Source of the DNA: Candidatus Nanopelagicus limnes
Lineage (GTDB): Bacteria > Actinomycetota > Actinomycetes > Nanopelagicales > Nanopelagicaceae
DNA length: 64,000 nt
NCBI RefSeq assembly: GCF_002287885.2
Contig: NZ_CP016768.2
Coordinates: forward strand, 682,001-746,000
Direction: 5' to 3'
Positions 1-64,000 of the stretch are shown here, in pieces (the stretch's first letter is position 1; each line of letters begins with the position of its first letter). The translations under genes and the position numbers were made by a program. Under the pieces are notes generated by a model. The model was not told the DNA's origin, did not search any database, and saw nothing but the letters and a program-made list of their open reading frames with translations.

Positions 1-1293
1 ATCAACTGGTTCAAACATTGGCGCGTCAACAATCCAAACAAACTTCCATGCTTTTTCATCAATTAAATTGCAACGCTGACCAATCTCCAAGCGAACTGCA
101 CCTAATAAGCTCTGCGAAGAAACAGTTGATCCAGCAGCAAAGAAAATTGCATCACCGTTTTTAGCACCGACTTGATTGGCAATCCCAGCACTTTCCTTCT
201 CTGATAAATTCTTAGCAACTGGACCAGATAATGTTGCGTCCTCGCCAACTAATATGTAAGCCAATCCTTTAGCACCTCTTGCTTTAGCCCAATCCTGCCA
301 AGCATCTAACTCTCGTCGAGGTGAGCTTGCCCCACCTGGCATAACTACAGCACCGACATACTCAGCTTGGAAAACCCTAAAAGAGGTGTCCTTAAAGAAT
401 TCAGTAACATCGCTAATCTTGTTATCAAAACGTAGGTCAGGTTTATCTGAACCATAATCCTTCATAGCATCGCGATAAGTCATATGCGGTATTGGGGTTG
501 GGATCTTATAACTAACCACTTTTTCAAAAACATTTACCAAGACTTTTTCTGCTATTGCAATCACATCGCCTTGATCGGCAAATGAAATCTCAATATCTAG
601 TTGTGTAAACTCTGGTTGGCGGTCTGCCCGAAAATCTTCATCTCGAAAACATCTTGCGATTTGGTAGTACCTCTCCATGCCAGCAACCATCAGTAATTGC
701 TTGAACAACTGGGGTGATTGCGGCAACGCATACCAAGATCCTGGCTGAAGCCTGACTGGCACCAAGAAATCTCTGGCGCCTTCCGGAGTGGATCTAGTTA
801 GGTAAGGTGTTTCAATTTCAAGAAAATCCTGCTGCGCCATTACATCTCGAATTGCTGTGGTTACCTTAGATCGCAATCTTAAATTCTTAGCTGGTCCTTC
901 TCTCCTTAAATCTAAATAGCGGTATTTCAGTCGCACCTCTTCTGAAATGTTGCCTATATCCCCACTATCAACTGGAAAAGGCAGTGCTGCAGCTTCACTT
1001 AACACCTTAAGTTCTTCACAAACCACTTCGATTTCACCAGTTGGAATCTCTTTATTCTCATTACCAGCAGGACGTGTCTTGACTACTCCTGAAATTAATA
1101 CACACCATTCTGCGCGAAGTTCACCCGCCACTTTTTCATCATTAATTACTACCTGAACTGCCCCAGTTGAATCACGTAAATCAATAAAGGCAACCCCTCC
1201 ATGATCTCTGCGACGAGCCACCCAACCAGCAAGAACAACTTGAGTTCCAACTGAACTAGCATTTAAAGATCCAGCATCATGGGTGCGCAGCAT
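1..1293 (-). CDS. aspS: Aspartyl-tRNA synthetase (partial, C-terminus beyond the window)
   Basis: Class II synthetase that charges tRNA-Asp in the cytosol. The reading frame is open from an ATG to the window edge, giving 431 residues of a family usually near 590. Visible are the N-terminal OB-fold anticodon-binding domain (about residues 1-105, with [11 protein letters not shown] and FIDLRDSTG), the active-site entry with PQSPQLFKQ near 191-199, and class II motif 2 with [16 protein letters not shown] from residue 216. The bacterial insertion domain follows and the last catalytic motif is cut off. The gene starts 6 bases after the hisS stop, so it is probably co-transcribed with hisS and the upstream hydrolase, as in other actinobacteria. 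Confidence 0.95.
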
Positions 1294-1299
1294 TACGGA

Positions 1300-2556
1300 T
1301 TACTTCCCAATCTTTTGAATTAGTTCTGAAGCATCAAGGCTACTAGATATCACTTCGCCGCTGCTCATCAATTTCAATTCGCAATTTCCAGTGGTAATTT
1401 CATCATCACCGATTACTAATCCATATTTAGCGCCACTTTTATCAGCAGCTTTCATGGCGCCTTTCAGCGCACGATCTCCATAAGCCATATCGCAGGTGAT
1501 TCCTGCTTCACGCAATTCAGCTAATAATTTGAATCCGGCAGCCTTGCCCGCATCGGTAATAGGCGCGATGAAAAGTTGAATCTGATTAATAACTGCTGGC
1601 AGTGAATTTTCTGCTTGGCACGCCATCAAAATACGATCTACTCCTAAACCAAAACCAATCCCACTCACATCAGCTCCACCGAGTGATGCCATTAGGCCGT
1701 CGTATCTGCCACCACCACCAATTCCAGATTGAGCGCCAAGCATTTCATGATCAAACTCAAAGGTAGTGCCGGTGTAGTAATCAAGACCACGCACCATTCT
1801 CGGATTTATCTTGAATTCGATACCAATATTTTTTAACAACCCCTGCACAGTTTCAAAATGCTGTTTGCTTTCTTTATTGAGGTAGTCAAGCAATAGCGGA
1901 GCTTTTGCCATTGCTGTTTTTATCTCTTCACGCTTATCATCAAATAGTCTCAATGGATTAAGTTGTGCTCGAACTTGCGTGGCTTCATCTAATTTCAGCC
2001 CAGCAATGTATTTAACTAAGTCCTTTCGGTGGGCATCTCGACTAATTGAATCACCTAGGGATGTGATATTTAATTTGTATTTCTTTAACCCCAACGCTTT
2101 AAATGCTGAATCTGCAACTGCAATAACTTCAACATCTATCTCTGGATCGCTATAACCAATCGCTTCAATACCAACTTGATAGAACTGACGATATCTACCT
2201 GCTTGCGGACGTTCGGCTCGAAAAAAGGGTCCCGTGTAAAAGAGTTTTACCGGCAATTGGCCTTTATCTAAATTATGTTCAATCACAGCACGCATTACTC
2301 CGGCTGTACCTTCAGGTCTTAGCGTTATTGAGCGACCACCGCGATCTTCAAAGGTATACATCTCCTTACTAACTACATCAGTAGATTCGCCCACACCTCG
2401 CGTAAAAACTTCCGTATCTTCAAAAACTGGCAGTTCAATTAAGTTATAACCTGCAAGGCGAGCTGTTCTTAGTAACTGCTTTCGCACATATTCGAATTGA
2501 TTTGAGTTAGGCGGAAAATACTCACTGACTCCTTTGGGCGCTTGAAACTTACTCAA
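1300..2556 (-). CDS. hisS: Histidyl-tRNA synthetase
   Basis: Class II synthetase that charges tRNA-His; 418 residues, normal for the bacterial enzyme. Class II motif 2 is seen as [17 protein letters not shown] near residue 111, the histidine-binding motif as [13 protein letters not shown] near 256, and motif 3 as [11 protein letters not shown] near 300. A C-terminal anticodon-binding domain follows. The start is a TTG, preceded by the purine-rich GGGCGGTGA of the end of the upstream gene; the gap to that gene is 4 bases, which suggests translational coupling. No closer in-frame ATG gives a full N-terminus. Confidence 0.95.
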
Positions 2557-2560
2557 GTTT

Positions 2561-3253
2561 TCACCGCCCGTTCTGATCTAAAAAATCATCTTGCAGGTAA
2601 GGATTTCTTACTCGCTCTGTGCCGATTGTAGTTTGCCCACCATGTCCAGGTAGGACATTTAGGCTATCTGGAAGGGTCAAAATTCGATCTCGTAAGGTTT
2701 TTCGCATCTGACTGGCTGAACCAGTAGGTAAATCAGTTCTTCCGATGCTACCGGCAAAAAGCACATCACCAGAAATTAATTGCTTATCATCAACAGTAAA
2801 AATAACTGAACCCTTGGTATGGCCGGGCGCAAAGATAGAAGTAATTTTCATTCCTGCAACTTCAAATGTTGAAAAATCTTCCAGCTCAACTATTTCATCT
2901 GGTTCTTTGAATTTTTCAACTCCAAAAGCCTTCAGAAATTGTTCACTTACACCACCACGATCTAATGCACCCATCGGATCTGTAAGGAGAAATCGATCAT
3001 CACCGGTTACAAAGGTTCGCATGGGAACTTGCTTTGTTAAAGGAAGAACGGAAAATGTATGATCTAAATGTCCATGTGTTATGAACACAGCTACGGGTTT
3101 TAGTTTAAGTTCTGAAACCTTTTGTTCGATCTCATTTACTAGATTCGGTTTGGCCATGCCTGGATCGACAATGATGCATTCGTTCCCAGTACCTACGGCT
3201 AGGATCCAGCAATTTGTTTCAAAATAGGGTGCGATTACACGATCAATTAACAC
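2561..3253 (-). CDS. Metallo-beta-lactamase-fold hydrolase (glyoxalase II-like)
   Basis: A 230-residue MBL-fold hydrolase. The zinc motif THGHLDH lies at residues 59-65, followed by [24 protein letters not shown] and a C-terminal LPGHGG motif, the usual set for the glyoxalase II / YcbL group. The likely reaction is hydrolysis of a thioester or similar ester in the cytosol, but the substrate cannot be read from sequence. The actinobacterial neighbour of hisS and relA is the same family (Rv2581c in M. tuberculosis, from memory). The start is GTG with a good Shine-Dalgarno (GAAAGGGG) upstream, and this gene appears to head the operon with hisS and aspS. Confidence 0.85.
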
Positions 3254-3295
3254 TACTCACCCCTTTCAATCATCCATCTTTTGCTTCAAATTTCC

Positions 3296-3325
3296 CTAAA
3301 AGATGGTGCCTAGGCTATCTTTTAG
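3296..3325. promoter_or_regulatory. 30-base near-perfect palindrome in a divergent promoter region
   Basis: The arms CTAAAAGAT and ATCTTTTAG are perfect 9-base inverted repeats, and the centre contains a second perfect palindrome, GCCTAGGC. Because the centre is itself self-complementary, this looks more like a double-stranded protein site than an RNA hairpin. It lies between the MBL hydrolase operon (minus) and the DUF349 gene (plus). A separate 10-base palindrome, CGCAATTGCG, lies at 3352-3361. The function is unknown. Confidence 0.45.
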
Positions 3326-3430
3326 CCAGTAGCAAACCCAGTAATTAATGGCGCAATTGCGTTAATGATTACTACGCCCCCACATAACGAAATCTAATAA
3401 ACAGAAATCGTGCAACGAAAGGTCAACATA

Positions 3431-4738
3431 ATGGAAAACTCATCAACACCAAACCTTTCTAATACCGGGGCAGCATCGGCACTTATAGGTGATCCAGCAA
3501 AATTTGGCCGAGTCGGCGAAGATGGCACTGTTTACGTAATTACTCCAACTGGTGATCGCGCTGTTGGTTCCTACCCAGGCAAGTCGCCAGACGAAGCACT
3601 TGCTTATTTTGTTAAGAAATTTGAAATGGCTGCATCTGAAGTTGCACTCCTTGCTGCGCGAATTCGATCCGGCGCAATGGTGCCAAGTGATGCACATGAA
3701 GCTGTGAACAGGTTGCGTACCCAGATCTCTGATTTAAATGGCGTAGGTGACCTAGCAAACCTTTCAGCATCACTAGAAAAAATTCCAGCATTAATAACCG
3801 AGCATGAAGGTGCCTACCAGGCACGTAAAGCAGCGCAATCCGCTGAAAAAGAAGCGCGCAAAACTGAAGCCGCAGCCATAAAAGAAAAGATTGTTGCTGA
3901 AGCTGAAAGCCTGATTGATTCAGTTGCTTGGAAAGTAACCACTGCCAGATTAAAAGTACTTTTAGAGGAGTGGAAGAAAGCGCCTCGCTTAGACAAGAAA
4001 ATCGATGCAGCGCTATGGAAGCGTTTCTCATCTTCTCGAAATAAATTTGATAAACGACGCAGAACTCACTTTGCAAGCTTGGATTCTGAGCACAAAAAAG
4101 TTGCTTCAACTAAAGAGGTAATTGTTAAAGAAGCAGAGGCACTGGCAAATTCTAAGGACTGGCTAGGAACAGCCAATAAGTACAAATCATTAATGGATCA
4201 GTGGAAAGCCTCTGGTCGAGGTAAGAAAACTACAGACACCGCGCTTTGGACACGTTTTAAAGCTGCGCAAGATACATTTTTTTCTGCAAAGAATGCGGAT
4301 ATGGCAAAACGCAAGGGCTCAATGGTAGAAAATCTAGCTAAGCGCGAAGCAATGATTGTTGAGTTCGAAGCATTGCTTCCGATTACTGATTTTAAATCAG
4401 CCAAGAAAAAATTCTATGACTTGATGGGTAAGTGGCAGAAAATAGGAATGACGGATCGCAAAAAACGGTCCGCTTTTGATGCCCGAATAAAGAAAGTTGA
4501 AGATGAAATTTCTGATCTAGAACGCAACCATCAACGAAAGAGTGATCCATCTGCTAAGGCTCAAGCAAACAAGGTTGTCCAAGGTTTAGCTGAAGCAATA
4601 GAGAATTATGAGAAGCAAGCTGCTAAAGCAGAAGCTGCTGGTCAAACTGCCAAGGCCATGGTTGCACGAGAGGCTGCTGCAGCTCGTAGAGCATGGTTAG
4701 AACAGGCTGAAAAAGGATTAACTGAGTTCACAAGTTAA
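3431..4738 (+). CDS. DUF349 domain protein
   Basis: A charged, mainly helical 435-residue cytosolic protein with at least three DUF349-type repeats, each with a tryptophan/aromatic helix signature: WKKAPRLDKKIDAALWKRF, WKASGRGKKTTDTALWTRF and WQKIGMTDRKKRSAFDARI. Alanine- and lysine-rich stretches at both ends are likely coiled coil. The function of the family is not settled. The ATG used here has a GAAAGG Shine-Dalgarno nine bases upstream; an upstream in-frame GTG at 3410 has no such site. The gene is convergent with rsh, and the two stop codons overlap by 4 bases. Confidence 0.85.
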   Translation: MENSSTPNLSNTGAASALIGDPAKFGRVGEDGTVYVITPTGDRAVGSYPGKSPDEALAYFVKKFEMAASEVALLAARIRSGAMVPSDAHEAVNRLRTQISDLNGVGDLANLSASLEKIPALITEHEGAYQARKAAQSAEKEARKTEAAAIKEKIVAEAESLIDSVAWKVTTARLKVLLEEWKKAPRLDKKIDAALWKRFSSSRNKFDKRRRTHFASLDSEHKKVASTKEVIVKEAEALANSKDWLGTANKYKSLMDQWKASGRGKKTTDTALWTRFKAAQDTFFSAKNADMAKRKGSMVENLAKREAMIVEFEALLPITDFKSAKKKFYDLMGKWQKIGMTDRKKRSAFDARIKKVEDEISDLERNHQRKSDPSAKAQANKVVQGLAEAIENYEKQAAKAEAAGQTAKAMVAREAAAARRAWLEQAEKGLTEFTS

Positions 4739-6903
4739 TTATTAAAGACTCGATCAACATCATAAACACCTTCAATTAATCTAACTGAACTCAATACCGC
4801 ATCCAAATGGGATGCATCCGCCATCTCAAATGAGAACTTGCAGATCGCAGTTTGATCTTTATTGGTAACCACTGAAGCGCTCAAAATATTCACATGTTGA
4901 TCAGAGAGCGCTTTTGTAACATCAGATAGAAGCCGAGCTCTATCCAAAGCTTCAACTTGGATGTTTACCAAGAACGTACTCTTTGCCGATAAATTCCATT
5001 TCACACCAACCATACGATCACCCTGATGAACTTTAAGATCTGTAATGTTTATGCAATCTGCTCTATGCACAGAAACACCACTGCCACGAGTGATGAATCC
5101 AGTGATCTGATCTCCCGGAACCGGTGCGCAACACCTAGCTAGTTTTACTAAAACGTCATCAGCACCTTCAACATCAATTCCAGTCACGCTTTTTCTGCTG
5201 CGCTTAACGGGTGCAACTAAAGGTGTTAAGTCATTTTCTGGATGGTTATCTCCTGTGCCAAGTAGAGCCATTAACTTCTCAATTACTGAATGAGCTGAGA
5301 TACGACCATTGCCAACTGCTTCATACAAAGACTCAATATCTTCATATCTAAGTTCATGAGATAGTTCTAGAAGTGCGTGTCCGCCCAAGATTTTTTGTAT
5401 TGGCAATCCAGCTTTTCGCATTTGCCTAGCGATTGATTCTTGACCTGCTTCAATAGCCTCTTCTTGTCGCTCTTTGGAGAACCAAGCTTTGATTTTAGAT
5501 CGAGCTCTTGAAGAGGTTACAAAATTTAGCCAGTCATGACTAGGAGCAGCATTTAAACTTTTGTTTGTAACGATATCTACAACATCACCATTAACTAGAT
5601 GTGATTCAAGCGGCACTAGCTTTCCATTAACTTTAGCCCCAACGCATTTATTACCAACTTCAGTATGTACTGCGTAAGCAAAATCTACTGGCGTTGATCC
5701 AGATGGCAGTGCAATCACACTGCCCTTGGGCGTGAATACAAATACCTCTGGTGTCCTAAGGTCATACCGAAGGGTTTCAAGAAAATCGCCAACATCTTCA
5801 CTTTCTTGTTGCCATTCATGAAGTTGTTTTAGCCATAAAGCTTCTGGAGTTTTACCGTTTTCAAGGTTTTTTGTTTTGTACTTCCAGTGCGCAGCAATTC
5901 CATATTCAGCCCGAGCATGCATATCAAAAGTTCTAATTTGAATTTCAACTGCTTTACCGTTGGGTCCAATTACAGTTGTGTGAAGTGATTGATAAAGATT
6001 GAATTTCGGCATAGCAATGTAATCCTTAAAGCGACCTGGCACAGGACTCCACCTTGCGTGAATTGCACCTAGCGCGCCATAACAATCTCTGACCGAGTCC
6101 ACAAGAATTCGAATACCGACTAGATCATAAATATCATTAAATTCACGGCCTCTGACAACCATTTTTTGATAAACACTATAGAAATGTTTTTGCCGACCAC
6201 TCACCTGTGCTTTTATAGTTTCGCCTGCTAAATCTAAATCAATCGCAGAAATAACCTCTGAGGTCAAAAGATCTCTAGCTGGTGAGCGTTCGCCGACTAA
6301 TCTTTCGATCTCTTCAAACTTCTTTGGTTCTAAGACTTTAAATGAAAGGTCCTCAAGCTCCCACTTAATTGCATTCATTCCAAGACGGTGGGCAAGCGGT
6401 GCGTAGATATCAATAGTTTCCCGCGCTTTACGTTCGGCAGTTTCAGAGGCAATAAATTGCCAGGTGCGAGCATTGTGTAAACGATCAGCAAGTTTGATGA
6501 CCAGAACTCGAATATCTCGCGACATTGCGACAACCATTTTACGAAGAGTTTCAGCCTCTGCGGTTGGGCCATAAGTTAATTTATCTAACTTGGTAACGCC
6601 ATCCACCAATGAAGTTACTTCATCACCAAACTCAGCTTTTATTTGTTCGATTGAATAAGAAGTATCTTCTACTGTGTCATGCAATAAAGCTGCCATAACA
6701 GTTGGCAGATCCATTCCCAATTCGGTAAGAATTTGTGCCACTGCAACTGGGTGAGTTATATAGGGTTCACCTGATTTTCTTAATTGACCAGAATGGGCTT
6801 TTTCAGCAGCAACATATGCGCGTTCAAGATCTGAGTTGGAATATCCTGGGTGAGATTTTGCCAGGCCATCGGCCACCGGCTTCAACAATTGAGTACTTGT
6901 CAT
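4735..6903 (-). CDS. rel: Bifunctional (p)ppGpp synthetase/hydrolase, RelA/SpoT type
   Basis: A long Rsh protein of 722 residues that makes and degrades the stringent-response alarmone. The N-terminal HD hydrolase domain keeps HPVAVAQ and HDTVED (residues 75-80), so hydrolase activity is expected. The synthetase domain has RFKDYIAMPK and YQSLHTTV, the RFKD-type loop usual in bifunctional enzymes. TGS (about 390-450) and C-terminal ACT (about 640-720) regulatory domains follow. It is the only Rsh in the window. The order secD-secF-rel is typical of actinobacteria, although the apt gene often found between secF and rel is missing; secF ends 33 bases upstream. Confidence 0.95.
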   Translation of the reverse strand: MTSTQLLKPVADGLAKSHPGYSNSDLERAYVAAEKAHSGQLRKSGEPYITHPVAVAQILTELGMDLPTVMAALLHDTVEDTSYSIEQIKAEFGDEVTSLVDGVTKLDKLTYGPTAEAETLRKMVVAMSRDIRVLVIKLADRLHNARTWQFIASETAERKARETIDIYAPLAHRLGMNAIKWELEDLSFKVLEPKKFEEIERLVGERSPARDLLTSEVISAIDLDLAGETIKAQVSGRQKHFYSVYQKMVVRGREFNDIYDLVGIRILVDSVRDCYGALGAIHARWSPVPGRFKDYIAMPKFNLYQSLHTTVIGPNGKAVEIQIRTFDMHARAEYGIAAHWKYKTKNLENGKTPEALWLKQLHEWQQESEDVGDFLETLRYDLRTPEVFVFTPKGSVIALPSGSTPVDFAYAVHTEVGNKCVGAKVNGKLVPLESHLVNGDVVDIVTNKSLNAAPSHDWLNFVTSSRARSKIKAWFSKERQEEAIEAGQESIARQMRKAGLPIQKILGGHALLELSHELRYEDIESLYEAVGNGRISAHSVIEKLMALLGTGDNHPENDLTPLVAPVKRSRKSVTGIDVEGADDVLVKLARCCAPVPGDQITGFITRGSGVSVHRADCINITDLKVHQGDRMVGVKWNLSAKSTFLVNIQVEALDRARLLSDVTKALSDQHVNILSASVVTNKDQTAICKFSFEMADASHLDAVLSSVRLIEGVYDVDRVFNN

Positions 6904-6936
6904 AGCGCTGTGGCTGTCTTATTTAAATCAATTTAT

Positions 6937-7980
6937 TTAGCGGCGACGATTACGTTTTGGTTGATTGCGAGGTCCACGATCAGGTTGTGCTGTAACTGCA
7001 TTAGCAGCTGAACCTTTTTCGCCGCGGCTACCAACACGTTTAGCCAATGCTTGCATGGCTGGCTCACGCTCGCGTAGTACAGCAAGAATTGGAGTTGCAA
7101 TGAATATTGAAGAGTAAGTTCCAGTTGCAAGACCAATAAATAGTGCAAGTGAAAGATCCTTTAATGTGCCAGCGCCAAGTAAACCTGCGCCAACAAACAG
7201 AATTGAGCCGACTGGAAGAAGTGCGATAAGGGAAGTGTTAAATGATCTAACCAAAGTTTGGTTTACAGCAAGGTTCGCAGCTTGGGAGTAAGTGCTCTTT
7301 CCACTCGCTGCAATTCCTTTGGTGTTTTCGCGCACCTTATCGAAAACCACAACAGTGTCATAAAGTGAATAACCTAAGATAGTTAGGAAACCAATCACAG
7401 TTGCTGGTGTAACTTCAAAACCTACAAGTGCATAGATTCCGACAGTAATAAAGACGTCATGTACTACTGAAATGATCGCTGCAATAGCCATCTTTGATTC
7501 AAATGCCATTGCAAGATAAAGCATTACTACAATCAAAAATCCAAATAAACCATAAAGAGCTTTTCTCGTGATCTCTTCACCCCAGGAAGGGCCAATAATC
7601 TGTGAATCAATTGAATCGATAGTCACATTAAATTTAGATGACAAACTGGCTTCTACTGCGTTTTGTTCTACTGAAGTTAGCGCATCAGTTTGAATTCGAA
7701 TTTTGTCATTTCCAACTTTTTGAATGATGGTCTGTGAAGTAATACCAGCATCAGTTAATGCACTCTCGGCAGTCCGGACTGAAGCATTTGCGGAAGTAAC
7801 AGTAAAAGATGAACCGCCCTTAAATTCAATTCCAAGATGCAAACCTTGAGTGAATAAAGTTACGGCCGAAGCAAGGATCAATAAGCCAGAAATCGAGTAC
7901 CAGATCTTGCGCTTGCCAATGAAATCAACAGAAGTTTCACCTCTATAAAGTCTTCCGCCTAAACCTGAGAACTTAGCCAT
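6937..7980 (-). CDS. secF: Protein translocase subunit SecF
   Basis: Membrane partner of SecD that drives late steps of Sec export with the proton-motive force. It has 347 residues with an N-terminal transmembrane segment, a periplasmic-type domain (about 55-130, starting GIEFKGGSSFTV) and five further membrane segments including the VIGFLTILGYSLYDTVVVFD signature. The tail is basic and disordered (RGPRNQPKRNRRR). Its ATG overlaps the secD stop (TAATG) and has a strong GGGGAGG Shine-Dalgarno inside the end of secD, so the two are translationally coupled. Confidence 0.95.
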   Translation of the reverse strand: MAKFSGLGGRLYRGETSVDFIGKRKIWYSISGLLILASAVTLFTQGLHLGIEFKGGSSFTVTSANASVRTAESALTDAGITSQTIIQKVGNDKIRIQTDALTSVEQNAVEASLSSKFNVTIDSIDSQIIGPSWGEEITRKALYGLFGFLIVVMLYLAMAFESKMAIAAIISVVHDVFITVGIYALVGFEVTPATVIGFLTILGYSLYDTVVVFDKVRENTKGIAASGKSTYSQAANLAVNQTLVRSFNTSLIALLPVGSILFVGAGLLGAGTLKDLSLALFIGLATGTYSSIFIATPILAVLREREPAMQALAKRVGSRGEKGSAANAVTAQPDRGPRNQPKRNRRR

Positions 7981-9515
7981 TACTTGACCTCCCCTGTCTG
8001 CGCAACTTCCTTCTTAACAATTCCTAATGACTTAGCCGAAAATCCAGAGAGTGGATGGCCTTCACTAAAGAAGGCAAATCTCGCCAACACAGTGATCAAT
8101 GGTTTAGTGAAGAAGAAAACAACAATTAAATCAATAACTGTGGTTAGTCCTAATGTAAACGCGAAGCCACGAACACCACCGACAGCGAAGAAGTAAAGCA
8201 TGATCGCAGCAATCATCGAAACCGCATCCGCGACTATCACAGTGCGACGAGCTCTTAACCAACCAGTTTCAACAGCAGATTTAAGTGATTTACCTTCGCG
8301 CACTTCATCACGAATACGTTCAAAGTAAACGATAAATGAGTCTGCGGTAATACCAATCGCGACGATCGCTCCCGCAATTCCAGCAAGGGTTAATGTGAAT
8401 CCAATTAACTCACCCAATAACAAGAATGAAAGAAGTGCGATTGCTGAAGCAACTAGCAATGAGCCTACGGAGACAATTCCTAGCCCGCGGTAGTAAAGCA
8501 ATGAATAAACGATTACTAATAACAAACCAAGGATGCCAGCAATCAAACCACCACGCAGTTGTTCAGCACCTAATGATGGTGAAACCTGTTGCACTTCACC
8601 ACGATCAAAGGTCAATGGCAGTGCGCCGTACTTTAAAACATTTGATAAATCTTGAGCTTCTAGCTGGGTGAAATTTCCTGTAATTTGCGCAGTTCCGGTA
8701 TTTATTGGTTCATTAATTCGAGGTGCTGAATAAACCAATCCATCTAGAACAATGGCTGCTTGATTTTGTGGAGATGGCAGTGAGGTCAAGCGGGTGGTCA
8801 TTGCGCCAAATTTTGTTGTTCCCTCACCATCAAAATCTAAAGTTACATACCAACCTGAAGCACCTTGTGGATCTAATAATGCAGATGCTTTTGTTATTTG
8901 CCGACCTAGGACCTCGGCCGGTGCCAAAATGTATTTACTTGCTCCAGATCTATCGCAACTAACAACTGTTGCGGCTTCATTTCCACTCGCACCACCTTGG
9001 CGATTTTGTGGAAGGGTGCAATCTAAAGCTGCAAATTGAGCGTTTATTTCTGGAGTGACTCCAGCGGGCAAAACTGCTGTTGCAGTATCTGCTGATAATG
9101 ATGTGGCATTTGCTGCGCCCTCTGCCAAGACTGGACGAAATCTAAGTTCAGCAGTTTGTCCAACTAAGTCAACAATACGACGACCAGTTTCTCCTGGAAC
9201 TTGAATAACAATTTGGCGATTAACACCAGTGCCCTGTGCTGAAACTTCAGATTCAGCAACACCTAGTGAGTTAACGCGTTGGCGAATAATTTCAACTGCT
9301 TGATCAATCGCTTCAGCAGTTACTTTTCCAGATTGACCATCTTCAATTCGAGGCTGCAAGGTAACGCTGGTTCCACCTTGTAAATCCAGACCGAGTTTGA
9401 ATGAGGTTGCACCAAGTACGAAGGAAAGGCCGCTCATTGCCAAGATTGTTAGCAGCAAGATAGAGATAGTTCTAACCGCTCTGGCTTGAGTATTTGCAAT
9501 TTTATTAGCAGACAT
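7980..9515 (-). CDS. secD: Protein translocase subunit SecD
   Basis: SecD component of the SecDF export motor; 511 residues from the ATG chosen here. An N-terminal membrane segment is followed by GLDLQGGTSVTLQP, the large P1 region (about 60-320) and five C-terminal membrane segments containing AGAIVAIGITADSFIVYFER. A TTG three codons upstream would also be open, but a TAGAAT hexamer 8 bases before the ATG and the lack of a Shine-Dalgarno point to a leaderless start at this ATG. No yajC gene precedes it; the 78-base gap to ruvB holds no coding sequence. Confidence 0.93.
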   Translation of the reverse strand: MSANKIANTQARAVRTISILLLTILAMSGLSFVLGATSFKLGLDLQGGTSVTLQPRIEDGQSGKVTAEAIDQAVEIIRQRVNSLGVAESEVSAQGTGVNRQIVIQVPGETGRRIVDLVGQTAELRFRPVLAEGAANATSLSADTATAVLPAGVTPEINAQFAALDCTLPQNRQGGASGNEAATVVSCDRSGASKYILAPAEVLGRQITKASALLDPQGASGWYVTLDFDGEGTTKFGAMTTRLTSLPSPQNQAAIVLDGLVYSAPRINEPINTGTAQITGNFTQLEAQDLSNVLKYGALPLTFDRGEVQQVSPSLGAEQLRGGLIAGILGLLLVIVYSLLYYRGLGIVSVGSLLVASAIALLSFLLLGELIGFTLTLAGIAGAIVAIGITADSFIVYFERIRDEVREGKSLKSAVETGWLRARRTVIVADAVSMIAAIMLYFFAVGGVRGFAFTLGLTTVIDLIVVFFFTKPLITVLARFAFFSEGHPLSGFSAKSLGIVKKEVAQTGEVK

Positions 9516-9523
9516 GAGAGCCA

Positions 9524-9529
9524 ATTCTA
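9524..9529 (-). promoter_or_regulatory. -10 box of secDF (leaderless)
   Basis: TAGAAT followed by 8 bases and the secD ATG; no Shine-Dalgarno is present. It overlaps the alternative TTG start and so argues against it. Confidence 0.5.
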
Positions 9530-9593
9530 GGCTGAGGTGAGATTATTGAGAAATCCAAGAATTTAGCCCTGAAATATAGGTAAAAAATAAGAA

Positions 9594-10649
9594 TTATTGG
9601 GCGATATCTGGGTCTTGATCAAAAAGTGTTGCATCCGTTCCAATTTGTGCTGACAACGGCGGCTTAATTCCAAGGTGTGACCATCCAGCTGCAGTTGCGA
9701 TTCGACCTCTTGGAGTTCTAGCAAGAAAGCCCATGCGAACTAAGAACGGCTCAGCTAATGATTCAATTGTTTCTATCTCCTCACCCACCGCCATCGCTAA
9801 GGTTGAAACACCAACTGGGCCACCATTAAAGTTTTTAATCAATGCAGTTAATACCGCTTTATCTAAGCGATCTAAGCCAATTTGATCCACTTCATAGATT
9901 TGCAAAGCGGTTTTTGCATGGTCTAACTGAACAATTTTTTCTTTATTTACTTGGGCGTAATCACGAACTCTTCTCAATAAACGGTTAGCTACTCTAGGCG
10001 TTCCACGGGAGCGAGATGCGATTTCAGCAATTGCTGCTTTATCAATTTCAATCTCTAGCAATTGGGCACTTCGCTTAATAATCTGTGAAAGTTCATCTGC
10101 TTCATAAAAATCTAGTTGAGCAGTGAAACCAAATCGATCGCGCAGTGGGCTAGGTAGAAGGCCCGCTCTAGTGGTCGCACCAACTAATGTGAAATGCGGT
10201 AGCTCCAGTGGAATCGATGTTGCACCTGCGCCTTTGCCTACAATCACATCAACTCGAAAATCTTCCATCGCTAAATAGAGCATTTCCTCAGCTGGGCGAG
10301 ACATACGATGAATTTCATCTAAAAATAAAATCTCACCTTCCACCAAAGAGGAAAGAATTGATGCTAAATCACCAGCATGTTGTATCGCTGGTCCTGAGGT
10401 AATTCGAATCGGACAATCCATCTCTGCAGCAACAATCATAGCCAAGGTTGTTTTTCCTAAACCAGGTGGCCCAGAAAAAAGTATGTGATCTGCTGTGGCT
10501 TTGCGTTGTTTTGCCGCTGAAAGCAATAAATCTAGTTGATCTCTTACTCTTAATTGTCCGACAAATTCATTTAAATTCTTTGGACGCAGGGCTAACTCTG
10601 CAACACGTTCTGCATCATCAGCGTCCTGATCGATAATTCGTTCACTCAT
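9594..10649 (-). CDS. ruvB: Holliday junction branch migration ATPase RuvB
   Basis: Hexameric AAA+ motor that moves Holliday junctions with RuvA. It has 351 residues. Walker [10 protein letters not shown] lies at 60-68, Walker B LFLDEIHR near 108, and the arginine-finger region reads [19 protein letters not shown]-terminal winged-helix domain ends with [15 protein letters not shown]. Its start overlaps the ruvA stop (TAATG), so it is coupled in a ruvC-ruvA-ruvB operon. Confidence 0.97.
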
Positions 10650-11236
10650 TATTGCTTTCCAGAGCTTTTAAGAGCTAACTTGAGTATTTGCGCAGCGCTT
10701 AATCCTTCAATTTTTTCTTCTTTCATTACTTGGTTAAGCATCGCCCCCGCTTCTTTACTGGAGTAACCAAGACCTTGCAGTGCGTTTTCTACTTGATTTG
10801 ATGTTGCAAGATTAGAACCTACTTTGCCGCCGGCAAAGGCCGCTGCTTTATCTTTTAACTCAAGCACTAAACGTTGAGCACCTTTTTTGCCTAATCCGGG
10901 AACTGACTCTAAAGTTTTTAAATTAGATGAAACCACAGCATTGGCAATCGTGCCCGCATCACTATTTGCCAGAATTGATTGAGCAACTTTAGGACCTATT
11001 CCGGTAACTGATAAAAGTAATTCAAAAAAATCTCGATCTAAAATTTCAGTAAATCCATAAAGTGTTAAGGCATCTTCACGCACAATTAAATAAGTGTGAA
11101 AGCTGACCTTCTCACCACTTTGAATTTTTGCAGCAATTCTGATTGGCACCTGCAAAAGGACGCCAACTCCCCCAACTTCAACCACAATTGAATTAATTGA
11201 GGTTGATTTGACGGTTCCAGTTACTGAGCTAATCAT
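10649..11236 (-). CDS. ruvA: Holliday junction binding protein RuvA
   Basis: DNA-binding partner of RuvB; 195 residues. An N-terminal OB fold is followed by two helix-hairpin-helix motifs ([16 protein letters not shown] and [17 protein letters not shown]) and a C-terminal three-helix domain that contacts RuvB. The start overlaps the ruvC stop by 4 bases (ATGA), giving tight coupling. Confidence 0.96.
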
Positions 11237-11754
11237 CGCTTTTTAATTGCCTTCTTTTTGGCACTTGCCAACCTGGCATTACCAACTCCTCGCCAATGAT
11301 GGCAGATCGCCAGTGCTAAGGCATCGGTGCTATCAACGGGTTTTGGAATTTCCTTTAAATTAAGTAATCGCTTAACCATCTGTGCAACCTGTTTTTTGTC
11401 CGCCCGGCCAGAACCAGTCACCGCGGCCTTAACCTCACTAGGGGTATGTAAAACAACGGGGATGCCTGCCTTAGCCGCCAAAAGCAAAGCAACTCCAGCA
11501 GCTTGGCCAGTTGCCATAGCAGTTTTAACATTTAGTTGAGAGAACACTCGCTCCACCGCGATTACATCTGGCTTATATTTATTTATCCAAATTGAGATCT
11601 CTTTTTCTAACTCCAATAATCTAAATTCAAGGCCAGCATCAATATCAGTTTTAATAACTCCTACCCCAACCATTTCAAGTTTTTGAGGTCCAACTGAATC
11701 AACAATGCCAATACCGCATCTCGTAAGTCCTGGGTCAATTCCTAAAACTCGCAT
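11233..11754 (-). CDS. ruvC: Crossover junction endodeoxyribonuclease RuvC
   Basis: Resolvase that cuts Holliday junctions; 173 residues, normal length. RNase-H-fold acidic residues are visible in [11 protein letters not shown] (Asp7), AVERVFS (Glu near 68) and [14 protein letters not shown] (two Asp near 140). The tail is lysine-rich. It heads the ruvCAB operon. A TAGGCT hexamer ends exactly 6 bases before the ATG and there is no Shine-Dalgarno, which suggests a leaderless transcript separate from yebC upstream. Confidence 0.96.
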
Positions 11755-11760
11755 AGGCCA

Positions 11761-11766
11761 AGCCTA
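11761..11766 (-). promoter_or_regulatory. -10 box of ruvCAB (leaderless)
   Basis: TAGGCT, 6 bases, then the ruvC ATG. It lies in the 27-base gap after the yebC stop. Confidence 0.5.
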
Positions 11767-11781
11767 ATCAGTGGCAAAAAC

Positions 11782-12540
11782 TTATGAACTAAGGCTCGCC
11801 ATCACTTCATCTGAAACATCAAAATTTCCGTAAACATTTTGCACATCATCTAGCTCTTCAATGGCTTCAATCAATTCAAAAACCTTCTTGGCTGTTTCTG
11901 AATCAATTGGAATAGACATAGTTGGCAAAAAGGAAGTTTCAGCAGATTCATAATCAATACTTGCAGTTTGCAAAGATGTACGCACTGCAACTAAATCAGA
12001 GGGCTGAGCAACAACCTCAAATGAATCACCTAGATCATTAACTTCATCAGCACCAGCATCTAAAACAACCTCAAGAAGTGAATCTTCAGTTACCTTGCCA
12101 CCATTTTTTGAAACTATCACAACTCCTTTGCGATTAAACAGATATGAAACAGATCCAGGATCAGCCATATTTCCACCGTTTCGAGTGACTGCAACACGTA
12201 CTTCAGAAGCTGCGCGGTTTCGATTATCAGATAAACACTCAATTAATAATGCCACGCCACCGGCTGCATAACCTTCATACATAATTGTTTCCCACTCTTT
12301 ACCACCAGTTTCAAGCCCAGCCCCTCGCTTAATTGCGCGATCAATATTGTCAGCGGGCACGGAATTCTTTTTTGCCTTAGCAATTGCATCAAATAATGTC
12401 GGATTACCAGAAACATCAGCGCCACCAGCACGAGCTGAAACTTCAATTGCCTTGATTAACTTTGCAAAGTTTTTAGCACGTCTTGAATCAATGATTGCTT
12501 TCTTATGTTTAGTGGTTGCCCACTTGGAATGGCCGCTCAT
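11782..12540 (-). CDS. yebC: YebC/PmpR family protein
   Basis: A 252-residue member of the YebC/TACO1 family, recognised by the N-terminus [20 protein letters not shown] and by [17 protein letters not shown] in the middle. Members are described as DNA-binding regulators or as translation factors that relieve ribosome stalling; which applies here cannot be seen. It follows pdxT by 11 bases with a GGAG Shine-Dalgarno and precedes ruvC, the order standard for actinobacteria. Confidence 0.93.
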
Positions 12541-12551
12541 GTCTTCTCCAA

Positions 12552-13163
12552 TTAACCTTTAGATCCGGCCAGTTCACGGCAGATGTTTTCAACAAAAAAT
12601 CTATGCACTCGGTTATCACCAGTTAATTCTGGATGAAATGAAGTGGCTAAAAGATGTCCAGATCGCACTGCTACCGGATGCTTTAACCCCGTTGCATCAG
12701 TAATTTCAGCTAACACCTCAACGGAAGCCCCTACCGATTCAACCCACGGGGCGCGAATAAAGACAGCCCTTACTGCAGGTTCGGTAATACCTTTGAACTT
12801 TAAATCTGTTTCAAATGAATCCACCTGACGTCCAAATGCGTTTCGACGAACCACCATATCGATTCCACCAAAGGTTTCCTGTCCTTGAATTGCATCCTTA
12901 ACCACATCAGATAACAAAATCATGCCAGCACAAGAACCGTAAGTTGGCATTCCAGATTTAATACGATCTTTAATTAAATCCATTAGATCAAAGGCTCTTG
13001 CTAGCTTTGCGATGGTAGTTGATTCACCGCCTGGAATAACTAAGGCTGAGATCTCTTTTATCTCTTCTTTTGTCTTAACTGCTCGCGCATCTACTCCACA
13101 ATCACTTAAAGATTGGATATGTTCGCGAACATCACCTTGGAGTGCAAGTACTCCAATTTTCAC
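12552..13163 (-). CDS. pdxT: Pyridoxal 5'-phosphate synthase glutaminase subunit PdxT
   Basis: Class I glutaminase that supplies ammonia to PdxS for the DXP-independent route to vitamin B6; 203 residues. The nucleophile elbow is GSCAGMI (Cys near 79), the GGES oxyanion-hole motif lies near residue 46, and the catalytic His and Glu are in the SFHPEL motif. The start is GTG, 2 bases after the pdxS stop, so subunits are probably made together. Confidence 0.95.
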
Positions 13164-13165
13164 AA

Positions 13166-14053
13166 TTACCAGCCCCGCTCCGCTAACCGGTGTGGCACAG
13201 GAATATCAGCAACATTTATACCAACCATCGCTTCACCCAAACCACGAGAAACTTCGGCCACAACTTTTGCGTCGGTGAAGTAAGTAACAGCTTTCACACA
13301 TGCCGCAGCACGCTTGGCAGGATCTCCAGATTTAAAGATACCTGAACCAACAAATACTCCATCTGCTCCTAATTGCATCATCATTGCTGCATCAGCAGGT
13401 GTTGCAATTCCGCCAGCAGTGAATAAAACAACTGGTAGCTTTCCAGTACTAGCTACCTCTTTTACTAAATCAAATGGGGCTTGTAATTCCTTTGCCGCAA
13501 CAAAAAGCTCGTCTTCACGCATTGATGTTAAACGGCGAATCTCTGCTGAGATAGTTCGCATATGAGTGGTTGCATTTGAAACATCACCAGTTCCTGCTTC
13601 ACCTTTAGATCGGATCATGGCAGCGCCTTCATTAATTCTGCGAAGTGCCTCTCCCAGATTTGTGGCACCGCATACAAACGGAATTGTGAAATTCCATTTA
13701 TCAATGTGGTTGGCATAATCTGCTGGAGTTAAAACCTCTGACTCATCGATGTAATCAACGCCCAGTGTTTGTAAAACTTGTGCTTCAACAAAATGTCCGA
13801 TTCTTGCCTTTGCCATAACTGGAATTGAAACTGCTGCTTGAATTGCAGTTATCATGTCTGGGTCTGACATACGAGCAACGCCACCTTGGGCACGAATGTC
13901 TGCAGGTACGCGCTCTAGCGCCATTACTGCAACAGCGCCAGCATCTTCTGCAATCTTGGCCTGCTCAACATTTACAACATCCATAATCACGCCGCCCTTA
14001 AGCATTTCTGCCATGCCGCGTTTTACTCGTGCTGTGCCTGTTTCTTTAGACAT
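13166..14053 (-). CDS. pdxS: Pyridoxal 5'-phosphate synthase lyase subunit PdxS
   Basis: Builds PLP from ribose 5-phosphate, glyceraldehyde 3-phosphate and ammonia from PdxT; a TIM-barrel protein of 295 residues. The signature [13 protein letters not shown] carries one catalytic Lys and [11 protein letters not shown] the second. The gene has an ordinary leader: AGGGGAG Shine-Dalgarno seven bases upstream of the ATG, and a TACAAT-type -10 about 30 bases upstream. The pair feeds the many PLP enzymes in this window (aminotransferases, TrpB2, PabC-like). Confidence 0.97.
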
Positions 14054-14122
14054 TTTGCTCCCCTGTAATTATCTAGCCTCCTATTGTACTAATTTCTTGA
14101 GATCTTTAAAAACAGTTAAATG

Positions 14123-14147
14123 AAGCCTTGCTCACACCATCAGGCTT
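14123..14147 (-). terminator. Possible weak terminator after the DUF3048 gene
   Basis: AAGCCT and AGGCTT form a 6-base stem with a 13-base loop directly after the stop codon of the DUF3048 gene, and a T-rich stretch follows on the minus strand. The stem is short, so this is only a candidate. Confidence 0.3.
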
Positions 14148-14148
14148 A

Positions 14149-15138
14149 TCACGGGGTTAAAACCGGGACTTTATCGGTTAAGAAAATCCAAGTTCGGCCA
14201 GGCTTGAAGTTGGCTATGCCGCCGTCCGCACTCTTCCAGGTGGTTACATCAGTTTCTAAATTACGTTGCCAGCTTATTTGATAACTAAAACCATCCCGCA
14301 GCATTACTGCTTTGCCACTTCCAGTTGTTTTGCTAAACGGAGTAATTTCTCCGAACTTATCGCCATAAATAGATGGCGTTATCGATACGAGCTGAATAAT
14401 TGCAGTGTCGGCATATAGCTGTTGACCATTAGCGGCAATGTTTGGTTTCTCGTTGAAATATATTAGCCATTTTTTACTTACGCTATCCCAGCGTAATTCA
14501 TACTTAGCACTTGGCCACGAAACCTTAGCGATGGCAGTATTTGTTTCACCCTTTGGTGCATCACCAAAAGTGAATACTGATGCGGTAGCAGTTTCTATTC
14601 TTATCTTCGGGTTTGTATTGGCTCGTTCCAATAACAAATCTGGTTTTAAAATCATGTCGACTGGACCTGGGCGATTAGGATCTTTTCCATAGATAGAAGG
14701 TGGGTTTCGCTCCGCTGAAAGATTTTCTAAATTTGCGGCTGCAATTACCGGTCGCATCTTGCTTTGAGCGCCACTGTATGCGAACCCAACTCGACCAAAC
14801 TGGGCGAGTAATTCAATATCTGAAATTCGAGCTGACCTTATTGGCCCAATTAAAGGCGGAAGCTTTGATGTGTAAATGGCAGCTAATCTAGTTAAACCAC
14901 CCTCAACCTGTTCCACATAAACTAGATCAGCATCCTCGATTCCAATTTGAGGATGTGCTGCGTTTGTGTCATCGATTTTTACAACCAGAATTTGTTTGTT
15001 TTCTCCGGCAAGACCAGTGAAGAAATTCTTTGCTTCCTCCCTTGCTAATGAAAGTTTCGGCAAATCAGAGGTGCCAGTAATGGATAGCATGATTACAGTT
15101 AATGAAATCAAAAGAATTAAGCGTCGTGCTAATTTCAC
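14149..15138 (-). CDS. DUF3048 (YerB-like) membrane-anchored protein
   Basis: A 329-residue protein with an N-terminal hydrophobic segment (about 6-24) and no lipobox cysteine, so probably a membrane-anchored extracytoplasmic domain. The DUF3048 signature is clear: VVKIDDTNAAHPQIGIEDAD, VEGGLTRLAAIY and GPIRSARISDIELLAQF. The biochemical role of this family is unknown. The start is GTG, overlapping the stop of the LemA-like gene by 4 bases, so it is the last gene of the pgsA-patA-pimA operon. Confidence 0.8.
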   Translation of the reverse strand: MKLARRLILLISLTVIMLSITGTSDLPKLSLAREEAKNFFTGLAGENKQILVVKIDDTNAAHPQIGIEDADLVYVEQVEGGLTRLAAIYTSKLPPLIGPIRSARISDIELLAQFGRVGFAYSGAQSKMRPVIAAANLENLSAERNPPSIYGKDPNRPGPVDMILKPDLLLERANTNPKIRIETATASVFTFGDAPKGETNTAIAKVSWPSAKYELRWDSVSKKWLIYFNEKPNIAANGQQLYADTAIIQLVSITPSIYGDKFGEITPFSKTTGSGKAVMLRDGFSYQISWQRNLETDVTTWKSADGGIANFKPGRTWIFLTDKVPVLTP

Positions 15139-15641
15139 AAAATATCATCCTCGAAGGCATAACGGATCGGTGCTGGAGCTTTGCCGGCCAGTCTGAATAA
15201 TCTAATTAATGGTTTAGATCTAACATTTCTAGTGGCATTAACCGCTTCTAAATGAATGTTTATCGCAATTTTTACCTTGCCAGTGATATCTGATAACTCA
15301 ACTAATAAATCAGATGGCAACTCCAAAGAGTGGTCTATTGCTGCGCCTTGCACTAATTTCAATGATTCAGATAGGACGCTCTCAGCTGATGATCTCTCAA
15401 TAATGTTTGCATTGCGTGCTGCTGTAGCAGAGCTAGAGATTAGGTAGGCAGTTGCTGGATCTAAATTAGATTCTGCAACAATTTCGTGAGCTAAGGCTGC
15501 TCGTTGTTGCAAAAGGGCGTCCAGAGTTGCCCAAGAGGTTTCCACCTTGTGGTGTAATCGATCTAATCTTGATGCAGAAAAAGACAAATACCATCCAATT
15601 AAAACTACAAAAAGAATTATCACAAGGGTTTGGAAATTCAT
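15135..15641 (-). CDS. LemA-like membrane protein
   Basis: A 168-residue protein with one N-terminal membrane helix (about 5-20), then a helical region starting SASRLDRLHHKVETSWATLDALLQQR, which resembles the LemA family core (membrane helix followed by a 'WxxLxxxLxxR' helix). The C-terminus departs from LemA. No function can be assigned. It overlaps the pimA stop by 4 bases (ATGA) and the next gene by 4 bases, so it is co-expressed with the phosphatidylinositol-mannoside genes. Confidence 0.6.
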   Translation of the reverse strand: MNFQTLVIILFVVLIGWYLSFSASRLDRLHHKVETSWATLDALLQQRAALAHEIVAESNLDPATAYLISSSATAARNANIIERSSAESVLSESLKLVQGAAIDHSLELPSDLLVELSDITGKVKIAINIHLEAVNATRNVRSKPLIRLFRLAGKAPAPIRYAFEDDIL

Positions 15642-16798
15642 CGCCTACTCCAAAATCTATTCTCAGAGGCAAGAGTTACCCGTTGACCGCCAGCTATTGC
15701 CATTTCATACACATTTTCAATCTGTTCTGCTACTACCTGCCAATCATATTTCTGCGCGCTTAATCTGCCGTTTTCACCCAATCGCTTACGTTTGTCATCA
15801 TCTCGTAATAACGCAACTAAAACCTTTGCTAAGTCGGCTGAATCTTCATTTTTAAACAATTCACCAGATCCACCATTTTCAAGTACAGCTTTAAACGCAG
15901 GTATATCACTAGCAACAACTGCTGTACCAGCGGAGAGTGCCTCAGTTAAAATTATGCCAAAGGATTCGCTACCAGTATTTGGTGCAACATAAATCTGAAC
16001 AGATTTTAAGAAACTTTCTTTTTCTTCATTGCTTAATAATCCTAGAAATTTAATACGGCTTTTCAATTGCGGGTTTAACTTCTTTGTAAATTCACTACTA
16101 TCTCCTGGGCCTGCTACCAAGAATTGAACATCTGGGAAAAACCTTGCCACAATTGATAATGAATCAATTAATACTTGTAATCCTTTTCTAGGCTCTTCAA
16201 TTCGGCCAATAAATCCAACGGTGTGGCCGTTTGAATATTCGTTATTAACCTTGGCGTTTGCATATTTTTGACCATCAATACCGTTTGGAATAACCACCGC
16301 ATCTGTATCAAAGTGATCTTTAAGTGTTGATCGAGCTAATTCACTAACTGCTATACGAGCATTTAACTTCTCCACGATTGGTTCCAAAATTGGTCCAATT
16401 GCATATATTGCTTTTTTCTTAGGAGTTGAAACGTGGAAGGTTCCAACTAATGGACCTTCTGCGGCGGAACAAGCAAGTAAAGATAAAGAAGGTATTGCTG
16501 GTTCATGTAAGTGAAGAAGATCAAAATCACCACTGGCTATCCACTGTTTCGCACGTGAACTTGCAATAGGACCAAACAAAACCCGAGCTACCGAACCATT
16601 AACTGGAATCGAGATTGGTTTGCCAGCATTTACTACATAATCTTCATGCTTTACTGAATCATCAGAAATTGGCGTGAGAACTGAAACAAAATGACCTTCT
16701 TCAATTAAATGCTCTGCTAAATCACGAATATGGGTCTGCACTCCCCCAGGTGTATCCCAGCCATAAGGGCAAACCATTCCAATTCTAATGTTCTTCAT
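15638..16798 (-). CDS. pimA: Phosphatidylinositol alpha-mannosyltransferase
   Basis: GT4-family glycosyltransferase (386 residues) expected to transfer mannose from GDP-mannose to phosphatidylinositol at the inner face of the membrane. The N-terminal CPYGWDTPGGVQTHIRDLAE is typical of PimA, and the C-terminal Rossmann domain has GRIEEPRKGLQVLIDSL and the donor-site region NTGSESFGIILTEALSAG. The start lies 14 bases inside the end of the acyltransferase gene. Context (pgsA and an acyltransferase upstream) supports the assignment. Confidence 0.9.
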   Translation of the reverse strand: MKNIRIGMVCPYGWDTPGGVQTHIRDLAEHLIEEGHFVSVLTPISDDSVKHEDYVVNAGKPISIPVNGSVARVLFGPIASSRAKQWIASGDFDLLHLHEPAIPSLSLLACSAAEGPLVGTFHVSTPKKKAIYAIGPILEPIVEKLNARIAVSELARSTLKDHFDTDAVVIPNGIDGQKYANAKVNNEYSNGHTVGFIGRIEEPRKGLQVLIDSLSIVARFFPDVQFLVAGPGDSSEFTKKLNPQLKSRIKFLGLLSNEEKESFLKSVQIYVAPNTGSESFGIILTEALSAGTAVVASDIPAFKAVLENGGSGELFKNEDSADLAKVLVALLRDDDKRKRLGENGRLSAQKYDWQVVAEQIENVYEMAIAGGQRVTLASENRFWSRR

Positions 16799-17645
16799 CT
16801 ATCCAAATCCTTTGCAGCATATGCCAATCAACTGGATATTCCTTAATACGCTTTGCAAAATTATCGGCCATCGACTGTGTTATTAGTTTAATCTGTTCTT
16901 CTTCACTTCCAGAATTAGTTGGCTTTATGGTTTCATCAAAAATTATCTCAATTCCACCTGGCAGGTAGCGCACATAGGCTGTTATTAATGGCGCACCTGT
17001 TTTTATAGCCAAAATCGCTGGCCCAGCAGGCATCTTGGAAGTTTTACCAAAGAAGTCAACCTCAATACCATTTCTGGACATATCTCTATCTGCAACTAAT
17101 GCAATTAGTTTTCCAGCTTGTAATCGTTGGGTAAGAATTGGAATGGTTTTTTCTTTGTGGCTTATAGCTTCAATTCCAATACTTTCTCGGTAGGCCAGGA
17201 ACTTCTTAAATATCGCCTCCGGCTTTAACTTCTCAACCACAGCAGTTAATGTGATTCCGGTTGAACAAAAATATGCTGCCGCATGATCCCAATTGCCAGC
17301 GTGTGGCAAAGCCACGATGCATCCTTGCTTAGCCTGTACCGGATCTCTAAGTAAATTCTCTTTAATTACTTGAGTAGTTGAAATGATTCGATTTTTGCTC
17401 CATTTACTCAAGCGGAAAGTATCAAACCAGTACCGAAGGTATGAACGCATTCCTTGCTTTGTTAACTCCTCTAACTTCTGCGCTGAGTACTCAGGCATCA
17501 CCCGACCATAATTGGTTCGAAGTCGTTTAATACCTTTTCCATTTTTCTTATAAATTCGATCCGAAACATGATCAGCTAATTTATAGGCTGATTTCTCAGG
17601 TAGGAGGGCGATTAATTTCCAAGCAAACAAATAGAGCAAATACAT
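16785..17645 (-). CDS. Lysophospholipid-type acyltransferase (PatA-like)
   Basis: LPLAT/HtrB-family membrane acyltransferase of 286 residues, by context the enzyme that acylates the mannose of phosphatidylinositol mannoside. The catalytic HxxxxD motif is seen as LPHAGNWDHAA near residue 114, with a second acyltransferase block DRDMSRNGIEVDFFGK further on. The ATG follows the pgsA stop directly (TAAATG). In mycobacteria the orthologous position holds PatA (Rv2611c). Activity on another acyl acceptor cannot be excluded. Confidence 0.8.
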   Translation of the reverse strand: MYLLYLFAWKLIALLPEKSAYKLADHVSDRIYKKNGKGIKRLRTNYGRVMPEYSAQKLEELTKQGMRSYLRYWFDTFRLSKWSKNRIISTTQVIKENLLRDPVQAKQGCIVALPHAGNWDHAAAYFCSTGITLTAVVEKLKPEAIFKKFLAYRESIGIEAISHKEKTIPILTQRLQAGKLIALVADRDMSRNGIEVDFFGKTSKMPAGPAILAIKTGAPLITAYVRYLPGGIEIIFDETIKPTNSGSEEEQIKLITQSMADNFAKRIKEYPVDWHMLQRIWIDEEH

Positions 17646-18242
17646 TTACTTCACCGCTTTATAAACAATCATCATTCTTTGTGCCATAGTAAAAACTGAG
17701 AGTAAAGCTAGAATCCAAAGCCCTATAGCCATCGCATAATCAACCTCTAAGCCGTGTAATCCATATGCAGTTAAAGCAATTATCAAACGCTCACTACGTT
17801 CGGCAATGCCGCCATTACAAACGATATTTAAGGATTCTGCCCGAGCCTTGATATATGAAACCATAAAAGATGCAACTGCTGTTATCAAAAATAGTGGAAC
17901 TAATCTGTCATCAATTTTAATGAAAAAAAGTAATGCACCAACAAAAATGGCCGCATCACTTAAACGATCAAGAGTTGAATCTAGGACTGCGCCCCATTTA
18001 CTGACTCCTTTATTTGACGCCCTAGCAACTGCGCCATCAAATAGATCAAAGAGCACAAAAGCTGCCACCCAAATAACTCCAAGGAAAAAATCACCTTTGG
18101 GGAAGAAATAAAGTGCGCTACAAACACTGCCAACTCCACCAATAGTTGATATTAAATTGGCGCTTATTCGCAGTTTGATCAGAATTTTGACAAATGGGGC
18201 AATAATTTTGGCGACAGGATCACGTAATGAACGCTGCAACAT
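17646..18242 (-). CDS. pgsA: Phosphatidylinositol phosphate synthase (CDP-alcohol phosphatidyltransferase)
   Basis: Transfers the phosphatidyl group of CDP-diacylglycerol, by context to inositol phosphate, the first step toward phosphatidylinositol mannosides. The metal-binding signature D-x2-DG-x2-AR-x8-G-x3-D-x3-D is complete (DLFDGAVARASNKG ... GAVLDSTLDRLSD). About six membrane helices are present. I choose the third in-frame ATG (198 residues): a TACGAT hexamer stands 7 bases before it with no Shine-Dalgarno, and the resulting N-terminus MLQRSLRDPVAKII matches family length. The first ATG, at 18269, overlaps the start codon of the divergent gene. Confidence 0.88.
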   Translation of the reverse strand: MLQRSLRDPVAKIIAPFVKILIKLRISANLISTIGGVGSVCSALYFFPKGDFFLGVIWVAAFVLFDLFDGAVARASNKGVSKWGAVLDSTLDRLSDAAIFVGALLFFIKIDDRLVPLFLITAVASFMVSYIKARAESLNIVCNGGIAERSERLIIALTAYGLHGLEVDYAMAIGLWILALLSVFTMAQRMMIVYKAVK

Positions 18243-18249
18243 AATTCCC

Positions 18250-18255
18250 ATCGTA
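18250..18255 (-). promoter_or_regulatory. -10 box of the pgsA-patA-pimA operon (leaderless)
   Basis: TACGAT, 7 bases, then the proposed pgsA ATG. It shares two base pairs with the -10 box of the divergent EF-G-like gene. Confidence 0.45.
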
Positions 18256-18259
18256 GGCT
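18254..18259 (+). promoter_or_regulatory. -10 box of the EF-G-like gene (leaderless)
   Basis: TAGGCT, 8 bases, then the ATG of the EF-G-like gene. The divergent pgsA -10 overlaps it, so both promoters can hardly be occupied at once. Confidence 0.45.
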
Positions 18260-18267
18260 TACCAATC

Positions 18268-18858
18268 ATGACCGACCTAATTAACGCACGGTTTATCCTT
18301 GGAATATCTCCTGAGAATCAGCAGATTTCAGCTCTCCTTGGACTCCCATCTGCCAATATCGATGATCCGACATTGATTACCGCAGATGTAGTGGTAATTG
18401 TGGCCAGTGCTAAATCCGGAATCGATCCAAAACTAGTTTCGCAGTGGCACACCTTTAGAGAGCTGTACATACCAACAATAGTTGCAGTCATTGATTTTGA
18501 AGATGGTGACGTTGATTTTGAAGATATGAGTGCAATCGTTGGCAAAATGCTTGAACCAGTGGTTACTCCCTATTTAGTTTTGCACGCAGATAATGGAGAG
18601 CCAACTGCTTTAATCAATCTTGAAGATCAAATGATTACCGATTACTCAACTAAACAAGTTGCAAAAATTCCAAGTGATAGCGAACATAAAGAATTGATTC
18701 TAGAATTCAAAGAAGAGCTACATAATTCTCTAATTGAAGGAGGTTGGGATCAATTCAGCGCAGGATTGATAATTCCTGCCATTCCACTAATGCCTAAAAA
18801 CAATTTAGGCGTTGCTGAGATTAAACGCTTCTTAGATCTGATCCCAAGCCGCGGCTAA
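18268..18858 (+). CDS. Relic G domain of an EF-G-like (EF-G2 type) GTPase, stand-alone
   Basis: A 196-residue protein that aligns by eye with parts of the G domain of actinobacterial EF-G-like proteins: DPTLITADVVVIVASAKSGID matches the strand after the G3 motif, QWHTFRELYIPTIVAVID the helix and strand leading to G4, and NNLGVAEIKRFLDLIPSRG the GV..LLD.I...P.P end of the G domain. The P-loop is replaced by GISPENQQ, switch I and the DxxG region are missing, and NKxD at G4 is VIDFEDG (74-80). Domains II-V are absent. GTP binding is therefore not expected. An EF-G-like gene near pgsA and thrS is recalled from Streptomyces, which fits decay of that gene. It overlaps the HIT gene by 27 bases at the 3' ends. 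Confidence 0.65.
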   Translation: MTDLINARFILGISPENQQISALLGLPSANIDDPTLITADVVVIVASAKSGIDPKLVSQWHTFRELYIPTIVAVIDFEDGDVDFEDMSAIVGKMLEPVVTPYLVLHADNGEPTALINLEDQMITDYSTKQVAKIPSDSEHKELILEFKEELHNSLIEGGWDQFSAGLIIPAIPLMPKNNLGVAEIKRFLDLIPSRG

Positions 18859-19374
18859 TTGCTGCCTACTTTCCTGCAAAAGCTTTGGCAGCACTTTTGT
18901 CTTACCAATTATCGGCATAAAGTTTGCATCCCCGCCCCACCTTGGTACTACATGCTGATGTAAGTGACCGGCAATTCCAGCACCTGACACTGCGCCTTGA
19001 TTAATTCCAATGTTAAACCCAACTGCATTACTCACCTTGCGAAGTACTTTCATTGCATGTGCAGTTAACTCTTGCACTTCATTGCGCTCTGTTACAGACA
19101 AATCCGGTAACTCTGCTACATGCCGATTAGTGCAGATTAGAAGGTGGCCTGCGTTGTATGGATATAAGTTCATTACTACATATGCTTCTTTGCCTCTTGC
19201 GACAATTAATGCTTCCTCGTCACTTAAATTAGTGATTCGACAAAATGGGCAAGGTATTTCATTTCCTGGAAGAGGACGGTTTTCCCCTTCTAAATATGAC
19301 ATTCGATGTGGCGCCCAAAGTCTTTGCCAACTATCTGGCATCCCTGCTCCACCAGAGATTGTTTGATCACTCAT
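18832..19374 (-). CDS. HIT-family nucleotide phosphorylase/hydrolase (Ap4A phosphorylase type)
   Basis: Histidine-triad protein of 180 residues. It has the zinc-type CPFC pair near residue 41, a PYNAGHLLICTNRHVAEL segment, and the catalytic HLHQHVVPRW triad near 137. The closest characterised actinobacterial relative is the Ap4A phosphorylase Rv2613c, which has the same position between thrS and pgsA; substrate here is therefore probably a dinucleoside polyphosphate. Its ATG overlaps the thrS stop (TAATG). Confidence 0.85.
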   Translation of the reverse strand: MSDQTISGGAGMPDSWQRLWAPHRMSYLEGENRPLPGNEIPCPFCRITNLSDEEALIVARGKEAYVVMNLYPYNAGHLLICTNRHVAELPDLSVTERNEVQELTAHAMKVLRKVSNAVGFNIGINQGAVSGAGIAGHLHQHVVPRWGGDANFMPIIGKTKVLPKLLQESRQQLAAAWDQI

Positions 19375-21368
19375 TAAATTTGTTTGCGATCTTTTATTGA
19401 AGCTAATACCTCATCGATTGCTTGTTGAATAGGAATTTGATTCTTCTGCTCACCATTTCGATATCTAAAGGAAACTGCCTTCGCTGCCATGTCTTCATCC
19501 CCTGCAATCATCATAAATGGAATCTTTTCAAGTTGAGCGTTGCGCACCTTTTTCTGCATTCGATCATCAGATACATCAATATCTGCTCTTATGCCAGATT
19601 TCTTAAATTGCTTTATCACATCTTGTAAGTAGGGGTTAATTGAATCTGCAACTGGAATACCTCTAACTTGAACTGGCGCCAGCCATGGTGGGAAAGCACC
19701 TGCATAATGTTCAGTTAAAACACCAAAAAATCTTTCAATTGATCCAAATAGTGCTCGGTGAATCATTACTGGCTGCTTACGTGAGCCATCTGATGCGGCG
19801 TAACCTAAATCAAATCTTTGAGGTAATTGGAAATCAACTTGAATCGTAGACATCTGCCAAGTTCTGCCAATCGCATCCCTTGCTTGTACTGAAATTTTTG
19901 GGCCATAAAAGGCGGCTCCGCCTGGGTCTAATACCAACTCTAATTTTTGCTTTTCAGCCGCTTGTTGCAAAGCGTTAGTAGCATCTTGCCAATCTTTATC
20001 TTCACCCACTGATTTTTCTGGGTTTCTAGTTGATAGTTCCAAATAGAAATCAGTTAATCCATAATCTCTTAAAAGATTTAGTACGAAGGTTAAAAGTGAA
20101 TCTAGCTCATCTGCCATCTGCTCTTTTGTGCAGTAAATATGTGCATCATCTTGAGTGAATCCTCGAGCTCTAGTGATTCCATGTACTACGCCAGATTTTT
20201 CATAACGGTATACGGTGCCAAACTCAAATAGTCGCAACGGTAGATCGCGGTAGGACTTAGGTGAGGACTGAAATATTAGGTTGTGAAATGGGCAGTTCAT
20301 CGGCTTCATGTAATACTTTTGACCTGGCTTTTTAATTGTGCCGTCTGCATGTAATTCTTCATCCATCACCATTGGTGGATACATTCCATCTGCATACCAT
20401 TGCAAATGTCCACTTGTTTCAAATAATGCAGCCTTAGTTAAATGTGGTGAGTAAACAAATTGATAATCCTCTTCTTCATGGCGCTTGCGAGAATAATCTT
20501 CCATCGCTCTGCGAATAACTCCACCCTTAGGATGAAAAACGGCAAGTCCAGAACCAATCTCCTCCGGAAATGAAAACAGATCTAACTCTGCACCAAGTTT
20601 TCGGTGATCCCGCTTCTCAGCCTCCTCCAATAAATGTAGGTAAGCATCTTGCGCCTCTTGAGTTGGCCATGCGGTTCCATAAATTCTTTGCAACATTGGA
20701 TTTTTCTCAGATCCGCGCCAATAAGCACCTGCTGCTCGCATTAATTTGAAAGCTGGAATGTGTTTTGTAGAGGGCAGATGTGGACCACGGCATAGATCAC
20801 TCCATACTGGATTGCCATCTCTACCTAAGTTGTCATAAATCGTTAACACCGATCCACCAACTTCAACATTTGAGTCATCACCGGCTGTATTTCCTTTAAG
20901 GCCAATCAATTCACATTTATACGGTTCATTCTTTAATTCAACCAATGCTTCTTTTTCAGTAGTTACGCGACGACGAAATCTTTGGCCAGCTTTTATGATC
21001 TTGCGCATGGCACTTTCTAGTTTTTCTAAATCCGCAGGTGTAAAGGGAGTTTTAGGATCAAAGTCGTAATAAAAGCCATCTCGAATCGGTGGGCCAATTC
21101 CTAATTTAGTATCTGCGAAAACTTCTTGCACTGCTTGGGCTAAAACGTGCGCGGTTGAGTGGCGCAAAACATTTAATCCATCCTCTGATGAAATCTTGAC
21201 CGATTCCACCTGATCACCCTCTGCTAAATCACTCCATAGATCCTTTAGCTCACCATTGATCCGACAAACAACCACATCAGATTGTTCGCTGAATAGATGG
21301 GTTGGTTTTTGATCACTTGCAATCTCTTTTGATACACCATCTACAGTGATCTTGATCTGTGCCGACAT
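19374..21368 (-). CDS. thrS: Threonyl-tRNA synthetase
   Basis: Class II synthetase of 664 residues, full length. Domain order: TGS (about 1-65), editing domain with [10 protein letters not shown] near 69, catalytic core with [10 protein letters not shown] (zinc Cys), [12 protein letters not shown] (motif 2) and [15 protein letters not shown] (motif 3), then the anticodon-binding domain. TAACCT stands exactly 6 bases before the ATG with no Shine-Dalgarno, so the mRNA is probably leaderless; there is no room for a T-box leader. Confidence 0.97.
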
Positions 21369-21374
21369 ACCGCT

Positions 21375-21380
21375 AGGTTA
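21375..21380 (-). promoter_or_regulatory. -10 box of thrS (leaderless)
   Basis: TAACCT, 6 bases, then the thrS ATG; no Shine-Dalgarno in the 38-base gap to the upstream gene. Confidence 0.55.
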
Positions 21381-21406
21381 TCAAAGGGGGCGGTAAAGGT
21401 GGCGAA

Positions 21407-21700
21407 TTAAAAGGTGTATTCGTACCAAATAACTAGTAAAACAAGTGATAAGAATATAACGCCAGCAATAATCATCAATTGATGCTTTTTCTTTATCTTT
21501 GCTGCATTCGCAGCCCTACTCGCAACTCCTTTAGCTGATGTTAAAACTCGCGCAGCCCATGCAAACTCTGAAGCCAAAATACCAAGTCCAGTGAAAATAA
21601 TTAACCAACCAGGTCCAGGTGCCACTAATGCAACCACACCCACCAAGGTGATTAAGCCACCAATAAAGCCAACTAAAACTCGCTTTAATACTGGATTCAT
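21407..21700 (-). CDS. PGPGW-motif small membrane protein
   Basis: A 97-residue protein with two or three membrane helices. The loop APGPGWLIIFTGLGILASEF carries the PGPGW signature of a family of small actinobacterial and proteobacterial membrane proteins of unknown function. A lysine-rich linker separates it from a C-terminal helix (about 72-92). It overlaps the end of the aminotransferase gene by 4 bases and lies just upstream of thrS, a position also seen in Streptomyces. Confidence 0.75.
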   Translation of the reverse strand: MNPVLKRVLVGFIGGLITLVGVVALVAPGPGWLIIFTGLGILASEFAWAARVLTSAKGVASRAANAAKIKKKHQLMIIAGVIFLSLVLLVIWYEYTF

Positions 21701-22467
21701 ACCTCTATCTTACTCCTGATGTGTTGATCAAATTCACCAATTAATTTCACACCTAATTCGCTGCTTTCAAATAATTTATCCTCAACCTTGGCAACTGGCG
21801 TCAATAATCGAATTGAAGAGCACAGAAACACCGCATCAGATTCTAAAAGTTGATCCCAATTAAATAATCCTTCTGTTACAGCAAAATCTTTGATCAACAT
21901 TTGCCTAGTAATCCCAGGTAAGCAGCCAGATTCCAACGCAGGGGTGATGAATTTTCCATCTTTTAAAATAATGATGTTTGCCGAGCCCGTCTCCACCACG
22001 TCAGCATTTTCATTTAGATATACTCCATCACTATAACCACGAGATTGTGCGGTGCGAACAGCCAACATCGATTGGCCATATGAGATTGATTTAACGCCAG
22101 ATAATGGCGAGTTTGAATTTATAACCTGATTCATTTTTATCAGGCTCGGTAACTTGTCTGAACTCTCCACCGGCTCCACCACAACTAACCAATTGCCATC
22201 AGCGAGAGCTGCAACTCGAATACGAGACTTCCCGATCACACCTTTTAATAACTGGTTAATCCCGACCTCAATATCAATTTTTGCTGGGATAGTGATCAAG
22301 AGTTTTTCAGCACTCTTTACCAATCGTTCATAATGACGTTGCCAAGCAATAATTTTTTCATCTATTCCTAGAATTGTTTCAAATAACCCATCCCCGCGAA
22401 TAAAGGAGAGTGAAAAAGGCAATGTTAATGGCTCAGTTACTACCTTGCCATTTACAAGTAGCTTCAT
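21697..22467 (-). CDS. pabC: Class IV aminotransferase, probable 4-amino-4-deoxychorismate lyase
   Basis: PLP enzyme of fold type IV, 256 residues. The PLP-binding Lys lies in GVKSISYGQ, and the cofactor-binding region reads ADVVETGSANIIILKDG. Its 4-base overlap with pabB makes release of p-aminobenzoate from aminodeoxychorismate the likely reaction, feeding folate. A branched-chain aminotransferase role is less likely given the length and neighbour. The start of 22467 sits inside the last codons of pabB, so the two are coupled. Confidence 0.8.
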   Translation of the reverse strand: MKLLVNGKVVTEPLTLPFSLSFIRGDGLFETILGIDEKIIAWQRHYERLVKSAEKLLITIPAKIDIEVGINQLLKGVIGKSRIRVAALADGNWLVVVEPVESSDKLPSLIKMNQVINSNSPLSGVKSISYGQSMLAVRTAQSRGYSDGVYLNENADVVETGSANIIILKDGKFITPALESGCLPGITRQMLIKDFAVTEGLFNWDQLLESDAVFLCSSIRLLTPVAKVEDKLFESSELGVKLIGEFDQHIRSKIEV

Positions 22468-23450
22468 ACCAATACTCCAGATGCAATTGAAATCAATCGT
22501 TTTGCCTTAAGCGCCGTCTCTTCCCACTCACTTTCTGGATCACTTGCCCAAGTAATGCCAGCTCCAGTTCCAAAATGAATCTGATCATCACCAGTTGACC
22601 AAAAAATACGAATTCCAACTGAAAGTAATGCTTGATCATTTTCGACAAAGCCAATCACACCGCAGTATGGACCACGTTTGGTTTGCTCAATCTCAGCGAT
22701 ACTTTTCAATGCAGAAGATTTTGGTGCTCCACTAATTGATCCGGCCGGTAATAAAGCTTTGGCGATCTCACTCCATTTAATTCCTGGTTTTAATCTGCCA
22801 ACAACATCGGAGACTAAGTGGAACAGCCCAGGGTGAGATTGGGTGGCCAATAATCTTGGCACATCAACGCTGCCACTTTCGCAAATAGCGCCAAAATCAT
22901 TTCGCATTAAATCCACGATCATCACATTCTCAGCACGATCTTTATCACCAAAATTATCCACCTTTGAAGTTCCCTTTATGGGTGTGGATTTAATTACTAT
23001 GTCCTTGCGCTCTAAAAACAATTCTGGCGAGGCTGAAGCGATTTCAAGACCAGGCAATCTTAGATAACTGGCATATGGTGCTGGATTATCTGCTTGCAAT
23101 CTATTAGCTAACCCTTGCAAACTTTGGGATGATTTAGAAGATAAAATTCGACACAGATTAACTTGATAAATATCTCCGGCAGCAATCTTTTCTTTGATCA
23201 CCTCAACATTTTTTTGATAAACAGTTTGGTTTTGAGATGTTTGCCAATCGTTTTCAATTGGCTGCCATTCTGCTACTGGCAGTGGTGCGTCAATTACATT
23301 TGCAAATCTTGCGCAAAACCATTGCCCTTCAAAGGTATTTACTACCGCCCAAAAACCCGGCTTATCTAGGCTGCTTGGGTCATTTGAAATCTCAACACAA
23401 TTAGTGGCAAGTCGACCTGCCATCCAAAAGGTAGCTTGCGATAACTCCAT
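22464..23450 (-). CDS. pabB: Aminodeoxychorismate synthase component I
   Basis: Chorismate-binding enzyme of 328 residues, shorter than most PabB proteins because the N-terminal region is trimmed. The catalytic core shows KIAAGDIYQVNLCR, the lysine motif TPIKGTSK, and VMIVDLMRNDFGAICESG. It makes 4-amino-4-deoxychorismate from chorismate and ammonia; no pabA glutaminase is in this window. A TAGCGT hexamer ends 6 bases before the ATG. An AGGAGGG further upstream is too far to act as Shine-Dalgarno for this start. Confidence 0.88.
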   Translation of the reverse strand: MELSQATFWMAGRLATNCVEISNDPSSLDKPGFWAVVNTFEGQWFCARFANVIDAPLPVAEWQPIENDWQTSQNQTVYQKNVEVIKEKIAAGDIYQVNLCRILSSKSSQSLQGLANRLQADNPAPYASYLRLPGLEIASASPELFLERKDIVIKSTPIKGTSKVDNFGDKDRAENVMIVDLMRNDFGAICESGSVDVPRLLATQSHPGLFHLVSDVVGRLKPGIKWSEIAKALLPAGSISGAPKSSALKSIAEIEQTKRGPYCGVIGFVENDQALLSVGIRIFWSTGDDQIHFGTGAGITWASDPESEWEETALKAKRLISIASGVLV

Positions 23451-23456
23451 GTTTGA

Positions 23457-23462
23457 ACGCTA
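23457..23462 (-). promoter_or_regulatory. -10 box of pabB-pabC (leaderless)
   Basis: TAGCGT, 6 bases, then the pabB ATG. Confidence 0.45.
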
Positions 23463-23544
23463 CCCTCCTGCGATAGGAAAGGTGTGAAAAAAATACAATT
23501 GTGCCAAGGGTGGCAGAATGCGATAGATTTCACCCCGCACTTAC

Positions 23545-23617
23545 GCGGACGTAGCGCAGTTGGTAGCGCGGAACCTTGCCAAGGTTCAGGTCGCCGGTTC
23601 GAACCCGGTCGTCCGCT
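23545..23617 (+). tRNA. tRNA-Gly (GCC)
   Basis: Complete cloverleaf: acceptor arms GCGGACG and CGTCCGC, D arm GCGC-AGTTGGTA-GCGC, anticodon stem GAACC/GGTTC around loop TTGCCAA (anticodon GCC), and T arm CCGG-TTCGAAC-CCGG. The discriminator base is T and CCA is not encoded. Confidence 0.97.
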
Positions 23618-23650
23618 CTCTAGGAAAGTTTTCTTATCTGGGAAAAGCAA

Positions 23651-23721
23651 GGTCGGATGGCCGAGAGGCGAGGCTCGGGACTGCAAATCCCGCTACACGG
23701 GTTCAAATCCCGTTCCGACCT
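23651..23721 (+). tRNA. tRNA-Cys (GCA)
   Basis: Acceptor arms GGTCGGA and TCCGACC, anticodon stem CGGGA/TCCCG around loop CTGCAAA (anticodon GCA), and T arm with GGGTTCAAATCCC. It is 33 bases after tRNA-Gly and probably shares its transcript. CCA is not encoded. Confidence 0.96.
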
Positions 23722-23731
23722 CCACTAAGAA

Positions 23732-24748
23732 TTAAACAGCAGGTGGTCTAGATAAAACTCCAGAACAATCACTTAATGTAAATCCACCAGCACTGTATGG
23801 AATCACTACCGCATCCCCTTGCTTAATCTCTAACGGTTGATCATTATCAAAAATCATCGAGCCCTCACCAGAGAGTGCTAAAAAGATTCCAAAACCTGAT
23901 TCAATCTTCGCATGATCGGCAGTTAAATAGTCAGCTCTAAAAAATGGATTAGCTACTGAATTAAATATCGCACCACTTCTTTGCCCACCAATATCAAACT
24001 TTGTAATTATCACTTTCAATTCATCCATGCTTAAGGGTGTAAGCCGGAGTGCGTCTAGAGCAGTATCAAAGCCAAGATTTAAATGCCCATCCTTATCACC
24101 ATCAACTGCAAATCCATCCCACTCAAGCAGAATTGATAAATCAGTTGGCTCTTGCAGCTCTAAAACAAAAATTCCAGACTCAATTGCATGCACGACTCCG
24201 GCAGGCACAAATATCGCATCTCCTGCTTTAACCTCTTTGAAAACTAAAGATTTCAATAAGCCAGCCGAATCATGATTTGCCACCATTGCTGCGACATCAG
24301 CCTTGTTCATCTTCTCTTTAAAACCAATTCCAACTTTCGCGCCCACTGGTGCATCCAAAATTATCCAGGCTTCAGTTTTACCGTGGTTCATATGCAGATT
24401 CTCTTTAGCAAAACTCACATTTGGATGGTAATGAACCGGCAATCTTTGATCCGGATCTAAAAGTTTGACCAGAATCTCAGTAGACGCACCGAACTTGGCA
24501 ATGTGTTTTTCGCCTAACCAATTATTAGGATCAGATGCGATTACATCCCGTAGTAATTGCCCATTCTCTAATTTTGAGAGTCCATTAACTGTTTCACCAA
24601 ACCTGGTGGTGGTAGAAGCTATCCACTCCTCTGGTCGCATTGGTCCGCCCGGACCGTTGCGCAATTTTCCGATTCGGTTTCCCCCCTTATAGAAATGATC
24701 AAACTGATTTGAGGGTAATTTCGATGCTTTGGCGATGTAATTGCTCAT
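23732..24748 (-). CDS. manA: Mannose-6-phosphate isomerase, class I
   Basis: Zinc enzyme that interconverts mannose 6-phosphate and fructose 6-phosphate; 338 residues. Visible zinc-site motifs are LPVHYHPNVSFAKE, the NHGKTEAWI block, and IFVPAGVVHAIESG. It supplies mannose for GDP-mannose, needed by PimA in this window. The start codon has TAAACT exactly 6 bases upstream. Only 29 bases separate it from the start of the divergent cupin gene. Confidence 0.92.
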   Translation of the reverse strand: MSNYIAKASKLPSNQFDHFYKGGNRIGKLRNGPGGPMRPEEWIASTTTRFGETVNGLSKLENGQLLRDVIASDPNNWLGEKHIAKFGASTEILVKLLDPDQRLPVHYHPNVSFAKENLHMNHGKTEAWIILDAPVGAKVGIGFKEKMNKADVAAMVANHDSAGLLKSLVFKEVKAGDAIFVPAGVVHAIESGIFVLELQEPTDLSILLEWDGFAVDGDKDGHLNLGFDTALDALRLTPLSMDELKVIITKFDIGGQRSGAIFNSVANPFFRADYLTADHAKIESGFGIFLALSGEGSMIFDNDQPLEIKQGDAVVIPYSAGGFTLSDCSGVLSRPPAV

Positions 24749-24754
24749 CTTGCT

Positions 24755-24760
24755 AGTTTA
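24755..24760 (-). promoter_or_regulatory. -10 box of manA (leaderless)
   Basis: TAAACT, 6 bases, then the manA ATG. It lies 5 bases from the divergent -10 box of the cupin gene. Confidence 0.55.
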
Positions 24761-24765
24761 AGGGT

Positions 24766-24771
24766 TAAAGT
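24766..24771 (+). promoter_or_regulatory. -10 box of the cupin gene (leaderless)
   Basis: TAAAGT, 6 bases, then the cupin ATG. Confidence 0.55.
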
Positions 24772-24777
24772 ATTTCC

Positions 24778-25119
24778 ATGCTAGAAAAATCAGAGCGCCC
24801 GTGGGGTCGGTATGAGGTGTTGCAGGAAGCTGCCAATTACAAAGTTAAATCCATTCATGTCTCCCCTGGGAAAAGACTTTCATATCAACGTCATCAAAAA
24901 CGTAGTGAGCATTGGTATGTAACGCAAGGAAGTGGTGAAGTCACTTTAGATGGCAAGATCCAACCAGTAATTGCAGGTTCAATTATCCAAGTTCCCCAAG
25001 GCATGTTGCACCGAATTAGCAATACCGGCAGCACCGAATTAATTTTTATTGAAGTTCAAACTGGTAGCTATTTTGGTGAGGATGATATTGAACGTGTTGA
25101 GGATGATTTCGGTCGCTAG
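24778..25119 (+). CDS. Stand-alone type II mannose-6-phosphate isomerase-like cupin
   Basis: A 113-residue single cupin domain matching the C-terminal isomerase domain of bifunctional mannose-1-phosphate guanylyltransferase / phosphomannose isomerase. Key motifs are RPWGRYEVL, SPGKRLSYQRHQKRSEHWYV (metal-binding His residues), GSIIQVPQGMLHRISN and FIEVQTGSYFGEDDI. The guanylyltransferase domain is absent. It is divergent from manA, so two unrelated isomerase folds lie back to back; one may serve a different sugar phosphate or a regulatory role. Confidence 0.82.
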   Translation: MLEKSERPWGRYEVLQEAANYKVKSIHVSPGKRLSYQRHQKRSEHWYVTQGSGEVTLDGKIQPVIAGSIIQVPQGMLHRISNTGSTELIFIEVQTGSYFGEDDIERVEDDFGR

Positions 25120-25135
25120 TAGACTTTAACTTAAC

Positions 25136-25207
25136 GGACGATTAGCGCAGCGGTAGCGTACTTCCTTGACATGGAAGGGGTCACTGGTTCGATCCCAGTA
25201 TCGTCCA
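25136..25207 (+). tRNA. tRNA-Val (GAC)
   Basis: Acceptor arms GGACGAT and ATCGTCC, anticodon stem CTTCC/GGAAG around loop TTGACAT (anticodon GAC), and T arm CTGG-TTCGATC-CCAG. Discriminator A; CCA not encoded. It lies 16 bases after the cupin gene. Confidence 0.97.
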
Positions 25208-25220
25208 CTTACATTACAAA

Positions 25221-26780
25221 CTAAAAGGTAACTTTTACTTTATCGCCCTCTGTAGTTTGAGATATCACTTCGATAGTAATTCCCTCAACAACAATTTTGT
25301 CGCCAGCCTTAAGGGCAGCATCAGTGAAATCCTTTGCACTTGAACCTGGGCGTCTCTGTGTTTCCCACCCACCTTTAATTGATCCGATCTTCATATCTAC
25401 TGTATAGACCAAGGTTCCAGCCTGTGATGAGCTCAAAACATCAAAGCCTTCACTTCTTCTAGATTCAATAACCACAATTTTAGAATCACTTATCTTCACA
25501 ACAATAGCTTTGGTTAATTTGTTAATACGCGCTATTGGATCAAGTGTAATAGTCTCATTGGCGCTCTTACTTTTATCTAAACAATTGATCTGATTATCAT
25601 CAAGCCAACCTTGGATGTAACGATTCCATGCATTTATTTCAATTGCAGCGGTAGACCAATTATTAGACATTAAGTCCCATGATCCATAAGTGGCAGGTTG
25701 CGGATCAACTGTGTACAAATCATGCAAGCCAAACAAATGCCCGGTTTCATGAGAGATCCACTTCCATCCAGCGCCAGGAAAATTCTGATAAGCATCCGCG
25801 CCTGAAAAACTAGCATTTCTTAAAACACCATCTTGGGTTTTCAAGTCGGTAACAAAAGCTGGTCCGTAAGCAATTGAGCTAGATGGAATTGATTTAGGCG
25901 ATAAGAAATATGCAACATCATATTTACTAAAATCAACTGTTGAATCTGATGCGCTGATAAGTTCGTTCATATATCCACCTGCATCACCACCTGACCATTT
26001 ACCCAGTCCGTAGTGATCAGACTTTGATGGCACTCTGATGTATTTATCAAGTATCGTAAATTTAAATGAGACTCGACCACCTGAAATTGCTTTATAGAAG
26101 GTATCCATCCCCTGAGTCATCTCGCTGTATTCAGTACTTGGTGATCTTGTTCCAGGAACATCACTGAAATCAACTGGAACTACAACAGCATTTATTACAC
26201 CATTACTTTTTAATCGGTTAACTCTTTTTGGAAAACCCACGTTCATCGACGGATTTCCGTCTTGTCCAACTAATTGGCAAGTGGTCGCTGGAATAAATTT
26301 TGATCCTATTTTTTCAGAGTCAGAAAACCACTCCCAAGCACCTGGTGCAAATAATCGCCATCGAATTTCATCTCCTACTTTTAAGGTTGTATTTACATAC
26401 GGCACACCTGGGTTTGTTGAAGGGCATGAGCTAACCGTTTCCCAGCCATCAGCAACAATAAGATCTTTCCATACGTTTGCTTCAAATATTTGCAAGTATG
26501 CTGAAACTCTCGCATGACAACCACTGGCTTTAAATTTATCCGTCACAGAAGTTTGGGATGAAACTGGTGTTGAACTTTGGTTTATAGTTTTACTTAATGC
26601 AACGCCTTTATTCCATACCAATTTCTTGCCAGACTTAATACAAGTAAAGGTTTTATTGGCTGCAGTTGCAGTACTGCCAATCTTTGTGCATTTTCCACCT
26701 GATTTAGCGGCCGCATAGGATTCTGGGATGACACCCACTGATAAAACCATTACCGCAACCAGGAATAATTTAATTCTCAC
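25221..26780 (-). CDS. Secreted zinc metalloprotease, M6-like
   Basis: A 519-residue exported protein. A signal peptide (about 1-24, ending SYAAA) is followed by a cysteine-containing module, GGKCTKIGSTATAANKTFTC near 28, ending GKKLVWNKG, which looks like a small surface-adhesion or repeat module. A second module with CQLVGQDGNP follows, then the protease domain with HETGHLFGLHDLY, the HExxHxxGxxH zinc site, near residue 345. A beta-rich C-terminal domain follows. The start is GTG, with TACTTT exactly 6 bases upstream. Substrate unknown; a role in degrading external protein is plausible. Confidence 0.75.
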   Translation of the reverse strand: MRIKLFLVAVMVLSVGVIPESYAAAKSGGKCTKIGSTATAANKTFTCIKSGKKLVWNKGVALSKTINQSSTPVSSQTSVTDKFKASGCHARVSAYLQIFEANVWKDLIVADGWETVSSCPSTNPGVPYVNTTLKVGDEIRWRLFAPGAWEWFSDSEKIGSKFIPATTCQLVGQDGNPSMNVGFPKRVNRLKSNGVINAVVVPVDFSDVPGTRSPSTEYSEMTQGMDTFYKAISGGRVSFKFTILDKYIRVPSKSDHYGLGKWSGGDAGGYMNELISASDSTVDFSKYDVAYFLSPKSIPSSSIAYGPAFVTDLKTQDGVLRNASFSGADAYQNFPGAGWKWISHETGHLFGLHDLYTVDPQPATYGSWDLMSNNWSTAAIEINAWNRYIQGWLDDNQINCLDKSKSANETITLDPIARINKLTKAIVVKISDSKIVVIESRRSEGFDVLSSSQAGTLVYTVDMKIGSIKGGWETQRRPGSSAKDFTDAALKAGDKIVVEGITIEVISQTTEGDKVKVTF

Positions 26781-26786
26781 TACCCG

Positions 26787-26792
26787 AAAGTA
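26787..26792 (-). promoter_or_regulatory. -10 box of the secreted metalloprotease (leaderless, GTG start)
   Basis: TACTTT, 6 bases, then the GTG start codon. Confidence 0.45.
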
Positions 26793-26854
26793 CCAACTTA
26801 ATTAGAAAATATGTGTATGAGCGTTAAATTCCTCTGAAATACACTCAAATCTCT

Positions 26855-27250
26855 TTACTCTAAATCAAAGTAAACCGTTACTACCTTAGTTTCAGGCTTA
26901 ACATCAACCCCAACTGAATTCCAAAATTTCGAATGGCTCTGGCGGAAATCATCCCCTGATAAATCCCCTTCAGCTTCTGCTAATGCAAACTCCGTCGGCA
27001 CATCCTTAAACTCCAAAACTTCAACTCTTGTTACTTTAATGATGCCAATCTGCTTTTCATCGTTATCCAAAATGGCAAGACGCTCGCCAACAAATTCAAT
27101 CTCCTCACCCTCAGCAATGTAATCCTCTTTTAATAGACCAGCAGTTGCTCGTTTATTGCCATTGATAATCAAATCATTTAAGCGATTTCGCATTGGCCCA
27201 GGGGTGCCAAACTCAACACTGCGTAATCCATTTATTCGAAGAAATGCCAT
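26855..27250 (-). CDS. ASCH domain protein
   Basis: A 131-residue single-domain protein. The ASCH (PUA-like) signature is seen as GNKRATAGLLKEDYIAEGE near residue 32 and GIIKVTRVEVLEFKDVP near 69, with SHSKFWNSVG toward the end. ASCH proteins bind RNA or modified nucleosides, and some act as amidohydrolases on acetylated cytidine; which applies is not clear. A GGGG tract 9 bases upstream may serve as the ribosome site. It is divergent from the aldolase gene. Confidence 0.8.
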   Translation of the reverse strand: MAFLRINGLRSVEFGTPGPMRNRLNDLIINGNKRATAGLLKEDYIAEGEEIEFVGERLAILDNDEKQIGIIKVTRVEVLEFKDVPTEFALAEAEGDLSGDDFRQSHSKFWNSVGVDVKPETKVVTVYFDLE

Positions 27251-27322
27251 ATTTATCGCCCCTGTCCTGATCTAACTTCATTACCTATTAGACTAAAACC
27301 TATTGTATTGAAGGAGAGAATA

Positions 27323-28216
27323 ATGAATCAGCAAATGTTTGACCAAGTAAAGGCTGGCAAAGGTTTCATAGCAGCATTAGATCAAAGCGGTGGTAGTACC
27401 CCAAAGGCACTAAAGCTTTATGGCGTTGAGGAATCTGAGTACTCAGGGGAAGCTGCAATGTTTGATTTGATTCATCAAATGCGTTCCAGATTAATTAAAT
27501 CCAAAGTTTTCACAGGTGATCGAATTGTTGGCGCGATTTTGTTTGAGATGACTATGGAGCGCCAGATTGATGGCATTGGTAGCGCTGAGTTTTTATGGAA
27601 TAAGAAGAAAATAGTTCCATTCTTAAAGATCGATAATGGTTTAGCTGCAGAAAGTAATGATGTGCAATTAATGAAGCCGATTCCTGAGTTATCCGCTCGA
27701 ATTTCAGCAGCTAACAAGCATGGAGTTTTTGGCACCAAAATGAGATCTGTAATTAACCTTGCTAACGCCACTGGCATTGAAGCGGTAGTTGCCCAGCAAT
27801 TTGAGATAGGTAAAGAGATCATTGCCGGTGGTTTAATTCCAATTATTGAGCCTGAGGTAAATATTAAGAGTGAGCAAAAGGGGCAAGCGGAAGAAATCCT
27901 CAAATCCTCTCTAATCATCCACTTGAATAAATTAAAAGAGAATCAAACGGTGATGCTCAAACTGTCCCTGCCAAATAAGCCAAATCTTTATCAGGATTTA
28001 GTAAACCACCCACGAGTGCTTAAAGTAGTAGCCCTCTCAGGTGGATATAGCAGAGATGATGCCAACAAAATGCTCGCTGAAAATAATGGTGTAATCGCCT
28101 CATTCTCAAGAGCGCTTACTGAAGGTTTATCTGCCAAGCAAAGTGATGATCAATTTGATGCATTGTTGGATTCAACTATCCAATCAATCTTTAATGCTTC
28201 GGTAAATAAAAAATAA
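27323..28216 (+). CDS. fda: Fructose-bisphosphate aldolase, class I
   Basis: Schiff-base aldolase of 297 residues, the length of the Staphylococcus-type class I enzyme. Motifs: GKGFIAALDQSGGSTPKAL at the N-terminus, VPFLKIDNGL, IIEPEVNI, and the Schiff-base Lys in VMLKLSLPNKP. It cleaves fructose 1,6-bisphosphate in glycolysis and gluconeogenesis. The ATG chosen has an AAGGAG Shine-Dalgarno; an upstream TTG at 27308 would place that site inside the coding sequence. Confidence 0.93.
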   Translation: MNQQMFDQVKAGKGFIAALDQSGGSTPKALKLYGVEESEYSGEAAMFDLIHQMRSRLIKSKVFTGDRIVGAILFEMTMERQIDGIGSAEFLWNKKKIVPFLKIDNGLAAESNDVQLMKPIPELSARISAANKHGVFGTKMRSVINLANATGIEAVVAQQFEIGKEIIAGGLIPIIEPEVNIKSEQKGQAEEILKSSLIIHLNKLKENQTVMLKLSLPNKPNLYQDLVNHPRVLKVVALSGGYSRDDANKMLAENNGVIASFSRALTEGLSAKQSDDQFDALLDSTIQSIFNASVNKK

Positions 28217-28219
28217 TCT
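28214..28219 (+). promoter_or_regulatory. -10 box of the nitroreductase gene, overlapping the aldolase stop
   Basis: TAATCT, 5 bases, then the nitroreductase ATG. Its first three bases are the aldolase stop codon. Confidence 0.45.
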
Positions 28220-28224
28220 CCCCG

Positions 28225-28983
28225 ATGAAGCGTTACTCGGCTCAAGAAAATGGTGCTTGGGTCTCTGAATTCATCTCATCTCGCAGAACCACGAGGGATT
28301 TTCTTCCAACGCCAGTACCTCCTGAGTTAATTGAACAGATATTAAAAGATTCATTAACCGCGCCAAGTTGGTCAAACACCAGACCATTTAAGGTGGCAGT
28401 TGCAACAGGTGAGGTAAGAGATCGAATTAGCAATGAGTTTTTATCTCGCTGGCAATCACTTTCTGCGGCAATGCGCGGCGGCATCTGGAGCAAAATTAAA
28501 TTATTTATCAAGCGCCATGGATTGCCAACTAGTAATCGCATAATTCTTAAACCATACGCTGCTGAGTTAAAACCAAGAGCGCAACGTGTTGGCAAAGAGC
28601 TATATGGCTCATTAGGTGTGCAAAGAGGCGATAAAGCTGAACGAGATAGACAATGGGGGAAAAATTATGAATTCTTTGGCGCACCAGTTGCGATGTTTGT
28701 TTATATCCATAAAAGCTTGCATATCTACGCAGCAGCTGATGCTGGCTTAATGATGGAAAATTTGATGTTATCTGCTCATGCCCACGGTCTTGGCACATGC
28801 GCCCAAGGCGCGGTTGCCTTTTGGGATGATGCGATTAGGGATGAGTTTGATGTATCAAAGGATTACCGATTGCTTTGTGGCATTGCCGTTGGTTACCCGT
28901 CGGATGCGCCAGTGAATTCATTTGAAGCAAATCGAATTGGATTAGATGAATTGCTAGTAAAAGCTAAACAGAAAAAGAAGTAA
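28225..28983 (+). CDS. Nitroreductase family protein
   Basis: FMN-dependent nitroreductase-fold protein of 252 residues. Motifs: SSRRTTRDFLPTPVPPELIE (FMN phosphate-binding arginines near residues 19-23), APSWSNTRPFKVAVATG, and the C-terminal AHAHGLGTCAQGAV block. A reductase acting on a quinone, nitro or unsaturated substrate is expected. The gene follows the aldolase by 8 bases but probably has its own leaderless promoter. It overlaps the convergent peroxiredoxin gene by 20 bases. Confidence 0.82.
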   Translation: MKRYSAQENGAWVSEFISSRRTTRDFLPTPVPPELIEQILKDSLTAPSWSNTRPFKVAVATGEVRDRISNEFLSRWQSLSAAMRGGIWSKIKLFIKRHGLPTSNRIILKPYAAELKPRAQRVGKELYGSLGVQRGDKAERDRQWGKNYEFFGAPVAMFVYIHKSLHIYAAADAGLMMENLMLSAHAHGLGTCAQGAVAFWDDAIRDEFDVSKDYRLLCGIAVGYPSDAPVNSFEANRIGLDELLVKAKQKKK

Positions 28984-29530
28984 GCACCCAATTCACATCT
29001 TTGTTACTAGGAAATACTGGGTAATGCTTCTTGATGATCACACCATCTTTAATTATCAAGGTCAATCGCTTTAATAGCTTCATCGAGTTTGCTTCAAATG
29101 TTGGTAGATTCAAAGAATTAGCGAACTTAAAATCAAAGTCAGATAAAATCTGATAAGGCAGCTCTACTCGATCCTTTAGCTCCTTTTGATACTCACTGCT
29201 TTGCACACTCAACCCAAATAGATTATCAACATGTTTTTTTAACGCATCATAATTATCGCGGTAGGAACATGCCTGTGGCGTGCAACCCCTGGCACCAGGA
29301 ATATCATCCCAACCATCAGGAAGTGCCACCCCTGGCACACCAGTTTTTGGATAGATGAACACAACTGTCATTCCAGAAAGCTTAGATAAATCTACTTGTG
29401 AGCCATCTGTAGCTTTTAGAGTTACTGAATCTAACTTTGTTCCCACTAAATGATCTGCTGCGCCATCATCTTGTGGAATAGGTAAATTATCAGGCAGATC
29501 TAGATAGCTACTTTGCGGTGTCTCGCTCAC
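28964..29530 (-). CDS. Peroxiredoxin (AhpC/TSA, BCP-like)
   Basis: Thioredoxin-fold peroxidase of 188 residues. The strand VVFIYPKTGVPG is followed by an insertion (LPDGWDDIPGA) and then GCTPQACSYRD, which holds the peroxidatic and resolving Cys as in BCP/PrxQ proteins. It would reduce hydrogen peroxide or organic peroxides in the cytosol. The start is GTG overlapping the EamA stop by 4 bases (GTGA), so it is coupled to the transporter gene. Confidence 0.82.
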   Translation of the reverse strand: MSETPQSSYLDLPDNLPIPQDDGAADHLVGTKLDSVTLKATDGSQVDLSKLSGMTVVFIYPKTGVPGVALPDGWDDIPGARGCTPQACSYRDNYDALKKHVDNLFGLSVQSSEYQKELKDRVELPYQILSDFDFKFANSLNLPTFEANSMKLLKRLTLIIKDGVIIKKHYPVFPSNKDVNWVLTSFSV

Positions 29531-30408
29531 AAAGCTTCTTTCTTTGAAAGAGATAGAAGATCTAAAATTAGGATAGACCCCAGGATAACTAAAACTGCGC
29601 CAAATAATTGAATTAGGGAGATTGCCTCATTCAAATAGAAAGCCCCGATTAAGACAGCCACAACCGTTACCAAAAACTCAACTGAGATTGATTTAGTTGG
29701 CCCAATTTTTGCAACAAGTGAGAAGTAAATTACGTAGCAAAATGCGCTACAAAATACTGCAAGGCTAACCATATAGAGCCAATCCATCGGTACTAACCCA
29801 GCCTTAATTGGAACAATTAACAAGATAGGCGCGGTGAATAAACCGCCAAAGAAAAAGGCGCCAATTACCTGCTCCCAGTTACCTGCTGCTGACATCTTTA
29901 GTTTCGAGTAGTTACTACCAAAGGCGGCGCTAATACATCCAATTACGCAGACAAAGAAACCTAAAAAGAATTGATCACCAAGTTGCCCACTTGGAAAACC
30001 AACTAAGAAGATGATCCCAATAAAGCCTAAAACCAATCCAGTAAAGCCAAAGCCATCAATACTTTCTATCTTCATCAACCGGCCAATAACTGAGGAGAAC
30101 AATGGAATAGCTCCAACCAAGATTGCCGTTAAGGCAGTACCAATTCGCGGTACCGCAAGGGATAATCCAATTAATTGCAATGAAACTGATGTAAAACCCA
30201 AAACTGCAAAGTGTTTTACGCCAATTGAAAAATCTAGTTTTCGTCTAATGATCAATGCAAGTAAAGCAACACTGCCACTGGCAATAAAAGCTCTAACGCT
30301 AATTGCAGCAGCCCAATCAAATGCTTCAACTACTCTAAGTAGTAGTAGGAATGAGATTCCCCAAAGAAGTGAGAGTATAGAAAATTTTGTAGAGATCTCA
30401 GCCTTCAT
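29527..30408 (-). CDS. EamA/DMT-family transporter
   Basis: A 293-residue membrane protein with ten predicted helices in two EamA repeats, typical of the drug/metabolite transporter superfamily. GAIPLFSSVIGRLM and the second-half LVTVVAVLIGAFYLNEAISL are the repeat signatures. The substrate is unknown; many relatives export amino acids or metabolites. It lies 18 bases after the CoA-transferase gene but has its own TAGCCT -10 exactly 6 bases before its ATG. Confidence 0.85.
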   Translation of the reverse strand: MKAEISTKFSILSLLWGISFLLLLRVVEAFDWAAAISVRAFIASGSVALLALIIRRKLDFSIGVKHFAVLGFTSVSLQLIGLSLAVPRIGTALTAILVGAIPLFSSVIGRLMKIESIDGFGFTGLVLGFIGIIFLVGFPSGQLGDQFFLGFFVCVIGCISAAFGSNYSKLKMSAAGNWEQVIGAFFFGGLFTAPILLIVPIKAGLVPMDWLYMVSLAVFCSAFCYVIYFSLVAKIGPTKSISVEFLVTVVAVLIGAFYLNEAISLIQLFGAVLVILGSILILDLLSLSKKEAL

Positions 30409-30414
30409 TTGATA

Positions 30415-30420
30415 AGGCTA
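30415..30420 (-). promoter_or_regulatory. -10 box of the EamA-peroxiredoxin pair (leaderless)
   Basis: TAGCCT, 6 bases, then the EamA ATG. Confidence 0.5.
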
Positions 30421-30426
30421 GCGCAA

Positions 30427-31524
30427 CTATCCTTTTAGATTAGGTGGAGCCAAACGATATTCAACCGGAGTTTTACTAAATGTAATTGGATTGGCAACAG
30501 ATTTAACTCCATCCACCTCAACAACTGATTTAAGCCCTACAGATTGAGCTAGATCAAATGCTTCTTTGATGTTGTTAATCGCTCCTGCTGGAATATTCAC
30601 CTTGGCTAGGGTGCTAATCCAATGATCGGCTGTCTTTGTTGAAAAGATGACTGATAGTTTGCTATTTAACTCATCTCGATTTTCAACTCGTAATTGATTA
30701 GTTGCAAACCGTTTATCACCAATTAGATCTGATGAGATCACGCCAGCAAACTTAACGAATTGTGGATCACTGCCCACGGCTACGATGAATTTCTTATCCT
30801 TTGCATCAAATACTTGGTATGGCGCAATTGATGGATGGGCATTACCCATCGCCTTTGGAATTACGCCAGCTGAGATATAGGCGGATGCTTGGTTAACTAA
30901 TGCCGATAAAGTTGATGACAGTAAATTTAATTCAACCTTTTGCCCAATACCTTGTTCATCTCGTGCGCGAAGTGCTGCCAGAATTCCAACAACTGCATGT
31001 AATCCAGTAATCACATCAACTAGAGCTACTCCAACTTTGGAAGGATTACTTTCATCACTGCCGGTAATACTCATTAATCCGCTCATTCCTTGCAATAAAA
31101 GATCATAACCAGGAAGTAATGCAGCCTTTTCAGAGGTGCCAAATCCTGAGATTGAGCAGTAAATTAATTTTGGATTATTTCCAATTAACTTTGAGTAACC
31201 AAGGTTGTACTTCTCCATGCCACCTGGTCCAAAGTTTTCGACCACAACATCACAAGAATTAATTAGATCCAAGGCAGCTTGTTGATCTGATTCCTCAGCT
31301 AAATCCAACTCCAAACCCTCTTTATTTCGGTTTACCGATAAAAAATATGTTGAATTTCCATCCTTATCAAATGGTGGCCCCCAACCTCTGGTGTCATCGC
31401 CAACTAAAGGTCGTTCCACCTTAATTACCTGCGCGCCAAGATCAGCCAATAACATCGTTGCATAAGGGCCAGCTAAAACTCTTGAAAAATCAGCAATCTT
31501 TATTCCTGTTAATGGCGGTTTCAT
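30427..31524 (-). CDS. CaiB/BaiF family CoA-transferase
   Basis: Class III CoA-transferase of 365 residues. Signature features are DFSRVLAGPYATMLLADLGA and KVERPLVGDDTRGWGPPF at the N-terminus, the GYDLLLQGMSGLM segment, and the catalytic Asp near 170 in VGVALVDVITGLHAV. It is coupled to the upstream fusion gene by a 4-base overlap. The human succinyl-CoA:glutarate CoA-transferase belongs to this family; with glutaryl-CoA dehydrogenase nearby, glutarate is an attractive substrate, but other carboxylates are possible. Confidence 0.82.
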   Translation of the reverse strand: MKPPLTGIKIADFSRVLAGPYATMLLADLGAQVIKVERPLVGDDTRGWGPPFDKDGNSTYFLSVNRNKEGLELDLAEESDQQAALDLINSCDVVVENFGPGGMEKYNLGYSKLIGNNPKLIYCSISGFGTSEKAALLPGYDLLLQGMSGLMSITGSDESNPSKVGVALVDVITGLHAVVGILAALRARDEQGIGQKVELNLLSSTLSALVNQASAYISAGVIPKAMGNAHPSIAPYQVFDAKDKKFIVAVGSDPQFVKFAGVISSDLIGDKRFATNQLRVENRDELNSKLSVIFSTKTADHWISTLAKVNIPAGAINNIKEAFDLAQSVGLKSVVEVDGVKSVANPITFSKTPVEYRLAPPNLKG

Positions 31525-34463
31525 TTTTTGCCCAACCAGTCAGAAAATACATTTAGCAGATGGTCCACATCAGATTTAGCAAGAATCAATGGTGGCTTAA
31601 TCTTGAGCACATTGTTATCTGGGCCATCGCAAGAAAGTAATACTCCTTTATTTAGAGCAAACTCCATTAAATCAGCAACCTCACTTGTTGCTGGTATGTT
31701 TTTATCTCGCATCATTTCAACACCGATAAACAAACCACTTCCCCGCACATCAGCAATAATCGAATGATCTTTAGCTAATGAGCTAACCCCATCCCTTAGA
31801 TACTGACCAACATTTTTTGCATTTAACTGCAATCTTTGGTCATAAATGACCTCAAGAACTGCTTGGCCAATTGCAGAACTTACTGGGTTTCCACCAAATG
31901 TATTGAAGTACTCCATGCCATTGTTAAATGATGCTGCAACCTCAGGTGTTGTAACCACAGCTGCTAATGGATGACCATTACCAAGTGGTTTACCAAGAGT
32001 GACAATATCTGGCACCACATCATGTAATTCAAAACCCCAGAATTTATCGCCAACTCGGCCCATACCAATTTGAACCTCATCACTAACGCAAAGGCCACCA
32101 GCTGATCGCACCATTTTAAAAGCAGCTGCTAAATAACCTGGTGGTAGAACTATTTGGCCAGCGGTACTAACAATTGATTCGGCAAAAAATGCTGAGATCG
32201 GTTGCTTTAAGGAAGAGATACTTTTCTTTAAATTACTTAAGTATTTTTCAGTAGCACCTTTACCGGTGTATTTACCACGGAATAGGTCAGGCAACTCAGC
32301 AACTGCAACATGTGAAGGCGCACCTTCCCCACCTTTACCTAAGAATTTATATGGACTTATCTCCACCACTGATTGGGTGTGGCCATGGTAGCCATGACGA
32401 AGAGCTACAACGCCTTTTGATTTTGTGTGCGCTCTTGCCAATCGGATTGCTAAATCATTTGCCTCACTACCACTATTAACAAAGAAAATTACGGAGAGTG
32501 GATCTGGCATGGTGCTAGTAATAGCTTTGCCATACTCAACGACGCTTTGATGTAAATATCTAGTATTGGTGTTTAGTAGTGACATTTGCGAGGCTGCGGC
32601 GGCTACTACTCGTGGATGGCTGTGTCCTACATGTGCAACGTTATTGACTAGATCTAAGTAACTCTTGCCCTTTTCATCAAATAGGTAAGCACCTGATCCC
32701 GAAACTATATTTATTGGGTTTTTAAAGTTAAGTGAGAGATTTTGAGAGATAACAACACGTCGATCACTTCTAATGCTTGCTGGTGAAATTTTTGCATGAG
32801 CGTCAGTACCGCTTTCAATTCCTAAAACTAGATTTGGGTTCAGGGAAATACCGCGCCAAAGTGCAATCTCATCCCTGGGCGCAACTCCATAAATATCGAT
32901 GCCCATGCCACAAAGATCAGTTAATAACTGGAAATGTGTATGAGGAGGCCAGCCAACATTTTCTTCCTCTTTACCCATACGGCCAATTAATCCACCAGCC
33001 TTTATCTCCTTGCCTATTTTCCAATCGGGCATGGAATCAATTGAAAGATGCCCATAGAGAGTCCAGAAAGGAATTCCTTTATCTGTCTTATGTCGCAAAA
33101 TAACAACCGGTCCATAATCAAGATGTGTTGCATTGTTATTGAAAATTTCAATCACACCATCTAACGGAGCAAAAATTGGTGTGCCAGCTGGCATGCCAAC
33201 ATCAACGCCTAAGTGAAAGGTTCTTGCACTAGCAGCAGCTGGATTAAATGCCTCACCCTGATAAACATTTCGATTCTCACAGTAGTAACCAATAGTTACA
33301 TCTGCCCCAGTCTTAGCCATTAAATCTTCAATCGCCTTAGTGGAGCGAGGTATCTCTGGGTTATCAAATGACCAATTTATATATACCCGTTTTAAATCAG
33401 AGAATGATTTCTCCAAAAGATTGGCAGGCTTAACTGATAACAAATAATCTCTAATCGGTTTTGCATTTGGATTTGCCTCAAGCCCAATAGCATTTCGTAG
33501 CCTGAAGAGTGCAAAGTTGGTATCAAATTTATCTAAAGCATCTAGGCATCTAGGCACATCGTTTTGGGAAATTGATAGGTAATCATTATCTGGATTATTA
33601 CCTCTTTGAAGGGCAGCATTGGCCACACTTGAAGCTAATCGCACCTTAACTAACTCAATCAGTATTGCTATTTCCTCTAAAGACAGCGGATAAACGCTGT
33701 GATATCCACGAATGAATTGAGATATCTGCTTTAGAGGATCATCAGATTTCAATCCAACATAAGCTGCGGCAACAGCTGCGCCAACTACTTTAGGAGCAAA
33801 AATCATGTCACCAAAATCAATAAGCACTAATTTCTCGCCATTTTCAATTATGTTGTAATCATTTCCATCATTATGAATAACCTGCATCGGCATTTTCTTA
33901 AGCTTAGGCAAAACATTCTTTTTATAATTACTTAACGTAGCCTCAACTACCTTTCTGGAATTTGCATCTGAGATTTTTGAACTCCAAGAAAGCAATGATT
34001 CTGCTTGCAACATATTCCAAATGAAAGGAGTGTTAAGTGATTTTCGCTCTTCTTTACTAATTTTCAATTGATTTAGATTTTTATCCACTGTGGCAATTAA
34101 TCGACCTAGTTGCTCGATTTCCTCACCAGAATGCTCATTCTTAGCACCCCAAGCCAAACCTTCATGAAAGGTAAGGACTCTAGCGGCTGAACCCGTGCTT
34201 GGATTGATTAACAATTTCTTATTTTTTGTTGGCACCACAAATGGAGAGGTATTCACTTTCTTCTCTTCCAAGAACTTTAAAACCTTGTTTTGCAGATTCA
34301 ATCTGCTCTTCAAGGTTGAATCCACTTTTGGATAAATCTTTAAGACGTAGCTTGTTTTGCCAGATACTTTAAAATTTATATCTCGTTCACCGGGTAGTGA
34401 TGAAATTTCTCCATCTATTCCCCAATTTTTCTTAAGCAGGGATTTAGCCTCTTCACTACGCAC
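31521..34463 (-). CDS. Fusion: APH-type kinase, M23 peptidase domain, AGXT2L-type phospho-lyase
   Basis: A 980-residue three-domain protein without signal peptide. Residues about 1-340 form an aminoglycoside-phosphotransferase-fold kinase with [10 protein letters not shown] (196-205) and DFGDM (216). Residues about 390-530 form an M23/LytM domain with intact zinc motifs HLGVD (417-421), YGHLS (470-474) and HTH (508-510). Residues about 560-980 are a class III PLP enzyme with [18 protein letters not shown] and [18 protein letters not shown], patterns of the ethanolamine-phosphate / phosphohydroxylysine phospho-lyase group. A kinase joined to a phospho-lyase would phosphorylate an amino alcohol (hydroxylysine or ethanolamine) and then eliminate phosphate and ammonia. 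The start is GTG with a GGGGG ribosome site. Confidence 0.85.
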
Positions 34464-34482
34464 TTAAATCCCCCGTGTCATT

Positions 34483-35400
34483 CTAGAATTTTCCATTCGC
34501 GAGGATAAATTCAGCCAAAGCTGCATCTTGGATGCCAAGTCCGACTGAGAAATAATAAATAACCTGTTCCTTGTTTTCTCTACCAATAAGTTTTTGAGCA
34601 TAAACGCCACCAATAGATTGTGCTTGATCCCAATTGCGCTTTGTATTTTCCAGCGTTTTAACCACTGAACCAGATTGTTCTGAAATAGTTTTGGAATCAT
34701 CACCAAAAACCTTATCAGCCTTGGAGAGTGCTTCAACTGATACTTCAAGTCGATTGGGCGCAAATGAGCCAATAGAAATGCAGGTGGAACCAGAATTTAA
34801 CGCAGAATTAATCACTGGATCTTGAGAGTTTGTGCAAATGAAAATTAGGTCACAACCATATGCGGCTTTAATATCCTGTGTTAGATCAATGCCTGATTCA
34901 TTTTTTTTAACATCTTTATCAATACCAATAATCTGCTCAGGTTTAAAGATGTGTTTCGCAGCTATCGCATGAGCAGTTCCCTGATGGCCCATTCCAATAA
35001 CTGCGATTTTTTTAACAGGATTTGCTAACTCTTTTGCTGCTGCCATGCTTGCACATACTGTTCGCCATTTAGTTACCGCTTCACCATCTAAAAACAATTT
35101 AACGCTACCGGTGATTGCATCAATTACAGAGACAGTGGTTTGTACTACTGGAATATCTCTACCGGCATTACTCGGCACAACTGTTCCGAACTTAACAATT
35201 GTTGGACCATCTTTTGAAGCTCGGGCAATATAGGAGAACTGGGCATTTTCTCCCTGCGATAAAATGGCTCTTGGTCCCATGACTGCTTCATTTAAATAAA
35301 AGTTCTTGAATACTTGGCGTTGATTTTCAATTATTTGTTCATATGAACACAAGGCGTTTATTTGCTCAGCTGAAACAAAAGGAGTTTGTGCAAGTGCCAT
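34483..35400 (-). CDS. Ornithine cyclodeaminase / mu-crystallin family protein
   Basis: NAD(P)-dependent Rossmann protein of 305 residues. Family marks: TPFVSAEQINALCSYEQ at the N-terminus, VKLFLDGEAVTKWRTVCASM, and the nucleotide-binding IAVIGMGHQGTAHAIA. Relatives cyclise ornithine or reduce cyclic ketimines such as piperideine-2-carboxylate. I choose the second in-frame ATG, because TACACT stands 7 bases before it with no Shine-Dalgarno and because the shorter N-terminus (MALAQTPFVSAEQ) fits the family. It precedes the kinase/phospho-lyase fusion by 19 bases, likely in one operon. Confidence 0.82.
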   Translation of the reverse strand: MALAQTPFVSAEQINALCSYEQIIENQRQVFKNFYLNEAVMGPRAILSQGENAQFSYIARASKDGPTIVKFGTVVPSNAGRDIPVVQTTVSVIDAITGSVKLFLDGEAVTKWRTVCASMAAAKELANPVKKIAVIGMGHQGTAHAIAAKHIFKPEQIIGIDKDVKKNESGIDLTQDIKAAYGCDLIFICTNSQDPVINSALNSGSTCISIGSFAPNRLEVSVEALSKADKVFGDDSKTISEQSGSVVKTLENTKRNWDQAQSIGGVYAQKLIGRENKEQVIYYFSVGLGIQDAALAEFILANGKF

Positions 35401-35407
35401 AACCCCT

Positions 35408-35413
35408 AGTGTA
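35408..35413 (-). promoter_or_regulatory. -10 box of the cyclodeaminase-fusion-CoA transferase operon (leaderless)
   Basis: TACACT, 7 bases, then the second in-frame ATG of the cyclodeaminase homologue. It sets the start of that gene. Confidence 0.5.
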
Positions 35414-35468
35414 GATAGGAATTGGCTCATTCGTCAGATGTAAATGGTCACATCAATGCCCGTATGGG

Positions 35469-35474
35469 TAAACT
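35469..35474 (+). promoter_or_regulatory. -10 box of the small membrane protein gene (leaderless)
   Basis: TAAACT, 6 bases, then the ATG at 35481. The ATG at 35475 touches the box directly and so is unlikely to be the start. Confidence 0.5.
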
Positions 35475-35480
35475 ATGACA

Positions 35481-35696
35481 ATGCGTTCTGGTTTTATGTT
35501 TTTTTGGGCAATATTGGTCTCTGCCTACATGATTATTTCCTATCGCAATAAGGTCAGAGCTGATAAGAATTTAACAAAGGTAAATTGGGAAACTTATAAA
35601 CTTAAGCTGAGCATGAGTTGGTGGACTGGCTTTTTATGGGCTTCAGTGATTTTTACTATTTATTACTTAATTATTTCAGCAGGTCTTACTAAGTAA
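35481..35696 (+). CDS. Small two-helix membrane protein, unknown
   Basis: A 71-residue protein with two hydrophobic helices (about 3-20 and 47-66) joined by a basic loop (SYRNKVRADKNLTK). I do not recognise a family. It is divergent from the cyclodeaminase homologue and convergent with the TPP enzyme, whose stop is 4 bases away. Promoter geometry supports the ATG used here over one two codons upstream. It may be an accessory membrane subunit, but nothing in the sequence shows this. Confidence 0.6.
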   Translation: MRSGFMFFWAILVSAYMIISYRNKVRADKNLTKVNWETYKLKLSMSWWTGFLWASVIFTIYYLIISAGLTK

Positions 35697-35700
35697 TTTA

Positions 35701-37362
35701 CTACTTCTCACTCCACCTTGGACTTGTACTTTTTGGTGGGTAAATTGGGTCTTGAATTAAAACAATTCCGGGGGTGCTGTTGACTGAACGTTTGGCTAAA
35801 ACCTCTGACAACTCTGCAAGATTGGTTTGGATAAATTCAATACCAAACGACTTAGCTAAAACCTGCCAATCAGGATTATAGAGATTTACTCCGCGTTCTG
35901 GATGTTTCATTACTTGTTGATCAAAGCGCAACATTCCATAACCACCATCATCATGTAGCAAAATAGTCAGCGGCAATTGCTCCTGAGCCACCGTTGCTAA
36001 TTCACCCAAACCAAATGCAATTCCCCCGTCACCACAAATTACTAGTGTGGCAACACCTGCTGAAGATGGACCAAGGCTTGCAGGTAAGCCAAAACCTAAT
36101 GTGCCCCAACCAACTGGGTAAGAGATTTGTCGCGCACGTTTTGCTTGCAGGTAAACACCTGTCCAATATCCTGAGATTGCCATGTCGCAAACAATGTAAT
36201 TCTCACTTGGCCAACTCTTTTCAATCGCAGTAACTAAGGCCATTCCTGCTTTTCCTTTATCACTTGCGGCAATTCGTTTACGTGCTTGAGTGGAAATTTC
36301 AGAAACTTCCGCCCAACTACTCCTTGCTGGTATTGATTTAAGCGCTGTGATGACTGATGAAATATCTGATGTCTGAAGTACTAGATCAGCTGAAACATTG
36401 CGCAATGCAATCTTTGGATTGGCATCAACTAAAAGAATCTTTTTGGGAAACTTAATACTCCAATTTTTTGTATTCATTCCATCTAGTTGTGAGCCAAAAA
36501 TCAGTAAAGCTTCACACTCTGCCAATAACTGCTCGGCTTCAGTTTCATGAATAGGGATATTCAAATAGTTCTTACTCACTGCACCCACACCACGTCCTGC
36601 AAAGGAGGTAAAGATTGGCGCGCTTAAATGATCAGCCAGGGCTGCTATCTCACCACTTACATTAGTTGCGCCCCCGCCTGCCCAAATTCCAATTTTGTTA
36701 ACACCAGCCAGCAAATCTTTAGCAAGATTAAAATTAATTTCTCTATTTTTCTCTTGGGCAAGGTAGGCAACTGCTTTATCACTCAAATCTGGTACTGCTT
36801 GATTGAACTCTTGATTTAAAACATCAGATGGCACTCCGATGTAACCAACACCAGCTGGTGCTACGGAAAGAAATTGAAGAAAGTCCACAACTGTTGCGAC
36901 AGCATCCTCTGCCGATTTACAGCTTTTTGCTAGAACTAAATCTTCATTTCCAATCTTGATTCGCTTAGCCAATGGAGTAAAAAGAGCACTTTGATCATCC
37001 ATCTCATGCAAAATTCCCCTTGCGCCATCAGCAGATCGATTTTTAATCGGTGCTTCGGATGAGATTAATAAAAGATGTGAACCCGAAATTGCAGCTTCTC
37101 CAAATGCACCCAAAGTATTTGCGGCCCCTGGTCCAGTTGTAGTTATCGCTACAGATAATTTTCCAGTTGCTCTTGCCAATCCATCGGCGGCATAAACACA
37201 GCTTTGTTCGTGGCGCACGCTGACTATTTCTGGTCGATCTTTAGACAAAGCGTTCCAAAAACCTAGATTGTGGACACCGGGTATGCCAAAAGCTTTCTTT
37301 ACGCCTTCATTCGCCAATAAATCTAAAATTACTGCGGCAACGGTCCGTGTTGAGCCTTCCAT
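35701..37362 (-). CDS. TPP-dependent 2-oxoacid decarboxylase / acetolactate synthase-like enzyme
   Basis: Thiamine-diphosphate enzyme of 553 residues with the usual three domains. The N-terminal PYR domain has the catalytic Glu in VRHEQSCVYAADGLA; the middle domain has KIGIWAGGGATN; the C-terminal PP domain has the cofactor motif starting CGDGGIAFGLGELATVAQE. The metal-site Asn that usually ends this motif is Asp here (LHDDGGYG). It resembles acetolactate synthase large subunits and benzoylformate decarboxylase but is not near ilv genes. By context it could decarboxylate a 2-oxoacid such as 2-oxoadipate. The ATG is preceded by TATGGT with a 6-base spacer. Confidence 0.75.
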   Translation of the reverse strand: MEGSTRTVAAVILDLLANEGVKKAFGIPGVHNLGFWNALSKDRPEIVSVRHEQSCVYAADGLARATGKLSVAITTTGPGAANTLGAFGEAAISGSHLLLISSEAPIKNRSADGARGILHEMDDQSALFTPLAKRIKIGNEDLVLAKSCKSAEDAVATVVDFLQFLSVAPAGVGYIGVPSDVLNQEFNQAVPDLSDKAVAYLAQEKNREINFNLAKDLLAGVNKIGIWAGGGATNVSGEIAALADHLSAPIFTSFAGRGVGAVSKNYLNIPIHETEAEQLLAECEALLIFGSQLDGMNTKNWSIKFPKKILLVDANPKIALRNVSADLVLQTSDISSVITALKSIPARSSWAEVSEISTQARKRIAASDKGKAGMALVTAIEKSWPSENYIVCDMAISGYWTGVYLQAKRARQISYPVGWGTLGFGLPASLGPSSAGVATLVICGDGGIAFGLGELATVAQEQLPLTILLHDDGGYGMLRFDQQVMKHPERGVNLYNPDWQVLAKSFGIEFIQTNLAELSEVLAKRSVNSTPGIVLIQDPIYPPKSTSPRWSEK

Positions 37363-37368
37363 GTTCAA

Positions 37369-37374
37369 ACCATA
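37369..37374 (-). promoter_or_regulatory. -10 box of the TPP enzyme gene (leaderless)
   Basis: TATGGT, 6 bases, then an ATG two codons inside the longest open frame, whose TTG start overlaps the spacer. Confidence 0.45.
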
Positions 37375-37416
37375 TCGGCATTTTCCAATTTTGCTTATCT
37401 AGGAGAGAATGCCTCT

Positions 37417-38913
37417 ATGTTCACATCAACTAATCCATCAGATACCAATGAAGTAATCGCAACAGTTCCAGAGGCCACTGCAGCTGAAATCCTTACAGTT
37501 CTACGAACTGCAAAAAATGCACAAAAAGGTTGGGCAAAACTTCCAGCCCCAACTCGTGGTCGAATAATTGCAAATGTTGGTCGGTTAGTTGAGAGTAATA
37601 AAGAAGCGCTAGCAAAATTGATTACCAAAGAAATGGGAAAGGTTTACAGCGAAGCATTAGGTGAAGTTCAAGAGGTAGTTGATACCTGTGATTTCTTCCT
37701 AGGTGAGGGCCGTCGTTTATACGGTCAAACAGTGCCAAGTGAGATGCAGAATAAGAATCTATTTACTTTTAGAATGCCAATTGGAAATGTATTTATCATT
37801 ACGGCAGGAAATTTTCCAACCGCAGTGCCATCTTGGTACATCGTTCCAGCTTTATTATCTGGAAACTCAGTAGTTTGGAAGCCATCAGAATTTACCCCAG
37901 CTGTAGCAAATGCTTTGACTGCAATTTTCCACGCCGGCGGAGTTCCAAAAGATATTTTGATGACAGTTATTGCAGATGGAGGTCAAACATTTGCAGCTCT
38001 AGAGTCTGGCTTAAAAGAAGGTGTAATAAATAAGGTGGGTTTCACTGGATCTACTGAAGTTGGCAGAAAGATTGGCGCAAAAGCTGGTGAGTACATTCAA
38101 AGTGCTTGTCTTGAGCTTGGCGGCAAGAATCCCATGGTTGTTATGCCAGATGCCAATATTGATCTAGCACTTGATGGTGCATTGTTTGCTGGCTTTGGTA
38201 CTGCTGGTCAACGCTGTACTTCGCTAGGCACACTTTGGATTCATGAATCAATTTATGACAGCGTGCTAGCAAAATTTGTAGCGCTAGTTGAAAATGCTGC
38301 TGTTGGTGATCCATTTAAAGATGTTTTGTTTGGACCCATGATTAGTCAAAAATACCTAGATAATCACTTAACCCACCTGAAGATGGTGCAGAGTCATCAT
38401 AAAGTTCTTGGATCCACTTCTACTGGACGCATCACAGCCGCTAATCCGCGCAAGGGATTTGTTGGCGATCCAGATAAAGGTGTCTTTGCTCATCCAGTGA
38501 TTGTCGCTGGAATTACTAAAAATGATGAGCTTTATTCAACTGAAACCTTTGGTCCTCTTGTAACAGTTGGAAAATTCTCAACACTTGATGAAGCGATAGA
38601 TCTAGCTAATGGTCACGGCTATGGCCTTTCCTCTGCGATCTATACAAATGATCCACAAAATGTTTGGCGTTTTAGAGAAGGAATCTCTGCTGGAATGGTT
38701 TCGATAAATAATTCAACCTCCGGCGCTGAGGCACACCTTCCATTTGGTGGAAACGGCTTAAGCGGTAACGGATCACGCCAAAGTGGAATTTGGGTGCTTG
38801 ATCAATTCACAAGATGGCAATCTATGAATTGGGATTGGTCTAACAAATTGCAGAAAGCGCAAATGGATCTAATTGAAATAAAGCATGATCCAAACTTCGT
38901 TCTAAAGATCTAA
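37417..38913 (+). CDS. Aldehyde dehydrogenase, ALDH7-like (aminoadipate-semialdehyde dehydrogenase candidate)
   Basis: NAD(P)-dependent aldehyde dehydrogenase of 498 residues. Catalytic Glu lies in CLELGGKNPMVVM and the nucleophile Cys in FGTAGQRCTSLGTLWIH; the TAGQRCT form is typical of the ALDH7 / AmaB group, which oxidises alpha-aminoadipate semialdehyde. NNSTSGAEAHLPFGGNGLSG is the C-terminal block. It is expressed from a GGAGAG ribosome site and is followed after 2 bases by the FAD oxidoreductase gene. The substrate is inferred from context. Confidence 0.82.
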   Translation: MFTSTNPSDTNEVIATVPEATAAEILTVLRTAKNAQKGWAKLPAPTRGRIIANVGRLVESNKEALAKLITKEMGKVYSEALGEVQEVVDTCDFFLGEGRRLYGQTVPSEMQNKNLFTFRMPIGNVFIITAGNFPTAVPSWYIVPALLSGNSVVWKPSEFTPAVANALTAIFHAGGVPKDILMTVIADGGQTFAALESGLKEGVINKVGFTGSTEVGRKIGAKAGEYIQSACLELGGKNPMVVMPDANIDLALDGALFAGFGTAGQRCTSLGTLWIHESIYDSVLAKFVALVENAAVGDPFKDVLFGPMISQKYLDNHLTHLKMVQSHHKVLGSTSTGRITAANPRKGFVGDPDKGVFAHPVIVAGITKNDELYSTETFGPLVTVGKFSTLDEAIDLANGHGYGLSSAIYTNDPQNVWRFREGISAGMVSINNSTSGAEAHLPFGGNGLSGNGSRQSGIWVLDQFTRWQSMNWDWSNKLQKAQMDLIEIKHDPNFVLKI

Positions 38914-38915
38914 TA

Positions 38916-40079
38916 ATGGCTCTGCCCGACCAAGTAGATGTAGTAATTGTTGGTGGCGGTGTTATGGGTGCATCTGCTGCTTTTCATTTAGCTGAAGCAG
39001 GAGTTTCAGTTCTACTCTGCGAGAAAAATGAGTTAGCCAGCGGCTCAACTTCAAAGGCTGCAGGTGGTGTGCGGGCCAACTTCTCAGATGAATTCAATGT
39101 TGCATTAGGTGCTAGATCTTTGGATCTCTTTGCTGATTTTAAATCTCGGCCAGGTTATGAGATTGATCTACATCGCTCAGGTTATCTATTCGCACTAACT
39201 AAGCAAGAAGATGTTGATCTTTTCGAAAAATCTACCAAAATTCATAACCAGTTTAATGTTGAATCAAGGATGCTAACTCCGGGAGAGGCCGGAAAGATCT
39301 CACCTTTGTTAAATACATCTGATTTATTAGCAGCCTCATTTACCCCAAATGATGGACACTGCACTCCAGAATCTGTGGTTCTTGGATATGCAGGTGGAGC
39401 CAAAAAACTTGGCGCAACCGTCTTAACAAATACGCAAGTAACTGGAATTAAATTAAATGGGGATGAAATAACTGCAGTAACTACCTCTGCTGGGGAAGTA
39501 AGAACTAGCACTGTTATAAATTGTGCGGGAGCTTGGTCGCCACAAATAGGTTCGATGGTTGGACTAGATTTACCCGTAACACCATACAAGCGTGAGTTGG
39601 TAATTACTGAAGCATTAAGTGAATCTTTCGCTGACTTACCTGCAAATATGCCAATGACAATTGATTACTCAACCTCCTTGTACTGGCACCGCGAAGGAAA
39701 AGGTTTATTGATGGGATTTTCAGATAAATCCATACCAGCTGGCTTTGATTTAAAACGTGATCCAAACTTCTTGGAGAAGTTAGGCGCTATCGCGGCCAAC
39801 AGAGCGCCAAGACTTATGGATCTAGGAATTGGTAAAGGTTGGGCAGGTCTCTATGAGGTAACACCTGACCATAATGCAATTCTTGGTGAGTTTAAAAAGA
39901 TTTCAAGATTCTTTTATGCAACAGGTTTTAGTGGTCATGGTTTTTTACAGGGGCCTGCAATCGGGGAAATCTTGCGTGATCTCTATTTGAATAAACAACC
40001 TTTTGTGAAGATAGAGCAACTAAGTGCTGACCGATTCCTCACTTCAGGTCAGTTAAGGCCTGAGTACAACATTGTTTAA
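38916..40079 (+). CDS. FAD-dependent amine/amino-acid oxidoreductase (DAO/sarcosine oxidase family)
   Basis: A 387-residue flavoprotein. The dinucleotide motif IVGGGVMGASAAFHLAEAG opens the protein, followed by ASGSTSKAAGGVRA, and the C-terminal FAD contact reads YATGFSGHGFLQGPAIGE. These are marks of the sarcosine oxidase beta / D-amino-acid oxidase group, which oxidises secondary amines such as sarcosine, proline or pipecolate. Between the ALDH7-like and glutaryl-CoA dehydrogenase genes, pipecolate is a reasonable candidate substrate; this is inference. Confidence 0.78.
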   Translation: MALPDQVDVVIVGGGVMGASAAFHLAEAGVSVLLCEKNELASGSTSKAAGGVRANFSDEFNVALGARSLDLFADFKSRPGYEIDLHRSGYLFALTKQEDVDLFEKSTKIHNQFNVESRMLTPGEAGKISPLLNTSDLLAASFTPNDGHCTPESVVLGYAGGAKKLGATVLTNTQVTGIKLNGDEITAVTTSAGEVRTSTVINCAGAWSPQIGSMVGLDLPVTPYKRELVITEALSESFADLPANMPMTIDYSTSLYWHREGKGLLMGFSDKSIPAGFDLKRDPNFLEKLGAIAANRAPRLMDLGIGKGWAGLYEVTPDHNAILGEFKKISRFFYATGFSGHGFLQGPAIGEILRDLYLNKQPFVKIEQLSADRFLTSGQLRPEYNIV

Positions 40080-40080
40080 A

Positions 40081-40161
40081 ATGAGATTTATCACCAAAGA
40101 GGTAGATATTGCAGTGAAAAGTTTCGACTTAAGAAATGCGGTCGGTAGACTTTACGCATGA
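40081..40161 (+). CDS. Possible 26-residue small ORF between the FAD enzyme and gcdH genes
   Basis: An ATG one base after the upstream stop opens 26 codons (starting MRFITKEVDIAVK) and ends in a TGA that overlaps the ATG of the next gene by 4 bases. The arrangement mimics translational coupling, and the ORF fills almost the whole gap. It also contains the proposed -10 box of gcdH and lacks a clear ribosome site, so it may be chance. Confidence 0.25.
   Translation: MRFITKEVDIAVKSFDLRNAVGRLYA
40146..40151 (+). promoter_or_regulatory. -10 box of gcdH (leaderless) with a -35-like TTCGAC
   Basis: TAGACT, 6 bases, then the gcdH ATG. TTCGAC stands 17 bases upstream of the box, a good spacing for a -35 element. 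Confidence 0.55.
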
Positions 40162-41342
40162 GCAAGCCAGCTGCAGCCCCAATTCACCCACTTGTATTGA
40201 TGCAGGTTGAATCACGTCTAACTGAGGAACAAAAAGCTATTCAAACTGTTGTTAGAGATTTTGCTGCAAAAGAGTTAAAGCCAAATATTGCAACCTGGTA
40301 TGAAGATGGACAACTTCCCGCCCGTGAATTAGCAAAAGCACTAGGTGGTATTGGCGTTCTTGGCATGCATCTTAAAAATTATGGTTGTGCTGGAACGGAC
40401 GCAATGTCTTATGGCCTTGCCTGTCTTGAATTAGAAGCGGTTGATTCTGGACTTAGATCTTTAGTTTCTGTTCAGGGCTCACTTGCAATGTTCGCTATTT
40501 ATAAATTTGGAAGTGAAGCCCAAAAGCAAGAATGGTTGCCAAAAATGGCAAAGGGTGAAGCAATTGGTTGTTTTGGGTTAACTGAAGCAGATCATGGATC
40601 AAACCCATCTGGTATGGCGACCTTTGCTAAAAAAGATGGATCTGACTGGATAATCAATGGTTCAAAAATGTGGATTACAAATGGCAGCGTTGCCGATGTA
40701 GCAATCATCTGGGCACAAACCGATGAAGGCATCAGAGGATTCTGTGTGCCAACTAAAACTGCTGGCATAGTAATTAATCCAATTAAACATAAGCTCTCCC
40801 TCAGAGCATCCATAACCTCTGAATTAGTCTTTAATGACATGCGAGTTCCTGATTCTTATCGTTTGCCAGAAGCAACAAGTTTGCGTGCTCCACTTCTATG
40901 TTTGGCCGAAGCGAGATACGGAATTATTTTCGGCACAGTAGGTGCTGCTCGTGATTGTTTTGAAGTTTCACTTGCTTATGCCACTACTCGCGAGCAATTT
41001 GATGGTCCGATCTCAAAGCATCAATTAACTCAAGCAAAGTTTGCCGATATGGCAACCAAAATCACTACCTCGATGTTGCTTGCGTATCACCTTGCAGATT
41101 TAAAGGATGCTGAAAAAATTCAGCCAGAACAGATCAGTATGGGTAAGTTTCACAACGTAAATGCTGCACTTGAAATCGCAAGAAGTGCTCGCTCAATTCT
41201 TGGCGGTGCTGGCATCACCTCTGAGTATTCAATTTTTAGACACATGAGCAATCTAGAGACAGTTTTAACCTATGAAGGAACTCATGAGATTCATATGCTG
41301 GTGCTTGGTCAGGCTTTAACTGGAATCGCAGCCTTTAGATAA
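40158..41342 (+). CDS. gcdH: Glutaryl-CoA dehydrogenase
   Basis: Acyl-CoA dehydrogenase of 394 residues that converts glutaryl-CoA to crotonyl-CoA and CO2, passing electrons to electron-transfer flavoprotein. The flavin-binding GCFGLTEADHGSNPSGM and WITNGSVADVAIIWA blocks are present, as is KLSLRASITSE. The catalytic Glu lies in LTYEGTHEIHMLVLGQALTG, a form of the motif highly typical of GcdH rather than other acyl-CoA dehydrogenases. This gene anchors the reading of the neighbourhood as a lysine/glutarate route. Confidence 0.88.
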   Translation: MSKPAAAPIHPLVLMQVESRLTEEQKAIQTVVRDFAAKELKPNIATWYEDGQLPARELAKALGGIGVLGMHLKNYGCAGTDAMSYGLACLELEAVDSGLRSLVSVQGSLAMFAIYKFGSEAQKQEWLPKMAKGEAIGCFGLTEADHGSNPSGMATFAKKDGSDWIINGSKMWITNGSVADVAIIWAQTDEGIRGFCVPTKTAGIVINPIKHKLSLRASITSELVFNDMRVPDSYRLPEATSLRAPLLCLAEARYGIIFGTVGAARDCFEVSLAYATTREQFDGPISKHQLTQAKFADMATKITTSMLLAYHLADLKDAEKIQPEQISMGKFHNVNAALEIARSARSILGGAGITSEYSIFRHMSNLETVLTYEGTHEIHMLVLGQALTGIAAFR

Positions 41343-41345
41343 GTA

Positions 41346-41864
41346 TTAAAGCACTAGCCTTTTCTGCATTAAATCAATCCTTCTATTCTCTTTATTTAAA
41401 CTCTCTAAGTACTCGTATCCTCGTTTCGCATAAAACTCACGCTCACCTTCAGTCCAGAGATAAACCAATTTGATTCCGAAAGCAATTGCCTTAGCTTCAA
41501 TTAGTTTTAATACTTTTTCCCCAACGCCTTGGCCCCGTAAATCTTCCCGAACAATAAAGGCCGCGACCCAAGGTTTGAATTTTCGAAACTCCTCTAAATC
41601 ATCAAAATCACATAAGGCAATAGAAGCAACCACCTCTGACTTTCCATCAATTTCTCTAATTGCCATAAAAAGCAATTCTTGATCGGTGCCATTGTGATCC
41701 CAACATTCATAATTGGCAGACTCAGATCTTTCATAAAAATCATGCCAATCTTGAGCTGAAAATTCGGATTTACCTTCTCCCCACAGTTTTATACTCCAGC
41801 TCAGTGGCTGATTAGCAAAATCTAAAGCTTGTGGAATTGGTAGAAGTTTAATTTCAGATTGCAT
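41346..41864 (-). CDS. GNAT-family N-acetyltransferase
   Basis: A 172-residue GNAT-fold protein. The acetyl-CoA pyrophosphate loop is seen as REDLRGQGVGEKVLKLIEAKA near residue 110, followed by VYLWTEGEREFYAKRGYEYL, a usual end for the fold. Substrate unknown. The ATG overlaps the hydrolase stop (TAATG), so it is the last gene of a three-gene operon with the hydrolase and class III aminotransferase. Its 3' end is 3 bases from the gcdH stop. Confidence 0.8.
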   Translation of the reverse strand: MQSEIKLLPIPQALDFANQPLSWSIKLWGEGKSEFSAQDWHDFYERSESANYECWDHNGTDQELLFMAIREIDGKSEVVASIALCDFDDLEEFRKFKPWVAAFIVREDLRGQGVGEKVLKLIEAKAIAFGIKLVYLWTEGEREFYAKRGYEYLESLNKENRRIDLMQKRLVL

Positions 41865-42733
41865 TAAGAGTTCAGTAAGTTTAAAGCTTGGTTGATGATT
41901 TCTTGCCGATAACTTTGCACCAATGAAATATGCCCATGCCCCGGAACAAAATTTAATTCTGCAGTTGGAATGTGTTTAGCAAGCCAATTACTATGTTCGC
42001 GCGGCACCATAAAATCATCATCACCTTGCCATACAAGAACAGGCTTATCTATTTTGCTTAACTCAAATCCAAAAGATTGCACAAAAGCTAGATCATCATC
42101 TTGCCAGCCGTAGTAACCCATAGATAAGGCTCTGCGGTAGCAGGCAGCATCTTCCTCTGCAACTGCAGGTGTCAGTGCTTTTTTGTCAGCATCCCCAATA
42201 AGCCCACCAAAAGAGGTGATCAAATCTGCGCCAGTAACAGCTTTAAAAGCAGGCGAGTACTTAATCATCCAGTTTTCAATTTCAGTTTCACCAGCTAAAG
42301 CTGCTCCAAACTCTTCATGATTTTCTGGGCCCATACCTGCAAGAAAATCAAGATCATCATTTCCCCACTCACCTACACCGGCCAAGGTAATTGCACCGAA
42401 GTTTTTAGGATGTCTAGTCATATTTAATGCATGCGGTCCCCCGCCAGACCATCCAATTGAAATAAACTTTTCTATACCAAAATGATCAAGTAACTCAGAG
42501 TTGTTATCAATATCAGATGCAACATTACGGCCACGACGTCTACTGCTTAAACCGTAACCAGGTCTACTGGCAGCAATAGCTCTAACTGTTGATAGCCCAG
42601 ATACCCAGGAGGACCAAACTGTGCAATCACCTGGCGTGCCATGATGAAAAAGAATTGCTGATTTACTCTCTACATTATTCGCAATGTAGTCGTAATCTCT
42701 GCCATCTTTTAACTTAAATATTGAGTTAGCCAA
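41864..42733 (-). CDS. Alpha/beta hydrolase
   Basis: Alpha/beta-fold hydrolase of 289 residues. The oxyanion region LFHHGTPGDCTVW, the nucleophile elbow SIGWSGGGPHALN (Ser near 95), an acid segment in VWQGDDDFMVP, and the catalytic His in VPGHGHISLVQ are all present. Substrate unknown. The most likely start is a TTG overlapping the aminotransferase gene by 8 bases, which implies translational coupling. Confidence 0.8.
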   Translation of the reverse strand: MANSIFKLKDGRDYDYIANNVESKSAILFHHGTPGDCTVWSSWVSGLSTVRAIAASRPGYGLSSRRRGRNVASDIDNNSELLDHFGIEKFISIGWSGGGPHALNMTRHPKNFGAITLAGVGEWGNDDLDFLAGMGPENHEEFGAALAGETEIENWMIKYSPAFKAVTGADLITSFGGLIGDADKKALTPAVAEEDAACYRRALSMGYYGWQDDDLAFVQSFGFELSKIDKPVLVWQGDDDFMVPREHSNWLAKHIPTAELNFVPGHGHISLVQSYRQEIINQALNLLNS

Positions 42734-44075
42734 TTAATTCACCACACATTTTGTCGAAAGCCTGAGTATGGGCATCAACATCGGCAGCAGTTGTGTCTGG
42801 TGAAATCAAAGCCATGTTATGAAACGGTGTTATCAAAAACCCATCATTTAGCATTCTAAGGTGGATGTACTGCTCTAATTCAAAATCACCAGCGTCAGCA
42901 GCTTCTCTGCCAGTTGTCGGTGACTTAGCACTAAACATGTACTCCGCCCTTGCCCCTAATCGATTTACACTCCATGGAAGTTTATATTTTTCAATTACTT
43001 TTTCAACACCATCGGCCCACCTAGTGCCCAATTTGATCATCTTTTCAAAGTTTTCCTCAGTTAAAACTTTTGTAAGCGTGGCTCTCATCGCAGCAAGGGA
43101 GAGTGCATTTGCAGCTAATGTGCCACCAACCCCACCGGTATCAATCACCTCAAGTTCAACTTGGGATTTAATTTCTTTCGCAATCTCAGCACTCATACCA
43201 AATGCTCCCGTTGGGAAACCGCCGCCAATCGCTTTGCCAATTGTTAGAAAATCAGGTTGTAACCCAAGTTGTGCGGTCATTCCACCAGGACCAACTGAAA
43301 TCGTATGTGTTTCATCAATAATTAATTTTGCGCCAAACTCTCTTGCAAGTTTTTCAACAGCCTTTAAATATCCCTCCACTGGCAGCACAATTCCAACATT
43401 AGTCATTGCTGGTTCCATCAAAATTGCTGCAACATCATTTTTTTGTAATGCTTTTTTCATTGCATCTAAATCATTAAAAGGCACTACCCGAGTTGTTTTA
43501 TCTAATTCAATTGGAGCTCCAATATTGCCCTCTCTGGAGACAGTTTTTCCAGAAGCATCTAAGGTTGCAAAGGTTTCATCCACGCTACCGTGGTAGCAGC
43601 GATCAATTACAATAATTTTAGATTTCTTAGTAATCAATCTGGAATAGCGAATTACATGACGATTTGCATCAGTTGCTGAGACTGTGAATTGCCAAAGCGG
43701 AACTCCAAACCTCTTAGTTAATTCAGTTGAAACATCTGCTGCATCCTTTGTAGGCAACATTACTGATAGTCCTCGACCTACTTGCTCTCTAATTGCAGCC
43801 ACGGTTGCCTCAGGTGAGTGCCCGGTCATTGATCCGGTATCTCCTAAACAAAAATCAATATATGTATTGCCATCTACATCAACAAAACTTGCACCCTTTG
43901 CTTCCGCCACAAACACTGGATAGGCACCAGGCCACTTAGACATCCAAGACATGGGAACACCATTTGGCATCGAATCTTTAGCTATTGCAAATAATTCACC
44001 GCTTTTTTTATGAGTTTCTAAAAAGCGTTGATCTTCTATTTTGCGCAAAGCGATGAGATTGCCGCGGTTTATCAT
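42726..44075 (-). CDS. Class III aminotransferase (glutamate-1-semialdehyde aminomutase-like)
   Basis: PLP-dependent aminotransferase or mutase of 449 residues. The cofactor Lys lies in DFLTIGKAIGGGFPTGAFGM, the PLP-ring Asp in KLIIDETHTISVGPGG, and the phosphate site in DRCYHGSVDETF. It resembles the GSA-aminomutase branch, but the N-terminal extension and the absence of haem genes argue for a catabolic aminotransferase. An amino-acid or amino-aldehyde substrate of the neighbouring pathway is plausible. TAAGTT stands exactly 6 bases before the ATG. Confidence 0.8.
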   Translation of the reverse strand: MINRGNLIALRKIEDQRFLETHKKSGELFAIAKDSMPNGVPMSWMSKWPGAYPVFVAEAKGASFVDVDGNTYIDFCLGDTGSMTGHSPEATVAAIREQVGRGLSVMLPTKDAADVSTELTKRFGVPLWQFTVSATDANRHVIRYSRLITKKSKIIVIDRCYHGSVDETFATLDASGKTVSREGNIGAPIELDKTTRVVPFNDLDAMKKALQKNDVAAILMEPAMTNVGIVLPVEGYLKAVEKLAREFGAKLIIDETHTISVGPGGMTAQLGLQPDFLTIGKAIGGGFPTGAFGMSAEIAKEIKSQVELEVIDTGGVGGTLAANALSLAAMRATLTKVLTEENFEKMIKLGTRWADGVEKVIEKYKLPWSVNRLGARAEYMFSAKSPTTGREAADAGDFELEQYIHLRMLNDGFLITPFHNMALISPDTTAADVDAHTQAFDKMCGELIG

Positions 44076-44081
44076 GGTTAA

Positions 44082-44087
44082 AACTTA
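44082..44087 (-). promoter_or_regulatory. -10 box of the class III aminotransferase operon (leaderless)
   Basis: TAAGTT, 6 bases, then the aminotransferase ATG. Confidence 0.5.
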
Positions 44088-44111
44088 CTGGTTAGCAAGT
44101 AAGAAACCCAC

Positions 44112-45488
44112 TTACATGACAGGAAGTGCGGCTAGTGCAGCCTCGAAATCCTTCTCATTAATCGCTGAATCAACCATGTTTCCATTTAAGAATGCATCAT
44201 AGGCAGCAAGATCAAAGTGTCCATGTCCGCACAGTGCGGTGAGAATTACCTTCTCTTCACCTGTTTCTTTAGCCTTTAATGCTTCAGCAATGGCAACTGC
44301 GATTGCATGCGTTGGTTCAGGTGCTGGAACAATGCCTTCAGTTCTTGCGAATTGAACAGCTGCTGCAAAGCACTCTTTTTGACCAACACTTTCTGCAGTC
44401 ATCATTCCTAATTCATAGATGTGTGAAATAAGTGGCGCCATACCGTGATAGCGAAGACCGCCAGCATGAATTGGATCTGGAATAAAGTCATGACCCAAGG
44501 TGTGCATCTTCATAAGCGGTGTCATACCTGCAGTATCACCAAAATCATAAGCATATTTTCCTCGAGTTAATGATGGACAAGATGCTGGTTCAACAGCGCG
44601 AATTTCAGGATTCATCTTTCCTTTTAACTTCTCACGAATGAATGGGAAAGAAAGTCCAGCAAAGTTTGAGCCTCCACCTGTGCAACCAACCAATAAATCA
44701 GGAGTTTCTCCAACTTTAGCAAGTTGCTTTAATGCTTCTTCACCAATAATTGTTTGATGCATAAGCACATGGTTTAAAACAGAACCAAGTGCGTAAGCGA
44801 CAGTTGGATCAGTGACCGCTGCCTCTACCGCTTCTGAAATTGCAATACCTAAAGATCCAGAATGATTTTTAGGATCCAGTGCTAACTTGCGACCAGCTTC
44901 TGTTAATTGTGATGGTGAGCGATGAACATTCGCGCCAAAAACTTCCATCATCAATCGACGATACGGCTTTGCATCATAGGAACCGCCTACCTGCCAAACC
45001 TCACACTCCAAATCAAATAATGAACAAGCAAATGCCAATGCAGTTCCCCACTGTCCAGCACCTGTTTCAGTTGTAATTTTCTTAATGCCAGCTTTTTTGT
45101 TGTAGTAAGCCTGTGGCACAGAGGTATTGGTTTTATGAGAGCCGGCTGGTGAAACTCCCTCATACTTGTAATAAATTCGTGCTGGTGTATCTAGCAGTTT
45201 TTCTAATCTACGTGCTCTAAATAATGGTGACGGGCGCCAAGTGCGGTAAACATCTAATACCTCTCCTGGAATATCAATATATGAATCAGTTGAAACCTCT
45301 TGCATAATTAAATCCATTGGAAACAGTGGAGCCAGATCAGCTGGTCCAACTGGTTGATGTGTACCAGGATGCAATGGTGGTGGCGGTGGTGATGGAAGAT
45401 CAGGAATTATGTTGTACCACTGGGTGGGCATTTCACTTTCATCCAAAGTAATCTTGGTAAAGCTCTTAGCGTCCTTACTTAATCCCAT
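44112..45488 (-). CDS. TrpB-like PLP enzyme (TrpB2 type)
   Basis: Tryptophan-synthase beta-like protein of 458 residues, longer than the usual 400-residue TrpB and with no trpA nearby, as expected of the TrpB2 group. The N-terminus contains a proline run ([13 protein letters not shown]), and the PLP Lys is in [35 protein letters not shown] and [17 protein letters not shown] are the substrate and phosphate-binding blocks. It may make tryptophan from indole or serve as a salvage or dehydratase enzyme. A strong GGAGG Shine-Dalgarno precedes the ATG, unlike its leaderless neighbours. Confidence 0.85.
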
Positions 45489-45598
45489 TTTTTTCCTCCA
45501 GCAGTTATTTCGGGTAAGGCTAGGGGCTCAGGTCAATCGGTGGCAAGTAGTTTAAAGACACTTTTTCTTTATAATTATTAAAGATTAATCAAGATGGT

Positions 45599-45604
45599 TA
45601 ATAT
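45599..45604 (+). promoter_or_regulatory. -10 box of the VOC gene (leaderless)
   Basis: TAATAT, 6 bases, then the VOC ATG. Confidence 0.55.
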
Positions 45605-45610
45605 CCCCTT

Positions 45611-46018
45611 ATGGCCATCGCAAAGTTCTCACTCACCGCTTTAGATTGTCCAGATCCTGTGACACTAGCCAATTTCTACGCCAAGATCACAGACTTTGAA
45701 GTGGTGGTTGCCCATCTATCTAAAACTGGCGATCCGCTTTGGGTTGAGTTAGTTGATGATGGTGTTACAAAAATTGCATTTCAGAGAGTTAAGAATTATG
45801 TAAAACCCACTTGGCCAGAAGGGCCTATTCCGCAACAAGCGCATCTAGATTTTGATGTTCCTAATTTAGATATTGCGGAGGAAAAATTACTTCAAATTGG
45901 AGCAATAAAATCACCAATTCAAACCTCATCTAATCCTGCTGATAATTTCAGGGTTTATTTTGATCCTGCAGGCCACCCATTTTGTTTAGTAAGCAACGCC
46001 GCAATAACTGATCTTTAA
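45611..46018 (+). CDS. VOC/glyoxalase-fold protein
   Basis: A 135-residue protein with two betaalphabetabetabeta modules of the vicinal-oxygen-chelate fold: LDCPDPVTLANFYAKITDFEV at the start, and QQAHLDFDVPNLDIAEEKL followed by VYFDPAGHPFCLV at the end. Such single-domain proteins bind small ligands or metals; the specific function is unknown. It is followed after 27 bases by the marC gene, which has its own promoter. Confidence 0.8.
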   Translation: MAIAKFSLTALDCPDPVTLANFYAKITDFEVVVAHLSKTGDPLWVELVDDGVTKIAFQRVKNYVKPTWPEGPIPQQAHLDFDVPNLDIAEEKLLQIGAIKSPIQTSSNPADNFRVYFDPAGHPFCLVSNAAITDL

Positions 46019-46033
46019 AAGTTTTAAATCAGT

Positions 46034-46039
46034 TAGGAT
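46034..46039 (+). promoter_or_regulatory. -10 box of the MarC gene (leaderless)
   Basis: TAGGAT, 6 bases, then the MarC-family ATG. Confidence 0.5.
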
Positions 46040-46045
46040 TCGATT

Positions 46046-46666
46046 ATGAACGATGCAGTCACCCTTTCAGCCTTAACATTTGGCGCGCAGGCTTTCGTAA
46101 CATTATTTGTTATTTTAGACCCACCTGGAGCTGCCCCAATCTTTTTAGGCCTGGCCTCTGGCAAATCAATCAAGCAACAACGACGGCTTGCTTGGCAGGC
46201 AGCTGCGGTATCGCTTTTTGTAATTGTCTCGTTTGCGCTCTTTGGAAATGCAATCCTTGATTACCTAAATATCTCACTAGCCGCACTTCAAGGCGCAGGA
46301 GGAATCCTGCTGCTAATCACTGGACTTGGTTTACTTACGGGCTCTCTTACCGATAGTGATTCAGCTGCGACTAAAAATATTGCATTAGTACCACTTGGCA
46401 CACCTTTACTTGCTGGGCCTGGCGCAATTGTGACCACCATGCTTTATGTTCAAAAAGCAGATGGTAATGATCAACTAACCGCTTTAGCACTGGCGATATT
46501 TGCAGTGCACTTCATTATTGGTTTGACCTTCATGTTCTCGACCAAGATATTGGCACTGATTAAAGATTCTGGCGTGGATTTACTTGCAAGGATTGCAGGA
46601 TTACTACTTTCAGCAATTGCTGTGGAGATGATTGTTAGCGCAATCAAGGCTTTTTTTAATCTTTAA
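46046..46666 (+). CDS. MarC family membrane protein
   Basis: A 206-residue protein with six membrane helices. The MarC signature is visible in FVILDPPGAAPIFLGLASGK near residue 22 and in ALVPLGTPLLAGPGAIVTTM in the middle. The family is often annotated as NAAT transporters or as multidrug-resistance related, but the role is not established. The N-terminal end has no signal peptide beyond the first helix. Confidence 0.85.
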   Translation: MNDAVTLSALTFGAQAFVTLFVILDPPGAAPIFLGLASGKSIKQQRRLAWQAAAVSLFVIVSFALFGNAILDYLNISLAALQGAGGILLLITGLGLLTGSLTDSDSAATKNIALVPLGTPLLAGPGAIVTTMLYVQKADGNDQLTALALAIFAVHFIIGLTFMFSTKILALIKDSGVDLLARIAGLLLSAIAVEMIVSAIKAFFNL

Positions 46667-46710
46667 CACGAACTGATACCACTGTCAGATCTGGCTAGTA
46701 TCTTTTAGCC

Positions 46711-47346
46711 ATGAGCACATTGCTGCAGGAAACCACCTTTGTAGTTGTTGATCTAGAAACCACCGGTGCTTCACCAAAAAAAGGTGCAGCAATTACCGAG
46801 ATTGGAGCAGTTAAAGTTCAAGGTGGCCAGATCATTGGTGAGTTCAAAACCTTTGTAAATCCGTTGGCGCCAATTCCTCTCTACATAACTGAGATGACTG
46901 GCATAACTGATCTAATGCTGGCGAAAGCACCAATAATCGATGAGGTATTTCCGACTTTTCTAGAGTTTGCAGGCAGCCACAATCAAACTGTTTTGGTGGC
47001 ACATAACGCTCCATTTGATTTAGCCTTTTTAAAAAGCGCCGCTAAAGATTTAAATTACGCATGGCCCACTTATAAAACCTTGGACACTGTTACGGTGGCC
47101 AGACAGGTGCTCACCAAAGAGGATGTACCAGATTGTAAATTGGGAACTCTTGCGCAATTTTTTGGAACTAAGACAGAACCCAATCACCGAGCTCTAGATG
47201 ATGCCAAAGCAACGGTTGAGGTTTTACATGGATTATTTGAGCGACTTGGTTCACTTGAAATTACTACATTAGAGGGATTACTGGATTTTGCTAAAACTGC
47301 TGCACATATCCAACGTAAGAATTATTGGGGTTTATCCTCTATCTAG
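46711..47346 (+). CDS. DEDD 3'-5' exonuclease (DnaQ-like), apparently lacking a C-terminal nuclease domain
   Basis: DnaQ/PolC-type exonuclease domain of 211 residues. Exo I is VVVDLETTGASP, Exo II lies in VLVAHNAPFDLAFLKSA, and Exo III in PNHRALDDAKATVEVLH, so all catalytic acidic residues are present. In mycobacteria the protein at this position next to trpD and ctaE (Rv2191) is recalled as about three times longer with a GIY-YIG/UvrC-like domain; here the protein ends soon after the exonuclease domain. It overlaps trpD by 8 bases at the 3' ends. TAGTAT lies 9 bases before the ATG, a looser promoter spacing. Confidence 0.85.
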   Translation: MSTLLQETTFVVVDLETTGASPKKGAAITEIGAVKVQGGQIIGEFKTFVNPLAPIPLYITEMTGITDLMLAKAPIIDEVFPTFLEFAGSHNQTVLVAHNAPFDLAFLKSAAKDLNYAWPTYKTLDTVTVARQVLTKEDVPDCKLGTLAQFFGTKTEPNHRALDDAKATVEVLHGLFERLGSLEITTLEGLLDFAKTAAHIQRKNYWGLSSI

Positions 47347-48379
47347 CTGAAACAATCTCATTACTTAGTTCAACCCATTTCTTAAGCACAGACTGCGCAG
47401 CTCCAGAATCAATCGCTTTATTGGCCAGAACGAATCCATTAGCAATTTGAGTTTGCAACGGTAAATCAAAATCAGCCTTAAAGGCTGCAATTGCAAAGGC
47501 CGCATTTAAAGTCACCGCATCACGCATTGGTCCAGATTTGCCAGCAAAAATTTGATTTGTCATCTGTGCGTTGTATTTGGCATCCCCGCCAGCAAGAGCA
47601 GTAATTGGCGCAGTTGCGATTCCCAACTCAGCTGGATTGAAGACCTCCTGCTTTAACTTGCCCTTACTAATTTGGATTACGGTGGTAGTTGTTGAAAGTG
47701 ATACCTCATCTAATCCATCATCGCCTCTGAAAATGAATCCCTCTTTACCTTGATCTAATAAAACCTGAGCCATTAGTGGCAATAATTCAGCTCTTGCAAC
47801 ACCAATGGCTGCTGCAATTGGCTTAGCTGGATTTGCAAGGGGACCTAAAATGTTAAAAACTGTTGGCACGCCCAACTCTTTTCTAGCGGTTACTGCATGT
47901 TTCATGGATGAGTGAAAGATTGGCGCAAAACAAAAACCAATACCAATTTTGTGAACAGTTTTTTCAACTTCAGAACCGGTTAGATCAATCTTTACTCCTA
48001 GAGCTTCTAATAAATCAGCAGACCCAGATTTTGATGAAGCAGCGCGATTGCCATGCTTAACCACTCTTGCGCCGGCAGCATTTGTGATGATTGCTGCAGT
48101 TGTTGAAATATTTATTGTGTTAGCACCATCACCGCCTGTGCCAACGGTATCGACAGCTCGTTCAGTAATGTTTATCGCAGCAGAGTATTTATACATCTGC
48201 GCTACTAAGGCCTCAACCTCCTGCGCACTTTCACCCTTTGCTTTTAATCCAGTGAGAAATGCTTTTATATCTTCATTGCTGGCAGCACCTTCTAAAATCT
48301 GGGACATTCCCCAGGTGACTTGTTCATTTGAGAGATCTTTTCTATCTGCCAATGCGGCAAAGATTTGATCCCACTTCAT
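47339..48379 (-). CDS. trpD: Anthranilate phosphoribosyltransferase
   Basis: Transfers the phosphoribosyl group of PRPP to anthranilate in tryptophan synthesis; 346 residues. The PRPP-binding motif is VDTVGTGGDGANTINIST near residue 80, with KHGNRAASSKSGSADLLEALG next and VFNILGPLANPA in the middle. The N-terminal helical domain is normal. It lies 13 bases downstream of the receiver-like gene. As in other actinobacteria, it stands apart from the main trp operon, beside the respiratory genes. Confidence 0.95.
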   Translation of the reverse strand: MKWDQIFAALADRKDLSNEQVTWGMSQILEGAASNEDIKAFLTGLKAKGESAQEVEALVAQMYKYSAAINITERAVDTVGTGGDGANTINISTTAAIITNAAGARVVKHGNRAASSKSGSADLLEALGVKIDLTGSEVEKTVHKIGIGFCFAPIFHSSMKHAVTARKELGVPTVFNILGPLANPAKPIAAAIGVARAELLPLMAQVLLDQGKEGFIFRGDDGLDEVSLSTTTTVIQISKGKLKQEVFNPAELGIATAPITALAGGDAKYNAQMTNQIFAGKSGPMRDAVTLNAAFAIAAFKADFDLPLQTQIANGFVLANKAIDSGAAQSVLKKWVELSNEIVSAR

Positions 48380-48392
48380 GCGATCTACCTAA

Positions 48393-48794
48393 TTAATTGG
48401 CGAGCGCAGAATTAGCTTTTAACAGCGATGCGCACTTATTTGCAATAGTAAATGGATCAATTGGATGTAAAACAGTTGCTTCAGCCTTTGACCAAGTTGC
48501 TAACCAATTATCTGAAGTTCGAGCGGTAATTAACAAAACTGGCGGGCAGTTAAACACCTCATCCTTTAATTGCCTGGCAACTCCCATGCCACCTTCTGGA
48601 ACTGCTTCACCATCCAAAATAAAAAGATCAACCTGTTTTTTACTATCAACATAAAGTCGAAGGGCATCTGCGGTAGCAAACTCTTTAATCTCATGTATCG
48701 GCAAATCCTTATCAAGCTGTTTCCCAAGGGCTGCGATCACAGATTTTCGAACTGATGAATCATCTGAGTAAAGGGTGATTACCAACTTTTGCAT
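48393..48794 (-). CDS. Receiver-like (CheY-fold) protein, stand-alone, degenerate
   Basis: A 133-residue single domain resembling a response-regulator receiver. The phosphoacceptor-like Asp is D61 in LFILDGEAVPEGGMG, the acidic pair is D11-D12, and the switch Thr is T90 in LLITART. The conserved Lys before the final cis-Pro is His (VLHPIDP, H110), so normal phospho-signalling is doubtful. No output domain is present. The start was moved 13 codons inside the longest frame because TAGGAT stands 7 bases before this ATG. It is divergent from ctaE and upstream of trpD. Confidence 0.7.
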   Translation of the reverse strand: MQKLVITLYSDDSSVRKSVIAALGKQLDKDLPIHEIKEFATADALRLYVDSKKQVDLFILDGEAVPEGGMGVARQLKDEVFNCPPVLLITARTSDNWLATWSKAEATVLHPIDPFTIANKCASLLKANSALAN

Positions 48795-48801
48795 GGTGAT
48801 A

Positions 48802-48807
48802 ATCCTA
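48802..48807 (-). promoter_or_regulatory. -10 box of the receiver-like gene and trpD (leaderless)
   Basis: TAGGAT, 7 bases, then the internal ATG of the receiver-like gene. It sets that start. Confidence 0.5.
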
Positions 48808-48923
48808 CCTAGCCAGCAAAGTTGGGCTCCCATCGATTAATGCCCGCCTTGGGTGATCAGATTCACCAAATAGTAGGGCTGCTCCCCCATACCTAAATGA
48901 GGCATTCGCCTGTATTTCGGGAA

Positions 48924-48929
48924 TAATCT
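48924..48929 (+). promoter_or_regulatory. -10 box of the ctaE-qcrCAB operon (leaderless, GTG start)
   Basis: TAATCT, 5 bases, then the ctaE GTG. An imperfect inverted repeat (TTGGGTGA / TCACCAA) lies 55-75 bases upstream. Confidence 0.5.
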
Positions 48930-48934
48930 GCTCC

Positions 48935-49561
48935 GTGAGTACCTACGCCAGCCCAGTGGTTAAAACCAACCGACCTAACCTAGTTGCAGTTGGCACCATT
49001 GTCTGGCTCTCTTCAGAGTTAATGTTTTTCGCCGCACTATTTGCGATGTACTTCACCACCCGCGCAGTACAAGGTCCAAAGGTATGGGCTGAATCGACTG
49101 AATTATTAAACATTCCATTTGCTGCAACCAACACAACTGTTTTAGTTCTCTCCTCCGTTACCTGCCAATACGGCGTCTTTGCTGCCGAGCGTTTTCAAGC
49201 CCGACGCGAAGGAAGCTTGTGGCAATTTAGTAAGTGGGGAATGCGAGAGTGGTTTGCCGTCACATTTTTAATGGGCGCCTTCTTTATCGCCGGCCAAGTT
49301 TATGAGTACGCGGTGTTGGTGAGTGAGAATCTATCGCTTTCATCAAATGCTTATGGCTCTGTTTTTTATATGACAACTGGCTTCCATGGTCTGCATGTAA
49401 CTGGTGGATTGATCGCATTCTTAATAGTTTTAATTAGAGTATTTCGCGCCCAAAAATTTGGACACTCCCAAGCAACCACAGCAATTGTGGTCTCCTACTA
49501 CTGGCACTTCGTGGATATTGTGTGGATTGCACTATTTTCTGCGATTTACCTGATTAAATAA
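48935..49561 (+). CDS. ctaE: Cytochrome c oxidase subunit III
   Basis: Membrane subunit of the aa3 oxidase; 208 residues with five helices, normal for actinobacteria. Motifs: [16 protein letters not shown] near residue 33, [20 protein letters not shown] and the C-terminal [20 protein letters not shown]. The gene starts the ctaE-qcrC-qcrA-qcrB operon, the order conserved across actinobacteria where these proteins form a bc1-aa3 supercomplex. The start is GTG. Confidence 0.95.
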
Positions 49562-49563
49562 TT

Positions 49564-50358
49564 ATGAAATTTTTATCTAAATACCGTCGCCACAAGTTGG
49601 CTACCCCGCTACTTTTATTCTTCGCACTCTTTGGCATCGGCTTAACCTTCTCTGTTGCAAGTGCAACTGAAGCACCAAAAGCTGTAGATGCTCAATCAAA
49701 ATCAACTTTAATTGAAGAGGGCCAACAGATTTTCTTAAAAGGTTGCTCCTCATGTCATGGATTAAATTCTGAAGGCGGCGCGGTTGCACCATCTCTAATT
49801 GGAGTAGGCGCAGCATCCGTTGATTTTCAAGTAGCAACTGGTCGTATGCCAATGCAGGATATGAGCCAGCAAGCAATGCGAAAGGCGCCGGTTTACAACG
49901 AGGAAGAGGTAGCTGCCCTGGCAGCATACGTCGCATCTTTAGCACCAGGACCACGTGCTTATACAAATGAAGAAATAACTTGGGAGCGAGATGGCAACAC
50001 GGCAGAAGGCGGTGAGTTATTTAGAAATAACTGCGCGATGTGCCATAACTTTGCTGGCCAAGGTGGTGCGCTAACTCAAGGAAAGTATGCACCAACTGTT
50101 ATGGGCGTAGAGCCAAAACATATTTATGAAGCATTGATTACTGGACCACAAGCGATGCCAGTGTTTTCCGACAAAATTATTACCCCAGAGGAAAAACTTT
50201 CAATTATTAAATGGATAAAGGCAGCAGAGAGTGAGCCAAACTTAGGTGGAGCTGCCCTTGGTCGAGTAGGCCCAGTAACTGAAGGTTTATTAGTGTGGAC
50301 ATTTGGACTTGGTCTTTTAATTGGTATTGCTGTTTGGTTAACTGCGAAGGCAAGGTAG
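49564..50358 (+). CDS. qcrC: Dihaem cytochrome c subunit of the bc1 complex
   Basis: Electron carrier that passes electrons from the Rieske centre to the oxidase; 264 residues. It has an N-terminal membrane helix/signal (about 12-36), two haem-binding motifs (CSSCH near 61 and CAMCH near 158) and a C-terminal membrane anchor (VWTFGLGLLIGIAVWL). Two haems in one membrane-bound subunit is the actinobacterial arrangement that replaces a soluble cytochrome c. It starts 2 bases after ctaE. Confidence 0.95.
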   Translation: MKFLSKYRRHKLATPLLLFFALFGIGLTFSVASATEAPKAVDAQSKSTLIEEGQQIFLKGCSSCHGLNSEGGAVAPSLIGVGAASVDFQVATGRMPMQDMSQQAMRKAPVYNEEEVAALAAYVASLAPGPRAYTNEEITWERDGNTAEGGELFRNNCAMCHNFAGQGGALTQGKYAPTVMGVEPKHIYEALITGPQAMPVFSDKIITPEEKLSIIKWIKAAESEPNLGGAALGRVGPVTEGLLVWTFGLGLLIGIAVWLTAKAR

Positions 50359-50364
50359 GGATAA

Positions 50365-51357
50365 ATGTCTAAAGAGTTAGAGCCATTAGCAGATCCAGGA
50401 TTGCCTGAACACATTCATCGCAAAGCTGATACTGATCCAATTGCAGCTAAAAGAGCAGAGCGTCAAGTTGCCGTTTTATTCTCACTTTCAGCCTTTGGCA
50501 CATTGTTATTTATTTATTCATACTTTTTTATCAAAGAAGATCAATTTATTTTCATTCCAATTATGGGAAGTACTAACGCCCAACAATTAGGTATCGGTAT
50601 GGGTATGGCGATGAGTCTTTTGTTTATTGGTTTTGGCGCAGTGCATTGGGCAAAAACTTTGATGCCAGATCAAGAAGTAATTGCATACCGTCATGAGATG
50701 CGATCTGATGATTCAGATCGTGGTGAATTTGTTAAAGCTGCTAAAGAGGGCGCAGAAATAGCAGGTCTTGGCAGAAGACCATTGATAAAACGAAGCTTGG
50801 CTGCAGCCGCTGGCCTTGCTGGCTTACCTGCAATTCTTTTACTTCGAGATTTAGGACCACTGCCAGGAAATGCATTAAATGAAACAAATTGGAAAACTGG
50901 TACTCGTTTAGTCACTGATCCAGGTGATCGTCCAATTAAAGCTAGTGATTTAGAAGTAGGCGGTGTTGCTCAAGTAATGCCAGCGCTGCCTACTGGCAAA
51001 AAGCGCACCTTGGAAGATATTGCAAAGGATGCTGTGCTTTTAATCAGATTACGTCCTGCTGAGTTTCAATTAGATCCAGAGCGCCTATCTTGGACACATG
51101 AAGGCATTATCGCTTTCTCAAAGATCTGCTCACACATGGGTTGCGCAGTCGCTCTTTATGAACAAACAACTAAACATCTACTTTGCCCATGTCATCAATC
51201 AACTTTTGATGTGACGCGTGCCGCAAAGGTTATTTTTGGTCCGGCAGCAAGACCTCTGCCACAATTAGCCATTACCGTCGATGCTGACGGTTACTTAATA
51301 GCTAAACAACCATTTACTGAAGCAGTTGGACCTAGCTTCTGGGAAAGAAAATCATGA
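50365..51357 (+). CDS. qcrA: Rieske iron-sulfur subunit of the bc1 complex
   Basis: A 330-residue Rieske protein with the long actinobacterial N-terminus: two membrane helices (about 34-52 and 63-85), a cytosolic loop, then a third helix near residue 145 with a twin-arginine-like RRPLIKRSLAAAAG ahead of it. The [2Fe-2S] ligands are CSHMGC near 257 and CPCHQSTFD near 275. A GGTAGGGATAA ribosome site precedes the ATG, and the stop overlaps the qcrB ATG. Confidence 0.94.
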   Translation: MSKELEPLADPGLPEHIHRKADTDPIAAKRAERQVAVLFSLSAFGTLLFIYSYFFIKEDQFIFIPIMGSTNAQQLGIGMGMAMSLLFIGFGAVHWAKTLMPDQEVIAYRHEMRSDDSDRGEFVKAAKEGAEIAGLGRRPLIKRSLAAAAGLAGLPAILLLRDLGPLPGNALNETNWKTGTRLVTDPGDRPIKASDLEVGGVAQVMPALPTGKKRTLEDIAKDAVLLIRLRPAEFQLDPERLSWTHEGIIAFSKICSHMGCAVALYEQTTKHLLCPCHQSTFDVTRAAKVIFGPAARPLPQLAITVDADGYLIAKQPFTEAVGPSFWERKS

Positions 51358-52946
51358 GTGCACGGGAGAGAATTGCTGGCAACGTAGCTAACTACGTTGA
51401 TGAGCGAACTGGCGCTGCTGCTTGGATGAAGAAAAACCTGCAAAAGGTTTTCCCAGACCACTGGTCATTTATGTTGGGTGAGATTGCCCTTTATTCATTT
51501 TTAATTTTATTGCTTTCTGGCACATTCTTAACATTCTGGTTTGATCCATCGATGCGCCATGTGGTATATGAAGGCAGCTATCAACCATTAAAAGATGTTG
51601 AAATGAGCGCGGCCTACGCCTCAACTCTTCATATTTCATTTGATGTTCGTGGTGGCTTATTGATGCGCCAAATTCACCACTGGGCAGCGTTGATTTTTAT
51701 GGCAGCAATTGTGGTTCACCTACTTCGAGTTTTCTTTACTGGTGCTTTCCGCAAGCCACGTGAGTTCAACTGGATTTTAGGAATCGCGCTTCTTACTCTT
51801 GGAATTGTTGAAGGCTTCCTTGGTTACTCACTACCTGATGATTTACTCTCTGGAACCGGCATAAGAATTGCACACGCGATTATTCAATCTATTCCAGTAG
51901 TTGGTACTTATCTCTCATTCTTCGCCTTTGGTGGGGCATTCCCAGGTGAGGTATTTATCCCTCGAATTTATATTGTGCACGTCTTGCTATTGCCGGGAAT
52001 CTTCCTTGCATTAATTACTGTGCACTTGATGTTGGTTTGGTACCAGAAGCACACTCAATATCCAGGTCCAGGTAGAACTGAGAAGAATGTTGTTGGTTAT
52101 CCATTAATGCCTGTTTACATGGCAAAGGCTGGCGGGTTTTTCTTTATCGTATTTGGTATCACCGCATTCCTTGGCGCTGTAGCTTCGATTAACCCAATTT
52201 GGCTTTACGGCCCTTATACGCCAGGTCAGATCTCGGCTGGCTCACAACCTGATTGGTATATGGGTTGGCTAGATGGCTTAGTGCGTATGGCTCCCCCTAT
52301 AGAAACTTATCTATTTGGTTACACAGTCTCATGGAATATTTTGCTTCCTGGATTAATTATTCCTGGAATTATCTTCACCGGTATGGCACTCTACCCATTT
52401 ATTGAGAGCTGGCTAACTGGTGATAAACGTGAGCACCACCTATTAGATCGTCCACGAAATGTGCCAAACCGCACCGCACTAGGTGTTATGTCATTAACAT
52501 TTATGTTGGTTGCGTTGATCAATGGTGGAAATGACATTATTGCAACCCACTTTGATTTAACAATCAATCAGATTATGTGGTTCTCACGTATTGGCATCAT
52601 TGTCCTGCCACCACTTGCCTTCGTAATAACAAAGCGAATCTGTCTATCTTTGCAACGAGCAGATCGTGAATTGGTTCTACATGGAAAAGAAACTGGACGC
52701 CTTGTAATGCTGCCGCATGGAGAGTTCATTGAGATTCATGAAGAACTCTCTGATGCCAAGAAGTTCACACTTACTCAACATGAGCAACCAAAGGCGATTG
52801 CATTAGTTAAAGAGGATGCTCGTGGCGTTTTAAATCCAAAGGGAATCCGGGCAAAACTACAAGCCCGTTTTAGCGCGGCGCATGCTGAAAATATTGCAAA
52901 ACCAACTGCTGCTGAAGTTAAAGAACTTGAAAGCGGACATCACTAA
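51354..52946 (+). CDS. qcrB: Cytochrome b subunit of the bc1 complex
   Basis: Quinol-oxidising membrane subunit of 530 residues. Haem-ligand His residues lie in QIHHWAALIFMAAIVVHLLR and YIVHVLLLPGIFLALITVHL. The quinol-site motif is PDWYMGW, the form common in actinobacteria in place of PEWY. The C-terminal extension beyond the eighth helix (about residue 430 onward) is hydrophilic, also an actinobacterial trait. It ends 9 bases from the putA stop, convergently. Confidence 0.95.
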   Translation: MSARERIAGNVANYVDERTGAAAWMKKNLQKVFPDHWSFMLGEIALYSFLILLLSGTFLTFWFDPSMRHVVYEGSYQPLKDVEMSAAYASTLHISFDVRGGLLMRQIHHWAALIFMAAIVVHLLRVFFTGAFRKPREFNWILGIALLTLGIVEGFLGYSLPDDLLSGTGIRIAHAIIQSIPVVGTYLSFFAFGGAFPGEVFIPRIYIVHVLLLPGIFLALITVHLMLVWYQKHTQYPGPGRTEKNVVGYPLMPVYMAKAGGFFFIVFGITAFLGAVASINPIWLYGPYTPGQISAGSQPDWYMGWLDGLVRMAPPIETYLFGYTVSWNILLPGLIIPGIIFTGMALYPFIESWLTGDKREHHLLDRPRNVPNRTALGVMSLTFMLVALINGGNDIIATHFDLTINQIMWFSRIGIIVLPPLAFVITKRICLSLQRADRELVLHGKETGRLVMLPHGEFIEIHEELSDAKKFTLTQHEQPKAIALVKEDARGVLNPKGIRAKLQARFSAAHAENIAKPTAAEVKELESGHH

Positions 52947-52955
52947 ATTTAGAAA

Positions 52956-55900
52956 TTAAGAAAGTCCCCTGCAAGCCGGTTTTGGTCCTGCATTAGTATT
53001 GCCGTAGCGATGTTGAGTAATGGAAACACTTTGCTCTAAGAACCACCTAGATAATTCAATATCTCCTCTGGATGTAACTGGCCTGCGATCACATGAGATG
53101 CCATTCATCATCAACTGATGCACTGGTGGCACTTCAGCTGAAAGCCATCTAACTCGATCAAACTCTTTTGCATGATTGGCAAATTCATCTGCGCTTTCTA
53201 CGACTAAGTTAGCCAAACCAGGAATTAATGAATCACTGCTCAAGCGGGTAATTACCCCGAGATCCATCTTGAGCCAATTTAGAAAATCTAATTCATCTTT
53301 GCTAGTGCCACTTTCAATTCTTACGAGAAAGCCCTTTTTGAATCGGCGATATCTTTGTATGTTTTGTTCAACACTTAGGCCTGAATGATCAATCGCTAAT
53401 TCTCCTGTTGATTTCAGCCACTTATTCGCTGCCTCTTTCATTGGCAAAAAGTGTTTCATTTGATTCCAGTTACGCAAGGTGGCAACATAATTGGCACCCC
53501 CTGCTTTGGCTGTTGCGCCAACTGAGCTTCTCTTCCAACCACCAAATGGTTGCCGGTTCACAATCGCACCGGTTACGCCACGATTAACATATAAATTTCC
53601 TGCCTCAACATTTTCAATCCAGTACTCACATTCCTTTGGATCAAGTGACTGAATACCAGCTGTTAAACCGAAGTCGGTTGCATTTTGCCAATTAATTGAT
53701 GTTTCTAAATCAGGTGAGATCATGATTGCAAGCACTGGACCAAACCATTCATTAAGGTGAGACCAAGAACCAGGTTTAACGCCTGTCTTAACTCCAGGCG
53801 ACCAAAGCAAGCCTGCTTCATCTAATTGTTTAGGCTCCAGAAGCCACTGCTCACCCTCATCTAGTTGAGTGAGGGCGCGGCGCAGATTACTTTCCGCGCT
53901 CTTGATTATTGGTCCGACCATTGTTGAATAGTTATAACCTGGACCTACCTTTAGTGATTTAACCGCATCAATTAACTGCTTTCTAAAGTTTGGATTTTCA
54001 TAAATGTTTTTATCAACAATTGCTAATGATGCAGCAGAGCACTTCTGTCCAGCATGGCCAAACGCTGATTGCACCAGGTCTTTTACCGCAACATCAATAT
54101 CACAACATGCAGTTAACACCATGGAGTTTTTACCACTGGTTTCAGCCAATAAATTCAATTCATTCTTCCAGGAGGAGAACAACAAAGCTGTGCTGTAACC
54201 ACCAGTTAAAATCACTGCATTAACATCCTCATGGGATACCAAAGCTTGTCCAACCTCGTTATCTTCTGTTGAAACAAATTGCAGCACATTTTTTGGTACG
54301 CCAGCTTTCCATAATTGATTTACTAGCTGCCAAGAGGTCGCCACTGTTTCAGGTGCTGATTTGAAAATTACAGCGTTACCTGCAGCCAACGCAGCACATA
54401 TACCACCGGTAGGAATTGCATAAGGAAAATTCCATGGTGGTACTACTAAAACAACTCCAACTGGTGATGATTGTCTTTCTAAATCCAATGAAATAGCAGA
54501 AAGTGCGTAGTAATTGGCAAAATCAATTGCTTCTGAAACCTCTGGATCAGCTTCTGAAACTGTTTTGCCAGCATCACGGGACATAATTGCAATTGTTTCT
54601 TCTTGTTCATCATGTGCTATCTGGCCAAATTTTTTAAGAATCTCGCCCCGCTTATCTGCACCAATCTGATTCCAATCCTCAACAGATTTTTTGGCTACTT
54701 TAACGGCAGAATCAATGTCAATTAATTTAGCAACACTGTATTTATACCAAACCTTGGCATTATCACCAGGATCATTTCCTTCGATCTGAATGCGATCAAA
54801 AATCTCTTTCCCATCGATAACCAGCGGCATCTCCTCGATCGGAAGTTTTAATACGGCCGCGATCTCTTTATCTAGTTTGTTGAGGAAATCCAACTTGGTG
54901 ATATCGGCATTTGGTGCATTTTCGAATTTTTGATCGATCTGAAATTTATGATTTTTATGACGGATGCTTTTAGTTGAAATTTCGTGGCGCTGTGAAGCAC
55001 TATCAAGAAAGCGATTAGATTGCTCCCTAAATTTCTCTGCGTTAGTGCCAATCTCAAAAGAGGAGCGTAGATAGTTTTCAACCGCTGTATTTTCATCCAA
55101 TCTTCTAACCAAGTAGGCAACAGCTGAGGCAAAATCATCTGCTCGAGTAACTGGTGCGTAAAGGAGTATTCGCATTGAACGTTTAGCAATCGCTAAAGCT
55201 TCCGGATTAGCCATACCCTCTAACATTTCAAGATCCAATTGCTCCATTACATTACGCTTTTTTGCTATCTCAAGTGCGAAGGCAATGTGGAAAAGGTTGT
55301 GACTAGCTACGCCAATTCTTACCGCTTTGGCATGCTCTGGACGGAGTGCGGTGTCGAGCAATCTTGAGTAAGAAGCATCAACATCTGCTTTTGATTTATA
55401 AGGGGCTGCAACCCAGCCATGTAATTCAGCCTCTGCCTTTTCCATAGCTAAATTTGCACCTTTTACTAATCTTATTTTTATTACTCCACCAGATTGTTTA
55501 TGGCGTTCTAATGACCATTCAACTAGTTCAGCAAAAACTTCATGTGATTCTGGCAAATATGCTTGCAGTACCAAGCCTGCATAGAGATTCTTAAACTCAC
55601 CTTCATTTAATACAAGTTTAAAAGCATCAACAGTTAAGCGAAGGTCTCTGAACTCCTCCATATCTAAATTAACAAAGGTATTAGTTGCAATCGATGTGCG
55701 ATAAATATGGCGAAGCTTCTCACTTACCCGCTCTAATGTGCCTTTGCGGTCCAATGAAATGATTTGACTGGCAACTGAGGAGAGTTTTACTGAAACATAA
55801 TCAACTTCAGGGCGCTGCATCATCTGCATTACTCGTTCAAATCTCTCATTCGCCTCATCTTCACCTAATACCGCTTCACCTAAAACATTGATATTTAATC

Positions 55901-56342
55901 TAATTCCTTTTTTCGCACGTTTTTTAATTTGCCTAGAAAGTTTTTTGCTCTCAGCAGGCAAGATTATTCCCTTAGATAAGAGTTTTACTTGGGTGTGGAC
56001 TGCGAATAAAACCGGTTTTGGAAGCGCTCTCGAGATTGCGGCGATTAGTTTCAAACCAAAAGTGTTAAACAAACCAAACCCAGCAACGGTTGAATCTTTA
56101 GCAGCTTTCCTTAAAATTCGAACTGAATCCTTTGCAGAGGTGATTCGCATAACCTCATCAGTTAATGAAACAGTTACTGAGATTGCCTTTGGATCTTTAA
56201 ATAATCGAGTAAATCGCTTTCTGCTTGCTTTGTCATAACGCTTTAAATTCGGTAGTGATTCAGCAATTAATGCCCGAGCATTTTCAACAGCCGTATCTGC
56301 TAATTTATCTATGCCAGGATCTGTTTGGATAATTTGATTCAT
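52956..56342 (-). CDS. putA: Bifunctional proline dehydrogenase / glutamate-semialdehyde dehydrogenase
   Basis: Oxidises proline to glutamate in two steps, feeding electrons to quinone; 1128 residues. The PRODH barrel covers about 70-450 (SHNLFHIAFALEIAKKRN, YLVRRLDENTA). The ALDH part spans about 490-990 with VLVVPPWNFPYAIP, the Glu-containing LLAETSGKNSM and the Cys in GHAGQKCSAAS. A C-terminal region ending LEQSVSITQHRYGN is the extra domain of type B PutA. No N-terminal DNA-binding domain is present. It is coupled to the upstream SRPBCC gene by a 4-base overlap and sits between the bc1 and oxidase genes. Confidence 0.93.
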   Translation of the reverse strand: MNQIIQTDPGIDKLADTAVENARALIAESLPNLKRYDKASRKRFTRLFKDPKAISVTVSLTDEVMRITSAKDSVRILRKAAKDSTVAGFGLFNTFGLKLIAAISRALPKPVLFAVHTQVKLLSKGIILPAESKKLSRQIKKRAKKGIRLNINVLGEAVLGEDEANERFERVMQMMQRPEVDYVSVKLSSVASQIISLDRKGTLERVSEKLRHIYRTSIATNTFVNLDMEEFRDLRLTVDAFKLVLNEGEFKNLYAGLVLQAYLPESHEVFAELVEWSLERHKQSGGVIKIRLVKGANLAMEKAEAELHGWVAAPYKSKADVDASYSRLLDTALRPEHAKAVRIGVASHNLFHIAFALEIAKKRNVMEQLDLEMLEGMANPEALAIAKRSMRILLYAPVTRADDFASAVAYLVRRLDENTAVENYLRSSFEIGTNAEKFREQSNRFLDSASQRHEISTKSIRHKNHKFQIDQKFENAPNADITKLDFLNKLDKEIAAVLKLPIEEMPLVIDGKEIFDRIQIEGNDPGDNAKVWYKYSVAKLIDIDSAVKVAKKSVEDWNQIGADKRGEILKKFGQIAHDEQEETIAIMSRDAGKTVSEADPEVSEAIDFANYYALSAISLDLERQSSPVGVVLVVPPWNFPYAIPTGGICAALAAGNAVIFKSAPETVATSWQLVNQLWKAGVPKNVLQFVSTEDNEVGQALVSHEDVNAVILTGGYSTALLFSSWKNELNLLAETSGKNSMVLTACCDIDVAVKDLVQSAFGHAGQKCSAASLAIVDKNIYENPNFRKQLIDAVKSLKVGPGYNYSTMVGPIIKSAESNLRRALTQLDEGEQWLLEPKQLDEAGLLWSPGVKTGVKPGSWSHLNEWFGPVLAIMISPDLETSINWQNATDFGLTAGIQSLDPKECEYWIENVEAGNLYVNRGVTGAIVNRQPFGGWKRSSVGATAKAGGANYVATLRNWNQMKHFLPMKEAANKWLKSTGELAIDHSGLSVEQNIQRYRRFKKGFLVRIESGTSKDELDFLNWLKMDLGVITRLSSDSLIPGLANLVVESADEFANHAKEFDRVRWLSAEVPPVHQLMMNGISCDRRPVTSRGDIELSRWFLEQSVSITQHRYGNTNAGPKPACRGLS

Positions 56343-56797
56343 CCTTGCATTAATCCTTTTAACTTGACCAATGTTTTAGCCATAGCTTTAGGTACCCAAG
56401 TGCCTGAATCATCAACCCACCATTTCCAGCGAGCATTACGCCCATCCCAGCTTTCGGTAACCAAAGTTGTGTTGGCATCAATTTCAGTTAATTCATACCG
56501 CCAGACATTGTGTAACAAATGCTGCCAAGCAATTACTTTATTTTCTTGAAACTCAATAACTTGGCTTTTTATTACATATGGGATTCCAAGTTTCATTCTC
56601 ATCCCAAATTTAGCGCCAAGATAGAGTTGGGATGGTCCTGTTATAACTCCCTTAACCATGCCAGAACCATCCATCAGCGAGTGGTTGGTGGGATTTGCAA
56701 TGAAATCAAAAACCTTTTTTACTGGTGCCTTTATTTCAATTTGGGCTTTAAAGAAAAGCGGAATACCAGTTTCTAGTATTTGCGCTCTTTCTTCCAT
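56339..56797 (-). CDS. SRPBCC / polyketide-cyclase-like protein
   Basis: A 152-residue START/SRPBCC-fold protein. FKAQIEIKAPVKKVFDFIANPTN is the typical N-terminal strand and helix, and KVIAWQHLLHNVWRYELTEI and TLVTESWDGR follow. A hydrophobic ligand is likely but unknown. The longest open frame begins 52 codons upstream, inside ctaF; the ATG used here is 2 bases after the ctaF stop and begins with a sensible N-terminus (MEERAQILETG). It is coupled to putA downstream. Confidence 0.75.
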   Translation of the reverse strand: MEERAQILETGIPLFFKAQIEIKAPVKKVFDFIANPTNHSLMDGSGMVKGVITGPSQLYLGAKFGMRMKLGIPYVIKSQVIEFQENKVIAWQHLLHNVWRYELTEIDANTTLVTESWDGRNARWKWWVDDSGTWVPKAMAKTLVKLKGLMQG

Positions 56798-56799
56798 AA

Positions 56800-57201
56800 T
56801 TAGTGTGCAGTATTTGAGGGGCGCTCGTATTGTAAAACTAAGCCAAGAACTGAAATCAATAAACTTCCGACTCCAATTAGTACTAGCCACCATCCGATAA
56901 TCAGACCTAATCCAAGTGTGCAAGCTGAAAGTGCTACTGGAAGTGGCCACCATGAATGGGGTGAATAAAACCCTAATTCACCAGCAGAATCTGCGATCTC
57001 TCCTTGCAGATTATCCTCTGGTAACACGTTTCCTAATCGGCGGGCTGTAAACCAAAGATAAAAACCAATAATTAAAGCTAAGCCACCGCTAAGTGCAATT
57101 GCAGTAACTCCTACTGGCTCACCACCTAGCTGCCAATAAATCACAGTCATGATTGCATAAAAGATTGATAAACCAATAAAGAGCAACCAACTGGTTTTCA
57201 T
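56800..57201 (-). CDS. ctaF: Cytochrome c oxidase subunit IV, actinobacterial type
   Basis: Small membrane subunit of 133 residues with four helices. GLSIFYAIMTVIYW and GLALIIGFYLWFTARRLG form the first half; SPHSWWPLPVALSACTLGLGLIIGWWL forms the second. These match the actinobacterial CtaF family, which stabilises the oxidase. The start overlaps the ctaD stop (TAATG). In other actinobacteria ctaF usually follows ctaC-ctaD, as here. Confidence 0.88.
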   Translation of the reverse strand: MKTSWLLFIGLSIFYAIMTVIYWQLGGEPVGVTAIALSGGLALIIGFYLWFTARRLGNVLPEDNLQGEIADSAGELGFYSPHSWWPLPVALSACTLGLGLIIGWWLVLIGVGSLLISVLGLVLQYERPSNTAH

Positions 57202-58862
57202 TAGTGATTTTCTTTCTGAGCCATGTGTGGATAGTGAAGATCAAATGCCGGACGCTCAGATCGAATTCTAGGAATAGATGTGAAGTTATGTCGTGGTGGT
57301 GGACAAGAAGTTACCCATTCAAGGGATGAGCCATACCCCCAAGGATCATTACTAGTTACCTTTGGTGAAGTTCTAGATTTCCATACCGCCATAAAGAATG
57401 GAATCATTGAAAGTGCTAGCAGGCCAGAACCAACAGTTGAAACCATATTCATAAAGGTAAATCCATCAGAGGCTAAGTAATCTGCATATCTACGTGGGAA
57501 TCCCTTAATGCCCAACCAATGTTGAATTAAGAATGTTAAGTGGAAGCCGAAGAATAAAGTCCAGAAATGAATCTTTCCAAGGGTTTCATCTAACATCTTG
57601 CCAGTCATCTTTGGCCACCAGAAGTAAAACCCAGCAAACATTGAAAACACCACTGTGCCAAACAAAACGTAGTGGAAGTGTGCAACTACGAAGTAGGAGG
57701 CAGAAACTGCAAAATCAAGTGGTGGGCTAGCCAAGATAATTCCAGTTAAGCCACCGAAAAGGAATGTAATCAAAAAGCCCATCACAAACAACATTGGTGT
57801 TTCAAATGTAACAGAGCCGCGCCACATGGTTCCGATCCAATTAAAGAACTTAACGCCAGTTGGTACGCCAATTAAAAATGTCATAAAGGAGAAGAAGGGC
57901 AGTAAGACCTGACCGCTTGCATACATATGGTGAGCCCAAACCGCAACAGATAATGCTGCGATTGCAATCGTTGCTGCAATTAATCCCTTGTAACCAAAGA
58001 TTGGTTTACGGCTAAATACCGGCAAAATTTCTGTTGCGATTCCAAAGAATGGCAGCGCCAAGATATAAACCTCTGGGTGGCCAAAGAACCAGAAAAGATG
58101 TTGCCACAACATCGCACCACCATTTGCTGGATCAAAAATATGAGAACCAAATAATCGATCAGATTCAAGAGCTAGAAAAGCTGCTGCAAGAGGTGGGAAT
58201 GCAATTAAAACTAATATCGAAGTAAGCAGTACGTTCCAAGAAAAGATCGACATTCTAAACATCGTCATACCTGGGGCTCGCATGGTCAAAATAGTGGTTA
58301 CAAAGTTAACGCCGCCAAGGATTGTGCCAAGACCACCAATTGCAAGTCCTACCAACCAAAGATCAGCGCCAATTCCAGGTGAGTACTGTGCATTAGATAA
58401 TGGCGCGTAAGCAGTCCAACCAAATGATGCTGCGCCCCCTGGTGTAATGAATCCAATGAATGCCATGGTGCCACCAAATAAATACAACCAATAAGAGAGC
58501 ATGTTTAATCTTGGGAAGGCAACATCTGCTGCGCCAATTTGCAAAGGCATAATTACATTTGCAAAACCAACAAATAATGGGGTCGCAAACATCAACAACA
58601 TGATGGTTCCGTGCATTGTGAAGATTTGGTTGTACTGCTCGTTACTTAAAAATTGCATTCCTGGACGGGCAAGCTCGCCTCGAAGGAGCAGGGCTAAAAG
58701 TCCGCCTATTAAAAACCATGCAAAAGATGTAATCAAATAAAGGTAGCCGATTGTCTTGTGATCTGTTGAGGTTAACCACTTAACTAATAATCTGCCCTTC
58801 GAAGTTGGCGCGGGCGCTGAAGGCGAAGATGAAATTACTGGTCGTTGGGCGTAAGTGGTCAT
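57201..58862 (-). CDS. ctaD: Cytochrome c oxidase subunit I
   Basis: Catalytic subunit of the aa3 oxidase; 553 residues with twelve helices. The CuB and haem ligands lie in [28 protein letters not shown] and [18 protein letters not shown]; the low-spin haem ligand is in [19 protein letters not shown]. The proton-channel residues of an A-type oxidase (GHPEVYI) are present. It overlaps the ctaC stop by 4 bases (ATGA). Confidence 0.97.
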
Positions 58863-59626
58863 GCGGTTGCTGCTTTCTCTTCGGCGACTAGATCATCAAG
58901 ATATTTTTGATACTCACTTGGTGTTACAACTTTTACCGTAAATAGCATCTGAGCGTGGTTTCGTCCGCAAAGAATGTTGCATCTTCCAGGGTATGTACCT
59001 AACTTGTTAGCAGTGAACTCAAGTTGATTGGTTACTCCTGGCAGATTTTGCATTTGGATCATAAAAGCTGGGATCCAAAAACCATGGACCACATCATTTG
59101 CATCCAAGGTAAATCTAACCTTCTCCCCCTGCGGCAGAACTAAGGTCGGCGGTTGCGCTGGAGTACCTGTAACAATGGCGCTCTTAAAGTCGCCAGCATC
59201 CTTGTACTTAAACTGCCATGACCACTGAAATCCAACCACATCAATGAAGTGTGAAACTTGCGCGTCTGGAGAAATCTTCACAATCTTTGATTCTCGTTGG
59301 ACTGTGAAATAGAAAAGAACTGCAACGATGATGAAAGGAATTACGGTGTATGCAACCTCGACTGGAATGTTGTACTGAGTTTGATTTGGAAAGCTTTCAT
59401 CTTTTTTACGATGGAAAATTGCTGGCCATAAAATTAAAATTAGAGTGAATACGCCAACTACACCTGCTGCAATCCAGGCGCCTTGCCAAAGAGATAATGA
59501 AGCATCATTAACGCTTGTAATTCCCTCTTCAAACCCAAGTCCAGGCACATCTTCTTTCGCGCAACCTGCCAATAATGGGCTTAATGCCAGCAAAGGAATC
59601 AGAGATTTTCGGTAAGGCATACGCAT
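58859..59626 (-). CDS. ctaC: Cytochrome c oxidase subunit II (lipoprotein)
   Basis: CuA-bearing subunit; 255 residues from the ATG used here. A short lipoprotein signal ends [12 protein letters not shown], so Cys near residue 22 is probably lipid-modified. Two membrane helices and a cupredoxin domain follow, with CuA ligands in [17 protein letters not shown]. The longest open frame begins 10 codons upstream with a TTG, but TATCCT stands 7 bases before this ATG, which favours the shorter form. It heads the ctaC-ctaD-ctaF-SRPBCC-putA run. Confidence 0.94.
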
Positions 59627-59633
59627 AGGCTTA

Positions 59634-59639
59634 AGGATA
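59634..59639 (-). promoter_or_regulatory. -10 box of the ctaCDF-putA operon (leaderless)
   Basis: TATCCT, 7 bases, then the ctaC ATG inside the longest frame. It sets the start. Confidence 0.5.
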
Positions 59640-59685
59640 ACCTTCTGCCATAGCAATGTCGCATGCAGGCAGTTGGGGGTAGAAG

Positions 59686-60738
59686 GTGGTTCGCATCACA
59701 GCCGATTTTCAGCAGGAAAGAGTGCTACACCCTGCAGCAATGGCCTTGTTAAATCAGTTCTTTTCTAAAGGATGGGCTGACCCAAATAAGTTAAACAACA
59801 ATTCAAGGCAAACAGCAATTTTGCTCCAACAGGTTCGAGAAAAATTTGCTGAGCTGCTAAAAGTTCGCCCCGATGAGTTGGAATTTTTAGGTGAGAGTGA
59901 TCTGGGTTTTCAATTAGGAATTTCTGGATTGTTAAAAGCTGAAAGTGAATTATTTTATTCAAGTATTGATCGCCAACGTGTTTTTGCTGTTGCATCTAAT
60001 GAAGAAAACAAAGGTAGGCAGGTTACTTGTCTACCAGTTGATAACAATGGCCAGATAGGTGCTTTTTCAGCAACAGCTAAGGATGTAGTTGTTTGGCAAG
60101 TGGCCAATGGTGAAAGTGGAAATATTCAAACAAAGCCTGCTACTGACGGCGCGATATTTGCTGACTGCACTGCAAGTGGTATCGATTTACTACCTACTTT
60201 TGATTATCAAACCGCGCTATTTGATAGTGCTAGCTGGCAAGGACCTGCTGGCTTTGGCATATTAGTTATTAAACAGGCAAAAGATTGGCGAAATCCTCTG
60301 CCACATAATGACCACACCAGAGTGCCTGGTGGTTTTTCAATTCCACTTGCGATCGCAAGCTCAGTTGCTTTAGAAGCTTATTTAGCAGATAGTGATATCA
60401 GGGCTAATTTAAAAGAGCAGATAATTAACTTTATTAAATCTGAAATTTCTGATGTAGATATTGCTTCTTCCCTTAATGGATTATCAAAGTTTTTATCATT
60501 TTCCGTCTCTGGCGTAGAAGCTGATCGCTTATTACTAAGCCTTGAAGATTTAGGATTCGCCGTGGACTCTGGTTCGGCATGTAAGTCAGCAGATATGCAG
60601 CCAAGTCATGTGTTGGCAGCCATGGGCAGACCAATCGCTGGAAATATCCGATTAACGCTTCATAAAGATATTACCGAGCAAATGGTGAGAGAGTTTTGCC
60701 AATCATTAAAGAGTTGTGTTGAAAAATTGCGGAAGTAA
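59686..60738 (+). CDS. Degenerate cysteine-desulfurase-like protein (class V aminotransferase fold)
   Basis: A 350-residue protein aligning with NifS/IscS over its full length but lacking key PLP residues. The SGHK Schiff-base Lys is Trp184 in DSASWQGPAG; the TEH segment is SSID (92-95); NNEIG is NGESG (141-145). The Asp of the VDATQ motif survives (D160, ADCTAS), and the persulfide loop is intact as SGSACKSADMQPSHVLAAMG with Cys299. PLP chemistry therefore looks impossible, while the sulfur-carrying Cys is kept. The likely start is a GTG after a GGGGG tract. It sits beside ctaC and the ErpA and nadA genes, both linked to Fe-S clusters. Confidence 0.75.
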   Translation: MVRITADFQQERVLHPAAMALLNQFFSKGWADPNKLNNNSRQTAILLQQVREKFAELLKVRPDELEFLGESDLGFQLGISGLLKAESELFYSSIDRQRVFAVASNEENKGRQVTCLPVDNNGQIGAFSATAKDVVVWQVANGESGNIQTKPATDGAIFADCTASGIDLLPTFDYQTALFDSASWQGPAGFGILVIKQAKDWRNPLPHNDHTRVPGGFSIPLAIASSVALEAYLADSDIRANLKEQIINFIKSEISDVDIASSLNGLSKFLSFSVSGVEADRLLLSLEDLGFAVDSGSACKSADMQPSHVLAAMGRPIAGNIRLTLHKDITEQMVREFCQSLKSCVEKLRK

Positions 60739-61728
60739 CTAACCAGCTAATCGCACATTTAGATGAGGCCTAACCTCATCAGCTGCAGCCTTTCCATAAG
60801 CAATTTCAAATCTACTTAGGAATTCATCCTTAGTGAATCGATACTCCTGTGTGCCAGTTGTCTCTATACAGTAGGTAGCGAGCAATGAGCCAAGTTGGCC
60901 ACATCTTTCATGACCTAATCCCCAAGAAAGCCCGGCGATAAATCCAGATCTGAAATTATCTCCAACGCCAGTTGGATCCAACTTCTCTTTTTCTTTTGGC
61001 ACTCCCACATAAATTGTTTCCTTGCCATGCTCTTCTATCTGCGCACCTTTTGAACCAAGTGTTACAACACGAACCTGCACACGATCAAATAATTGGCGGT
61101 CAGTCCAGCCAGTTTTTTGAATTGCTAGTGCTAACTCATACTCATTTAAGAACAAATATTTAGCACCTTCAATTAACTGCGCAATCTCCTTGCCATCCAT
61201 TCTTGCCATTTGCTGTGATGGATCTGCAGCAACTGGAATCTTTAAAGCTCTCGCCATCTCTGAGTAGCGCATCATTGCTTCAGGATCATCTGGTGAAATA
61301 ACTAGGAGATCAAATTTTCCAGTCTTTGCCATTATTGGTTCTAACTCAATATTTCGCGCTTCACTCATTGCCCCTGGAAAAAATGATGCAATTTGATTTA
61401 ACTCAGTATCAGTAGTCACCATAAATGTTGCGGTGTGAAGTTTGTCTGATACTAAAACATGTGAGGTATCAACGCCATGGCGCTTTAGCCAAGCTTCATA
61501 ATCAACCCAGTCACGTCCAACCGCTGCAATTAGAACTGGATCTAAACCAAGGGCGCCCATTCCAAAAGAAATATTTGCACCACACCCACCACGTCTGATT
61601 TCAAGAGTATCAACTAAGAATGAGAGTGAAACTTTGGCTAATGAGCCAGCCACAAGTGAATCGGTGAACTTGCCACCAAAACTCATGATGTGGTCGCCAC
61701 CGACTGAGCCGGCAACTGCCACCTTCAT
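60739..61728 (-). CDS. PfkB-family carbohydrate/nucleoside kinase
   Basis: Ribokinase-fold kinase of 329 residues. The C-terminal catalytic motif DPTGVGDNFRSGFIAGL carries the base Asp, and the N-terminal RRGGCGANISFGMGALG binds substrate. Actinobacteria place a close relative near nadA and hesB that is often annotated as adenosine kinase; sugar kinase is the other choice. Its stop abuts the stop of the convergent desulfurase-like gene with no gap. TAAATA 6 bases before the ATG is a weaker version of the leaderless promoter pattern. Confidence 0.82.
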   Translation of the reverse strand: MKVAVAGSVGGDHIMSFGGKFTDSLVAGSLAKVSLSFLVDTLEIRRGGCGANISFGMGALGLDPVLIAAVGRDWVDYEAWLKRHGVDTSHVLVSDKLHTATFMVTTDTELNQIASFFPGAMSEARNIELEPIMAKTGKFDLLVISPDDPEAMMRYSEMARALKIPVAADPSQQMARMDGKEIAQLIEGAKYLFLNEYELALAIQKTGWTDRQLFDRVQVRVVTLGSKGAQIEEHGKETIYVGVPKEKEKLDPTGVGDNFRSGFIAGLSWGLGHERCGQLGSLLATYCIETTGTQEYRFTKDEFLSRFEIAYGKAAADEVRPHLNVRLAG

Positions 61729-61747
61729 ATTGTTTATTTAACTTAGA

Positions 61748-62116
61748 TTAGTTAAATGAATCGCCGCAAGCACAAGAGCCTTGGGCATTTGGATTATCAA
61801 TTGTGAAGCCTTGCTTCTCAATTGTGTCTACAAAATCAATTGTTGCACCCATTAAATATGGCGTACTCATTTTGTCAGTTACAACCTTAACTTTTTCGGC
61901 ACCAAACTCAGTAATGGTGTCACCATCAAGGGCTCGATCATCAAAATAAAGTTGGTAGCGAAGTCCAGAGCAACCACCAGGTTGAACTGCAACGCGAAGA
62001 CTTAAATCATCTCGGCCTTCTTGTTTTAGCAGTGATGAAACCTTTTGTGCTGCAACATCAGATAGTGCAATGCCAGCAGATGTTGTCGTTGTTGTTGTCT
62101 CTGTGCTCATACTCAC
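61748..62116 (-). CDS. erpA: HesB/IscA/ErpA-type iron-sulfur carrier
   Basis: A-type Fe-S carrier of 122 residues that hands clusters to client proteins. The three conserved cysteines are in QPGGCSGLRYQLYF and the C-terminal GSCACGDSF. The N-terminal threonine run (TETTTTTTSAG) is unusual. The longest frame starts at a GTG; an ATG two codons on is equally possible, with a GGAGAG ribosome site 9 bases before it. It lies divergent from nadA, whose product needs a [4Fe-4S] cluster. Confidence 0.87.
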   Translation of the reverse strand: MSMSTETTTTTTSAGIALSDVAAQKVSSLLKQEGRDDLSLRVAVQPGGCSGLRYQLYFDDRALDGDTITEFGAEKVKVVTDKMSTPYLMGATIDFVDTIEKQGFTIDNPNAQGSCACGDSFN

Positions 62117-62194
62117 CTACTCTCCAATACCTAACTTAGGCTCATAGGCTACTAGTTCTAGCCAAGGATTTCTGCACCAAAACCTGTGAGCGTT

Positions 62195-62200
62195 TACACT
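62195..62200 (+). promoter_or_regulatory. -10 box of nadA (leaderless)
   Basis: TACACT, 7 bases, then the nadA ATG. Confidence 0.55.
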
Positions 62201-62207
62201 TGCCCAC

Positions 62208-63350
62208 ATGGGAACAAGTGATCTGCTGCTACTTGGCAGTGAATCTGATCTAAATAGCGAGCGGGGCGTCTCATGCGATGGCCAACTGCCTGCTGCAAGT
62301 GATCCGCAATTAGTAGATCGAGCCCAAGTGGCCCGAAAAGCTTTAGGCGCTAAAGCGATGGTGCTGGGCCATCATTACCAGCGAGATGAAGTAATTGCTT
62401 TTGCTGATATTAGAGGTGATTCATTTAAATTAGCGCAAGCAGCAGCTGAAAACTCTGCGGCTGAATTTATTTTCTTCTGTGGTGTTCACTTTATGGCAGA
62501 AAGCGCCGATATTTTAACTACCAAAAATCAAAAAGTTATTTTGCCTGATCTTGCTGCCGGCTGTTCCATGGCAGATATGGCAACTGCATCTCAAGTGGCT
62601 GATTGCTGGCAGGTTTTAGAAAAACTAGGTGTGGCAAAGAAAACTATTCCTATTACTTATATGAACTCATCAGCTGCAATTAAAGCCTTCACCGGCAAAA
62701 ATCATGGAGCGGTATGCACCTCTTCAAATGCTGCCAGAGCGATGAAGTGGGCATTTGAAAAGGGTGAAAAAATATTGTTTTTGCCAGATCAACATTTAGG
62801 AAGAAACACCGCTGTTTTATCTTTAGGTCTCACACTTGCCGATTGCGTTATCTACAACCCATGGAAACCAAATGGTGGCCTAACTGATGATGCGATCAAG
62901 AATGCGAAGGTAATTCTTTGGCGGGGTCACTGCTCAGTACATGGCAGATTTACCGTTGGAAATATTGAAGATGTTCGAGTGAAGTTGCCCGGCGTTAAGG
63001 TATTAGTTCATCCGGAGTGCCAACATGATGTGGTTTCAAATGCTGATGTGGTTGGTAGTACGGAGATGATAATCAAAACAGTTTCCCAATCCCCGGCTGG
63101 CGCTAAATGGGCGATTGGAACTGAATTAAATTTGGTCCAGCGCCTTGCCAATGAGAATCCCGATAAGCAGATAGTTTTCTTAGATAAAGCTGTGTGTTAT
63201 TGCTCCACAATGAATCGAATTGACCTACCCCACCTTGTTTGGGCGATGGAATCTTTAGTTAGTGGTCGGTTAATCAACCAAATCAAGGTTGAAGATGAGG
63301 TGGCAAAGTATGCCAAAGTTGCATTAGACCAAATGTTGGCCCTACCTTAA
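62208..63350 (+). CDS. nadA: Quinolinate synthase
   Basis: [4Fe-4S] enzyme that condenses iminoaspartate with dihydroxyacetone phosphate to quinolinate, the start of de novo NAD synthesis; 380 residues. VLGHHYQRDEVIAFADIRGDS is the N-terminal signature; cluster Cys residues are in LAAGCSMADM, HPECQHDV and CYCSTMNRIDLPHL. The 50-residue N-terminal extension before the core is low in conservation. nadB and nadC are not in the window. Confidence 0.95.
   Translation: MGTSDLLLLGSESDLNSERGVSCDGQLPAASDPQLVDRAQVARKALGAKAMVLGHHYQRDEVIAFADIRGDSFKLAQAAAENSAAEFIFFCGVHFMAESADILTTKNQKVILPDLAAGCSMADMATASQVADCWQVLEKLGVAKKTIPITYMNSSAAIKAFTGKNHGAVCTSSNAARAMKWAFEKGEKILFLPDQHLGRNTAVLSLGLTLADCVIYNPWKPNGGLTDDAIKNAKVILWRGHCSVHGRFTVGNIEDVRVKLPGVKVLVHPECQHDVVSNADVVGSTEMIIKTVSQSPAGAKWAIGTELNLVQRLANENPDKQIVFLDKAVCYCSTMNRIDLPHLVWAMESLVSGRLINQIKVEDEVAKYAKVALDQMLALP
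63343..63348 (+). promoter_or_regulatory. -10 box of the DUF3043 gene, inside nadA
   Basis: TACCTT, 6 bases, then the DUF3043 ATG. It lies in the last codons of nadA and touches its stop. Confidence 0.4.
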
Positions 63351-63354
63351 TCTC

Positions 63355-63879
63355 ATGAGCGAAAAAAAAGGCAAGCCAACTCCAAAGCGTAAAGAGAGTG
63401 AAGCGAAATCAAAGCTTTCACCACTTTCACCTAATGCCAGCAAAGCAACGAAAAAAGTATTGAAAGAGCAAACCCGCCAACGTCGCCTGGAAGCAAGAGC
63501 GGCTTACATGCGCGGAGAAGAAAGCGCGCTGCCAATCAGAGATCGCGGTGAGGCAAGAAGATTTGTTAGAAATTATGTTGATGAGCGAAAATCAGTTACC
63601 GAATATTTCTTAATTATCATCATGGTGGTATTAATTTTGACCATCATTCCAATCCCAGCAGTTCAACTAGCTGCGGTTGCAGTCATGTACTCATCCATGA
63701 TCTTTATAACCCTGGATGGAATTTTGTTATCCAGACGTATTAAGAAAATGGTTAAAGAGAAGTTTCCAAGTGAGCCGACAAGAGGTATTGGAATGTATGG
63801 CTGGATGCGGGCTACTCAACTACGTAGATTACGAGCACCAGCGCCGCAGGTTTTAATCAATAAGCGAAAAGGTAAGTAG
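63355..63879 (+). CDS. DUF3043 membrane protein
   Basis: A 174-residue protein with a long basic N-terminus (KKGKPTPKRKESEAKSK), a conserved block YMRGEESALPIRDRGEARRF near residue 51, and two membrane helices (about 82-100 and 104-122). It ends in a basic tail. This is the actinobacterial DUF3043 family; the function is unknown, and the same neighbourhood with nadA and the hesB gene is common. It is convergent with the next gene, 3 bases away. Confidence 0.85.
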   Translation: MSEKKGKPTPKRKESEAKSKLSPLSPNASKATKKVLKEQTRQRRLEARAAYMRGEESALPIRDRGEARRFVRNYVDERKSVTEYFLIIIMVVLILTIIPIPAVQLAAVAVMYSSMIFITLDGILLSRRIKKMVKEKFPSEPTRGIGMYGWMRATQLRRLRAPAPQVLINKRKGK

Positions 63880-63882
63880 AGA

Positions 63883-64000
63883 CTAAGCCCTTGGTTTTGG
63901 GCTAACCGTCTTACTCGGATCGGTAGTAACAACACCAGTTAATACGCCATCAATCTCATCCATTATTGATTTATCTAATTTAACGCCAGATGCCTTCACA
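63883..64000 (-). CDS. C-terminal end of a probable aldo/keto reductase (partial)
   Basis: A minus-strand frame runs from the window edge to a TAG and encodes 38 residues containing LDKSIMDEIDGVLTGVVTTD and ending DPSKTVSPKPRA. This resembles the tail of actinobacterial aldo/keto reductases, where a helix is followed by a GDVV..DP..T..SP motif. The catalytic domain is outside the window, so the assignment rests on the tail alone. Confidence 0.5.
   Translation of the reverse strand, partial: VKASGVKLDKSIMDEIDGVLTGVVTTDPSKTVSPKPRA

Follow-up and report, generated by a model that had tools for sequence, protein, structure and literature searches.

A lysine-less cysteine desulfurase homologue at the ctaC-erpA locus of Candidatus Nanopelagicus limnes and other Actinomycetes

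Lysine-less IscS proteins in which the cysteine is retained are already known from archaea. The IscS of A. fulgidus, the closest solved lysine-less homologue of the protein described here, is reported to be without desulfurase activity, its cysteine being a ligand of the IscU cluster (PMC7585200). In E. coli IscS the mutants K206A, H104Q and Q183E have zero desulfurase activity, and K206A retains some PLP (PMC9978102). In the open-access literature searched we found no description of the actinobacterial lysine-less family, nor of a loss recurring in bacteria at one fixed locus, of its fixation in the Nanopelagicales or of the lysine-less form fused to TusA, all of which are reported below.

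The gene, its locus and the predicted fold

The window, i.e. the whole stretch of DNA analysed, comprises 64,000 nucleotides of Candidatus Nanopelagicus limnes (contig NZ_CP016768.2, positions 682,001 to 746,000 of the forward strand). The source, whose genome is a single contig of 1.24 Mb, is one of the streamlined freshwater actinobacteria (acI / Nanopelagicales). The ORF encoding the 350 amino acid protein was confirmed with its GTG start (Table 1); the protein is shortened, at 350 against about 375 amino acids. A promoter scan 5' of the gene gave no signal above chance. Pfam places the protein in PF00266 (Aminotran_5, class-V aminotransferase) with 34 bits, the NifS/IscS-type desulfurase models of NCBIfam match it with scores far under their equivalog cut-offs, and a sequence search of the PDB matched cysteine desulfurases and their relatives only. 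An earlier note on this DNA had called the gene a cysteine desulfurase homologue, and the Pfam assignment, the NifS/IscS models and the IscS structures all bear this out.

The AlphaFold2 model has a mean pLDDT of 91.9, and Foldseek matches it in the PDB to A. fulgidus IscS, E. coli IscS and human NFS1 with TM values of about 0.88 (0.88-0.90 for the latter two); as modelled, with confidence, the protein is an IscS fold. The lowest block means of pLDDT (72 and 68) coincide with the loop around Cys299 (residues 291-310), which is probably mobile, as the low values would fit.

Table 1. Features of the ctaC-erpA locus, in coordinates of the window
Feature	Position	Strand	Basis or remark
ctaD, cytochrome c oxidase subunit I	57201..58862	-	conserved neighbour
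ctaC, cytochrome c oxidase subunit II	58859..59656	-	divergent neighbour; COX2 match and synteny
Lysine-less class-I-type cysteine desulfurase homologue, 350 aa	59686..60738	+	GTG start; intact in nearly all relatives
Residues 69-75 GESDLGF, site of the PLP-phosphate S-G-T motif	59890..59910	+	Thr76 equivalent is Asp72
Residues 95-97 DRQ, site of the V-E-H motif	59968..59976	+	PLP-stacking His104 equivalent is Arg96
Residues 141-145 NGESG, N-x-E-x-G core kept	60106..60120	+	N141, E143 and G145 in 79/79 lysine-less rows
Asp160, equivalent of the Asp touching the PLP pyridine nitrogen, kept	60163..60165	+	
Ala182-Ser183-Trp184	60229..60237	+	His205-Lys206 changed to Ala-Ser; Trp184 ancestral flank
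Residues 295-313 SGSAC-KSADMQ-PSHVLAAM, persulfide loop with Cys299	60568..60624	+	conservation and predicted mobility
Arg322 in N-I-R, kept	60649..60651	+	77/79 lysine-less rows
PfkB-family kinase	60739..61728	-	convergent neighbour; PF00294 and synteny
ErpA-like A-type Fe-S carrier, three Cys retained	61748..62116	-	PF01521 and synteny
nadA, quinolinate synthase ([4Fe-4S] enzyme)	62208..63350	+	PF02445 and synteny

The gene order is conserved across the Actinomycetes, with ctaF-ctaD-ctaC on one side of the gene and pfkB-erpA followed by nadA on the other, and it is common to the source genus and to distant families of the class. Since this order is fixed across the class, its position marks the gene as an orthologue rather than a stray copy. 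In trees the protein groups with the ctaC-linked sequences and apart from the housekeeping IscS (L002/L042) with 100% support. The location beside erpA and nadA, pointed out in the earlier note, recurs in nearly all relatives. With ctaCD and pfkB in the neighbourhood as well, the tie to ErpA and NadA is a positional one. No iscU is adjacent at the locus, where the neighbours are ctaC, pfkB, erpA and nadA. Two metagenome bins carry two ctaC-linked copies each (L032 and L038 in G035, L011 and L057 in G017), probably because two strains were binned together.

Other desulfurases are encoded elsewhere in the source genome. The earlier note had asked for a second intact desulfurase, and this search was positive: a suf cluster contains an intact SufS (H-K, R-T-G-H-H-C) with SufU next in order, and IscS, likewise intact, adjoins an MnmA-like gene. 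An IscS with H-K and S-A-C is likewise found in each of the 22 further lysine-less genomes checked. From the intact SufS-SufU and IscS it follows that the cell has other persulfide sources. SufU beside SufS is the only NifU_N-domain match of the source genome. Neither TusA nor SufE was found there, and both were dropped as partners in this organism. The genome also encodes a class-V aminotransferase-like protein in which the lysine is present and the S-G-S-A-C loop absent (L003, C1:859751-860863), adjoining a gene which, from its ORF, is predicted to be proline-racemase-like.

The PLP site and the Cys299 loop

Residue conservation was determined on a set of orthologues non-redundant at 80% identity, comprising 104 rows, of which 79 are lysine-less and 25 lysine-bearing. 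Alignment with the syntenic lysine-bearing orthologues and with the solved IscS proteins places Ser183 in the column of the Schiff-base lysine. The earlier note was right that the lysine is absent and off by one residue in naming Trp184 as its replacement: lysine-bearing syntenic orthologues read S-A-H-K-W-G-G-P where the 350 amino acid protein reads D-S-A-S-W-Q-G-P, so that the tryptophan is the ancestral neighbour of the lysine. In the 79 lysine-less rows the column is occupied by Ser, Ala, Thr, Ile, Asn, Asp, Gly or Met.

The loss extends to most of the cofactor site. The column of Thr76 holds Thr in 24 of 25 lysine-bearing orthologues; that of His104 holds His in all 25 of them and Arg or Lys in 63 of 63 Nanopelagicales. 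Three further PLP contacts have changed from Gln183 to Ala163, from Ser203 to Asp180 and from His205 to Ala182. Thr76, His104 and His205 are all absent in 67 of the 79 lysine-less forms, and the mean conservation of the six lost contact columns falls from 0.90 in lysine-bearing to 0.50 in lysine-less rows. Of the two motifs given as altered in the earlier note, TEH has indeed become I-D-R, with the stacking histidine gone, while the change of NNEIG to NGESG is superficial: the Asn, Glu and Gly of the core do not vary, and the lysine-bearing orthologues have N-H-E-V-G at this position. Asp160 is kept in 63 of 63 Nanopelagicales and in 14 of 16 other lysine-less rows. Arg322 is kept as well, and from SufS we take it to be the likely equivalent of the arginine binding the substrate carboxylate. 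Because residues that contact PLP or substrate in active enzymes are kept in Asp160, Arg322 and the Asn core, a ligand may still bind.

Relocation of the Schiff-base lysine was considered by conservation, not by distance, and rejected: only K35 is conserved family-wide, and most lysine-bearing orthologues have Arg at that position. Lys35 (59788-59790 of the window) is conserved in 94% of the Nanopelagicales rows and lies within a stretch matching the N-P-x-S loop of IscS; it might sit near the pocket.

The SGSAC motif is intact and so is the PSHVLAAMG loop after it, as had been described from the sequence. Cys299 is a cysteine in all 104 non-redundant orthologues, the lysine-bearing ones included. 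Seventeen columns are conserved in at least 97% of the lysine-less rows, and eight of them fall within the 19 columns of the Cys loop (p=3e-7). The mean conservation of the loop is 0.95 in lysine-bearing and 0.98 in lysine-less rows. A copper site formed by Cys299, His308 and Met313, for assembly of Cu_A beside ctaC, was considered and dropped: the active relatives have the same residues in their conserved loop, and nothing points to copper.

Eight pairs within the genus gave pairwise dN/dS values of 0.08-0.20, and the reading frame is open, without internal stops, in the matched homologues. The gene is retained in streamlined genomes of 1.2 Mb, and lysine-less forms occur also in unrelated genomes of 2-4 Mb. 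The gene is under purifying selection, and since the pattern is present in all Nanopelagicales homologues read, neither chance nor sequencing error nor decay explains it; classification as a pseudogene is contradicted by the dN/dS values and by the uninterrupted frames. Apparent frame shifts in the gene at loci L031/L084 and L122 are each on single metagenome-assembled contigs and are probably assembly errors.

Distribution of the lysine-less form

The lysine is absent from all Nanopelagicales homologues read. In the class-wide sample, lysine-less forms were found at the same locus in other families as well (L043, L051, L139-L144, L146-L148, L151-L153, L171, L172 and L175). Of the 297 genomes sampled in the class, 101 contained a DNA pattern coding for HKWGGP; the sample included 28 genomes of the source's own family, and the pattern was absent from every one of these.

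The number of changes was estimated on two trees. The protein's own tree, from which the active-site columns had been removed, needs six changes (5-7 across bootstraps) and does not reject a single lysine-less clade (AU p=0.135). The tree of ctaD and ctaC, a proxy for organismal descent which assumes vertical descent at the locus and is usable as such because the synteny is fixed, needs seven (7-7 across bootstraps), six of them forced by well-supported branches, and rejects a single lysine-less clade (p=0.0009). The changes are taken to be losses, since it is implausible that a complete PLP site was regained. On the ctaD and ctaC tree we read that the lysine was lost independently at least 6-7 times, and that Cys299 was kept each time.

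Some loci look like intermediates. In L144 the lysine is replaced by Met and the histidines are retained, and in L145, L157, L158 and L162 the lysine is retained and the adjacent His is changed to Ala or Arg. Fusions to TusA occur among lysine-bearing orthologues (L055 and L157), and the 7-kb locus L153 of family f37 encodes a lysine-less orthologue with a C-terminal TusA domain (CPxP motif, Pfam 47.8 bits), which makes it a natural test case of a sulfur relay without PLP. The genes of ten lake metagenome records (L062, L074, L075, L099, L101, L108-L110, L113 and L114) fall among the Nanopelagicales homologues; the taxonomy in the titles of these ten records (Bifidobacterium breve, Streptomyces griseus, Streptomycetaceae) looks wrong.

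Proposed function and relation to known systems

The protein is altered at all three of the sites Lys206, His104 and Gln183 of E. coli IscS and, because mutation of each of these sites abolishes activity there, an active desulfurase is very unlikely. That it is a desulfurase pseudoenzyme, as proposed before, agrees with its sequence, in which the lysine, both histidines and the phosphate cup are gone and the Cys loop is kept; on these grounds the protein is very probably not a working PLP desulfurase. Our main reading, to which we give a probability of a little over one half, is that a dead, PLP-free desulfurase of the IscS/NifS type has been kept for a mobile Cys299 loop serving as persulfide relay or as cluster ligand. 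The ancestor would have been an active desulfurase, fused to TusA in some lineages, whose catalytic half was dropped in the streamlined and several other lineages, as we propose because another desulfurase supplies the persulfide. Intact SufS with SufU, or IscS, would load sulfur onto Cys299; alternatively, Cys299 would be a ligand for a nascent cluster. The pseudoenzyme would then hand sulfur or cluster to another Fe-S maturation protein; the A-type carrier ErpA, encoded close by, is the most plausible recipient and would serve NadA and other targets. The fixed erpA/nadA neighbourhood and the TusA-fused L153 suggest the handling of sulfur or clusters. More tentatively, the Actinobacteria may repeatedly, at least 6-7 times, have turned the ctaC-linked desulfurase into a PLP-free protein acting purely as persulfide carrier or cluster ligand; this would be a recurring path by which an enzyme becomes a sulfur-relay pseudoenzyme, and it is fixed throughout the abundant freshwater order Nanopelagicales.

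Retention of the Cys loop alone cannot choose between relay and ligand, since its conservation is just as high among the active relatives. A strict ligand role, in which Cys299 completes a [2Fe-2S] or [4Fe-4S] cluster on SufU or ErpA and never carries persulfide, would follow the manner in which A. fulgidus IscS reportedly works and would suit the presence of ErpA beside the gene in nearly all loci. However, the gene is not beside a U-type scaffold, SufU sitting with SufS elsewhere, and the fusion of a lysine-less form to TusA, a persulfide carrier, points to relay; we consider the strict ligand role unlikely and favour the relay. It is less likely still that PLP, PMP or a similar ligand is held non-covalently for a residual or different reaction. 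The near-invariance of Asp160, Asn141 and Arg322 among lysine-less forms speaks for such binding, as does the PLP kept by E. coli IscS K206A, but the phosphate-cup Thr, the equivalents of Ser203 and His205, the stacking His and Gln183 are lost together with the lysine, which is also the catalytic base, K206A being inactive (PMC9978102).

The persulfide relay or ligand function that we prefer has also to be weighed against explanations in which the cysteine plays no part. A regulatory or structural pseudoenzyme with an incidental cysteine might tune IscS or SufS or stabilise a partner; both intact enzymes are present as possible targets, and regulation of active relatives is a common task of pseudoenzymes. 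An idle cysteine would not be expected to persist without exception, together with its loop, through at least 6-7 lineages as Cys299 has done, and we regard this explanation as improbable, slightly more so than non-covalent PLP binding. Decay of a functionless gene in a streamlined genome would account for the lost catalytic residues and the shorter protein, yet is extremely improbable in the face of the low dN/dS, the open frames and the retention in small as well as in larger unrelated genomes.

The locus provides a natural experiment which splits the two halves of a desulfurase, the cofactor chemistry having been dropped repeatedly and the sulfur-handling Cys loop never. If the proposed function is confirmed, the Cys loop alone would have a selectable function, a role known from only one or two archaeal proteins would extend to bacteria, and a highly abundant group of freshwater bacteria would have an unrecognised component of Fe-S or sulfur trafficking. 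The lysine-less genes of the Nanopelagicales probably carry annotations as active desulfurases, so that counts of desulfurases based on annotation would be overestimates in Actinobacteria.

The overall fold and the position of the S-G-S-A-C loop are common to the 350 amino acid protein, E. coli IscS and human NFS1. The latter two have Lys206, His104, Gln183, Thr76, Ser203 and His205 or their equivalents, whereas the protein has none of the six. A. fulgidus IscS (IscS2; PDB 4eb5, 4eb7 and 4hvk; D199K mutant 4r5f) resembles it in combining the IscS fold and the Cys loop with a natural replacement of the lysine, by Asp, and IscS1 of Methanosarcina acetivorans is, according to its authors, also a lysine-less IscS with the Cys loop. 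The A. fulgidus protein is archaeal, is about 22% identical in structural alignment and keeps the S-G-A-T and V-E-H motifs, both of which are lost here; it was crystallised with IscU, with whose gene its own is paired, whereas the gene described here has no adjacent IscU. As iscU is not adjacent and PLP motifs kept there are lost here, we do not claim membership of the A. fulgidus-type group, and we infer that the lysine was lost in A. fulgidus separately from the actinobacterial losses. Closest by locus and tree are the ctaC-linked desulfurases of other Actinomycetes, orthologues with the same Cys loop which are sometimes fused to TusA. Their lysine-bearing members, about 33-37% identical to the 350 amino acid protein, differ in having a complete PLP site (S-G-T, V-E-H, D-A-A-Q, S-A-H-K-W) and, judged by these motifs, should be active enzymes. 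The SufS of the source genome belongs to the same superfamily and is intact; unlike the protein described here it is encoded in the suf cluster and, with SufU, is the likely supplier of sulfur.
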